From: Niebla homalea
Taxonomy: Eukaryota; Ascomycota; Lecanoromycetes; Lecanorales; Ramalinaceae
Assembly: GCA_019925105.1 (NCBI GenBank)
Contig: JAHGAU010000014.1
Location: 992,001-1,056,000, forward strand
DNA length: 64,000 nucleotides
Reading direction: 5' to 3'
Shown here: one piece after another, positions 1-64,000 of the stretch
How the letters are laid out: every line of letters starts with the position of its first letter
How positions within the stretch are numbered: position 1 is the first letter of the stretch
The notes under the pieces: generated by a model
The model's input: only the letters and a program-made list of their open reading frames with translations
Told to the model about the DNA's origin: nothing
The model's database searches: none
Made by a program: the position numbers and the translations under genes

Positions 1-122
1 CGGAATTCCAATTATTTTGCGTTACTATTAACCAATGAAATACTGTTGAGTCATCATGGTCGATTTCTGGAAAAGATACATAAGGTCTCCTTGTTGCATA
101 TTCCACTTCACTTGCATCAACC

Positions 123-656
123 ATGGCCTTTTGTATGCTCAGGTTTGACAGTATTCAGACACCATCCAATTACAACGCGGCACTTCCACCCCGGAAAAAG
201 CGCCGCTGGCCTAAGCCGTATGCGAAGAGAAATCTTACCGAAACGGCCGCGAAGCTGGAGACGGCGCCATTTTGTGGGCTGAAGCCACTGATTGCTCCAG
301 GATCTTACCTTCCCAGGCAACAGTCAGTCTTCGCTGCTGGAGAAAACGAGCTCTTCGTAGGAGCGCCTCCACGTCTTGAGGACGACACCGCCGCTGCAAG
401 CAGGGATGACGAGGTCCTCGCAGTATCGCCTCCGCGTTTTGAGGACGACACCGCCGCTGCAACCAGAGATGACGAGGTCCTCGCAGCAAAGTCGTTTCAT
501 TTAGAGGACGTCGCCGTTGCAACCAGAGATGACGAGTTCCTCGTAGTATCGCCTCCGCGTTTTAAGGGCGACACTGCCGCTGTAACCAGGGATAACGAGG
601 TCCTCGCAGTAGCGCCTCCGCCTTTTGAGGAAGCGCAAACGTCTGGTGCAGTGTAA
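123..656 (+). CDS. Hypothetical protein with 20-residue tandem repeats
   Basis: I do not recognise this protein. The frame runs 177 codons from the ATG at 123 to the TAA at 654-656, in a GC-rich stretch that contrasts with the AT-rich DNA to its right. The first 75 residues hold a basic patch (PPRKKRRWPKPYAKR, about residues 22-36). From about residue 78 to the end there are a little over four copies of a unit of about 20 residues, built around APPRLEDD, TAAASRDDEVLA and close variants. Proline, alanine and acidic residues dominate and the units differ by a few substitutions. There is no signal peptide or membrane segment. The sequence carries no TAA/TAG-type damage, so it has escaped RIP. 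An upstream exon to the left cannot be excluded. It may be a live gene, a gene fragment, or a minisatellite that happens to be open on this strand; the minus strand is also partly open here (235-522). Confidence 0.4.
   Translation: MAFCMLRFDSIQTPSNYNAALPPRKKRRWPKPYAKRNLTETAAKLETAPFCGLKPLIAPGSYLPRQQSVFAAGENELFVGAPPRLEDDTAAASRDDEVLAVSPPRFEDDTAAATRDDEVLAAKSFHLEDVAVATRDDEFLVVSPPRFKGDTAAVTRDNEVLAVAPPPFEEAQTSGAV
345..640 (+). repeat. 60-bp minisatellite, about 4-5 units
   Basis: A 60-bp unit recurs about every 60 bases. It begins near GACGAGGTCCTCGCAGTATC and continues through a GAGGACGACACCGCCGCTGC-like segment. Units are roughly 80-95% alike by eye and keep the plus-strand frame at 123-656 open, because the period is a multiple of three. 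Confidence 0.8.
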
Positions 657-1049
657 GTCGCTCCTTGGCCCGCGTGACAGCGATGCATATCACTTATCCA
701 GGTGCAGTTATAAGCCGTCCGAGGGCTCTTTATCATCCGCGCAGTTACCGAGGAAAGCAGTAGGCGATCTCCCAGGCTTAGACGATTCAGGCGACGAGCT
801 CTTTAATCCCATTTACTTAAATAGGCTACCAGTTGACGCAAAGATTTTAAAGCGCCCTCTTTAAAGACGAATCCGCCGCCCACGTTTACCCCGGCCGACG
901 GAGATAATAATAGTCGACGAATAAGTTATTAACGGCCGATAATAATATTTTATACGTTTTATACCTTACTGGGTTGATAAAGCTGAGTTATGTGGATCAT
1001 CCTTTATTAAAGATTAACGAAAAACAAGAGCGATTTAAGCATTTATATA
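657..1049. other. Transition from GC-rich DNA to RIP-affected DNA
   Basis: No gene is supported. Up to about 900 the sequence is mixed in composition; after about 900 AT content and TA frequency rise sharply. Short plus-strand frames here do not resemble any protein I know. The minus-strand frame of the neighbouring pseudogene may extend into this stretch but becomes unreadable. Confidence 0.5.
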
Positions 1050-1875
1050 ATTGCTCCAATTACAATTCATTAAATGCCGATTCTTGCATAGCACGTTAAG
1101 GAAATGTCTGTACCCTTTGCGCCAGATCGTTTTTATGCTTTTTGGAAAAATGAGCAGCGTCCGTATGGATCCAAATGATACCGTCTCCACCCGCCGCTTT
1201 CGTATTTGCCTCGCACTCGCCTAGCTGCTTATATAGAAGTTGCTTCGCGTCGGAATGGAATATTGCAGTCTTACCGTTGTTGTTGAGCTTTTACGTTATA
1301 CGCGCCCGTATATAGACCTCTGTAGGGTTATATGTTGTATATATTAGATCATCAAGATCTACCAATAAATAACTGTTCGTATTATTATATGACCATTTAC
1401 GCAGCGCGTGAATCACTTCTTTCTCACGCTTACGCGTTTCCTCTTCACTTGAGACGTTAATAGGGTTATTGTTACCCTGGACATCTAAGCTAGCCTTTCT
1501 TTTTGACCGGGACATCTGGCCGGATACTCTCTCTTCTGCAGAAGGGGGTATTGGGCCAGGTAGAGTTTGGCTTTCAGCACTAATCATGCTTGGTAAAGGC
1601 TGTGAAGACTGATCTTGGTCAGTATCCATGCTCTCAAAATTGCCGACGATCTCATTGTCAGGGATAATCTGATGTTCGGTGCTCTCTTGTGAGTGCTGAT
1701 CTGTTGACGATTAAGCCGATCTTGGCGGGTTCGATGCTGGTTGGATTATCTGGGCTAGGAGGTGCTGTCCCGCAACAGGCTGGGTGTTGCTCGAAGCTAC
1801 AGTTTGGTCTTCAGCCACAGATGGTATAGTGACTGAGATCTCTTGACTGGGGCCTTGGTCTCCAAAAAAAGCCAT
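1050..1875 (-). pseudogene. RIP-damaged gene of unknown function
   Basis: One minus-strand frame can be followed from an ATG at 1873-1875 (MAFFGDQGPS...) down to about 1050. Three TAA codons interrupt it: at 1711-1713, 1291-1293 and 1096-1098. All fit CAA (Gln) to TAA changes, the usual RIP outcome. The N-terminal 120 residues are rich in Ser, Gln, Pro and Glu and look disordered. A short basic stretch (SRSKRKASLDVQ) lies near 1490-1515. Then comes a more ordered part with KWSYNNTNSYLLVDLDDL and, past the second stop, KQLLYKQLGECEANTK and GGDGIIWIHTDAAHFSKKHK. I do not recognise the family; it could be a decayed transposon gene or a host gene. The longest unbroken piece is 1291-1629, but that segment is only part of the original frame. 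Confidence 0.5.
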
Positions 1876-4800
1876 GAATATGCTGTGATGAATGCCAAAA
1901 TGCGAGGTTACGGCTATATCGCTATTATAGATATTAGCCTGGAAAAAAAAGGGCTTTATGAAATTTAAGGAGGATTTAAACGGTTTCCCGCAGCGGTATT
2001 TAATCGCGATATCCGTCTATATATAATAAAGGTCTCTGTTTTCCGTTTTAAGTCTTCCGAAGTCCAGAAAGCTTAATGCTTCCAGTAAAGGTAAGTTATT
2101 TTCACACCTTCCGTAAAGAGCCTACGGCCGAACCTATTTTATAAAAGCTCTTATTATTGGTATATCGGGATCTTCCAATTTTACTTTTAACTTCGTTAAT
2201 TTAAAATCGAATTCTGGAAAGGGGAGAGCATGGAAGACACCAAACTTGCGGATGGGTCCATGGAGGAATGGAAACACTAAAAGGGCTGATTAAGGGTGGA
2301 ATCGATTCGTATATACTTTAAAAAGAAAGGGTATAACGGATTATTATAGCAAGCAACCTATACCTTATTAACTTATATGGGGGCTGCGGCCCATCTTCAA
2401 TTATACTCCATGGCCACCTGCTATTTCATCACTTTTACTCTTTCCTTCCTTCCCATCTTTTCTAATTCTAACGTTAATTAAATTAAAAAATTCTATATTA
2501 CTTCGTTTAGCCTATAAAAGGGTTTACTTCTTCCAGCGTCTTTCCGAGGTAACGTTTTAAATAATTCGGGGAAGAACTATTAGGTAAATATTTAGATTTA
2601 CTTAATATCAAAATAAAGTATATCGGTTATTATATTATGCCTAAGGCGGAAATAATAGCCTTTTTTAAATACTTTAAAGCTGGAGCTTTGTTCCGGCTTT
2701 ATATAAGCCGTTATCAAGGCCTGATTTAATTAACTGTTTGCCGGTTATATCGAACGCTTTCCGGAGAACTTTTATATATGGTTTAAGTTACTTGGTATCC
2801 TCGAAGAACGTCTATAAAGACGGTATCAGGTAATTAATATCGTAAATCCGTTTAAGTATAACGTGCTTAATCGCCCGGTCTTTAATGGTTAAAAATAATA
2901 TTCCTTTATTTATATAATCCTTAATAACCTTGCGATCTTAAGCGCTTAAGTACGGTAAACGTATTTAAAGATATTTAATAGTTTATTAATCCGTTAACGA
3001 CCAGGACGATTCCCCTCTATACGGTTCTAAAATACCCTTTTAATATATTAGGATATAATAAAAATAATATTTAAGCTCCTATATTTTATTAATTAAGGCC
3101 GTTATACGTCTTTTATACGTATTTTTAAATACTTTAAGCTTAATAAGTAATAAAGAGTATTAAGTTATAACGTTGGTTATAATCCGATAAAAAGAAGCAG
3201 TTTATTAAACGTTAAAATAATAAGCTATAAATATTCTTTTTTAAGTAATTTTAATAGGTTTATCCACTTATATTTAGAAAGCCTTATAAGCTATTTCTTT
3301 TAACCAAATAAGTCCTATTAAATATTATACTTCTATATTTGCCGATAAATATCGCCGTTATAGAAATTCTTTATATTAAGATAATCCTCGGATATAATAT
3401 ATTAAATATTCTTATTTAAATCTGGGAACTGTTAGTTTATCTCGCCGTACTATTAAGAAAATCTACCAGAATAAAGGTTAATGGTCCATTACCGGTCTCC
3501 TACCTTAAGGATATTTTTTATGGCAGTTATACGGTATTTACTATAGAGATATAACAGTTTAATACCTTTAAAAGCCAGATATAAAGGTATAGAATTGGGC
3601 TTTATAAGTTAATTTTTTTAAAGTTTAATATAATTTAAAACCTTCTTAATTTAGCCTTAGGTTATAATCGCTAGAGTACGATTTATAGGATTTAAATAAA
3701 AGTATCCCTTTAAGTTAAAGATTTATTTTAAGCGTACAATATTCTTTATATTAAGCATAAAAAATAAAAATTCAAGCTAGGTAATTGGAACCTTTACGCT
3801 CGCTTTAAAATGTTAAATCTTGTCCTTCTGAAAAAAATAATCCCGTTCTTTTACAAAAGACATACTCAATAGGTCGCAAATAAATAAGCAGAGACTTAAT
3901 TAAAAGGCAGGAAACGAAAACGATAGAGGTAAAGGGGGGGGAGTGGGGTGGTATCTGGGAAAAGGGGGGGGAAGGGAGGGGGGTCTTTCTCGTTGCATCG
4001 GGCGGCTATTCTATTTTTACTTATTATTCCTCCTTATTAGTATATATTGCCCCTGTTTCCTTAAAGATATATTGGACCGAAGCAGAAACTTAAAGCGAGG
4101 TTAATGATTTCAATTCTGTATATATATAATTATGATGGCTTCCTGCAAACATTAAGCCTGGTTTAACGTTTCCGGCACTATAACTTTTCACCTTTATACC
4201 TTATACAGCGTTAACGCTTTAACAACAGATTTACCTTTCCCCAATTTATAGTATTGATTAACTATTTTCTTTATTAATAAAAAAACGAAAAAAAATATAT
4301 TACGCTATTTATTTCTTAATAATAACGTAAATAAAGGTAATATAAATAAACTTATTAACTTATATATTAATTCCATAATTAATAATTCCGATTATCCTAT
4401 TTTTTTTGCCGATAATAACCTATATAAAGGTATTACTGATCGGTTTAATACGTATACGTACCACCGGATAAAGACTCTCCTTATAAATTAAAGGCAAAAA
4501 GTAAATAAAACCCCTATTCTGCCGGTTTACGTTTATTTTATATTATTATTTACGGATATTATTTACTTCTTTATTAACGATTTTTTAAGCTTATTTTAAA
4601 TTAAAGCTTTATTTCTATTTTAAATTTAAATAAATAATTTATCGGATTTAAGTATTAAAATACGGTTTAAAGTTATTATTATAGCTTTAAAGTAAATGGG
4701 ATCGGTAACCTATACGGTATTAAATTTAGAAAAAATTTATTACCTTATAAACCAGATTAATAAACGGAATAAAACTTACGTTTTCGCCTCCGTTATAATA

Positions 4801-5929
4801 ATATAAATATCCGGTACTTAATTTTCTCCTTTAATCCGTTATTGAAAACTTAAAGAAGTTTTATTTATTAAGCTTAATATCTTCTATAAAGAACGTATCT
4901 TATACTTAATATTTTTTAACGTATCCTATTTTTACTTATTAATAAGTAACGTATATTTAGACGTAACCGCCACGATTAACCGTCCGTTTAACTTTATTAT
5001 TAATACTTAAGAACGTAATCCGGTTTCTGTAAAGTTTAGAGACCATATCGTTAATTTCTTATAGATTAGGCGAGCTTATAGGACGCTATATAAACGGCTA
5101 AGTAAATTTTTAATTTTTATTATCGTTATAAACGTATATTTACCGAGGATATATAATACGTTTATTAAAACATTTAGCATCCTTTTTTCTATTAATATTA
5201 AATAAAGTTTAAAGTAGATAAAGTTTTTAAAGCAATATATAAAGAGTAATATAAGGAGGCTTTAAAGTAGGTCTTCGAGACCGATATACTCGCCGAACGC
5301 TTATATAAGGATATTAGGATATAAATAAGTTATTTTTATTTATCTATCGAAATAAGTTATGAAATATCATTATAAATTTACCGGAACAATATTATATAAT
5401 ATTTAACTTATTAAATAAACTTTAAAAGTTAAAGAACCTACTTTTATTATCTTTAACGGAAACTAGAATACCTTTTAACTTATGAATACGTTATTTATAA
5501 AAATTATATTTATATATTTAATAAGCGAACGTTAATTACGGATTATTATTATAAGATAAATTAATATATCTTATATCTTATTAAAGGCCGTTTATCGACG
5601 GTATTAAAGCCTTTAATAGCCGGGGCTAGGATATTGAATATCGATAGTAAAGGGGTATAAGGTATTATACCTTTAAAGTATTTAAATATATTATAAGCCC
5701 TACTGGGTCTAAAGGTTAAATTACAGAATCTCTTTAAGGTTATATTCGGGATGAATAACGGTAAATAAAGGTGATAAAGACTTTAAAATTATTTATTAAT
5801 TTAATTATAAACGGGCTAATCGTCTTAAGACTCTTTTTAAAGGATTAAGATATATTTTAATATACCGAGATCTTTAACCTAATAATCCGGGACTTTCTTA
5901 GTATATATCTTATTAAAGATTATAAATAT
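1876..5929. other. Heavily RIP-degraded DNA, no identifiable gene
   Basis: AT-rich sequence with short GC-richer remnants near 2220-2300 and 2380-2420. No terminal repeats, target-site duplications or recognisable protein frame were found. Parts of 4500-5900 may belong to the same decayed coding region as the frame described at 5930-6660. Confidence 0.4.
3934..3984 (+). repeat. G-rich tract with several runs of 4-8 G
   Basis: A strongly G-skewed stretch on the plus strand contains runs such as GGGGGGGG, GGGG, GGGGGGGG, GGG and GGGGGG separated by short spacers, in otherwise AT-rich DNA. The arrangement would permit a G-quadruplex. No gene or transposon end was seen next to it. Confidence 0.6.
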
Positions 5930-6660
5930 TTTATTCGCCTTTACGATTATTTTCGCTATTAATTTAATAATAGTCGCTATAACGTAACGGCCTTAAAGAA
6001 ATTCCTTAAAGAGAAGTTTAATGAAGGCTAACGGATCTTTAAACCACTTTTTTTTAAAGTTAAGGTCGCCGTAACCGTTACGACCATCTCTAATGCGTAT
6101 ACTTATATCTTTTCCAATTATAATAACTGCGGTATTCGTAGTAAGGATCGGGGTAGGTCTACCAGAAGGTCCTTATTAAGCGGAGCGCTGACTATAGAAG
6201 AATATAAGCATCTTAGAGCAGAACAAATATAGGACGAGCCGTTCCTATGGGAAGTATAAATAAACCTATTCTATAACGCTTTAAAATATTAATAAATAGT
6301 AAGGGACGGGCCATATCTACTATACCAGTATAAGTCTTTACTTTACGTCCGAGTAAATAAGGCTTACCAAAGGTAGACTTTTCCAATTAATATACGTATA
6401 ATCTTTCAGGTTATTTTAGGACGGGGGCCTTAAGTATAATAATCTTATAGACTTAATTATATAGGAATATTAGAGAATCTGGTTTATATTTATTATTATA
6501 AACGTACTACTCTCCCTGGGGATAAATAAGGAGTAAGTGGCATTAATTCCCCAAGTATCTTATTTCCGTTATATTTATAACGACGGCTTTATCCCGCGTT
6601 TCTTCCGGTTATCCTTATCGGCCTTTTTATCGTCTATAAATGGCAAATATACTTAATACG
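5930..6660 (+). pseudogene. Long RIP-broken reading frame, family not recognised
   Basis: A single plus-strand frame of about 240 codons is interrupted mostly by TAA and TAG codons, as expected when Gln or Trp codons are hit by RIP. Readable blocks include FNNSRYNVTALKKFLKEKF, a Cys-containing patch SNYNNCGIRSKDRGRSTRR, then SGALTIEEYKHLRAEQI and DEPFLWEV, followed by DGPYLLYQYKSLLYVRVNK. The end of the frame is hydrophobic. It may continue toward 7150, where stretches such as RAGIYTYIGFIRYRNN can be read in another frame. It is probably the coding part of an old transposon or repeated gene. I could not assign it to reverse transcriptases, integrases, transposases or the DUF3435 recombinases. 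Confidence 0.4.
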
Positions 6661-9464
6661 ACTCTTATTAATAACTTAACGATAAGTAAAAAATAAAGTA
6701 CTTCCGTCTTAATATTAAACTTCCCGCGTAAATATTTTAGCTTAATAATATTATATAGGTTAAAGGCCTTAAATATTCCGTATAACTATAATTATAATAT
6801 AATTAAGATTTAAAAGATACGGTAATCGCATTATTTACTAATTATTTTTATTTTAAATTAAATAATATTACCTTTAGAGCCGGTATATATACGTATATAG
6901 GCTTTATTCGATATAGAAATAATCTTAACGAGATTATAGTGGTCCTTGATCGTATTATATAAGATACGTTTTATATTATTTTACTTAACGAGGAGCATAA
7001 TCCGGTTTCTAAGTATAATATTTATCCGGAGTATTATTATTATTTTAAAGCCGTCTCTTTTCCGGTATATTATTTCGATAAATTCATTAATCCTCTCTTA
7101 AAATATAAATACTATAAAGGAAGAAATATTAACGGATATCCTTAAACGGTTATATAATACATTAAGAAGTAGGGAATATTTTAAGCTTTTAATACAAGCG
7201 ATCATAATATCTCCACCGAGTCTCGATGCCTAGCCTGTATTCCTTCTGGCAGGACACATCGGGTCAAGAGGCCTCTGGCGGATCAACAGGTTTCGCCGGG
7301 GCCGCCCAGGAAAAAGCCGCGCCTTCGCTTAAGGCCGAGGGGCCGTTAATAGAATCAAGTGCGAAGTAGCACCGGCTGCCTGCGGCTCGGTTTTATCACG
7401 TGATTTCCCAACCTAGAAAGTATGGCACATTATTCTTAGTCTCTCCATCCTATGCATCTTTGAACAAAGCCGTCCCTAATATGCTCCTTCATATGTAATA
7501 GGAATATCCGAGCGTATCTCTCGATGCGCTTTAATAGCGTGGTTATCCGCCAATCTGAACTACCCTAGGCGCTTTATTACTCCTAGATTAACCTGTGATC
7601 CTGAATCAGTATTCTTATTATATCTTTTTCATTATGGGTAGGTCCAGATTTCAGGTAGGTTAAATATCCCCTTAAATTCTTATAAATCCTCGTTCTTATT
7701 TTGCTCCTTATTATTACGTCTTACGTTTTTCTGCTGCTATAAATGGATAAGCACTGCCACCGTTCCTTTTATTCAGACCCTTTATTTACTTTAATGAATA
7801 ACTTTTACGGTCCGCGGGCCTACTATCCTTTACAGAAAAATTGGCTATCCTTAATACGTTTCTTAATCCGCGGCCTTTAAATATTATTATTCCGCGCGTT
7901 ATTATTATTAATAACGATAGCGACCTTATTAAGAATTAAATCTATATAGCTTTTATACTTACGTTAAATAGGGTCTTAATTAATAACGTATGAATCCTCG
8001 ATTGTAATTTATTACCCCCTTAAGACGATATTCCTGCCCTTTATTAATTCATTATAGCGGTCCAGACTTATACGGAGTTATACGCGGATATCGATAACTT
8101 CTTAGCTTTAAAGTTTCGTTTAAAGCCCAATAAACTTCCCACTTTTAAATTTTAACCATATATTTATATCCTATTAATATTTCTTTTAATAATAATAATA
8201 AAAGCGGTTTAAACTATAACCTCTAAATTAAATCTTAATAATAAGTATTTTATTTAATTAACCAGTTATTAAACCGGGTATTAACGTCCCGATATTATGA
8301 TTAACGTCTAAAATATAAACGGATTTATTAAAAGGCGTAAAGTTCTACGAATAAAAAGCTATAATCTAAAGTTACTCTTTATAACCTAAATATAAGATAA
8401 CGGACTACCTCTTATATTATAGTAAGTAAGGAGGGTAACGTTTAAGGTAAAAGAGTGGTTATTAAGGAGTAAATAAGATAAGCTAATATTTATAAAGAAA
8501 TATAGTATATAATATACTTCTAAATTAAATAGTTTATTATAAACGGTTACCAGCGTCCTCCAGTTATATCTATTATTAAAATTAAATTTTAATAGATTAT
8601 TTTATTTATTTACTTAACCTTTTACCCGGTTAAGATCCCACTGGACTGGAACTGGTGGAGCGCCTCGGACCCCGGCGACAGTTACGGCCGCGTTTATGGC
8701 GAGCGTCGCCAGGGATTGCTAATTATATATTTACTCGGGATAGCTCTTTACGTAGATAAAGCTTTAAATCGTTAATATTTACGTTTTTTTAATTAACGCT
8801 TCCTTATATTTATATTTATCGGATCGTAGCTAGTCTTTAAGGTCTTGAATTACGTAATTTAACTTAATATGGTATTTATCCAAATCTTCTTTTAATTATA
8901 TCGCTTTAAAGATTTTAACCTTAAGTTTAAATACGATCTCCGTAATATTATATTTACTATAAGTAAATAAGATATCCGGATTAACTTTATACTTAATCTC
9001 GGATATTATCTCCCTAAGACTTTTATATAAATTTTAAATTACTATTAGGTTCTATTCGGTTTCTTCATATTAATAACGTTCCTCGTTAAAATTATTATAA
9101 TAATCTTAATACTTATAATGCTCTTTATAAAGCTCGTTTTTTATCTTTACTTTAAAGTTATTTAATTTATTAAGAATGACTTATAATTTATTTTTATATT
9201 TAAAAAACTTATTAAGAATTTACCGATCTCTTTATGAGGTTAAGCCTATATATTAAAAAGTATTATTAAACTAAGTAACTTAACTATTAAGGCTTTAAAC
9301 TTATTACCGATTAATCTCCTTATAACGGTAAAATTCTTTTAAAAAGTCTTAATTAAAGCGCTTTTTATATTTATTATATTTAGGCTTAAAACGATTTTAT
9401 GATACGGTAATTATAATAATATCCATAAATAATATTCTAGGTATTTAAGTAGAAATTTCTGGTT
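6661..9464. other. RIP-degraded DNA with two GC islands
   Basis: No gene is supported. Two stretches have kept a normal base composition: about 7195-7450, which includes the palindrome TCACGTGA, and about 8630-8722. Neither translates into anything I recognise. They are probably edges of old insertions or single-copy remnants that RIP did not reach. The rest is TA-rich. Confidence 0.45.
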
Positions 9465-9469
9465 TTTCT

Positions 9470-9680
9470 TATTAAGCCAGACGTATGCCTAAAGCTTGAG
9501 GGTAGTATGGTAATATGAAATGTGTATATAGCCTTAATAAATGGTATATTTAATAAGTAAACTAATTGCTAAAGAAGTAGAAAGAAAAATGGGAAGGATA
9601 GGTATTAAGTATTCCTATGGCTTAGTTATGCTAGGGTTATAAAGTAAATATTAATCCCTATATTATTTCTTATTATAATA
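9470..9680 (-). repeat. 3' LTR of first Gypsy element (211 bp)
   Basis: Pairs base for base in length with 16660-16870; differences are nearly all C/T or G/A. Preceded by TTTCT. Confidence 0.88.
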
Positions 9681-12600
9681 ATACCTTTTTTCCTTAATAC
9701 TTTATCTTTAAAGTTATAGCTTTTAACTATAACCTTAAAGTAGCTTATTAAAAACCTTTAAAAAACTTAATAAGAAAAAAAAGGAAAAGAGTTTATAGGC
9801 TTTATAATACGGGTATATAGCGTATTTACTTAACTTTTAACGTTAATAATATTAATATTATCCGGTAAAAATCTTTATATTTATAAATAAAAATACTTTA
9901 AATTTATAATAATATATATACTCTTTTAAATACGTATTTTATTCTTTTTATTATATAATGATATTTAAGTTATAACCGACTTACGTTTAAGTTATATAAT
10001 TATATTAAAATTATTTATTAATAATTTCTTTTAATCCGTTTAACTTCCGGTTAAATTACCTTTATAATTATTAAATAAATTATTTATAAGGTTTATTTAT
10101 ACTATATAAATAACGCTTAATAAAAAGTATTATTTATAATATATTTATTACCTTTACGAGCCTTTATATAAGTTATATAATATTAAGGTCGATAAAAAAG
10201 GGTTAAGATTAATAAAATGTTCCCGTTATTTAATTAGAAAAGCGTTATATAAAACTATATACTTCCGATTTTATTATTTTTACGTAATATAGTTATTACG
10301 TAAATTAAACGTATATTTAAATTTTATTTAAGTTAAACGTTTAAATAAATAGTATATTTCTATACCGTTATTAACTTACTTTAATATTTAAAAAAAATAA
10401 AAAATAATATAAAAATATATAAATAAACTTTATTAAATATTATATAAAGTTCTTATATTTTTTAATTATTATAAAATTAAAGCTTTTTTAATAAAGTATT
10501 ATTAAAATATTAATATTAATTAAATATAAGTATAATATAATTAATAATATTAATTATACGGCTTTTATATTTAAGTAATTAATTAACTTGGATTATTTTA
10601 TCGTAAGTATATTTTTATTATAATCTATACGTTATTAAACACGTTATAGTTCGGATTTAATTTACTTTAATTTCCGGATTTTAATATAGAATTTAAATAA
10701 TTAATACGTAAGAATCCTTTCTTTAAATATAATTTATCCGCTATAAACGCTGGCGGGTTACCCGTATAACGTATTTTTATTTTATTAATATTTTATTTAT
10801 CTTTAATATTTATTTTATAAATTTTATATTTATTAATTAACTTTAAGTTTTCTTTAATATTTTCCGTTATTCTTCCGGTAAACTTATTATAGCCCGATTT
10901 CCTTATATTACGTTAGACCCTTTATGGCCCCTTAACGGGTTATAAGTATTCTTATTTAAAAGTATTAATAAGTTTTTAATTATAAGTTATTTTATAAAAT
11001 AATAATTTTCTAAATACGCTTATTCCGCGTTATATAATATTATAAGTTATTTAATTAATTAAGATACGTTTTTACCATAAAAAGATTATAAGTTTAAATA
11101 TTGGTTTTTATATAGGGTTTAAATAAATAATAAATAAATCGTAATAAGGGAATACGGAAAATAATAAATTTAAAGGATTATAAGTTAATATTACTTAATA
11201 TATATATATAAGTAATAATATTTTTATATTTATATTAAGGCTTATTTTTATAATAAAATTAAATATTTTATATTTAAGCTATACGTCCTATACTTTATAC
11301 CGTAATTATTTATACTTTTTATTAAATATACTTTATAATTTTTTTATATACTTTAAATTCTTTATTAAAATTTATTTATTATAAATAATTAAAAACCTTT
11401 TTTATTTAATTTTATAGTATAATTCTTTATTAATTTCATTATAATTAAGTAATTTTTTAATTTCCTATTTTAATTTATTATTAATAAAATCCGGTAATAA
11501 ATAATTATTTTTAACCTTAAATTACTTTTTATACGGTTTAAGTAAAAATATATAAAATATATTATATATCTTATAAATAAATAATAAAGTTAAGCGGTAC
11601 GTTTAATATCTAATTAACTTAAGAATTATAAACGGGCCAATAAATTTATATAAAAGTTTTTTATTTAATTACTTTTATTTAATATTTTTTATAAATAATA
11701 TAATTATATTTTTAATTTTTAAGTTTTATACTTATAATTATAAGATTTTATTTCCGCTTTTTTAATACGTTATTAATACTTTATTATATCATTTTAAATT
11801 ATAATTAAGACTTTTATCCTATTTAACTTATTATTAACCTGCTTTTAAAACGTTAAAAAATACTTTATTAAGGCTTTTAATAAAAGTTTATTAATTATAA
11901 TATTATTATTTATAGAATAAATAAAGTTTATAATCTTTAATATTAAAGCTTAATTATTTTAATTCTTATAATAATATATTTTAAAATAATATTTAACAAT
12001 TTAATTCTATTATTTTATTTAATTATCCGTTTAAAAATAGAAAAAAATACTTAATTTACGGAGTATATATATTGTATTATATATCTTAAATTAATAAGAA
12101 CTTATAAAAAGTAAACCTTAATTAATTACGATATCCTCGGGAGCCTTATATTCTTAAAATATATATTAAAAAAGAAGTTTAATTAACTTAAAAATAATAA
12201 TTTTTTTAATTACGGGAAATAATTTTAATTTCTTAATTAAATAATTAATTATAATTAAGATTATATTATATACGTAATTTTATTATTTATTAAATAATAA
12301 ATTTATAATAAAATTTATAATAATTTCTTAAAAAGGATATAACGGTATTAATAAATTACTTAATTTATTATAAAGCTTATATTTAAAAGCTTTAATTCTT
12401 TAATAAATATTATATAAATTAATATATAATTTAATATTTATATTTATATTTTCTTAAATATAAAATCTATTAAGGACTTCCTTAATGTAATTATTTTTAA
12501 AGTATTTTAAGGCGGGGTTATTATAATATCGTTTTAATAACTTTCTTCATATAGCTTTTTTAATAAAAATATATAAGTACTTATTATATCTTAAAAAACC

Positions 12601-13929
12601 GGTTAAGTTAAATATTTATTCACCGGTTTTCTTAAATACCCTATTTATAAACTTAACGTTTTTATGGTTTAAAATAAAGGTATTTTTAACTTAAAGCGCT
12701 TTAATAAGTTTTATTATAAATTTAATTTTAAGATTATATACTATTTTATACGTTATCATAACTCGGATAACGGTACATAAAATAAACTATTTACAATTAA
12801 TAATCCCAGTAATAAAGTTAAGTTATTCCTTAATTACATTATAAATACGTATAGCTTACGTACCCGTAATATTACCCTTTTTTGAAATTTAAGGGTCCTT
12901 ATATTTCATATAATATACCGATCTTAAATACGTTTTCCGAATAATATCGGTTATTAAATTTTAAATTATTTCTTTTAAAAAGGGAATAATTATTAACGGC
13001 TTATATACGTTATTTTTACGTTTTTATACCGCTTTATTTTAATTAATTAAAACTTATTTATAGATTTTTAAAATTTTTTAGAATATAAAGTTAATTAAAT
13101 CCTTTATAATTATTAACTTTTCCTATAATATAAATAATAACTTTAATATTAATATATTAATAAATATATAATTAAGTTATCAATTAAACGTATCCGTTAA
13201 GTTAGAAATACTTAATTAATACTTAATAATAAAGTTAAATAAGGTTAACTTTATTATTTATCGTATTTATCTGCCGTTTAAAGTAATAACCCTTATAAAA
13301 TTTCTTAAATTATTATAATCGGTTAATATTTTAATCGTATAAAAATTACCCTTAAAGTAATAACGTTATTACTTAAAAGTTATAATAATTATTAATAATT
13401 CTTAATTATAAGTTTAATAATTATATTTTACGTTTATTATTTTACGGAATTAAAAAGTAATAAATCGTTATTATTTATTTTAATATAATTAAAATAAGAT
13501 ATTTATAAAACCGAAGTTAAATATATTTATTTCGACCTTAATTTAAAGGCTTAAGTTAAAGTAACGTAAAATCGGAATTTTAAAAAACGCTTCGTATAAC
13601 TCTTTAAACGCCCGTTTTATTATTAGAGGCTATGTAAATAGGTTATACTTTATACCCTTTATACTTTTTTTTAATAGCTCCGTTAAAAGAATTATTTTTA
13701 CGGAATAATAATAAATAAAACGTTTAAAGAAGTTAATAAAATTAAGAAAAACTTATATATTATAAAAAACTTAAGCTTAAATTATAATATAATTATATTT
13801 ATTTTATTTTTATTTCTTATTACGTTTATAATTAATATTATAAATCCTAGAAATTTTACTTTAATAATAAAAAACTTATATTTTTTAAAATTTATAAAGA
13901 ATTTAAATTTTTAAAGCCGTTTTAAGACC

Positions 13930-14400
13930 CGTTTTATATACGTTAAATATTCATTTTTAATATATAAAAAGATTAAGATATTATTTAAATATATAATATA
14001 AAATTTATTAATAATATTAATTAATAATTTATTAATATAAACTTAAAAAGTTATTAATACGTTTATTAACTTAAACGATATAATTATATAGTTAAAGTAA
14101 CTATAACGTATCCGGAACGTAGTTTTTTATTTATTATTTACTTTAATTTATATATAATAATAAATATCCTTAAGATTAAACTTTATAAATTTCTTTATTC
14201 CGTAAAGTTAATTTAAAGTTTTATTAATTAAGGGTAAAAAGTAATGATTCTTAACTGTTATTTTATTTAACCCCCGGTAATTTACGTAAAAACGTAAACT
14301 TCCGTCCTTCTTAAGTATAAAAAAGATCGGTAAACCCGTAAAACTAATAAAATACCGTATTTACCCCTTTATTAATACTTTATTTAAATAAACTTAAAGA
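13930..14400 (-). pseudogene. Gypsy reverse transcriptase remnant
   Basis: Read on the minus strand, allowing TAA/TAG as former Gln/Trp, this stretch gives the ordered blocks of a Ty3/Gypsy reverse transcriptase: a PPYKPLYNL-like start, [28 protein letters not shown], then TTFRIRYSYFNYIIISFKLI and the active-site region IYLNNILIFLYIK. The YLNN corresponds to YLDD of the family; both Asp to Asn changes are G-to-A, so the catalytic acids are lost. RNase H and integrase should follow toward lower coordinates but are too decayed to delimit. Confidence 0.75.
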
Positions 14401-16659
14401 GCCGTTAACTCTATATTAAATAAGTTATATAAAGGTTTATACGGCGGTTTAACGGTGGTTTTAATTACGTAATTATATCCTATATATATAGGGAGTTTAT
14501 TAGCTTTTTTTATTAAAAAAACGTCTGTATATTCAGATAGCTTAATTAATAAAGATAGTTCCTTTATGGTTAAGTTACGGCCTATATAGCTTTTAATCGT
14601 TCTTAAATTAATTTAACTCTTAAGTAACGGGTTTATAATTATTAAGGTATATATTATTAACTCCTTTTTTAATATTACCGTAAATATATATAATTTATCG
14701 ATTTAAAAAGTTTATTTATTAATTTTAAAACGTTATTTCCTTTCTTTAAAGTTTAATTTAATTCTTAAATTAATTAAACTTAATATCCTTAAGGTTATTA
14801 ATAAGCTTTATTTATTTATTACATATATAATAATCTTTATTATTCCCGGTTACCCTTAACTATTACGTATATAAAGCTTTAATAAATAAGCGTTATAATA
14901 AAATATATTATTATTATTTATTTAAATTAACTTTAATAAAGCCGCGTTTTAAATATAAAACAAATCCTTCTTTATTATAAAGTTTTAATTAATTATATTG
15001 ATTTTTGCCTTTATATTAAAATAAATTTCTATATTCTTTTTCTTAATATTATTAAGGAATATTTAACCCTTATTAAGAATAGCCTTTTTTAAGATTAATA
15101 ATTACGGCCCCCGCATTCTAACGGAGCTTTTATCGTAAAATTAACGTTTCTTAAATTGTTCTCTTTTTTTACGTATAAAGTAGATTTAATAGTTTTCCGT
15201 TCCTTCTTAAATAACGGATAGCTTAATTTCTTATGCCTTTTTATTTAATAATAATAATACGTTATATCGGAAAGGTCCGTTTATTAACCCTATAAAAAAC
15301 CTTAATTTAACGGCCGACTTATAAAGGGTTTAAATTCCTTCCTTAAAGATTTACTTTTAATAATTTTTTCTTTATTCTTCCTTTATAAAAAATAAGTAAT
15401 TATATCGTTAAATTTAAAATAATTTATATACGTAATAATTTTATTATATATAAAAGGAACCCCGGTTAATACTTATATTATTATATAATATAATCGCTTT
15501 TTAAACTTATAAAATAAATAAATAATTCGTTATTTTTCTATATACTTTAAAAGTTAACTTTTTAAAGATATTATTTATACGTTAAAGTTATAAACCGATT
15601 ACCCTTTATTTTATTTTAAACTTATATATTAAAATTAAACTTTTATCTTTTTATTAATAAAATCCTATATTAAGGAACTTAAGAATTTAATAAATCTTTT
15701 TTAAGTTAACGTAGAATCGGGTCTAAACTCGCGCTTATAATACGTTTATAAGCCCTTAATCTTATTTCTTAAGGAAAGTAAAACCTATATAATACGGATA
15801 TAATCCGTATTATAATCGGAGTTTAAAAAAAAAGTTATAAGGGCGTCTTTAATTTATTCTTAAAGCTTTTTAATACTTTTATTTTTATACTTAAAAAGTA
15901 TAAAAACTTTAATATAATTATAGGATTTTTTCTTTAAACTTTTAATTTAAGTTTTATTTATAATTTACTTATAAATATTTAACAATACGGACTTATAATT
16001 AATAACGATCGGATGAAATATTCCAGCCCGTATTATATAGTTTAATAGTAATTTACGTATATTTTAAGAGTTTACGGAACGAGTTTTTAATATTTATTTA
16101 TTTAAATAAATAAGCTATTTATAAAGCTTCGCTTTATAAAGCTTAACTTAATAAACCATTTTATTTAATTCCTTTTCTTTTTATGTAATAATAATATAAA
16201 AGCTTTATTCCTCCTTATTATAATATATATTTATAAAGGATATTTATTTTAAAGGAGGGAAATTTTACTTTAAAAAAGTAAGCGTAACGGATTTAAATCG
16301 TTATTTTTAACGTTTTTGCTCTTAAGGAGGATTTAATATAAACTTAAACCGTATCCGTTTTTACTTATAAAGAGGAAGCGTAATAAACGCGGATTGGGAT
16401 TTTTAACGTTAACTTTTACTATTAACGGTTACGGACTCCGATTCAGATAAAAACCTAAAAGAGATTTCTTAAATTTAAAAAATAAAAAATATAATACCTT
16501 CCTTTTTAAATTAAATTCTTTGGCGTAAAGTATTAAGATTTATTATATTAATAGATACGGCCTAAGTACGGGAAGTATATAATTTTCTCCCCTTTTAATT
16601 ACGTATATAATTTAATATTTTAGATTATTACCTTTTAAAAAGGTTAATAATAATTAAAA

Positions 16660-16870
16660 TATTAAGCTAGATATATATTTAAAACTTAAAGGTAATATAA
16701 TAATATAAAATATATATATAGCCTTAATAAATAATATATTTAATAAGTAGATTAATTATTAAAGAAGTAAAAGGAAAAGTAGGAAGGACAGGTATTAAAT
16801 ATTCCTGTGGCCCAGCTACGCTAGGGTCACGAGGTAAGCACTAACCCCTATATTGTTTCCTACCATAATA
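16660..16870 (-). repeat. 5' LTR of first Gypsy element (211 bp)
   Basis: Followed by the second copy of TTTCT. Its outer half (about 16775-16870) keeps a normal GC content while the inner half is AT-rich like the element body. Confidence 0.88.
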
Positions 16871-16875
16871 TTTCT

Positions 16876-17404
16876 AATGATTAAATAAAAGGTCTTCTTA
16901 TAAAGTTTCGCCTTATTAGTTTCGCGTATATAGGGTAAGAATAAATTTATATATAAATAAACTTACAACGTAACGTTAATTAAGCGCTAACAGGGTATTA
17001 ATAAATTACCTTCCTTTATCCTTAATTATACTTAACCTTTCCTACCATTTATCCCCTTTCTATTTACTATAATAAACGTACCACTTATCGCGTTACTTAG
17101 CTTTTTACCCCTTTTTATTAAGTATAATAAATAAGTTACTTTTATTACGCGTTATTAAGCTTCTTACTTTATTATCAATTAATAGATTAATTATACGGGA
17201 GGTTCGGTATTAAAATTATAGCTTTATATTTACAATAATTATTAATTAACGTAAACGCCGACTTTTATTAATTATTAAATAAGCATTATAAGGATACTTT
17301 AAATTCCTCGACTTACCAGTAAAGATTTAAGACAGAATATATAGACTAATTTATTACGTATAGCGTATAATATTTATCGAAAAATTAAGGAAACGTCTTA
17401 AAAG
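16876..17404. other. AT-rich stretch between Gypsy LTR and NLR remnant
   Basis: The minus-strand NLR frame probably continued here, but after about 17405 it has many stops and no recognisable residues. No TPR or other repeat domain could be read. Confidence 0.4.
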
Positions 17405-18466
17405 AGTTTAATATTCTGGTACTTTTAAATTTACGGTAAGACTCCTTCGAGCCAATAAATAAATCGCTAACGAGTATGCCTAAACTATATACTTGACCCT
17501 GCGATTCGTCATTTCGGGTCCTCGAATTATATCAATATTCTTAACGCTTATCTTAACTCATAATTTGGCCGCCATCTAAAAGCTTCGCCCGGCCTCGCTC
17601 GACATCTCCTTAATTATTTTCAGCGAAATCTCCCAAATCGTATATACGCTGTATCGATAATTTTCACCATTTTATATAGCTTTCTAACTTAGAAGTTCGC
17701 GTTGACGCTAATAATAAATAGTACAATATTCCTTTATTTTATAATACTTTTATCGGATTATCGCTTTAGCCTAAACGATCGCTAGTGCTAAATATCCTAA
17801 AGTTATAATTATCCGCTTCGTACTCTTCCGTATCGAATTATCTAATTAATTATTAATCTCGATCGTTTTAAGGATTAAAGTAATAGCTTTATTAAGTTCC
17901 ATCGCGTCCAGCTCGTAGAACCCGATAATAGTATAAATTTGGCAATTCGGGTTTCGGGTTATCATTAAGATAATCCCTCGATTCCCCACCGGAAAGTATG
18001 GAGAGATATCCAGTCGAAGATCATCAGCATTATTTAAGATTAGGGCCTATAACTCCAATATATTCGATAACCATCGTTTAACAGCATCCACATGAGGTTC
18101 TAGACCGCAGACCTTGGCAACCTATAAATAACCTCGCTCGAGGCTTTCTATACTGCTCGTATCGATCCAAAATATGCCCCAAAATCTGAAGCACCGTTAA
18201 TGCAGGCCTGGAATATAATAATAAATAACATACTTACTCTTCACGATGATCTTCCGCAAATTTAAGGCATACCTGCGTCTTGCCTGATCCACCTAGCCCG
18301 TGAATGACAAATCTCTTCTGTTGTTGCTGCAAGTTTAGGGTGGTGGATGGTAGACAGTGACTTTATAGTCGTTTACCAATTTCTTCTCGTCCAGTGAAGA
18401 TAGAGCTGGGGTTGCGGGGCACCTCGAAGTGTTTATTGTGGAATCGAGAGGTCGGAGGTATTGGAT

Positions 18467-18545
18467 CTAGATCCCCACGTGCTGTTAGCAATTGTAGCAT
18501 CTTGGCCAGCTATATAACTAGCAGCATCGAGAAGGGCTGACGAAC
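18467..18545 (-). other. Inferred intron 1 of the NLR
   Basis: 79 nt on the minus strand, starting GTTCGT and ending ATCTAG, with GCTAAC about 18 nt before the acceptor. Removing it joins the motif exon in frame to the linker that leads into NB-ARC; without it the frame ends at a TAA just downstream (18433-18435). Confidence 0.65.
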
Positions 18546-18576
18546 CTGGCTGACCCCCATCCCTAATGTGAACCTG

Positions 18577-18612
18577 TCCCAGGTTCGACCCTAACTGAAA
18601 ACCTTGATTGTT
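18577..18612 (-). other. Sigma-type amyloid motif of the NLR
   Basis: Residues 13-24, NNQGFQLGSNLG. It matches the C-terminal motif of the hydrolase at 28740-28775 in the pattern N-x-x-G-F-Q-L-G-x-N-x-G. It lies ahead of the NTPase domain, as in fungal NLRs that carry such motifs. Confidence 0.75.
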
Positions 18613-19016
18613 ATAACCCGCAAAGCTTGTCATAGGATTGGCAGTCATTATGCTGAGTATGTCGGGCCTGATACTACGGTTTCAGGTGGTATGTCACCGC
18701 GTCCGCACCAACTCATCGAGGTAGGCAGGGTTGAAAGGCGTCGAAGATGTTCGTTGGACGGAGTAGGCTTTACTTATTCTCAGTTTTGCTTGTTACTCTC
18801 GCTAATAGATATACTTTGAACATTGCTTGATCCACTAGCTTAAGCGTTTAGGTTATCGGTTCGTATTCGTATCTCGCCCTTATCGTTAACGCTGTCTGAT
18901 ATTAACACTCTTTCTTATCCTGTTAAAGACTCAGGGAATATGGATCTGAATATGATGGAATTCTAACTATGTAGGTATAGCATATATGAACTTGTGATAT
19001 AAAAGTAAAGTGCATT

Positions 19017-19041
19017 GCGCTAAGCCCTTTTGGGTTAGCGC
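19017..19041. repeat. Short hairpin-forming inverted repeat
   Basis: GCGCTAAG-CCC-TTTT-GGG-TTAGCGC can fold into a 10-bp stem with a one-base bulge and a TTTT loop. Function unknown; it lies in the intergenic region. Confidence 0.55.
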
Positions 19042-19070
19042 GGGCAACAAGCGAGGCTCACACAACTGAG

Positions 19071-19122
19071 CCGAAGAGCCGCATGGGCCGCATAGGCCGA
19101 AGGGCCGCATGGGCCGCATAGG
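19071..19122 (+). repeat. Two tandem 26-bp GC-rich units
   Basis: Two copies of CCGAAGAGCCGCATGGGCCG + CATAGG differing at one base, with a partial third start (ATGAAGGG). Each unit also contains an internal GGGCCGCAT duplication. Confidence 0.75.
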
Positions 19123-19797
19123 ATGAAGGGTAACTCCCTTACATATCCTGTTTATTGTGAAATCCAAAAGATGTGTCTCCCGCCGCTAGTGATTGGGGGG
19201 TAGCTCGAGATTTTGGCTGAGTAAGTCAGGATTTGGATGGCTAAAACAAAGGCCTTGCGGGCCGTCAAGTAACGTCCAGTTTCTGTGAGGGATATAGGAG
19301 TACTTATAGATAAGATTCCCGTCCAGAGTAACTCCAAAACAGATAGTTATTGGACCTATTTAAATGGATTTTAAGAATCTTAGTTAAATCAATAATCTAT
19401 CAATAATCTATCAAAACAGGCCCAATAACCACCTGTTTCGGAGCTGGTCTAAACGGGGATATTATCTATAAGTACTATTATAACCCTTACAGAAACTGGA
19501 CATTGATTAACGGCCTATAAAGCCTTTATTTTGGTTGATTCAAAGATTTACGGGGAAAAATTGAATCTTATAGGGCTAAGATTTCAAATTTTTCTTCAAT
19601 ATTTATTTATCTAAACAAGTCCAATAACTATCTGTTTTGGAGCTACTCTAAACGGGAATCTTATTTATAAGTATTACTCTAACCCTTATAGAAACTGACG
19701 GTTTATAAAGCCTTTATTTTAGCTATCTAAATTCCACCCTTCTAGCCGGCCTCAGCCAGCCCTCAGGGCTACCCCCGAAGCACTAGCGGCGGGAGAC

Positions 19798-20166
19798 TGT
19801 TAGACAAGTCCGCCGGCTCACAGCTGGCGGGGCTAGTCAAAAGGGGTTTATAGAAGACGTAAAATATAACTGTAGATTTAATACTTAGATTCAAAAGGTA
19901 AATTAATTCTTAAGGAATTATAAACTGGCTGAACGTAAGCTTATCTTAAATAACCGGTTTTAAGGATAGCTTAAATTACGGTAATAATAACTTTAACCCC
20001 GGTTATAATTACGTATACCTATATATAAAAGGCTTAAACTCTTAAAGCCTTTGGTTTTAAAAGTTACCGTTTAAACGGTTACGCCACTTAACTATAGCCC
20101 TTAAGTAAGCCGGTACTTAATATATTTAATATACGTTAAACGCTTATTAAACGTTAAGCGTGAATA
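19798..20166 (-). repeat. 3' LTR of second Gypsy element (369 bp)
   Basis: Starts TGTTAGACAAGTCCGCCGG; same length as the right copy. The first 60 bp are not RIP-mutated. Confidence 0.9.
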
Positions 20167-23100
20167 ATATTTCCTTTTTTATATTTTAATCCTTAAAAAT
20201 AAAGGTTATATAAATAAGTAATAATATTATAAAGAAAACGTTAATATATAACCGGTATATATATAAGGCTTATTAAAAACCTATTATTAAAACCTAATAA
20301 GAAAAAAGTAAAAAAAAAAGAATTTATATATATATTTTAAAGTATATATTAAAAACGTTATTTAATATATTAAACGTAATAAAATATTATACGTTAACGT
20401 ATAATTAACGTATTATAATAAAATTTATTAAAAACCCTTTTATAAAACCCAATAAGAAAAGATAAATAAGAAAAGAGTTTTAATAATATTAATTAATAAT
20501 TAAATTATTACTTAAGAATTTATTTATTAATTTATTATAACGTAACGATAATTAAATAATAAAAAATTTATTATTATTTTAAACTTCTTTTTTTTCTTTC
20601 TTTAATAATTTTAATAACTTTTATAAATATATTATATATAAACTTTAATTACGATATTTAATTAATATATAAAAATAACTTTTATTTATATTCTTATTAT
20701 TATTATAATAAGTTACGTTAATTATACGTAAGCATTTATATACTTAATATAATAATAATCCGTAATAATAATAAATAAATATACGTTAATATAACGTAAA
20801 TAAAAGAATAAAATAAATATTATTTTAATATTTTAACGTATAATACTTATATAATACGATAACGTTTTATTAACGTTTTACGATAAAAATATATTTATAA
20901 TTAAATAAAAGTTAATAATATATAAATATTTTATATTCTATATATTTTTTATAGAATAAGCCTTATACTTATAATATTAATCCTTATAATTAATATAAAT
21001 TTAAAGGTTATAATAATTATTATTATACCGTAAAATAATATTATTATTAAAGCGTTAACGTTTTAATTAAATATAGTTTCCGGATAAGTTTATTAAGAAG
21101 GTACGTAAGGTAATACGTAAACTTAATTGGGCGTTATAGCCCCGGGAAAGATTTTATGTATTACGTTAATATAATAAATTTTTTTATAAATTTAAAGTTT
21201 AATATAAATTATACGGGTATATAAAAGCGATATATTATATAATTAAGTTAATATATTACTATATTTAATTAAAGGCTTATAGGTTAATAATGGCTTTTAA
21301 AGGGGAATTAAAAAAATAATTATCTTAAGTTTTTACCGCGGAAACAGAAATCGTTAAATTTAAAATAAAAGTATATATTAATATAACGATAACTTAACGT
21401 TAATGTTAATATATTTTAAATAAAAAGCAATATAAAAGAAAATTAAGCTTCCTTTATTAAGCGTTCCGTTAATTACTTTAAATTTAAAAGCTTTAAGACG
21501 GATAAAAACGAAGAAAAGGATATAAAAATAAAAAAAGTATAATTTATTTTAACGGCGGCGGTTAAAAGGTCGGCCCTAATTCCGGAGAATAATAATTCCG
21601 GAATATATTAAAGAGCTTCTTAATTTATTAATATTAAAATTAAGTTAATTTTAAAATAAAAAAAGAATAAAAAAATAAGGTTATTATATTCTGTTTAATC
21701 CATTAATATTTATCCGGCTTTAAAAGTATAAAAGAAAAAAGGAAAAAAAAAAGAAAAAAAAGGCCCGTTACGTTAATATAATAGCGCTATAAATTTTTTA
21801 TTTTTTTTTACGTATATTATAAGCGTTTAATATTTAACGTTTAAATGCTTATAATCTATATATTATTAAATAGCAATATAAATACGATATTCAAGCCTTC
21901 GGAACGTTAATTAAATTATAATATATCTTAATCGATCCTTAATCGTTAATACTTTAACTTTATTTCTTTTTAACTTAATATTAATTTATTAATAAATACC
22001 TTTAAATACTTATAATTTATTTTTACGTTTTTATATTTACGGTATTATCGTATTTATGGATTAATTATTATAATTATAATAAACGAATAAACGTTATTAT
22101 AATATTAATTATATTAAACGTATTATATCCTATTAAATAGAATTATAATAAATCCTTAATAACTTACATAAAAAAAACGTATTAATAAAATAAATTACGA
22201 TATTAATTATTATATATAATTATTAATTATAATATAAAACTTTTAATTATCGTAATATTAACTTTATACCCGTTTCCTCTTTTTTTACGTTATTTTATTA
22301 TATTATTTTTATAACTCTTATACGTTACTTAAATTACCCGTTAAAATCTATTAATTATATTTTAAGCCTTAATTAAGTTACTTAACTTTATATTAAATAC
22401 CCTAGGAGTTTTTAATATAATCCGTAATTTCTTTAATTTCTTATTCTTTTTTATTATTAATAAATTTTAAGGGATATATTATTACTTCCGCCATTTTATT
22501 ATTAACTTAAATATAATATAACTTAAGAAAGGAAATATAAATCGTAAAATAAATACGATAACTTATAAAAAGGAAAAAACAATACGCTTATTATTTAATT
22601 TTATCGTTAATTTTAAAGGGTTTAACAAATTAAAATATAAATTTCTTATTTAATTACTTAAGTTTAAGGTTCTTAATATTTAATATTATTAAATCGTTAA
22701 CATCATATAACTTTAATTAATATTTTTTATTATAGGTCTATTTAATTAATTTTAATATATAATATTATTGTTCCGTTAATTTCTTATAAATATTATTTAA
22801 AATTTTAATTTTTTCTTTTATTATAAATACTTTTTTTTTAATAAGTTTATCCTTAAACTTAAAATAGATTTTAAAATTATATTTATAATTAAAGTAAAAA
22901 GGGCTATATTTTAAACTTAAATAATATATATTTATATAAGAATACTTAATTATAAGTAATAAATTTACTTAATTTATTTAATTTATTTATTTTAAATTAA
23001 TGAATATTCTTAAGTATTACTTTATTCCTTAATTTTAACGTTTCATTTATTTATTAATTTAAAAGTAAAATACGGTATTAAGTTTACGTATTATCTTTAA

Positions 23101-24499
23101 ATAATAATATATTAAACGGGATTATTATTAATAAAAACTCCGTTTTTATAAATAATTATTAAAGTTTAATATATTATACTTAAAGAAAACCTCCTTAAAT
23201 AATAATTTAATTAATATAATAACGTTTATATTTTTTATTATAAGTAAATAACGATATCTCTTTATATAATGGTTTATAATTATTAAGATTAAGTCGTAAA
23301 CTTACCTTTTACGTTTATTAAAAGGTAAACCGGTAACGAAATTTATAATTAACTCTTTTTAAGGTTATATTAAAGGAAGGAATTAAGTTAATTTACTATA
23401 AAAATAATAATAATATACCTTAATTCTTTAATATATATTATATATCTTAACGTAATCCGTTACTTAGACTTTTAAACCGTCTTAATAATACTTTTAAGTT
23501 AATAAATTATAAGTTTTATTAACGTTAAAGTAATTTATTAATTTATTATTATAATATTTATTAATTAATTCCTTTTCAATTATTCCGTTTTTAAGGATAT
23601 ATAGACGGTCATTATATTTAATAAGATTAATTAAATTAATACTTTAAGCTTTATTAAATCGCAAATAATCTTAAGCCGGTTTAACGGTAACTTCTTTAAT
23701 TTTATAAATAAACTTATTATTAACCTATAAATCTTTAATAAACTATTATATTAAAATTCATTTTTTATAAGCGTTTTTAAATAATTAATATATTTCCTTC
23801 CGTAGGATAATAACTTAAATACCCCTTAATATAAGTAAAAACGTATAATTTATAGTTACGGCCCGTTAACGTTCCAATAATTCTTTTAATTAAAAAGTAA
23901 ACTTATTCTATAACGTAAATAAAAAAGTAATATTAAAAGGTAAGACTCTTTTATAATCTAGACGTTTTAATGGTAAATTAATAAAGTTTATTTTACTTTA
24001 ATAATAAAATATTTTAAAGTTATAATTAATAAATTTCAAAGCTTATTTAACTTAATATAAGCTTAAAATTAACTATTTTATATATTTTTAAAGGTTATTA
24101 TAATCCGTTTATACTTAAATAATTTTAATACTTCCTTTTAAATAATAACGTTATTATTTAAACGCTATAATAATAATAAAAAGCTTTTAATTATACGTTT
24201 TATAATTTTATTTAACGGATTATATTTTCCGGGATTAATAAATTATTAAACGTTAATAATTCTCTTTAAACTATTAAGATAGGATACCGGCGATAATAAA
24301 ATTAAACGTATTAATCTTTACTTATACCCCCTTTTTTAAATCGAAATAACGGAATAATAACGCATTATTAAATATATTATATAACCGGTTAAATACCGCC
24401 GTTACGGCGTTATTCTATTTTAATAACTTAGCCTTCTTTCCTTTTTTATTATCCTTAAATAAACTTATTAAAAATTGAATTATCCTTAAGTATTCATAC

Positions 24500-25150
24500 A
24501 TAAAACGCCTATAAAAATTGGAAAACCTTAAAAAGACCTAGATATCCCGGTAAGTCTTTGGGGTAAATTAATCCTTAATTATTTTAATACGTTTTTAATT
24601 TATTTATATCCCCTTTATAAAGATTATAAATCCTAAGAACTTAACTTAAATAATATTAAATTAATATTTCTTTAAGTTAATATAAAGTTAAAATTAACGT
24701 AATTAATTAAGGATTTATTTAATATAATATTAATAATCCGCTGGCTTTTTATTAAAAATAAGAATATTATTAAAATAAACTATATAAATTATATTGATAA
24801 AACCGGTAAAAGCTTAATTAATATAAACTTAAAAAGTTATTAAAGTATTAATTAATTTAAATAATATAATTAAATATTCGAAATAATTATAACGTATATA
24901 GAATATTATTTTCTATTTATTATTTTACTTAATTTAAAACCGGTAATAAATATTTTTAAAATTTAATTTAATAAACCGTAAAAAGTTATTTAACCGGTTA
25001 AGAGTCTTAATAATTAAAAATAATAAGTATCGATTTTTAACCGTAACCGTATTTAAACCCTAATAATCTATATAAAGACGAAGGCCGTTATCCTTTTTTA
25101 AAATAAAAAAGCTAATGGTACTTATAAAGGATATTAAGTAATAAATCCAA
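24500..25150 (-). pseudogene. Gypsy reverse transcriptase remnant
   Basis: The minus strand gives FINIIYIVYFNNILIFNKKP (about 24735-24800), equivalent to the YLDDILIFS active-site block with both Asp changed to Asn by G-to-A. Further downstream comes KFLGFII (about 24618-24650), equivalent to the family's VKFLGHVVS. TAA/TAG codons occur throughout. Confidence 0.7.
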
Positions 25151-27157
25151 CCCCGGGTTAAAATATTATTAAAATACCGCCGGAACTCCGCTAGCTTAAT
25201 CCTAAATAGGTTATATAAAAGTTTATAAGTTAACTTTTTTCCATTTAAGTCGATTATATAATCATCCTTTTTTAACTTAAATAAAGTATTAATTATCTTA
25301 TTAAAAAAGATATTTATATAATTATTTAATTCTTACGGAATAATTAGATTAATAAAGTCTTATATTACGGTTATATTTATAGAACCTTAAATAAGGCTTT
25401 ATAATACTTTTTTTAAGGGCGTTATTATTATTTTAATATATATAATTATAAAGATATTACTAATCTTTATTAAAGTTTAATTAAATTCTTAAATGTTATT
25501 AATTTATAAATTATTAAATTTAACCTTAAAACGCTATTAATTAAACGCCGGATTAAATATAATCTTAAAAGACTTTAATATAAAGAAATTTAAAATTATA
25601 TTTAATCCGTCTTAATCTATAATATAAAAAAATATTTTATATAATTTTGCTTATCCTTAATTATTAATTAAATTATATTATAATCGATAAACTTTATAAT
25701 AATAGACCTTATTATTATTAAATAATTTAATTTATAGTAAAACGATAAAAATAAGCTATAAGTTTTATTAAATTATAAATTATTATAAAATTAAATTTAT
25801 TTAAGCTCCTATATTAAGTAACATTATAAGTAATTATTAATTACCGTTAAGCTTAATTTAACTTTTAATATAAAAAATAAAGTTAATCTCTATTAATTTT
25901 TATTTTAACTTTAATTCCAAAATATTATTAAAACGTTAACGTTTTTTAACCCCGTATATTTCTTATTTATAGTACTTATAACTATAATTTTAACGTTATC
26001 TTTTTTAAAATAATTAAATAAAATATAATCCTTTTTATAATAAATATAATATTCAAGATCTTTATATATTAAATTAAGTTTTAATTTAACTTTATGTTTT
26101 TTACGACGTTAATTATTAACCTTAATTAAATAAGCTGGTTTTATATTATCGTTCTTAAGCCTTAATACCTTATTATTAAAAGATTTACTTTTATTAATTA
26201 AATAATTAGTATTAATAATAACGGTTATAATAAAACATTTTAAGTTTCTTTTTATATAATAACCACCGTAATAATAACGTTATAAATACTTAAAACGTTT
26301 CCGGTAAAAATAATTTTAAATTTTAAGTTTAATAATAACTTTATAAAAAGTATATAAGCCTTAAATTTATCCAATAAAATAAATAAATCCTCTTTAATTT
26401 TTTTAAGATAATTACGGAAAATAATAACCTTTTAATTTAACCGTTATTTTATATTTTTAAAACACTTATAATAAGATAATTAATAATTCTTTAAGTTAAT
26501 TATTCAATTTATAAATTTAACCTTAAACTCTTTAAAAATAAAAATCCGGATTAAAAAAGGGTTTAGGTTTTAAATAATATAATTAATAAATTATAAATAA
26601 TATATAATTTTAATATAATTATTTAAAAAAATAATCTAGGCTTAATAAGAAAGACTTTTCTATAATAATAAATTATTATTAATATTTACCTTCGGACTTA
26701 CCCGTATATTTAAATAAAATAACCGGCTTAAAGGATTTATTATACTTAAGGGGTAAAAGGATATTTATAGCCTGTTAAGCGGTAATATAATACGTCCTTA
26801 ATAAGGGGTTCCTAATATCCCGATTAATATTATTAAGACCGTAAAAAGAAAACGACGCTTAAGAATTTTAATTTTACTTTTTAATTAATTAGTTTTCCGT
26901 TTTAATTTTAACGTTTAAACCTTAATTAAAGTTTTATTACGTTAAAGTCACGTTTATTTTAAGCAATTTAAGTTAATTTAATATTTAACCGGCGCTTTAT
27001 ATAATACGATATTTCCTTTAAGGGAAGGTTTTTAATTTAATCCTTAAATTAATCCTTAAAGGTTTTTATTATTAATTATTTTTATAAATCGTTCCGGAGA
27101 ATAAAAAATATATTTTATTCCGGGTTTTTTTTATTCTAAAAGGAAAAAGAAATAAAA

Positions 27158-27526
27158 TATTAAATAAATCCGCCGGCTTATAATTAATAAAATTAATTAA
27201 AAAAAATTTATAAAAAACGTAAAGTATAATTATAAATTTAATACTTAAATTCAAAAAATAGATTAATTCTTAAGGAATTATAAATTAATTAAACGTAAAC
27301 TTATTTTAAATAATTAATTTTAAGAATAACTTAAACCATAATAATAATAATTTTAACCCCGGTTATAATTACGTATACCCGTATATAAAAGGCTTAAACT
27401 CCTGAAGCCTTTGGTTCCAAAAGTTACCGCTTAAACGGCTACGCCACTTGACCATAGCCCTTAAGTAAGCCGGTACTTGGTATGCTTGGTATGCGCTAGG
27501 CGCTTGCTGAGCGCTAGGCGCTAACA
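27158..27526 (-). repeat. 5' LTR of second Gypsy element (369 bp)
   Basis: Ends GCGCTAACA followed by GAGAC. The outer 130 bp keep GC-rich repeats (GCTAGGCGCT) that appear RIP-converted in the left copy. Confidence 0.9.
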
Positions 27527-28019
27527 GAGACACATCTTTTGGATTTCACAATAACTTCCATACCGAGATGAAGTAGCAACGTATCAATTCATTTTTACTA
27601 CCAGAAACCCTGTCAAGATATCTCGTTGAGTAAGTGCACTTTCTTATATATGTCGGATGGACAACTTTCCGCTGAAAGAATCACAGTATCGTTTTAATTC
27701 ATAGCTTGCACGGCGATCGGATAGGAACTTCAACATATGGTTCAGGAGATGGTTCCATGTTCTGGCCGAAGGATCTTCTTCCGGCTGACACGGGAGAAGC
27801 GCGTATTTTGACCTTCGGATATGACGCGAATATTGCTCACTTCTGGACTCGACCTTCTGAGAACAGAATGGACACATTGTCAACCGATCTTTTGCAGCAG
27901 TTAGAGAATGACCGATATAAGATAGATGCGGTAAGCTTTAATGTCTGATGTGATCATAATTGTGTTGCATAGAGAACTAAGCAGTTGGTGAACAGACGAC
28001 ACGATCAATTATCTTGGTC

Positions 28020-28037
28020 GCGCATAGCCTCGGGGGG
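28020..28037 (+). other. Nucleophile elbow AHSLGG
   Basis: The GxSxG-type lipase motif (here A-H-S-L-G-G) lies right before the donor GTATGT of the inferred intron 28041-28102. It is intact, unlike the presumed catalytic His. Confidence 0.8.
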
Positions 28038-28739
28038 CTTGTATGTGCGAATATATGCATCCAATCACCTTCGATAGTTAGCTGTCTCATCATAAAATCT
28101 AGGGTCTTGTGGATGCGGCCAGCGGTTCTGAGAGTACCAAAGGCCTTGCCAACTGCGTTCGCCGCATTGCCTTCCTTGGAACACCCCACCAAGGCTCCGA
28201 CAAGGCACGATGGGCAGAAACGGCTAGGAGATTCCTTAAAGTCTTCAAAACAACCAATCCGGAGCTCTCGAAGGACCTTGACGAAAAATCAGAGAAATTG
28301 GCAAAGCTTAGTGTTCAATTTCCTAGTCTGCTGACTTCTCGAGCTCAGGCGCCTGAGACTCGAATTGAAGTTGTGTGTTTCTACGAAGGCTTGTCTACAA
28401 GGCTCGGCGGTGTAGATATTGAGGTGGTTTGCTAGCCGACACCAGACCTGCAAAGCATCACTGACTAAGACTTATGAAGGTCGTGAAGGAATCCTCAGCA
28501 TGCCTTTCCGGCTATCCCAGGACTTTGCTTGATGCCGATTATCAAAACATGTGTAAATTCAGAGACCACACGGACATTAACTATACACGGCTGCCAGGAT
28601 TGCTGGCAAGATGGGCTAAAGAGCTCGAAAGAGCGCAGGAAATTTCCGAGGGACAAACCGTACATGCCCAAAGCAATGCTGTACTCTACTGACTTATATG
28701 AAGGCAACCCACACATCTCATACAATCTTCTCTGGGAGT

Positions 28740-28775
28740 AACACTGCGGGTTTTCAGTTAGGACATAACGCGGGC
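28740..28775 (+). other. Sigma-type amyloid motif of the hydrolase
   Basis: NTAGFQLGHNAG in the last exon, 15 codons before the stop. It is identical to the NLR motif at seven of twelve core positions, including the whole GFQLG block. No stop or frameshift affects it. Confidence 0.75.
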
Positions 28776-28820
28776 AACATGAGTGGATTCAGTTTCGGAG
28801 TGCCGAGGGGTGGTAATTAG

Positions 28821-29198
28821 CATCACCAGGTTTGCATCGTAAGTCGTCAATAGAATATAATCGGGTGAACTAAGACTTTACAATCTCTTCTTACAGTATC
28901 ACCTGTGTGCATGCATATAAATTTCTTGCTGTTATAACACCTCCAGTAATAATGATTATTAAGATATAACCTTGTTTCTTGACCTGTTAGAGGTTTGTAG
29001 GAACCTTTATGGCGTAGGGATCTTTAAGTATATTTTGGAATTATAGACTTCGGAGAATTTTGAGGGAGAAACCCTAAAAGTATGAAGATTCTGAAAGTCT
29101 AGGGACCTCTATGCCTTACCTAAGAAGTTTAAGGATTTTAATGTCGTAAAGAATTGAGGAAATCGTAGGATAGAGGAAACCGTAGGGTAGAGAAACCC
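28821..29198. other. Downstream region of the hydrolase, no gene
   Basis: Contains the probable 3' untranslated region and two imperfect 18-bp units (GAAATCGTAGGATAGAG / GAAACCGTAGGGTAGAG, about 29157-29190). No reading frame is convincing. The TPR frame next door may start within this stretch but is not readable upstream of 29199. Confidence 0.4.
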
Positions 29199-29399
29199 TT
29201 GGGGCGATTAGAAGCCGTATACAGGGATGCAGGAGTGTTTTACCATCGAGCATACGCTGGATATAAAAAGACACTCGGAGAGAAGCACCCGACTACTGCA
29301 GTATGCTCGCAGCACTATTCTCCGATGCTTAAGAAGAGAAAGGCTGGTAAGATTTGGAGGTTTATCGGTCTAGAGAAGGGACAGTCGCGAAGAAGCTGA
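29199..29399 (+). pseudogene. Kinesin-light-chain-type TPR fragment, likely NLR C-terminus
   Basis: The frame contains VFYHRAYAGYKKTLGEKHPT followed by TAVCSQHYSPML, which fits the last repeat of the TPR tail typical of fungal NLRs (pattern LYxRAxAGYxxxLGxxHPTTxxCxxHY). Only one repeat is readable, about 50 residues, and the last 17 residues before the TGA look like read-through. There is no start codon; the frame opens at a TTG. It lies on the plus strand, 380 bp past the hydrolase, whereas the NB-ARC part is 11 kb away on the minus strand. It may be the displaced tail of that NLR or the relic of another. Confidence 0.65.
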
Positions 29400-30995
29400 G
29401 ACTTATGCCCTGTGGCTGCAGTGGCTCTTGCCGGCCACCCTTCCCTTCTATGCCCAGACCGAATCCGGCTTCCTCGATACCAGCAAGCCAATAACGATGC
29501 GTATCTTCTTTTCGGTGTTAGGGCGGCCGAAAAGAGCTGGTTTGGCAGCCGCTTTACTGTAAGCTGCCAGAACACCGAGGGCACCGCCCTGCTTTCCGTG
29601 AAGCTATATTTCGCTGCGCTTCATAGGGCTGTCTCTGCCAGTATCATCCTCCTTCTATTTATTAGAAGTTTCATATGACCGACGCTCAAAATAAGAGCTT
29701 TATTTTTCGGGGTTAAATGCATGCTTAATTCTTTTCCCATTTTTCTACTTCTGCCCATCCTACTTCTTTCCTTTACCATTTCTTCCCCCACATAACTACA
29801 GCATAAATATATCAAGGTGCTATAGGACCTTGAATATATTATTAAGCGTAACTGGCCGGTCAAAAAGAATTCCTAACGACCAGTCTACTCCGAGGATGCT
29901 CCTATTAAGAGAGCAGGTATCGGCGTTGTTATCTCAGCTTCCTTAAGGTCGCTACCGTATAGCATTACCCATACTGCTAAATATATATAGTGCGACATTA
30001 GATCCCTTAATACTCATATGCCTTCCGAAGTTTCGACTAAACCAGACTTCTTATTCGATAGGTTTTTTACGTTTGAGTTATATGGAACCTTACGAATAAT
30101 ATAATTAAAGTCTTTGGATAATAAATTAATAAATAACGGGTATAAAGCTTCCTAAGCTTAAGTTAACTTAAAAGTCAATATATTAGATTTATATATATAA
30201 TCTTTATTATACTAAAAGGCTACCGTTCATAATCGGTCGATCGATAAATATAATACCTTTTATTCCTACGGATAATTAATATTATATTTACGTAATATAA
30301 TTGCGTTAACTGGTTGGTCTTCTTAATTAAGTTCGATTTCCTTCGGGTAAACTATTACGTTTTTGTTTTCGCTACGTATAACATATTGTAAAAATACTGC
30401 TTTAACTAAATAATAACGGGGTAAAGGAAATAGATTGCTAATAGGGTTAAGATCGGGTTAATTTTGCTTTATATATATGTAAAGAAACATAGAGAAGTCC
30501 TATACTTATCCTTGCTTACCATGTGGAAGCCGTATTTGGTCTTGGACGAGCCATTTATAACTCCCTTTTCTCTGGCCCCTATTAACCGTAGATTTTGTCT
30601 ATGGCTTCGTAGTTCGTCTTAAACACAGGTCGGCGGAAACGGAAGTTTGGGAGAAGCCGTGCTCCTGTATTGTCTAAACATATGTTAACCAGTGTTATGT
30701 GAAAAGGCTATTGCCAAGACCTTTACGGGCACTAAGGCCCAAAGGGGTATAGCGGCTTGGCGCGCACACTCATATTGCGTACCTTTATAGCTAGGTAAAG
30801 AATAATCATACATATTATACCCACATTTTTACCTCAGTATACTTAGTACCTGACACCAGTTTAAGGGCTTATGGTCTTTTAGAAGACTGCTCTTCGGTGT
30901 GGTCTTCGGACGGCATATGCGTCGGACGAGTTTTAGGCAATAATAATTTAGACCATATTAATATTTCAGCATAATCCTGGATATAATTTGACTAT
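29400..30995. other. Mixed GC/AT region with no identified gene
   Basis: 29400-29860 is GC-richer and open in several frames on both strands (29412-29678 plus, 29315-29584 and 29621-29863 minus), but none resembles a known protein. 30097-30255 is a RIP-mutated copy of 36872-37045. 30480-30780 and 30850-30950 are GC-richer remnants without a recognisable product. Confidence 0.4.
30097..30255 (+). repeat. Dispersed repeat, RIP-mutated copy
   Basis: Aligns in the same orientation with 36872-37045, sharing the pattern TA(A/G)TATAAT(C/T)AAAGTCTTTGGA and the following 140 bases. Differences are nearly all C/T and G/A, always toward T/A in this copy. Confidence 0.7.
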
Positions 30996-31000
30996 TATAC

Positions 31001-31221
31001 TGTCAGACGTGAGGACGTATGAGAGTGGATAATATATATATGGATTATATATGATCTATCTAGGAAGCATAGTGCTATCTATATGAAATACCTAGGTAAT
31101 ATAAGATATACGGTTAGGTAATAATATTTATACGCGCTATAATAATATTTTAATACCATTATATAACGGCTTAATAATACTTTATATAATATTACTATTA
31201 TATTTATTACTTAGGCTAATA
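31001..31221 (-). repeat. 3' LTR of Copia element (221 bp)
   Basis: Begins TGTCAGACGTGAGGACGTAT; inner end RIP-converted to CTAATA. Confidence 0.9.
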
Positions 31222-32429
31222 TACCCCTTTAGGATTGTAATATTATTATAATAATAATATAAATCTTAAATATCCTTATTATAGTTATTTTTTAATTATT
31301 AATATACCGTAATTATTATAAATAAAAAATATGGCTTGAATTTAACGTTTAAGAAATTAAAAAGTTAAGAAAAATCGGTGACCTTAAGAATAATAATAAT
31401 AATAAAACTTTTATTTTTTAAATTATTCCGGAACTTTATATATATTTAATTAAGCTCCGGATATTAACTTAAGTAATTTTATTAAGTAATTATTATTAAA
31501 TATATATTAAAAAAAGTTAAAATTAATAAAATCATAAAAATAAACGAACTTAAAAAGATTATTATATACCCGGTTTATAATTGTAAATTTTTAAGAGTTA
31601 AATTTATTAAAAATGACTTTTCTGGGGTTTTATTAAGTCGTATTATAATATAGGGTTTTAAAGTTTATTATCTTTAAGATTTTAAAGTTTTATAAATTCT
31701 TTATATTTTTATAATAATAAAACTTTTATAAAGTTATCCGTTAATATCTTTATTATAAATATATACTTAATATTAATCGTTTTTTTCTAATATTCTTATC
31801 GTAATTAATAATAATATATATTTATATAACGGAATTTTATAATAAATTAAGAATTTATCCCTTAAATTATACGGATTATTTAAGTATTATTATACTTAAT
31901 CTTTAATAAATAAAATAAATTTAATATAATTAACTTAAAGAAACGGTTTTATTATATTAATTCTTTTATTATAAGGGTAAGGTTAAGGAGCTTAACTTTA
32001 ATAAAACTTATTATTACCATTTTTTATTTTATTGCTTTTTAATCGATTAAGCCTTTAAAAAGCTTAAAAATATAATTTTATAAATTATATTATATCTTAA
32101 AATTATTAATAAATAACGTATTTAAGAATATTATAAAAACGGTATACGGATTAATAATTTTCCCGTTATATATAATAGTATAATACTTAATATATATAAA
32201 GTATTATAATACTTTTATAATTATTTTTAAGTATTATTTTAACGGATTTATAAGGAACTCAGATAACTTAAACGTTAAATATATAATATTTATCCTTATG
32301 GTAACGGCCGTAAAGTTAATAAAGCCGATAAATTATTAATATATATAAATTTCCTAAAATAAAACTTACCCGGTATTTTTAATAAGAAATTCGGTATTCT
32401 GTAAAAATACTTTAAGAATACAATTTATT

Positions 32430-32685
32430 ATAATATTGAATTTTACCGTAAGTTTATCAATATAATTATCTTAATATAAACGGATTTCTTAATTTAATTA
32501 ATCTTATATTATCCTTATATTTAAGAATTACTTTATTTTACTTAAATTTCTTATTTTATAAACCTTAAAGAATTTACTTTAAAAGTTATTTACCTTTTAA
32601 TTATATTTATAATCATAAATAATAACGATATTATTTATAAAGAAGAAAATTATTATATAATTATTAATAAAAAGATATTTAATTT
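32430..32685 (-). pseudogene. Copia reverse transcriptase remnant
   Basis: The minus strand, allowing stop codons as former Gln/Trp, gives IIIFFFINNIVIIYDYKYN, then KFFKVYKIRNLSKIK and FLNIRII, ending IRLY-DNYIDKLTVKFNI. This is the Ty1/Copia order of YVDDxxI, the KFFxMxxLGxxKxFLGIxI block and QxxYIxxLLxKF. The catalytic DD is changed to NN by G-to-A. Confidence 0.75.
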
Positions 32686-35600
32686 CCGGGATTTATTTTA
32701 AACTTAAGTCCGTTAAGGTTTTTAAGAGATTTTTAAATTATAAAATTAATGATTATTTAAGCTTATATAAAGCTTAAAATAAAAGAAATAAATTTTTATT
32801 TTTATACCTTTTTAGTATTTTAATATATATAGGCTCGTTTATCTTACTATTAATAAACGTATTAACGGCGTTTTATTATTTTATATTTAAATTGAATACG
32901 GCTATTATAATTATAAGTACCTTAAGAACCTTAATTGCTAGGGTAGCGGTAAATATATTTTAATCGGTCTTTTATAAATTACCCTTTATATAAAGTTTCG
33001 CTTTATACTTTATAAAATACCCTTTATCGTTAAATTTATATTTAAATACTTAAATGGTGGGTATCGGTATTTTATCCGCTTTTTCAGTATATTTAAGTAA
33101 GATTTCTTCCTAATATATCCTTCTCTTTAAAAGCTTTAAGCTTTACTTTAATTGCTAACTTAAAATCCGTAATATATAAGTATTTTAATATATAATAATA
33201 GTATTTTAATTTAATAAGTAAAATATTACGGTAAAATATATTTACTTTTAATAGAAAAAAAAATAACTTTTTATCCTTTTTATATAGCTTATAAGATAAT
33301 AAAAACGTAATAAAAACTATATAATATAATAGCTTTAATCTATTTATAACTGAAATAAAGGTTATAATATAATTCGTTTTCTTTATACCTTTTATAGTTT
33401 TTTTTCCTTTAATAATATTACTTATATTAAAGTCGGATTTATTATTATTTTTCTTTTTTTATTTTAAAGTTAATAAAATTAATAAAATTAATAGTAAATC
33501 TGGTAATAAAGTTAATAATTTATTACCGCCACCGTTACCGTTATTATCTCTTTTATCTTTTTTATCGTTATTTTTAAATATTATATTATAGTTTATTAAT
33601 ATTAAAATCGATAAGGATAAATAATCCTTTTATTATTCTTTTTCTTTTCCCTTTTATATAAGGTTAATAATATTATTTATAAATTCCTTTTATTTTTATT
33701 ATTTAATAATAGTTTAATAATAATATAAGATATATTTATTTTTAAGATATTAATTAAATAAAGGAACAATTTTTTTTTAAATTAAGTTAAGTCGATTTTA
33801 TTAACTTTATAGAATTTATTCTTTTTAAAAAAAACGTTTTTTATATAAATTACTTTTTTTTAATTAAATATTTATATATTATAAATATTAATATTATTAT
33901 AATTAATAAGGAAACCAATATATATTTTTATTATTAATTTCTTTTTCTTAAAAATTAATTTATTAAGTAAATAAACTTTATAACTATATTATTTAAAATA
34001 TTAAAAATTTAACTTTAAGTTAATAACCTTTTTAAATAATATAGTTTATAAATGCTTTCTTATTAATATTCGATTTATAAAGAAACCGGCCGTTTATACG
34101 ATCTATAGCTATAAGAATTAAAAAAGTTTTATTTATAACTTTATAACCTTTACTTTTATAATTAATAAATTATTTTTTTATTTTAAATAATTATTTTATA
34201 CGGCGGTATATAATATTAATGACTTAAAGGTAATATTAAACTTATTAATAAAATTATTAAATTTAAATCCTAAGGATTTCTTTCCGTTTAATTAAATAAA
34301 GGCTATATTATAATAATATTATATTTTAATCGTTTTAATAACCTTTTATAGGATATTTATTATTTTAAATTTATATTTATAAGTATATATTATTTAAAAA
34401 TTATATTTAAAGTAAGTAATATATAATATTTATTAATCCCGGTTTATTATTATATTTATTTATATAAAGTTATAAATAATTTAAAAGAAAAACTTTATTA
34501 ATATTTTTACTTTATATAAGGATTTTAATACGATCCGGTAAGCTTTTAATAAAATATAATTTTTATAATTGCTTATATTTAAAACTTTAATATCGTTAAT
34601 GATCTTTACCCTTTTAATTATTTATTAAAGGTATTATATTGCTTTATTAATAGCGTATATAAGGAGTTAATATTATTAATTTATAATTACTAATTTAACG
34701 ATAAGTTTACCAATTATAAATATTATATTAAATTATTTAATATTATCTTTAAGTACATAATATTTATTAATCTTTTTAATTAATATTCTTATTTATTTAT
34801 TATTATAAAGGTAATAACGTTTAATATTAAAATAAATACCCTTATTTATAAGGATAATATTAAATACAACGTTAATTATGAAGTTAAATATATACGTAAC
34901 GTTATAAAGTATAATAAAATTATTACCTTTAAGGGTATTGATATTTACTTCGATTTTTCTATAAATAATAATTTTAAAATTATTATTATTAATAATAATA
35001 ATATCGTTCTTTTTATTCATTTTTTTAATAAATTGGTTTTTTATTATTTCGTTATAAATATAAAAGCTTAAATTATAATTTAAAATCCATAATAATTATA
35101 ATATATAAGATTTTTATCTTATATTAAATATATTAAAATTATTATTATTATTTCGACCCAATATAAATAAATTATTTTATTTAAACTTAAAGTTTTTAAA
35201 TTTCTTAAAAGCTTAATTAATTTTCTTTTTTTATTTTAATATCTTTAAGCTTATTATTTATTTATTTTCTAAATATAAAATCGGGTTTAAAGTTAATAAG
35301 TCGATTAAGTCAATTTATATATAAATAATTATATTTATTAAATTAATATTTAATACCGTAAAGGTATTCTTTTAATTTAATATTTTTACCCTTAAATATA
35401 AACTTATTATTTTTCTTAATATTATCTTAATTTTCATTAATAATAAAGATTAAATAAAACGGAATTAATTTCTTTATATTATTATACTATATATAATTTT
35501 AAAATTACTTTTTAAGATTAATAAAAACTATTAAGAAGTTAATTAAATTATTTATATTGAATTTATAAAGTTATATTAATATAAAAGCCTATTTTTTAAT

Positions 35601-36359
35601 TATATTAATAAAATTATAATATATCCGTTTCTTATTTAATACTTTAAAAATATTATTATTTTTAACTTTTATAAATATTTAAGTATACTTATTAAATTAT
35701 AATTTAGTATTTTAATAAGAATTAGGTCCCGTTATAATTTTATAATATTCTTTTTTTACTATTAAAGAATAAGCGGAATTTAAAGGTATAAGTTTGGTTT
35801 TAAAAATATATAAGTAATTCTATAGGTAATAATTTACGTCCTTAAGGTAAACGAGGTTTATTTTATTAATTATTAAATATATATAATCGTTAATTTTAAT
35901 AAAAAACGTATATTATTCTTTTTATTTTTATAATTCTAACTTTTATATTTATAAATTATTTTTATAAGCTATTAATATTTTTAAGTTAACAGCTTCATCC
36001 ATTATAAAAACGGGTTATATTAATTTTAATAATTTATTTAAGCTTATTAATTTTATTATAAAAGTAAAGTTAATAAACTCCCAGACGTAATACTTAATAA
36101 TTTTACTTTTAATAATAATAAGCTATAAATCTTAATCTTTTAAAATAATAAATTTAACTTTATATAAGTTTATTTTAAGGTTATAAAGGAATAATAAATA
36201 ATAAACTTACTATATTCTTTAATTCCTTTTTTATTTTTAATTTATATATAATATATTAATTTTAAAGACTTAATTTAAGCTTTTTTAAATAGTTAATTAT
36301 GCCTTTAAATTAATTAATAAATAAGTGGTTATAATAATATATAATACCGGGCTTATAAC

Positions 36360-36580
36360 TATTAAACGTAAAGACGTATAAAAGTAAATTATATATATAT
36401 AAATTATATATAATCTATTTAGGAAATATAATATTATCTATATAAAATATTTAAGTAATATAAAATATACGGCCAGGTAATAATATTTATACGCGTTATA
36501 ATAATATCTTGACACCGTCGCATGACGGCTCAGTAACACTCCATGCAACACCACCACCATGCCTATCACCCAGGCTGACA
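36360..36580 (-). repeat. 5' LTR of Copia element (221 bp)
   Basis: Outer 75 bp (about 36508-36580, ending CCCAGGCTGACA) are unmutated; the inner part is AT-rich. Confidence 0.9.
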
Positions 36581-36585
36581 TATAC

Positions 36586-37080
36586 TTAATATAGGATATA
36601 ATATATTAATTAATATTCTCCTCCCTAAATATACTGCTTTAAGCTTAATGTTATAGCGTTGAAGTCGACGTTATTATATAACTTACCATTATATATTAAG
36701 CTTTCCGCTGCTAACCGCATAATCTTATATATCGTTAGAGTGTTTAGGTATAAGTAATAGATATAGGTGACGAGAACCTTCCAATAAGGATCGCTGTATT
36801 CTGTAGTATTATATCTAGTATACTCGTCAGCAGAATATTCCTTATATGGAGAGGTAGATCACATTTTTTTGGCTGTGATAGTATAATCAAAGTCTTTGGA
36901 CGATAGATTGACAGGCAACGGGTACGAGGCTTCCGAAGCTCGGGTTAAGTCATATCTCGATATATCGGGTTCATACGTACGATTTCTATTATGCTGGGAG
37001 GCCACTGTTCGTAATTGATGCACGGGGGTATTCCGCGGTGGTCTTGGCAGCCCCTGCATTGGAGACCCTGTCGCATAAAG
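36586..37080. other. GC-richer remnant with the less mutated repeat copy
   Basis: The minus strand is open at 36859-37059 (66 codons, from MQGLPRPPRNTPVHQLRTVA to SSKDFDYTITAKKM). The frame lies almost wholly inside the repeat shared with 30097-30255, so it was probably coding in the original repeat. I do not recognise it. The rest of the stretch holds nothing identifiable. Confidence 0.45.
36872..37045 (+). repeat. Dispersed repeat, little-mutated copy
   Basis: Partner of 30097-30255. This copy keeps C and G at positions where the other has T and A. Confidence 0.7.
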
Positions 37081-38551
37081 GCCTACCAGACGGCCTTTTA
37101 TTAACGGTATTATAGGTGCATCGATGCATAAAATACATTAAATATATAATTATTAAACGGCTTATGGGATGGACATAAATACGGTCGTTATTACGGTATA
37201 ATTAGATAAGTATAATGGTAAACTTAATATAAGTAATTTAGTTTACTTACCTTTCCTTTATACCTTATATTTATTTACGTATATTATATCAAGTTTTAAG
37301 CCCGGTTAATAAGATCATTAATCATAATATATTATTTAAATAATAATTTTATTTAAGTAATATTTATAACGTTTATATAACTATTTAAGACCGTAAAATA
37401 GCAATAACTTTAACCTCCGATACCTTAATAAGTAACTATAATTACGAGGATATTAAAGAGGGTAACTTAATATAGTAATACTTATTTTATTAAGTATAAT
37501 ATATACTTTATGCTTCCGGTAATAATAGTATTTAAAACGAAAAGACGACGTTATTGTCGCTTAAGGTATTTACCGTAAAAACCACTAAATTATCCTTAAA
37601 TATTTTTAGGGAATCCCTTATAAAGTCCGCTTTATATAAGTTTCTTAAGCTTAATAATAGTAACTTCCGTAAATAAAATTAAGTTATAAAACGTTTTTTA
37701 AAAAGTTATTTTTTATAAAATATTATAAATAGTTTAACTTTATACTTTTAAGTCCCGTTTTAAATTAAGATTTAAACTGAATATGCCGACTTTATTGTTA
37801 ATATACTTATAAATAACGTAATAACGACGTAAAAATCATATATTTTAACGAATAAAAACGTTATATTATTTCAGATTTACTTAACGTAAAGTAAAATCTA
37901 TTTTATAAAAAGTAAAAAAAAACTGTTCCCTTATTAATGAAAATCCTTATTATAAAAGCTTAAAAAAATAACGGCGTAAATAAACTCGCCGTATTTATAA
38001 AGAAAGTAAATAAGTAAATAAATTAAATTAATAAAGCTGCTATATTAAATAATATTTATCTAAGTTTTACGATTATAAACTTATTTTAAGAAATATATAA
38101 GTTTAATCTTATTATATACCGGCTTCAAAATAATAAGGATATATTTAATAATAAAAGAATTATTTAAAGACTTAAAATAATTAAAATTAATATGGTTAAA
38201 AGATAAATTATTAATACCCCGATAATAAAGGTAAGTAAAAAGAATATTATTAAACCCCGCCGCGTAATAAAATACTATAATTATTAAAAAATAGGTTCTA
38301 TAGTTAAGGACTATAATAAAGAAAGCGTAAAAGTAAGCGGTAAAAACGGTAAAAAGGTTAATAAGGATAAAACTAAGAAAATAAAGAAACCTAAAAAATA
38401 AATAACTCGATCTAAGTTTAAACGAATTAAAAAGGTTATAATTAAAAATAATAAGGAATTTAAAGAATTAAGCTTTATTACCGTTAATAAAAAGGAAAGT
38501 AATATTAAGGAGTTAATATTTATATTTATTAATAATAATAACGACCTTATT
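37081..38551 (+). mobile_element. Host Copia element, left piece (probable gag)
   Basis: AT-rich DNA that resumes at 48016 after the 9.5-kb insertion. It is assigned to the same plus-strand Copia element because the insertion is bounded by a TTATT duplication and because pre-integrase and integrase coding lies downstream. The C-terminal part of this piece is Lys-rich. The left boundary and left LTR could not be fixed; 37081 is approximate. The small minus-strand frames here (38311-38583, 38513-38710) are shadows. Confidence 0.5.
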
Positions 38552-38714
38552 TGTGACGGACAGGCATACATACTCATAAGCATAGGACACTAGGGATAAT
38601 AGGGCACTAGGAATAGGATAGTAGGGATAGGATATTATACATAGTATCCCTAGTGGAGATTTATTAATTAGACAGAATATACTTATTACCCATATATACA
38701 TTGCGTCCATTACA
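38552..38714. repeat. Left LTR of the 9.5-kb element (163 bp)
   Basis: Little mutated; contains short repeats of the type AGGACACTAGGGATAATAGG. Confidence 0.85.
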
Positions 38715-41700
38715 AATGGTAATAATAGCTGGCGGATAGTATTATTAACTATTATCTTAATCTACTAGTTTACTTAAGATACTTTATACCGAGTATAAAT
38801 ACCTTAAGTAACGCCTTAAACGGTGCCCTTAAACATTTATTAAACGATTTACTTAAAATAAATATTTTTATAATAGAAAGGATAAAAAAACAATTATTAA
38901 AGAGTAAAATATTAAAAGGATAATATCCTATAAATAATAATAGTTTAAATAGTTTATTTAATATAGTATATATTATCCTTAATAATTTATTCTATACTTT
39001 TTATCGTTAAATACTTTATTACCGGTTTATAAGTAAGAACGGAGCATTAATTTATTATTTTAAGGTAATAATTATATTTCGGAGATTATTAGAACGTCTT
39101 TTTGATTCTCCTTTTTATTCTGGATAGGTAAAATAATTAAAATAATTATTTTATTATTTATAAAAAGTATCGCTTACTTTTTAAACGCCTTTTACTTAAT
39201 AAGAATTCCTTATTTTTTATCCTTTATTATATTTATATAGTTATTTAATATAAATCGATAATATCTTTATTTATTTATTAACTTAAATATTATTTAATTT
39301 ATATTTTAATATTAAAACTTTTACTTTTACGTTTTAACTATTTAATTTCAGATAAATAAATTATACCTTTATAAGGCAATATATCCCTAAAGATCTTAAA
39401 TAACGTATCGGATATATTATATATCAATTATTATATCCTACGTCCGTTATAGTAATATTTATCCTATTAATAGGGTTTATAAAACGTAATCGAAGAGAAT
39501 CTAAAATAACAATATACCTATTGGTATAGCCTTTAAATAGATTAATATTTTAAAGAGTAATTTATAATTTTAATTAAAAGATTACTTAATATTATTACCT
39601 TTATTTCGATCCACCGTCCGTTAAGAATATTTTAAATTATATTTTATTAACGTTACCCTTAATAAAGTTATCCGGCTTAATTGTTCTTTTAATAATATTA
39701 TCCGGTACGTCCGGTATAAGCTTTAACGGTATTATTTTAATATTTAATACTTCCGTATTTAAGGTTATTTATATATAATTATTATAAAACCCAAGAAACA
39801 TATTAATTATAAATATTATTTAACTTATAGAAAAATAAATATAATCTATAATTAACCGTATTATTATTTATATTATCGTTAATATTTAATAATAAGGATA
39901 AGGGTAATTAAAACCTTTAAGTTAATACGGATAACTTAATAAGCTTAATCCGCTTAAATTATTTACTCCGGATAATAATAACGATAAATAATATACTTTA
40001 AAGTTAAGGTTCTTTAACCCGTATTTAAATAAATCGTACGGGGACGGAGAAATCGTTATTATTAATAAAAATATATATTACTGAAATATTATCTTATTTA
40101 CGGAACGTATCCGTAATCTTATATTAATTAAAGGATTAATAATTATCCGTATTAATATTAATATTACCTTAAAAAAATCAATATTAACTTAATATATTAT
40201 AAAGTTATTTAAACTTAAATATATCGGGTTACGTTTTAATAATAAAGTTAATTAATAATACCGGATTTTTATATCTTAATTTAAAGAAACGACCGGTATC
40301 GCTTTATAATACTTAATGTCCGAGAAATATATTATTTAAAATATACGGAATAAACGTAAACCTATTATATATATATAAGTTATTATCCGATATATTAAAT
40401 TAATAAATATTAATAGTATTAAGAATTAATTAACTTTTATATATTAAAAAATTATATCTGATTTATAAGCTTTTATTAATTTACCTTAATTAATAATTAT
40501 AATCGCGTTTTTTATTTCAATCCTTAAGTTAAAGAAAAATATATAATTTAATATATCTTCTCGGATAAAATAATAACCTTAATAAAATTAACGTAATAAA
40601 TATAAATCTTAATTCTTTTAATTAAATTTTAATTAATTAAGACCTTTTAAGACGTATAAATAACTATAAATTTATAATAATAATCCGGCGTTTTAAAATT
40701 TTTTATTTAAATAATAAATTCCATTTTATCCTTACGTAAATAATTTTAATATTTATAGATAATAATAATAATATCGTCTTTATTAATAATAATAAAATTA
40801 GTAATTAAAAATATTATCCGTTTTTTATTAATTATTAATAATTACCGTATTATTAAATACGTCCGTTTTAATAAACTCCCAGTATTAAAGACGCGGATAT
40901 GTATATTTAAATATAAATTAAAACGGATTAGGACGAAAAAGGTTTAATAATTATAAATATAATAAATTTAATAATACGTTTAAACCTTAAGTTATATATT
41001 AAGGTTTTCTTAATAAAAATAAGGAATTAAATTACTTATAAAACCTATAAAATAAGAACTTAACGTATCTATATTATAAGGATAATTTACGTTTTAATAA
41101 ATAATAATATAAAGATACGGAATACGTAGGTAGCGGATATAACGTTTCATTTAAATAATAAGATATACCCTTTAATAAATAAAATAATAATAATATTAAA
41201 GGTTTTATTAACTTTATCGGTATAGAAATAACGTATTATAAATATAAAAAGGTATTTATTTTTAAGAATAAATTATATAATTATATCCGCGGACGGTATC
41301 CTGGTAAAAGAATAACGTTTTAATAAGTAAAACGTCTTTATTATATAACGGATATCGATATCGTTAAATTAATAATATTAAATATTGATTTAAATATTAA
41401 ATTTAATTTTAAGCCTTAAAATTACGCTTATATTGCTATTAAGTTATTATTAAATAGTAATTAAATTATTACGGATATATATTTTAATACCGATTATAAT
41501 ATTATATTTATAAATAAAGTCTGGTTAATTTCTAACCTTTTAAACGTTAAAATATTAAAGATAACGTCCGTATTCCGTATCCGTAACGTAAGTTTAAATT
41601 AATACCAAATAAATAAGTATATCTTTATTTAAATTTTTATCCTTAATTATAAAAAGGATAATGCTTTAATATTAATTTATTTTAAACGTAAACTTTATAT

Positions 41701-44700
41701 TATAAATAATTTATGTATTTATATACTTATAATAAATAATATTATTAATCTTAAGAAAATTAATATATATATTATAGACCGTAAGGTATTTATAAAAAGC
41801 TATAATATTATAACGGATATTAAATATAAGTAACGTAATAAATTTATTAAATACGTTATCTATATTAATTAAATATCCGTTATATAAATTTATTTTAAAG
41901 TTATAATTTCCGTCCGTACGATAAATTTATTATAGGATAAAGACTTTTTATTTAAATTAAAGTTATAACGTTTACTTATTATATTCGCTTATTTTATTAA
42001 CGCTTAAATAATAAGAATTATAATTAAAAATAATACGGATTATATTATTTACGTAAATAAACGTAAACGTTTAAATTTTATATAAAAATTAAACTATAAA
42101 AATTATTTTTATATTAAGGATATAAAAACTATTAATATAATAATATTCGTAAACGATAATCTTAATTTAAATACCTTTATATCCGATATATTTATTAAAA
42201 CCGTCCTATTAAATAACGTTTACGTATACGGTATATTTAACGAATAACGTTAATTATATAATTTTATTAATGAATTTTTATCCCTTTAGGAAGATTCAGG
42301 TTTTATAAACGTCCCGGAGTATAAATAAATAAAGCTATAATTAAAGGATAATTAATAATTATATATAAGTAAATCCTTAACTTAAAAAAAGGTTTATTTA
42401 TGAAAAATTAAAGAACGTAATATAATTAATAAAACTTTTAATAAATTTTAATATAAAAGATATTTAATCTTTATATTTTAATTAATATTATTTTTATTTC
42501 CCGTATTTATTATTAAAAAAAAACTGGATAATAATACTTATAAAAAACGTACGGTTATCGATATATAGGGTCTTAATAATTTATTTATCTTAAACGTATA
42601 TTTTATCCCTATATAGGACGAGGTTATTATTAAGTTATTTAAAAAGAAACGTATCTTTTTAATAAACGTTGTTTTATTTTTTTATTAATAAAAATTACAT
42701 CTTAATATTTATTCTTTATTAATAATTAATATATATTACGGATAAAAAATATTTATAATATTAATTATAAATTATATAAATTCTATAACTTAGATTTAAC
42801 GATAAATTAATAAAATCCTACGTTTTATTTATAATATTATATAAATATATATTAACGATATCGTTATTAATACGGATACTTTTAAATAATACTTAAGTAA
42901 TTTATATTATCTTTTTTTAATACTTATTCAATAAAATATATCCTTTATCCCGTTAAAAACGTACTTAATATATCTAGATATTAAATTACTTAACCGTTAA
43001 GTAAATTTATTCGGATTATTAACCTTTAAAGATAAGCTTAAAATAATTAACTATTTATAATACTTAATAACGTTAAGATAACTCAAATATTATTTAAGTT
43101 TTATAAGTTATTTACATTCGTCCGTATTTATATATATTTAATTAACGGAACCTTTATAAAAGTTAAAGACGTTATTATTATGCTCCGTATTAACCGGAAC
43201 GGTACGTAAACGATATATATTAATTATAAAATTAAATAAACCCTCCGTATAAGAATAAATAAACTTTAATTTACTTTAAAAAACCTTATTTAACCTAATT
43301 ATACTCGTATATTTTAATATAAATTATATTTTATAAATCGACTTTAATACGTTTAAAGAATTCGGTTTTAACGTCGTAATATTTTACGTTAAGAATAAAA
43401 AAATATTAAAACTTAAATTAATTAAGTTATAATTATTAAGGACGATAATTAAATTAATTTTATTCTTATTCCGATTATTTATTAACGTAAAGAAGAACTA
43501 TTAATTAACGGAATTTAAAGTTATTAATTTTATATAAATTATTAAAAAGATCCGTTATTTAATTAATTTATTTAAATACCTAATAATTATTTAAATAGAT
43601 TATTTAATAATATTAAATATTATAAAATAAACCTTAATTACGTTTATTACCTTTATTAAACGTATATATATCCATTTAATAAGAATATCTTAATTCTTTT
43701 ATTTTTTTTATTTAAACGTATAATATAAACTTAAAAAAGAATATATTATTTTTAATATTTTATTCCGTTTTATAAACTTAAATAAAAATATAACTTTTAA
43801 AGATAATTATTTTAAATTAAATTACTTAACGTATATTATCTCGTTTATATAAATAAGTAATAATCTTTATTATTATATTAAAAACGGATATAAAGAAGAT
43901 TTTATATGGATTTAGATTATAAATATCCTTAAAATAAATAATATAAGAAAGATAAAGAATAAAATATTTTTACCGTTTATTTATAATAAAGATTTATTAT
44001 TTTATAAATTAAATTTATATTTCGGATTTCGTTTTAAGTTTAAATTAAACGCCGATAATAATTAATATATAAATATCTTTAATAATTTTATTTATTATAT
44101 TAATAATATAAATTATTATTATTTATATATCCCGCGTTTTATTATAAAAGACGTTTTCAATATTATATATAATAAAGAATATCCCGGATATAAACGGTAT
44201 TTTTATATTATTATACGTTTATAATATATATAACGTTTAAAATACTTTTTCAGGAATATCTCCGATATTATCCTTAATATCTCGTTTATTAAATACGTTA
44301 TTACTATTTATATAGGTCGCTATGATTAATCTAGACCCCTTTAATACCTTTTTATATTATTATATTCGATTTTATCTTTATTCTCTTATTATTTTTTAAA
44401 GGTTTTAATATTATTATATTTTATACGGATAAATTTAATCGAAAAATTATTTTTATAACGGGTAAAAAACGTAAAAAACGTCCGATTAAGTATATATCTT
44501 ACTGGATCGCCTTATTATTATTAATTAAGGTTTATTATTTACGATTATTTTAAATAAAAACCGTAAGTTTATCTTTAATTTATAAATAATTATTTTTAAA
44601 TAATTAAGTATTAATTTATTATATTTATTAGCTTATTACCCTTAAACAGATAATTAAAGTAAAATTATTAATAAGATTAATAAAATTACTTTTAAATATT

Positions 44701-44771
44701 ATATTTATACCCTAAATAACCCGAAGTTATAATTAATAATATTACTTTAAATATCATTATTCTTAAATAAT

Positions 44772-44926
44772 TGTTATGTGCATACATAGCATGGGGGATA
44801 CGCGGGAGCATTCATAGGTGTAGGACACTTTTGTACGTAGAGGACAGATGATCCTTAGGATCCCATCTGCATTCAGGTAGAATCATCATTCATACATTAT
44901 CACACTTTTTGGTCCATACACCAACA
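44772..44926. mobile_element. Unmutated 155-bp solo LTR
   Basis: Starts TGTTATGTGCATAC and ends CCATACACCAACA, with the 5-bp duplication ATAAT on both sides (44767-44771 and 44927-44931). Base composition is normal, in contrast to the surrounding AT-rich DNA. No second copy was seen in the window. A small non-LTR element with 5-bp duplications is the alternative. Confidence 0.75.
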
Positions 44927-45895
44927 ATAATATTACTTTAATACCGTTATCCTTTATACTAAATAAAGTAATATACGGATTTTCTATTAAACGTCCTTTA
45001 AACCTTATTATATTATATTTACAATTAAAGTTCTTAAATATACGTATTAAAACGTCCAATACTATATCCTTTATATAGATAACGCAGAAATATTATTATA
45101 ACGGGAAATATATACTAAAATATATAAATATTAATAATTATACGTTATTACGTTTATATAAAGGATATAATATCCCTTTTATAATATTAATTAAAAAAAG
45201 TTATCTTAATAATACGTAAGGCCGTTCCGAGTTATAGAACGTATTAATAATTTAATTTATCGTTTTAATAATTTAATATATTAAAATTTATATTTAATAT
45301 TTAATATTATTTAATTTAAGTTTATTCTTAAATTTAATTCTGATTTATATTATCGGCTTATATCGGATAAGTTTCCTTCTATCTTTATTAAAGGAAATAT
45401 ACCGTAAGTATGCTTATATAAAATAAATAAATTATTAAATAAAAGAACCTTTAAATAAAAACGTAAATTTATAACGGAATATTTTATCCGTTAAAAAGGT
45501 TAAAGCTTAAAAAATAATTTATAATATAATATTAAAGACTTAAATAACGTATAAAAGCTCGTTTAAAAATATAAATTATATAAAGAATTTAAGAAAATAA
45601 TATTTATTTTATTAATTATCCGTTTATTATAATTAAAATAGATATTATCGGTTATCCTAATACGTTATTCCGGACGTTTTAAAAAGGACGTTACCGATAC
45701 GTTATTGCTGATAATTATCCTTATTAAATAAAAACCTGGCCGTCCGCGTAAATAAATAATTACGATTAAATTTCCCGTAAATATATTAATTCCGTAAGTA
45801 TTTATTTTACCCGCGTTTATAAATTTATTACGTATAATACGGATCTTAAGACGTATATTTAATTTATTATTACTTTTTAAGGATAATAATAATAA

Positions 45896-46218
45896 CACCC
45901 CTAGGGCAGTACAGATGTGTGAAGGAGCGGAAGAGCAACGAGCCTGGGGGCAGCCCCTATAAGGATACGGTCGTAATATTATTGATTTTCATAGGGGAGT
46001 TAGAATACAGGAAGTATACGAATAGATTGCTATTCTTTAAACGGCCGTTAATATCCTTTACCTTAAGGGATAGAGGGTAAAGGCCTAGTAAACGCCGGTT
46101 TTTACCCTGACGTTATAAGTATCAGGTTTTTACGGTTACCAGCAAGGTTAAAAGGCCGCGTATTAAGGAACGCCGGAATTAGCTTAACTAGATCCGTAGT
46201 ATAAATCAATCAATCAAT
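45896..46218 (+). mobile_element. 5'-truncated LINE fragment (0.32 kb)
   Basis: The 3' end of the LINE family, from the segment GCCCCTATAAGGATACGG to the tail ATAAATCAATCAATCAAT. It is flanked by a TAATAATAATA-type duplication (about 45884-45894 and 46219-46229). It is much less RIP-mutated than the copies at 60.5 and 61.9 kb. Confidence 0.75.
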
Positions 46219-47847
46219 TAATAATAATACCCTTATCCTTAAAAGGCGTAAAATATTATATTAGAATTAAATTAATATAAAAATAAAATTATTATTATTT
46301 ATATATATTTATTACTTAATTTTTTAGGTTTTAGTATTACGTTTTAATAATAATATGCGGGGTAATAAACAGATATAATATTATTTTATTATATTCTAAT
46401 AGCAGTAAAGGGTTATATTATTTATTATATATAGTACTATTGCCTTACTTATAAGTATCCTTTATATTTATTCCCTTAATATCCCTTAATCCTTTATACT
46501 TTTACTTTATTTAATAAGTAAAAGATTCAGAATAATTAACGATACCTTCTTTTACTTATTCAATTACAGAATTAACGAATTAAAATAAATAATTATATTT
46601 AAGAAAAAATTAAAGCGTATTAATATTATTAAAAATAACAATATAGATTTACTTATATTAAATAACTTAATTAACCCCGTTATTAAAAAGATGAAAATGA
46701 ATAATAAATACTTATATTTAATATTTAACGTTACCGATCCCTTTATATAATTAAACGATAATATAAATTTCAATAATATTTTAATTATTAAAATTATTAA
46801 TTGTAACTTAATATAAGTATAAAATATATTTAATAAAAATAAATAATCTTTTATTATATTAAGGTAATTATAGTTATTTAATCGATAAAACGATATTAAG
46901 AAAACTTAAGTAAATCTTAACGACGCGGTTATAATATAAATTAATTAATAACGGTACTTTATTACCTAGAAGGATATATATGTTTTTTAAGGATAAAATA
47001 AACTTAATATTACGTTATTAAACGTTATAAAGAAGATTAATAATTATCTTTTTTAATTTTTAAAAGTATTAAAAAAATAAAATAATAATAATAATAATTA
47101 ATACTATAAATTTAAGAAACAAGTAATTAAGTATATATGTAAAGGATGTTATTAAATAAATTAATTAATAAAAATAATAAATTTAATTAACTTTATTAAA
47201 GTTTATAAAGAAGCCGGATAAAATAACAAAGTTAATAAATAATAAAACTATATTATTAAGTAATAATACTCTGACGTCCTTAAATATTAACGTTTAAATT
47301 AACTTTAATAAATTAATAAGTATAATTATAAACTTAAAAGATAATAAGAAGTTATAAGGATAGTAAAAAGAATATATTATATATATAATTTTTAATAAAA
47401 ATATAAACGCGTTTATCCTTTTATAATTATAAATTAATATTAAGTTTATAATTTTAAATATTAAGTTTAATATAATCTTAAAGTACTTTAAACGAATAAA
47501 AACGTAGTAAATAGAATAAATTTAAATCCAGGCTTCCCGGGAGGATTAAAGATTACTAGAAACTATATATTTAATATTTAATTAATTATAAATAAAGTCG
47601 AAACTATTAATATAATATTATCGTAAATAATAACGGACAAAGTGGTAAAGCTTAAAAGGGATATATTTATCTTAATATTTATTCTTATTAATAATTATAT
47701 ATTATAAATACGTTTATCGCCCTTTTCTTTAAGAAGGTTAATAAACTTATTAACGTTATCTTAAAAGGATAAAGTTTAAAGTATATTTATTTATAATATA
47801 AAAAACAGGATACGAAAACGTATCCTTTAATATTATTCAAGGGGACT

Positions 47848-48010
47848 TATAACGGATAAATATATATACTTATAAATATAAGATATTAGGGATAGTAAGA
47901 TATTAGGAATAGGACAGTAAGGATAGGATATTATATATAGCATCCCTAATGGAGATTCATCAATTAGACAGAATACACCCATTACCCATACATACATTGC
48001 GTCCATTACA
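47848..48010. repeat. Right LTR of the 9.5-kb element (163 bp)
   Basis: Same length as the left copy; left end RIP-converted (TATAACGGAT), right end GTCCATTACA intact, followed by TTATT. Confidence 0.85.
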
Positions 48011-48015
48011 TTATT

Positions 48016-49391
48016 ATCCTCTTAATAAAAAACGGAATAACCTTAATAAACCTTTAAAAAACTATTAAAGCGATAAGGATTTATATAATTTAACTTTATA
48101 TAAGCTTAATAATAATACCGCTATGATGGATTTAAGTAATCCCGGTCTTTATAACGGTAATAATAAGATAAGAAATATTACTATAATAAACGGTATAAAT
48201 AATAAAAAGAACTATTTACTTAAGAGTAATCTATATAATTAAATTATAAAATAAGTATGGAAAAATTATAACTTTTTCTAAAATAATAAAAGCCCGGACC
48301 CCGTAAAATCCGTAAATATTAATAACAATAATTACGCTTTAATAATAATAAAGGGTAACTCCCTTAATAAAATAAGCTAAAATATACCGTCCGAGGATAA
48401 AGAGATACTTTAAATAATAAACTCCGGTATTATAAGATATATATATATATAAAAAGAAATATATTTCGGAGTTTTAAAGAAAAACTATAAGGATAACGGT
48501 AGGGGTAAAGGTTCCTTAAACTTACCTAAACGTAATAACGTAATAATTAAGATAAACGGTTAAAACCGTATTATTTAAAACGTATTATAGGCTCCTTATT
48601 TAAGATTTAATTTTTTATTCATTTTAACCTTAAAAAATAAAGGTATAAATATTACCTTTAATGGACGTAAAATAAAGATTATATAAGGAAATTAACTTAT
48701 TACGGTAAAGTACCGGTATAAAAAGCTTTATTTACTTATATATATCCGGAAAAACGTTACGTTAATAATTAATAAAGAAAACTTAAATCCTATATTTTAT
48801 AAATTATAAAATAAGAAAAATAAGAAAAACGGTAAAGTTAAACGTAATAATAATAAAATTACTTAAGGACGTAAAAAGGGTAATAATAAGCTCTTTATAA
48901 TTTTCTATAACCATTTAGGTTATTTAAATATAATTAAGCTATATACTATATATAAAATAGTATTAAGGATATTAAAAATATTAACCTTAAAGGACTTTTT
49001 CTATAATATATATAAGAATAATAAACTTATAAGAAATGTATATAAATACCGTTATATAAAAAAGATAAAGCTTAAGTCTTATTTCTTTTACGACGTTTAA
49101 AACCCTTATAATATTAAGGTATTAATCCCCGGAATAATACTTTTTAAGTATTATTTATCCGTTATTAATAAGGTTATAAGGTAGTTAAGTTTTACTTTAT
49201 TAATAATAAAAGTTAAAGTAATTAGTCGAATTCTATTTATTATTAATATATTTAATTATAAGGAAAATAATATTACCGTTAAATATATCCGTACCGATAA
49301 TATAAAGGAATTTTGAATCCTTAAAGCGGCCGTAAAAGAACGTAATATTACTATAGAATATATTACGTACTATATATTTAAATAGAATAAT
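48016..49391 (+). mobile_element. Host Copia element, middle piece with pre-integrase and integrase
   Basis: The plus strand, reading TAA/TAG as former Gln/Trp, gives a GAG-pre-integrase region (about 48895-49085): HLGYLNIIKLYTIY, then KDFFYNIYKNNKLIRNV. Integrase follows (about 49255-49390): VKYIRTDNIKEF, KAAVKERNITIEYITYY, then the position of the family's TPEQNG, cut by the LINE at 49404. All are Ty1/Copia landmarks in the right order. Confidence 0.75.
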
Positions 49392-52300
49392 ATAATTAAA
49401 CGGTGAAGATACCCTATAGTTGGTGATGGCGACGAATAAAGGGACCTTAGAGGTCTAAAACGATACGTATACGTATAGCTTTCATAACAGTAAAGGAAAT
49501 ATATTAAGTATAATAAGTGGAACTAACGTAATAGTTAAGAATAAGGTAATAAACGGATAAATAACCTATATTAATAAAAACGGGTATAACGTATATAAAT
49601 AATATAATAATAATAAGCCGGATAATACTTAAAATAAATGAAAAATTTAAAATTAATAAAATATACGTATTAAAGTACGTAAAACGCGTAATAATAATAC
49701 GGAGGTAATAAGTAAATAAGGGGGTAAAAACGCCGGTATAATATTAATAATAAAAAGTATAAATAGAAAAAAAAAGTAAAAAGACCGTAATAAAAGTATT
49801 ATTAAGGGTATATAAAAGGGAAATAAAGTTAATAAAAAAGATAAAACCTTAAAGGATTAAAAATAAAAAATAAAGACGGTATATCGCTTAATAAATAAGG
49901 GCAAAAAAGCAATAAGGAAAGTAATAAAAGCTTTAAAAGGATTCTTTATAATGGAGTAAAAGGATATTACATTGAAAATTTAATTAATATTATAGATTAA
50001 ATTGTAAAAGGTAAAGGATTTCTATATAAAAATAGGGATAAAATTAAGGGAAACGGAGCGCTTACGGGGCTCTTAAGGAAAGGGAGTAAAAGCATTAATA
50101 AAAGGTAAAGACGGCGGCTTAAAATTAAGGATATAAAGTAAAAATATAAAGGCGGTAACCCTTTAAAAAAAAAAAGCTAGGTAATAAAAATAATAAAAAG
50201 GATACCCGTAATAAAGAATAAGGGGATAACGGAAAAGAAAATAACCGTATCGAGGAAAACGAGGATAATAACGGTTTACTTATTTAATAATAAGGAGAAA
50301 AACGTGGTTACGGAAGTAAATCCGTTATAATTAATAAAAACTTTTAAGGTAATAACGGAATTATTAATAAAATAGATTATTATAATATATAAATTATAAA
50401 ATAAGGATATTTTCCTTAATATAACGTTATTAAAAGTAAAAGAAAACTTAAAAAGGTTTAAAATTTAAATTAATAAAAGAAAATATAAATCGGTTAAGGT
50501 TTTAAGGTAATTATTTACCGTTATAATAAATAAGATATATTTATTACGTTTCATAAAAACCGAAAAAGAAATTATATTAAAAAATAAAAAATAAAATACG
50601 GTTTTTTACTCAAGGTTTAAGATTATAAATTATAGGCTTCTTTTAATAACGAGGAAATTTAATTCTTTAAAACGCATAAAAAGGTACTTTATTATTATAT
50701 TAAGTATAATATTAATAAAAAATATATAATAATATTTTAAATAAAAGGATTATTAAAAAGGGATTTCTTAAGATAACTTAATTATAAGATAAAACAGCGG
50801 ATATTTATTAATATTTTAAATATTAAAATTATAAATATATTATTATAAAATATTTTAATATTATAAAATATATAATTTATATTAAAAACTATAATATTTA
50901 TAAATATATAAAGTTAATAATTAAAAGGCTTATAAAGGATACGCTTAAATACGCCGTATATAATAAGGAAAAATACTTAATATAAGATTCTAAATATATA
51001 ATAAGAATTAAGGAGATTAAACGTAAAAAAACCCGGATAACTATAAAAATCCAATAGTATAATACGTACGGAATTAATTTAACGGGTTAATTAAAAATAT
51101 CTTTAAAATATAAACTTAATTAATGAAATAATAAAAAATAAATAACGGTAATAAATAAAGTAAAAAAAAAGAAGCTTTTTATAATCCCGATTTTAAAAGT
51201 TAATTATTTTATATCTTTAATAATAATTAAAAAAATATTAAGCTAGAAAATATTTAATTTTAATAAAAAGTTTATAATTTAAACGGATATAAATAAGGGA
51301 GCCTTTATAAAGATTAATATATAAGATATTAATATTTTTAAGAATAATATAATATAACGTTTATAATAAGAAAATTAAAATAATAATACTAATATTTAAG
51401 TTTAAAAAAGTTAAAAACGTTAATATTATAATAATATAAAAATTATTATATAATTTATATATATATTTATGTATTAATCCGGAAAAAAGGTTTTATTTAA
51501 CCTTTAAAAGGGATAAAATAATTAAAATATACTTCTTTATAAATAAGCGGCTTAATATAAATAATTAAGTTATTATTTATTATAATAAAAACCTTTATAT
51601 ATTCTATATTATAAAGGAAAAAAAGACTTAAAAAGCGATTTTAATATTTATAATATATATAATCCGCTATTAATTAATTAAGAAAAATTATTTATAATAC
51701 CGTTATTTAAAAAGATTTTAATTATTTTAAGTAAATATATATTACTTAAAGATTTTAACCTATATTATTATATATAAAATAAAGAAAATTATATAATAAA
51801 TTACGTTAAATTAAATAATTTATTAATAGTTACCGTTTAAATTAATTTTTTATTATTAATATTATAAAAGATTATTACGTAAGAAAATTATAAGTTTAAA
51901 ATAACAATTAATTTAATCTTTAATATAGAAAAGGTTATTAACGTAATTATAATATATAAGTTATAAAAGGACTTAAAATATAACTCAGATTATATACCGA
52001 TATAAATAACCTTAGATTAAACTATTAATATAACCTTATTATTATTAATAAAAAGGACGTAAAAAACGGTTAAAAAAGTAAAAATTTATATAAAAGCAGA
52101 AGAAATAATAATATAATTTATAAACCTTCCTTAATTAAATAATAAAGACCGGATCGACCTTTTTATAGAATAAATAATAAAACTATTAAATAAAATAATT
52201 AATAAAACAATCTTAATTATAAAGCTATCTTAAAGAGTCAAAATTTATTAAAATAAAAAATATATAACTACGATTATAAAAGTAAAAAAATTAATAAAGT

Positions 52301-52659
52301 AAATTTTTAAGTATAAAAAATAAAAGATATTTAATTAATTAAAAATTATTTAAAAGGAAAAAAAAAAGATTATTAAAAAGGTTAAATAAATAAATTTTCA
52401 GTCTATAATATATAATTTAACGGTTTTACTTTATGGTATTTAAAAGTTAATAAAGTATAATAAGGAATAAAGTGGGAAATCAAAGTTTATCCTTAAATTC
52501 CTATGCCTTAAAAAACTTAATAATATATTAATTAATACCTTTAACGGTAAAATTAAAGCCTTTAAAAAAGTATTTTTCCCCCTTCCGTTAAAGGTTAATT
52601 TAAATAATATTAATAATATTACGTATCTTAACCCCGTATTAATAAATAAGGTAGTAATA

Positions 52660-53450
52660 TAAAATATAATAATTAAAGTAATTAATAAATTAAAAAAGAA
52701 TAAAGCCTTAAGATTAAATAGGATTCTTAATAAATTCTTATTAATAATAATATTACTATTTAAAAAGGTTTTTATTTATTTTTTTTAAATATATTTTAAT
52801 ATTAATTATTGTTTATATAAATTTAAAGAAATAAAAACGATTATCCTTAAGAAATTTATTAAGCCGGATTACTTTAAAATAAAGTCTTATAAACTTATTA
52901 TATTCTTTTATACGTTAAGGAAAACCTTAAAAACGGTAATAATAAAAATCCTTAATAATTATATAAAGAATTACGGACTTCTCCCCGATTAATAAATAGG
53001 AATAAAAAGAAATTAATTAATAAAAATAACCCTTAAAGGATTAATTAACGGTATATATATAATATAAGGTTACGGGAAAAAATATATTATAAGTTTTCTT
53101 TCTTTTAATATTAGAAATATTTTTAATAAAATAAATTATTAAAAATTATTATATAACTTTAAGAAAAAGGGATATTATCCTTCTTAATTAAATAAATAAA
53201 GAGTTTTTTAAGCGATTAAGTTACGTTAATTAACTTAAAATAAAAGATAAGTTTAATAAAACCCGTTATAATAAGGATTCTTTAAAGATCGTTTATTTCT
53301 TTTATATTATTTTTATTTTTAATAATTTATTAATTAAAAAGCTTATGAAATTAAAATAAAAAATTTCAGTTAAAAACTTTATTAATAATATTTATTTTTT
53401 AATTTATAATACCTTTATATATATAAATTATTGAAAACTAAAATAAGCTT
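52660..53450 (+). pseudogene. LINE reverse transcriptase remnant (outer copy)
   Basis: The plus strand gives KLKKNKALRLNRILNKFLL (family KNKAPGPDGIPN), FKEIKTIILKKFIKPDYFKI, then SYKLIIFFYTLRKTLKTVI (family YRPIALLNTLGKALE). Further on come remnants of the GIPQGSPLSP block (about 53275-53330) and of FVDD (about 53385-53440). This is the layout of Tad1/I-type LINE reverse transcriptase. Confidence 0.75.
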
Positions 53451-56320
53451 ATAAAGTTTATTTTTAATAAATAAAAACTTATAAAGTTTAACTTATATTA
53501 TATAAATATAAATTTATTTATATAATTAAAAGCTTAAAGTTATATAATATAATAATTATAATAAACTTAAGTAAAATTATAATAAAGCCGGATATTAATA
53601 TTAAAGTTTTTAATTTTTAAGTAAATAAGAAGCTTAATTAAAAAAGTTATATAAAAGAAATTTAAAAGAAAATAACTTTATAAGAAAAAAACTTTATTTA
53701 TTTTATTATATTAATATAAAGAACTATATTATAAAAGGCGTAAATTATTTATTAAACCGTAATAAAGCTAAATATAATATACGCTATAGTTATTTAATAT
53801 ATACTTAAAAGTACTTCGTAATATAGGAAAAAGTTTATTTAAATATTATAGAAAATCTAAAACTGATATTTAAGAATAATTAACGGTACTTATATAAAAT
53901 ACAGTAGGATATGATGGCGACGAATAAAGGGACCCCAGAGGTCCAAAACGATACGTATATATATAGCTTTAATAATGATAAGGGAAATATATTAAATACG
54001 ATAAATAGAAATAATATAATAATTAAGAATAAAATAATAAACGCGTAAGTAACCTATATTAATAGAAACGGCAATAATATATACGGGTAATATAATAATA
54101 ATAAGCCGGATAATACTTTAAATAAGGAAATTAAGGTTAATAAAATATACGTATTAAAACACGTAAAACGCGTAATAATAATACGGAAATAATAGGTAAA
54201 TAAAGGGGTAAAAAAGCCGGTATAACATTAATAATAAAAAATATAAACGGAAGGAAAAAGCGGGAAAACCGTAATAAAAATATTATTAAAGGTATATAAA
54301 AGGGAAATAAAATTAATAAAAAAAATAAAACCTTAAAAGATTAAAAATAAAAAGCGGAGATAATATATCGCCCGATAAATAAAAGTAAAAAAACGGTAAG
54401 AAAAATAATAAAAACCTTAAAAAAACTCCTTATAATAAAGTAAAAAAATATTACGTTAAAAACTTAATTAATATTATAAATTAAATTAAAAAGCGTAAAA
54501 GACTTTTATATAAAAATAAGGATAAAATTGGGGGAAACGGAGCGCTTATAAAGCTTTTAAAAAACGGAAATAAAAACGTTAATAAAGGGTAAAAACGGCG
54601 GTTTAAAATTAAGGGTATAAAGCGAGGGTATAAAAGCAATAGCCCCTTAAATAAAAGAAAGTTAAACGATAAAAGTAATAAAAGGGGTATTTGCGGTAAA
54701 TAATAAGAAGATAACGGAAAAGAAAATAACCGTATTAAGGAAAATAAGGATAATAACGGTCCGCTTATTTAATAATAAGGAGAAAAACGTAATTACGAAA
54801 ATAAACCTATTATAATTAATAAAGGCTTTTAAGGTAATAACGGAATTATTAATAAAATAGATTATTATAATATATAAACTATAAAATAAGGATATTTTCC
54901 TTAATATAACGTTATTAAAAGTAAAAGATAACTTAAAAAGGTTTAAAACTTAAATTAATAAAAAAAAATATAAATCGGTTAAAGTTTTAAGGTAATTATT
55001 TATTATTATAATAAATAAAATATACTTATTATATTTTATAAAAATTAAAAAAGAAACTATATTAAGGAATATAAAAAAGGAAAATACGGTTCTTTATTTA
55101 AGGTTTAAAATCATTAATTATAAGCTTCCTTTAATAATAAAAAAATTAACTTTTTAAAATACGTAAAAAGGTATTTTACCGTTATATTAAGCGTAACGTT
55201 AATAAAGATATATAATAATATCTTAAATAAAAAGATTATTAAAAAAGGATTTTTTAAAATAACTTAATTATAAAATAAAATAACGGATATTTATTAATAT
55301 TTTAAATATTAAAATTATAAATATATTATTATAAAATGCCTTAATATTATAAAATATATAGTTTACATTAAAAATTATAATATTTATAAATATATAAAGT
55401 TAATAATTAAAAAGCTTATAAAGAATATATTTAAATACGTTATATATAATAAGGAAGGATATTTAATATAAGATTTTAAATATATAATAAGAATTAGGGA
55501 GATTAAACGTAAGGAAACCTAAATAACCGTGAAAATACAACGATATAATACGTATAAAATTAGTTTAACGGGTTAATTAAAAGTAATTTTAAAACGTAAG
55601 CTTAATTAATTAAATAATAAAGGGTAAATAGCGGTAATAAATAAAATAAAAAAAGAAAGCTTTTTATAATCTTAATTTTAAAAGTTGGTTATTTTACGTT
55701 TTTAATAATAATTAAGAAAATATTAAATTAAAAAACGCTTAATTTTAATAAAAAGTTTATAACTTGAATAAATATAAATAAAAAAGCCTTTATAAAAATT
55801 AATATATAATATATTAATATTTTTAAAAGTAATATAATATAACGTCCATAATAAAAGAATTAAAATAATAATACCGATATTTAAGTTTAAAAAAGTTAAA
55901 AACGTTAATATTATAATAATATAGGAATTATTATATAACCTATATATATATTTATTTATTAATTTAAAGAAAAGGTTTTATTTAGCCTTTAAAGGGGATA
56001 AAATAATTAAAATATATTTCTTTATAAATAAGCGGTTTAACATAAATAATTAAGATATTACTTATTATAATAAAAACCTTTATATACTCCGTATTATAAA
56101 AAAAGGGGACTTAAAAGGCGACCTTAATATTTATAACGTATATAATCCGCCGTTAATTAATAAGGAAAAACCGTTTATAATATTATTATTTAAAGAGGTT
56201 TTAATTATTTTAAATAAATATATATTACATAAAGACTTTAACCTATATTACTATATATAAAATAAAGAAAAGTATATAATAAATTATATTAAATTAAACG
56301 ATTTATTAATAATTATTATT

Positions 56321-57379
56321 GATTGATTGATTGATTAATTTATACTACGGATCTAGCGAAGCTAATTCCGGCGTTCCTTAATACTCGGCCTTTTAGCCTT
56401 GTTGGTAACCGTAAAAACCTAATACTTATAACGTTAAAGTAAAAAACCGGTATTTACCAGGCCTTTACCCTTTATCCCTTAAGGTAAAGGATATTAACGG
56501 CCGTTTAAAAAGTAATAATCTATTTATATACTTCTTATGTTTTAATTCCCTTAAGAAAATCCATAATATTATAACCGTATCCTTATAAAGGCTACTTTTA
56601 CGTTCGTTATTTTTCCGCTCCTTTATATATTTATATTACTTTAATTTTACGTAACGTTTTTAAATATCCTTATTAATATTTACGTACTTAATATATACCC
56701 CTTTTATATTATTATTGCCGTTAACTTTTTTAAAGATTTTTAATAAGCATTTATTATTATATTTTTACGGTTATAAAAGATGTTTTCCGGTTTATATAAT
56801 TAATATAATTAATTTCCGCTTTTCCTTTTTTTTTAACCGGTAATAAGCTTCCTCCGTAAGGTTTTTAATAACCTTATTTATTTTTATAGCGAAATTAAAC
56901 TATAATAATAATCCGGTAAATATTATAAACTTAATAGTTACCCGGATACCTCGCTTTATAAATAATATTTAACGGTAATTATAAGTATTAACTTTTATAA
57001 TAAATCTTAATTTAACCTTCGTAAATAAGGAATAAGAAATAAGGACGTATATAACGTTTTATTTTCTTTATTTATATTTATATCCGGCGTTTATCCGATT
57101 TCCGGTATATATAGTAAATAAGAAGTAAAATAAACCGTTCTTGCCCGTCTGGAATTGGATTATTAATGTGTTATTACCCTTCTTTATAATACTATAACGG
57201 CGGAGATACTTATTAATAATTTTTTTATCGTTAAAAGCTGGGTAGCAACGACCCTGGGGTATGGAGTCCCTATACCTCCACCAGCGTTCGGTCCACTTTA
57301 TCGTAGCCCATAAAACGATCGCTATAGCCTTCGCTCTTTGGATCCCCTTGGTCTCGGTCTCTCTCACGCCTGGCGGGAG
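56321..57379 (-). mobile_element. LINE 3' fragment with C-terminal coding, least mutated copy
   Basis: Minus-strand 1.06-kb fragment ending in (ATCA)n at its left, flanked by TAATAATTATTATT (56307-56320 and 57380-57393). The reading frame at 57068-57367 is open (99 codons). It reads AKAIAIVLWATIKWTERWWR, YRDSIPQGRCYPAF and NTLIIQFQTGKNGLFYFLF, matching the C-terminal region that follows RNase H in Tad1-type ORF2 proteins (L-RTGK-GL--FL). Aligned to the two longer LINEs, it shows what their 3' parts looked like before RIP. It is not an independent gene. Confidence 0.8.
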
Positions 57380-58219
57380 TAATAATTATTATTTAAGTTA
57401 ATTTTTTATTATTAATATTATAAAGGATTATTATATAAAAAAATTCTAAATTTAAAATAATAATTAATTTAACCTTTAATACGGAAAAGATTATTAACGT
57501 AATTATAATATATAAATTACGAAAAAACTTAAAATATAATTTAAATTATAAACCGATATAAATAACCTTAAATTAAACCGTTAATATAACCTTATTATTA
57601 TTAATAAAAAGGGCATAAAAAATAATTAAAGTAATAAAGGTTTATAAGAAAACGGAGGAAATAATAATATAATTTATAAACCTCCTTTAATTAAATAATA
57701 AAAACCGGATCGACCTTTTTATAAAATAAATAATAAAGGTATTAAATAAAATAATTAATAAAATAATCTTAATAATAAAGCTTTTTTAAAAAGTTAAAAC
57801 TTATTAAAATAAAGGGTATATAACCGTAATTATAAAAATAAAAAAATTAATAAAATAGGCTTTTAAATATAAAAATTAGGAAATACTTAATTAATTAAGG
57901 GTTATTTAAAAAGAAAAAAAGGATTATTAAGAAAGTTAAGTAAATATATTTTTAATTTACGGTATATAACTTAACGGTTTTGCCTTATAATATCTAAAAG
58001 CTAATAAAGTATAATAAGGAATAAAATAGGAAATTAAAATTTATCTTTAAATTCCTATTTTTTAAGAAATTTAATAATATATTAATTAATATTTTTAATA
58101 ATAAAATTAAGGTTCTTAAAAAGTATTTTTCCCTTTTCCGTTAAAAGTTAATTTACATAATATCGATAGTATTATATATTTTAACCCCGTATTAATAAAT
58201 AAGGTAATAATATAAGATA

Positions 58220-58990
58220 TAATAATTAAGGTGATTAATAAATTAAAGAAAAATAAAGCCTTCAAATTAAATAAGATTTTCAATAAATTTCTATTAATAA
58301 TAATATTATTATTTAAAAAGATTTTTACCTATTTCTTTTAAGTATACTTTAACGTCGGTTATTACTTACGTAAATTTAAAGAAATAAAGATAATTATCCT
58401 TAAGAAGTTTATTAAATTAAATTATTTTAAAATAAAATCTTATAAATTCATTATATTTCTTTATATATTAAAGAAAACCTTAAAAACGGTAATAACGAAG
58501 ATCCTTAATAATTATATAGAGAATTACGGACTTCTCCCCGATTAATAGATAAAAGTAAAAAAAGGTCGATTAATAAAAATAGCCCTTAAAAAATTAATTA
58601 ATAACGTATATATAATATAAGGTTATAAGAAAAAATATATTATAAGTTTTCTTTCTTTCAATATTATAGGTATTTTTAATAAAATAAATAATTAAAGGTT
58701 ATTATATAATTTAAAGAAAAAAAGGATATTACTCTTCTTAATTAAATAAATGAAAAGTTTCTTAAGTAACCGAGTTACATTAATTAACTTAAGATAAAAA
58801 ATAAGCCCGATAAAGTCCGTTATAACAGGGATTCCTTAAAGATTATTTATTTCTTTTATATTATTTTTATTCTTTAATAATTTATTAATTAAAGAGTTTA
58901 TTAAATTAAAATAAAAAATCTAAGTTAAAAACTTTATTAATAACGTTTACCTTTTAACCTATAATATTTTTATATATATAAATTATTTAA
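58220..58990 (+). pseudogene. LINE reverse transcriptase remnant (inner copy)
   Basis: Same ordered blocks as in the outer LINE (KLKKNKA, FKEIKIIILKK, SYKFIIFLYILKKTLKTVI). The two copies differ almost only by C/T and G/A. Confidence 0.72.
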
Positions 58991-61900
58991 AATTAAAATA
59001 GGTTTATAAAGTTTATTTTTAATAAGCGAGAATTTATAAGGTTTAATTTATATTATATAAATATAAACTTATTTATATAATTAAAAGCTTAAAGTTATAT
59101 AATATAATAATTATAATAAACTTAAATAGAATTATAATAAAGCCGGATATTAATATTAAAGTCCTTAACCTTTAAGTAAATAAAAAGCTTAATTAAAAGA
59201 ATTATATAAGAAAAGTCCAAAAAAGATAACATTATAAGAAAAAAACCTTATTTATCTTACTATATTAATATAAGGAATTACGTTATAAAAGGCCCGGATT
59301 ATTTATTAAACCGTAATAAAGTCAGCTATAATATATATTATAATTATTTAATATATACTTAAGGATATTCTGGGATATAAAAAGAAGTTTATTTAGATAT
59401 TATAGAAAGTCTAGAATTAATATTTAAAAATAATTAATAATACTTATAAAGTAACCTTTATCCCGATATTAAAATTTAAAATTTTTATATTATTAATTAA
59501 AGTTTTATTAAATTAAATAATCGCTTAAATAAAGTTGAAGAAATATATATACTTAATTATAATAATAAGAAATAAACAGATCCATTAGAATCTTAATAAG
59601 TTTTAAGTTAAAAAGAGTAAATTAAAAATATTTATCCTTCCTCCTATTAAGATAAAATAAGAATAAATTAAAAGGGAAATTAACTTTATTAATATCCCGG
59701 AGGTTAATTTAAACGTATACGAATTCCCGTTAAGCGTAAGAAAAATTAAAATTAAAAGGATTTAAAAAACGAAGGTTATAACGATTATTTTATAAGTTAT
59801 AATAAAGTAAATTAAGCGTTAATAAAGGTATAAAGACTTTATATGTTAAGGTTATTATTATTTAACTCTTAATAATAAAAAGATTATTAATAAGTATTTT
59901 TATTATTATAATATTATAAGGAAAAGTAATAACGTATTAATAATTTAACTCCGGACGGGTAAAAACGATTTAATTTACTTCTTATTTACTATATATACCG
60001 GAAATCGGATAAATACCGGATATAAATATAAATAAAGAAAGTAAAACGCTATATACGTTTTTATTTTTTATTTTTTATTTACGGAGGTTAAATTAAGATT
60101 TATCGTAAAAGTTAATATTTATAATTATTGTTAAATATTATTTATAAAGTGAGGTATCCGGATAACTATTAAATTTATAATATCCACCGGATTATTATTA
60201 TAATTTAACCTTATTATAAAGATAAATAAGGTTACCGAAGACTTTATAAAGAAGGCCTATTATTAACTAAAGAAAAAAAAGAGAAACGGAAACCGGTTAT
60301 ATTATTTATATAAACCGGAAAGTATCTTTTATAATTATAAGGATATAATAATAAACGCTTATTAAAAGTCCTTAAAAAAGTTAACGGTAATAATAATATA
60401 AAAAGAATATATATTAAATATATAAATATTAATAAAAATATTTTAAAGCGTTACGTAAGGTTAAAATAATATAAATATATAATAAAGCGGAAAAATAATA
60501 AACTTAAAGGTAGCCCTTATAAGGATATAGTTATAATATTATGGATTTTTTTAAGGGAATTAAAATATAAAAAGTATATAAATAAATTATTATTCTTTGG
60601 ACGGCCGTTAATATCCTTTACCTTAAGGGATAAAGGGTAAAGGCCTGGTAAACGCCGGTTTTTATTCTAACGTTATAAGTATTAGGTTTTTACGGTTACC
60701 AGCAAGGCCAAAAGGCCGCGTATTAAGGAACGCCGGAATTAACTTAACTAGATCCGTAGTATAAATCAATCAATCAATCAATCAAACGGTACTTATAAAG
60801 TAACCCTTATCCCGGTATTAAAGTTTAAGGTCTTTATACCGTTAATTAAAATTTTATTAAATTAAATAATTATTTAAATAAAATTAAAGAAATATATATA
60901 CTTAATTATAATAATAAAAAACGGGCGGATCTATTAAAATCTTAATAAGCCTTAAATTAAAAAGAATAAATTAAAGATATTTATCCTTTTTTTTATTAAG
61001 ATAAAGTAGGAACAAATGAAGAAAGAAATTAATTTTATTAATATTTTAAAGGTTAATTTAAATATATATAAATTTCCGTTAAACGTAAAAAAAACCGAGA
61101 TTAACAAGATTTAAAAAATAAAAATTATAATAATTACTTTATAAATTACGATAAAGTAGATTAAGCGTTAACGGAAATATAAAAACTTTATATTTTAAGG
61201 TTATTATTATTTAACTTTTAATAATAAAAAGATTGTTAATAAGTATTTCCGTTATTATAATATTATAAAGAAGGATAATAATATATTAACGATTTAATTC
61301 CGGATAAATAAGAATAATTTAACTTATTTCCTATTTATTATATATATTAAAGGTCGGATAAACGTTAAAAATAAATTATAAATAAAGAAAATAAAACGTT
61401 ATATATATTTTTATTTTTTATTTTTTATTTATGGAAATTAAATTAAAACTTATCGTAAAAATTAATACTTATAATTATTATTAAATATTATTTATAAAGT
61501 AAAATATTTAAGTAATTATTAAATTTATAATATTTACCGGATTATTATTATAATTTAATTTTACTATAAAGATAAATAAGGTTATTAAAGATTTTATAGA
61601 AAAGGCTTATTACCGGCTAAAAAAAAAAGAGAAACGGAAATTAATTATATTAATTACATAAATCGGAAAGTATCTTTTATAATTATAAAGATATAATAAT
61701 AAACGTTTATTAAAAGTCCTTAAAGAAGTTAACGGCGATAATAATATAAAAAAGGTATATATTAAGTACTTAAATATTAATAAGGATATTTAAAGGTATT
61801 ACGTAAGGTTAAAACAATATAAATATATAAAGGAACGGAAAAATAACGAGTTTAAGGGTAGCCCTTATAAGGATACGGTTATAATATTATAGATTTTCTT

Positions 61901-62141
61901 AAGGGAGTTAAAACATAAGAAGTATACAAATAAATTACCATTTTTTAAATAACTATTAATATCCTTTACCTTAAGGGGTAAAAGGTAAAGGCCTGGTGGA
62001 CGCCGGTTTTTACCCTAATATTATAAGTATTAGGTTTTTACGGTTATTAATAAGGCTAAAAGGCCGTATATTAAGGAACGCCGGAATTAGCTTAGCTAGA
62101 TCCGTAGTATAAATCAATCAATCAATCAATAATTAAACGGT

Positions 62142-63118
62142 TTAATTGAATAATTACGACGATAATTTAATATATAATATATTATATTAAGTTATTAAAT
62201 AGCTTCTGGGTTTTTACGGTTATATATATTAATTAATTAAGATAAAAGCTTTTATTAATAAAGAGAATAAGCCCGTTTAAGAAGTAAATAAAAATAAAAC
62301 TTTTTATTAAAAACGAAAGGACGTTTAAAATACTATATAAAATAAATATACTTAAAGAAATAAAACGATTAAAATTAAATAAAATCGTTATTAATAATAT
62401 TTATTTAAGAATTATATTAAGCTTATACTTATATATCTATATATTTTATAAAAAGAATATAAAGGTTATTATAAATTTAAAGGTTTTTAATGAAAAAACA
62501 GTAACGTACTTATTATTATAGCTCGTTATTAAAGATATATTACCGGCCTTAAAGCCGATAACCCTTATTAATAATAATGCGGTTTATTATGAAAACAAGT
62601 ACGTATCGGACGGGTTAAAAAAACCTAATAAAAATAAGCTTATATTAACTTATATTTACCCGGTTTTTTAAAATAAAAAAGAAAATCGTAATATAAATCT
62701 TGTAGATTTTAACCTCCTTTAAGTTAACGATAAGGTCTTTATTTAAATAAAGTAAAATAAGAAAGAAATATTATTAAAAATTTATAAAGTAATAAATAAA
62801 ATATTTATTTAAAAAAAGAATTTAAGAGAACTTATTAAAGACCCTGAAAACGTTAAAAATCCTTTAAATCGTAAAAATCGCAATAATAACGGGGCTTTTA
62901 ACTTACCTTTATTAAAAAAAAGTAACGTTTTTATTTTACTTAAGGATACTTATAATTTTATCCCTGTTTATTAATAAACGGGTAAAATTTTATTAATACC
63001 GGAATATATTCCGGAAGATAAAATAAATATAAATAACGATATTAATAATAAACTTAAGATTAATTGTTTTTATTAAAGCCGTTATTATTATAATCCTTAC
63101 GTATTTAATATTAATTTT
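62142..63118 (+). mobile_element. Host Copia element, right piece
   Basis: Resumes directly after the LINE duplication with the rest of integrase (NILYQVIKQLL-like, about 62190-62215, by analogy with the family's MLYQAxLPxxFW) and an AT-rich downstream region. Reverse transcriptase and the right LTR are not in the window. Confidence 0.5.
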
Positions 63119-64000
63119 GATTGATTGATTGATTGATTTATACTACGGATCTAGCTAAGCTAATTCCGGCGTTCTTTAATACTCGGCTATTTGGCCTTAT
63201 TAATAACCGTAAAAAACCCGATATTTATAACGTTAAGAATAAAAACCGGTATTTACTTAGTTTTTACTTATATCTTAAGGATTAAAAGCATTTACGGCCG
63301 TTTAAAGAGTAAGAATTTATTTATATGTTTTTTCTAGGAAAATTTATAATATTATAATTAAATTTATTTAAAAGTTACTTTTAAACTTATTATTCTTCCG
63401 TTACTTTACGGGTTTATTTAATATTAAAGTTTTAAAATTCCGATTATATTATTAAATATCCTTATTAATATATATATTATTATTATTTTATTTATATAAT
63501 TTTACCGACCAATATAATATCGCTTTTTATACCGTTTTAATATTTATAGCCCCTTTAGCCCCTTATTAAGTATAGTTTTCCTGCCGCTATTTTTTACCCT
63601 TAAGTTAACGGTGAGGTTTCTTAATTAAGTTTTTAATTATTTTATTTATTTCTTTAATTAAGTTAAATTATAATAATAAGCCTATAATTATTATAAATTT
63701 AACGGCCGCCTTAATACCCTTTTTATTAATAAGTATTTAACGATAATTATTAATTTTTACCTTTTTAATTAATCCCGGTTTACGCCCCTTAAATAATAAA
63801 TAAAAAATTAATACGTATATAACGTCCTGCTTTTACTATTTATATTTATAATTAACGCTAATTTAATTACCGGTATATATAATAAAAAGGAAATAAGTTA
63901 AGCCGTTTTTATTTATTTAAAGTTAAATTATTAACGTATTATTACTTTTCCTTATAATCTTATAACGTTAAAAATACTTATTAATAACCTCGTCGTTATT
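63119..64000 (-). mobile_element. Further LINE copy, minus strand, cut by the window end
   Basis: Starts with (TGAT)n then TTTATACTACGGATCTAGCT, the reverse complement of the LINE 3' end seen at 46218, 60784 and 62128. It continues through the matching 3' region to the end of the window. The 5' part lies outside. Confidence 0.8.

What the first reader, a model, noticed from the sequence alone, without database searches (positions are those of the whole stretch)
17405..28820. Broken NLR / SesB-like hydrolase pair sharing a sigma-type amyloid motif
The sequence shows N-x-x-G-F-Q-L-G-x-N-x-G twice: at the N-terminus of an NB-ARC protein (18577-18612, minus) and at the C-terminus of an alpha/beta hydrolase (28740-28775, plus). 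In fungi, neighbouring NLR and effector genes that share a short amyloid motif form signal-transduction pairs (HET-S/NWD2; the sigma motif of Nectria haematococca sesB is the closest parallel I know). That this pair worked the same way is inference. Both genes have decayed, so the window would record the loss of a programmed-cell-death module.
Basis: partly seen in the sequence, partly recalled or inferred. Interest (0 to 1): 0.92.

Follow-up and report, generated by a model that had tools for sequence, protein, structure and literature searches.

The report
Broken fungal immune receptor–effector gene pair
A fungus, probably lichen-forming, carries the remains of a two-gene cell-death switch whose receptor and enzyme share a short amyloid-like tag of the known PP type; mobile DNA and RIP-type mutation have broken it.

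Summary
In detail: the 12-residue motif is at both stated places, well above chance. The family name is wrong. Both copies match Pfam PF17046, the PP motif (its Pfam name Ses_B is a known misnomer), above cut-off; neither shows a NACHT_sigma match. The pair looks like the remnant of a PP-type NLR / SesB-like hydrolase module, comparable to PNT1/SBP of Chaetomium.

The genes stood head to head about 0.5 kb apart. A terminal-inverted-repeat element landed between them, then a 7.7-kb LTR retrotransposon (5-bp target duplication) inside it. The NLR is dead: 9 in-frame stops; in exon 3 all 8 fall at Gln or Trp of the closest relative, with strong RIP-type bias. But it has no usable start, a probably displaced splice donor, and altered conserved residues, including a His kept in 29 of 29 relatives.

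Relatives of each half with the motif exist (7 of 47 hydrolase hits, 1 of 75 NLR hits); linkage there was not testable. The genome holds a second PP locus. A new, decayed member of a known kind; amyloid signalling is inferred.

The parts
18546..18648 (-). NLR exon 1: ATG, N-terminal PP motif and start of linker
   Evidence: predicted intron 18467-18545 has GT..AG ends; colinear with relative P0048
18571..18624 (-). PP amyloid-signalling motif of the NLR (FAGYNNQGFQLGSNLGQV, residues 9-26)
   Evidence: PF17046 27.6 bits vs cut-off 23.2
18238..18466 (-). NLR exon 2: linker and P-loop (GLGGSGKT), one in-frame stop
   Evidence: 72.5% identity to P0048 residues 33-112
17585..18185 (-). NLR exon 3: rest of NB-ARC region, 8 in-frame stops, RIP-type bias rising towards 17.4 kb; TPR part not recognised
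19152..19179 (.). Left inverted arm (28 nt, 100% complementary to the right arm) of a terminal-inverted-repeat element
27527..27554 (.). Right inverted arm of the same element; 13 nt lie between its edge and the only ATG before the hydrolase's first predicted donor
19798..27526 (.). RIP-affected LTR retrotransposon (termini TGTTAG..CTAACA) inside the right arm of the TIR element; target duplication GAGAC at 19793-19797 and 27527-27531
   Evidence: LTR-like direct repeats 83.6% over 299 nt; 41 matches to the LTR in the genome, the window's own two included; flank letters; RIP indices
27577..27629 (+). Hydrolase 5' exon remnant, no in-frame start codon
27687..27930 (+). Hydrolase exon
27996..28040 (+). 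Hydrolase exon with nucleophile elbow HSLGG
28103..28423 (+). Hydrolase exon
28480..28659 (+). Hydrolase exon; the conserved His of the ADHxxMCKF-like stretch is Tyr here
28704..28817 (+). Last hydrolase exon with C-terminal PP motif and stop
28728..28781 (+). PP amyloid-signalling motif of the hydrolase (FSGSNTAGFQLGHNAGNM)
   Evidence: PF17046 26.7 bits as single exon, 23.4 in spliced protein; cut-off 23.2

Best explanation
This is a pseudogenised PP-type two-gene NLR signalling module. In the working ancestor (inferred from relatives and published systems) the NB-ARC/TPR receptor oligomerised on ligand binding, its N-terminal PP motif nucleated an amyloid, and this templated the C-terminal PP motif of the SesB-like hydrolase, switching the presumed lipase on to kill or arrest the cell. 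The two genes stood head to head about 0.5 kb apart. A TIR element inserted just 5' of the hydrolase; an LTR retrotransposon then inserted into that element. RIP mutated the repeats and, on the NLR's 3' side, reached into the NLR, giving 9 stops; its TPR part is no longer recognisable. The hydrolase, cut off from its promoter side, shows milder decay at start, splice site and conserved residues. Shown: the sequence facts. Inferred: amyloid templating, cell death, splice sites (no transcripts), order of events.
For: PF17046 matches on both sides. Of 47 hydrolase hits 7 carry the C-terminal motif: P0001 (76% identity), P0002, P0006, P0007, P0009, P0017 with GF, P0005 with GL; 5 of 8 relatives scanned pass the PF17046 cut-off. 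NLR relative P0048 (Wetmoreana sp., Teloschistaceae): GFQLG motif, NB-ARC region, TPR. NLR exon 3 against P0064: 53 of 67 differences are C>T/G>A in the window direction, 32 in RIP context, 4 reverse; 8 of 8 stops at Q or W; against P0048 44 of 78 forward, 5 reverse. Spliced NLR reading has 9 stops. Nested insertion with target duplication, multicopy LTR, TIR arms found only here at up to 2 mismatches. Hydrolase: His is Tyr (29 of 29 relatives with a residue there have His), Gly of HG is Ser (30 of 31 Gly), Trp is Ser (30 of 31 Trp). Published PP systems.
Against: No linkage of the two genes was shown in any relative. Only 1 of 75 NLR hits (P0048) shows the motif, and none of the others among 26 hits of an N-terminal search; P0048's motif scores only 14.9 bits, its NB-ARC 18.6, both below cut-off. 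40 of 47 hydrolase hits lack the motif, some being truncated models. The hydrolase shows no RIP bias against P0001 (16 forward, 21 reverse of 64 differences), so its decay rests on few residues; its count of odd residues at 77 conserved columns (8) is within the range of relatives (0-35). The NLR exon 2 stop falls at a His of P0048, not Q or W. Motif similarity is higher within roles than within the pair: window hydrolase vs C28 HeLo effector BLOSUM 68, vs its own NLR 49. No expression or fibril data.
Confidence: 0.8

Rival explanations
1. The hydrolase is still expressed as a catalytically dead PP protein that can polymerise and modulate the second PP module (C28), as HET-s does towards HET-S.
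For: 319-residue frame without a stop once predicted introns are removed; PP motif above cut-off; conserved His lost; motif close to the C28 effector motif, 12 of 20 identical; no RIP bias.
Against: No in-frame ATG between the element edge and the first donor; four residues after the nucleophile elbow are missing compared with relatives, as if a splice donor had moved; the TE edge sits where the promoter should be; the C28 HeLo effector itself has an in-frame stop.
Confidence: 0.06
2. The shared motif is sigma-type.
For: SesB-like hydrolase and NLR context also occurs in sigma systems (PMC3321046, passages).
Against: No NACHT_sigma match listed at E <= 5 for either piece; none above cut-off genome-wide; the published sigma motif is about 40 residues with three repeats of two submotifs, not seen here.
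Confidence: 0.02
3. The two genes are unrelated neighbours brought together by transposons, each having had another PP partner such as the C28 HeLo-NLR pair.
For: Linkage in relatives untested; effector motifs of the two loci resemble each other more than each resembles its own NLR.
Against: Head-to-head spacing of about 0.5 kb after discounting a precisely bounded nested insertion; both motifs share Phe at the first hydrophobic core position while both C28 motifs have Leu; known PP systems are clustered genes.
Confidence: 0.12

Closest known systems
[quoted passage not shown]
   Same: NLR with PP motif controls, among others, a putative lipase (SBP) with PP motif; neighbouring genes (PMC5485727, PMC7885112, passages). 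That SBP is SesB-like and carries the motif C-terminally is recalled; PP-bearing sesB homologues beside STAND genes are in PMC3321046.
   Different: No HeLo-type effector in this cluster (one lies on another contig); genes separated by nested transposons; both genes lesioned; core GFQLG where the published consensus has GLQL
HELLP/PNT1 of Podospora anserina
   Same: PP motif on an NB-ARC/TPR NLR and on its effector; the C28 locus of this genome has a comparable arrangement
   Different: The window's effector is a hydrolase; the C28 effector matches Pfam HeLo (PF14479) and has an in-frame stop
sesA/sesB/het-eN of Nectria haematococca (sigma motif)
   Same: SesB-type hydrolase plus STAND/NLR neighbour sharing a terminal motif
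   Different: Different motif family; no sigma profile match here
All-in-one SesB-NLR fusions
   Same: Same kind of hydrolase; P0072, P0106 and P0125 carry hydrolase-type sequence, by eye or by precomputed domains, on the same protein as the NLR linker
   Different: Here the two halves are separate genes sharing a motif

Membership tests
PP motif (PF17046) | Profile score above curated cut-off | tested here: met
   27.6 and 26.7 bits vs 23.2; hydrolase side 23.4 in spliced protein
PP motif (PF17046) | Pseudopalindrome centred on Q, G-phi-Q-phi-G core, flanking N and G | tested here: met
   Letters at 18571-18624 and 28728-28781; definition
PP motif (PF17046) | Near the NLR N-terminus (most at positions 5-9) and at the effector C-terminus | tested here: met
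   NLR motif starts at residue 9, hydrolase motif within its last 40 residues; published position
PP motif (PF17046) | Forms amyloid/prion and cross-seeds partner | not testable with these tools
   Needs peptide or in vivo assay
SBP/PNT1-type module | NLR with nucleotide-binding domain and TPR repeats | tested here: inconclusive
   P-loop and NB-ARC region homologous to P0048, which has TPRs; exon 2 piece alone scores only 11.9 bits for NB-ARC; window TPR part not recognised
SBP/PNT1-type module | Alpha/beta hydrolase (presumed lipase) effector | tested here: met
   47 relatives; Pfam hydrolase families match the spliced protein only below cut-off; model of P0001 matches alpha/beta hydrolases by Foldseek, probability 1.00, TM-score by query 0.35-0.49 in the 50 rows shown
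SBP/PNT1-type module | Adjacent genes | tested here: met
   Head to head, about 0.5 kb apart once the bounded insertion is discounted; linkage in relatives not tested
SBP/PNT1-type module | HeLo-like partner effector in the same cluster | tested here: not met
   The genome's PP-bearing HeLo effector lies on C28; a third partner is a feature of the Chaetomium cluster, while the P. anserina cluster has two genes
Sigma motif (PF17106) | NACHT_sigma profile match, about 40 residues, three repeats | tested here: not met
   definition
RIP-inactivated gene (NLR) | Directional C>T/G>A changes at CpA/TpG, stops at Q/W codons | tested here: met
   NLR exon 3: 53 of 67 differences, 8 of 8 stops
RIP-inactivated gene (hydrolase) | Directional C>T/G>A changes at CpA/TpG | tested here: not met
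   16 forward against 21 reverse of 64 differences from P0001

The most novel reading that the evidence does not exclude
The orphan hydrolase survives as a catalytically dead, PP-bearing protein that co-polymerises with the second PP module of the same genome and dampens or redirects it: a prion-type regulator derived by receptor loss and enzyme inactivation, parallel to HET-s.
Probability: 0.05. Interest if true: 0.85.

Novelty: new member of a known kind. Interest (0 to 1): 0.45.

Why it matters
It gives a readable record of how an amyloid-wired NLR module is lost: insertion between head-to-head partners, RIP damage to the receptor, then slower loss of the effector. It places PP-type NLR signalling in what looks like a lichen-forming fungus. 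Four searches of the held library (12 of 290, 15 of 582, 10 of 54 and 2 of 2 papers listed) showed no title on PP motifs in lichens; I read none of the listed lichen papers, and a table of HET-s-related motifs names Cladonia (PMC4518210, passage cut off there), so amyloid motifs as such may be known from lichen fungi. Because relatives keep halves with the motif, loss versus retention becomes testable across Teloschistaceae, and the second PP locus offers cross-seeding tests.

Tried and rejected
Sigma family: rejected. Hydrolase frame breaks as frameshifts: rejected; five predicted GT..AG introns of 44-65 nt give one frame, and relatives align through them. A third genomic copy of the motif on C13: taken as chance. 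The 28-nt inverted arms as a multicopy element: no other copy with up to 2 mismatches, and the internal part matched only its own place. Close paralogues in this genome: none found; NB-ARC 52% over 62 residues and 45% over 91 (the latter with stops), 35% over longer stretches; hydrolase 39% over 256 residues, 47% over 78. Linkage in relatives by locus tags and contig lengths: two organisms that I noticed in both hit lists (Gyalolechia gomerana, Arachnomyces sp. PD_36) have them on contigs of different length, but their NLRs there are patatin and SesB types, so this says nothing about the PP pair. The primary paper on the Chaetomium cluster is not held. Pair-specific co-evolution of the motifs: not supported beyond the shared Phe.

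Selections made: of the 47 hydrolase hits I aligned 12 with the window protein (A1) and 32 in A2. In the 77-column test the relatives, each left out in turn, deviate at 0-35 columns and the window at 8, so that count alone is not unusual; in the 42-column test the window deviates at 5 (one is the start Met), relatives at 0-9. The change counts assign each difference to the most RIP-like single change possible; the same rule was applied to the hydrolase, which served as control.
Full report
What the window is. The window is C14:992001-1056000 of a 50.6-Mb, 52-contig genome. GC falls to 13-20% in long blocks, with islands above 40%, and RIP indices are high in the blocks examined between 15.5 and 32 kb. 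Named close relatives of the two proteins are mostly lichen fungi such as Gyalolechia, Wetmoreana, Fulgogasparrea and Seirophora; the best hydrolase hit is an unnamed metagenome protein, and non-lichen fungi (Arachnomyces, Venturia, Aspergillus) also occur. Gyalolechia and Wetmoreana are Teloschistaceae. The organism is therefore probably a lichen-forming Lecanoromycete; that is inference.

The motifs. Each matches Pfam PF17046 above its cut-off, and no NACHT_sigma match was listed. PF17046 is named Ses_B but is the PP motif: one paper calls it 'PP (misnamed SesB)' (PMC12261475, passages), another took its PP test set from Pfam Ses_B (PMC8086366, passages). The PP consensus FxGx(x)NxGLQLxGxNxGxL, a pseudopalindrome centred on Q, was derived from HeLo, Goodbye-HeLo, sesB and STAND proteins (PMC3321046, passages). 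The window motifs read FAGYNNQGFQLGSNLGQV and FSGSNTAGFQLGHNAGNM. Genome-wide, PF17046 lists 4 places at E <= 1: this pair and two on C28, one of these below cut-off. NACHT_sigma has none above cut-off and one weak match on C22.

The hydrolase. A plain reading shows frame breaks, but five predicted introns of 44-65 nt with GT..AG ends (27630-27686, 27931-27995, 28041-28102, 28424-28479, 28660-28703) give one 319-residue frame to a stop at 28815-28817. There are no transcripts to confirm them. The protein finds 47 relatives, the best 76% identical. Seven of the 47 show the C-terminal motif: P0001, P0002, P0007, P0009 and P0017 with GFQLG, P0006 with GFQMG, P0005 with GLQLG; the other 40 do not, some of them being truncated models. 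Of 8 relatives scanned, 5 pass the PF17046 cut-off. A model of P0001 has mean pLDDT 81.9, with residues 281-318 (the motif region) below 50; Ser108 sits between a strand and a helix, and His245 follows a late strand. Foldseek places it among alpha/beta hydrolases with probability 1.00 but low TM-scores.

Its decay. Signs of lost function: between the element edge and the first predicted donor the only ATG is at 27568, followed two codons later by a stop. Four residues after the nucleophile elbow are missing compared with relatives, consistent with a displaced donor, though P0005 is modelled the same way. At family-wide conserved positions Gly is Ser (30 of 31 Gly), Trp is Ser (30 of 31), Pro is Ser (28 of 30) and His is Tyr (29 of 29 His; counts are of 32 aligned relatives with a residue there). 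That this His is catalytic is inference from position and conservation. Against heavy decay: the gene as a whole shows no RIP bias relative to P0001, with 16 differences in the RIP direction (7 in context) and 21 reverse of 64, and its 8 deviations at 77 columns lie within the range of relatives (0-35).

The NLR. Exons 18546-18648, 18238-18466 and 18185 to about 17585 follow the relative P0048 (PP motif at 14.9 bits, NB-ARC at 18.6 bits, both below cut-off; TPRs well above). P0048 is the only one of 75 NLR hits, and of 26 hits of an N-terminal search, that shows the motif. The spliced reading contains 9 in-frame stops. In exon 3, against metagenome relative P0064, 53 of 67 differences are C>T or G>A in the window direction (32 in RIP context) and 4 are reverse; the 8 stops fall at Q, W and six more Q. 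Against P0048, 44 of 78 differences are forward and 5 reverse, and the stops fall at Q, W, V, Q, Q, R, Q, Q; the exon 2 stop falls at H. The closer relative is the better guide. Bias grows towards 17.4 kb, where an AT-rich block starts, so the damage seems to have spread from the NLR's 3' side rather than from the insert. P0064's gene model is frame-scrambled at the N-terminus and was used only from residue 170 on.

What separates them. Inverted 28-nt arms at 19152-19179 and 27527-27554 are identical and occur nowhere else in the genome at up to 2 mismatches. Inside the right arm lies a complete-looking LTR retrotransposon, 19798-27526, with TGTTAG..CTAACA termini and flanking GAGAC duplications. 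Its two LTR-like direct repeats are 83.6% identical over 299 nt, and the LTR has 41 matches in the genome, the window's own two included (40 of 101 candidates scored). Discounting this nested insertion, the ATG of the NLR and the hydrolase's 5' exon lie about 0.5 kb apart, head to head. The order (TIR element, then retrotransposon) follows from the nesting.

The second PP locus. On C28 a HeLo effector (PF14479, 94.6 and 66 bits in two frames) ends in FSGSHNSGLQLGHNSGSIS, and an NLR with an N-terminal GLQVG motif, NB-ARC and TPRs follows. NB-ARC scores 24.5 bits and 22.2 (cut-off 23.5). The two HeLo pieces are separated by one in-frame stop for which I saw no plausible intron. The NLR-side motif is below the PF17046 cut-off (19.7 bits, 18.4). 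Over 20 residues the effector motifs resemble each other (window hydrolase vs C28 HeLo 12 of 20) more than their own NLRs (10 of 20 in each pair). The one pair-specific feature is Phe versus Leu at the first hydrophobic core position. Cross-talk between the loci is therefore conceivable.

Mechanism and standing. Published PP systems act by amyloid templating from NLR to effector, with a putative lipase (SBP) as one effector in Chaetomium (PMC5485727, PMC7885112, passages). That this module worked the same way is inference from motif, architecture and neighbourhood. PP is associated with both pore-forming and enzymatic effectors, often encoded next to the NLR (PMC9815663, passages). A review describes loss and pseudogenisation of module parts as a route to allorecognition systems (PMC10197012, passages). 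The find is a new, decayed member of a known kind; its value is the clear record of loss and the chance to compare relatives.

Noticed in passing
L018/L019 and L012 (C28:660652-665264, minus strand): Second PP locus of the genome: HeLo effector with C-terminal PP motif upstream of a PP-NB-ARC-TPR NLR; the HeLo frame has one in-frame stop between its two halves.
   Followed up: partly
L050 (C2:356861-361533): A head-to-head NLR / SesB-like hydrolase pair. NLR start (KVFAGDCNSQGGGQFVGNNMNTEGGSIHF) and hydrolase end (NNFSGNFYSNGGKITQGGEFHSGGGSMTF) look alike; score 47 reached by 17 of 5000 shuffles; no Pfam match listed for the two motif-bearing pieces at E <= 5. Possibly another amyloid-type motif.
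   Followed up: partly
P0049, P0052, P0053, P0054, P0058, P0059: NLRs closely related to the window NLR carry a different N-terminus, GHxxxxFxVxxxxxVQIGDRxY-like, while others carry patatin (P0050), PNP_UDP (P0123) or SesB-like sequence: N-termini seem to be swapped on one receptor scaffold. No amyloid-motif profile is among the families shown for these six (lists capped at 25 for three of them); resemblance to HET-s-type motifs is recalled only.
   Followed up: partly
window 29169-29300 (+): Weak TPR-like fragment (TPR_10, 15 bits, cut-off 27.5) about 350 bp beyond the hydrolase stop, perhaps debris of another NLR.
   Followed up: no
window 25060-25332 (-): Open stretch resembling a reverse-transcriptase fragment inside the retrotransposon, judged by eye.
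   Followed up: no
C39:152538-152810: Another stretch 45% identical to the window NLR over 91 residues, with 6 stops: RIP may have damaged further NLRs.
   Followed up: no
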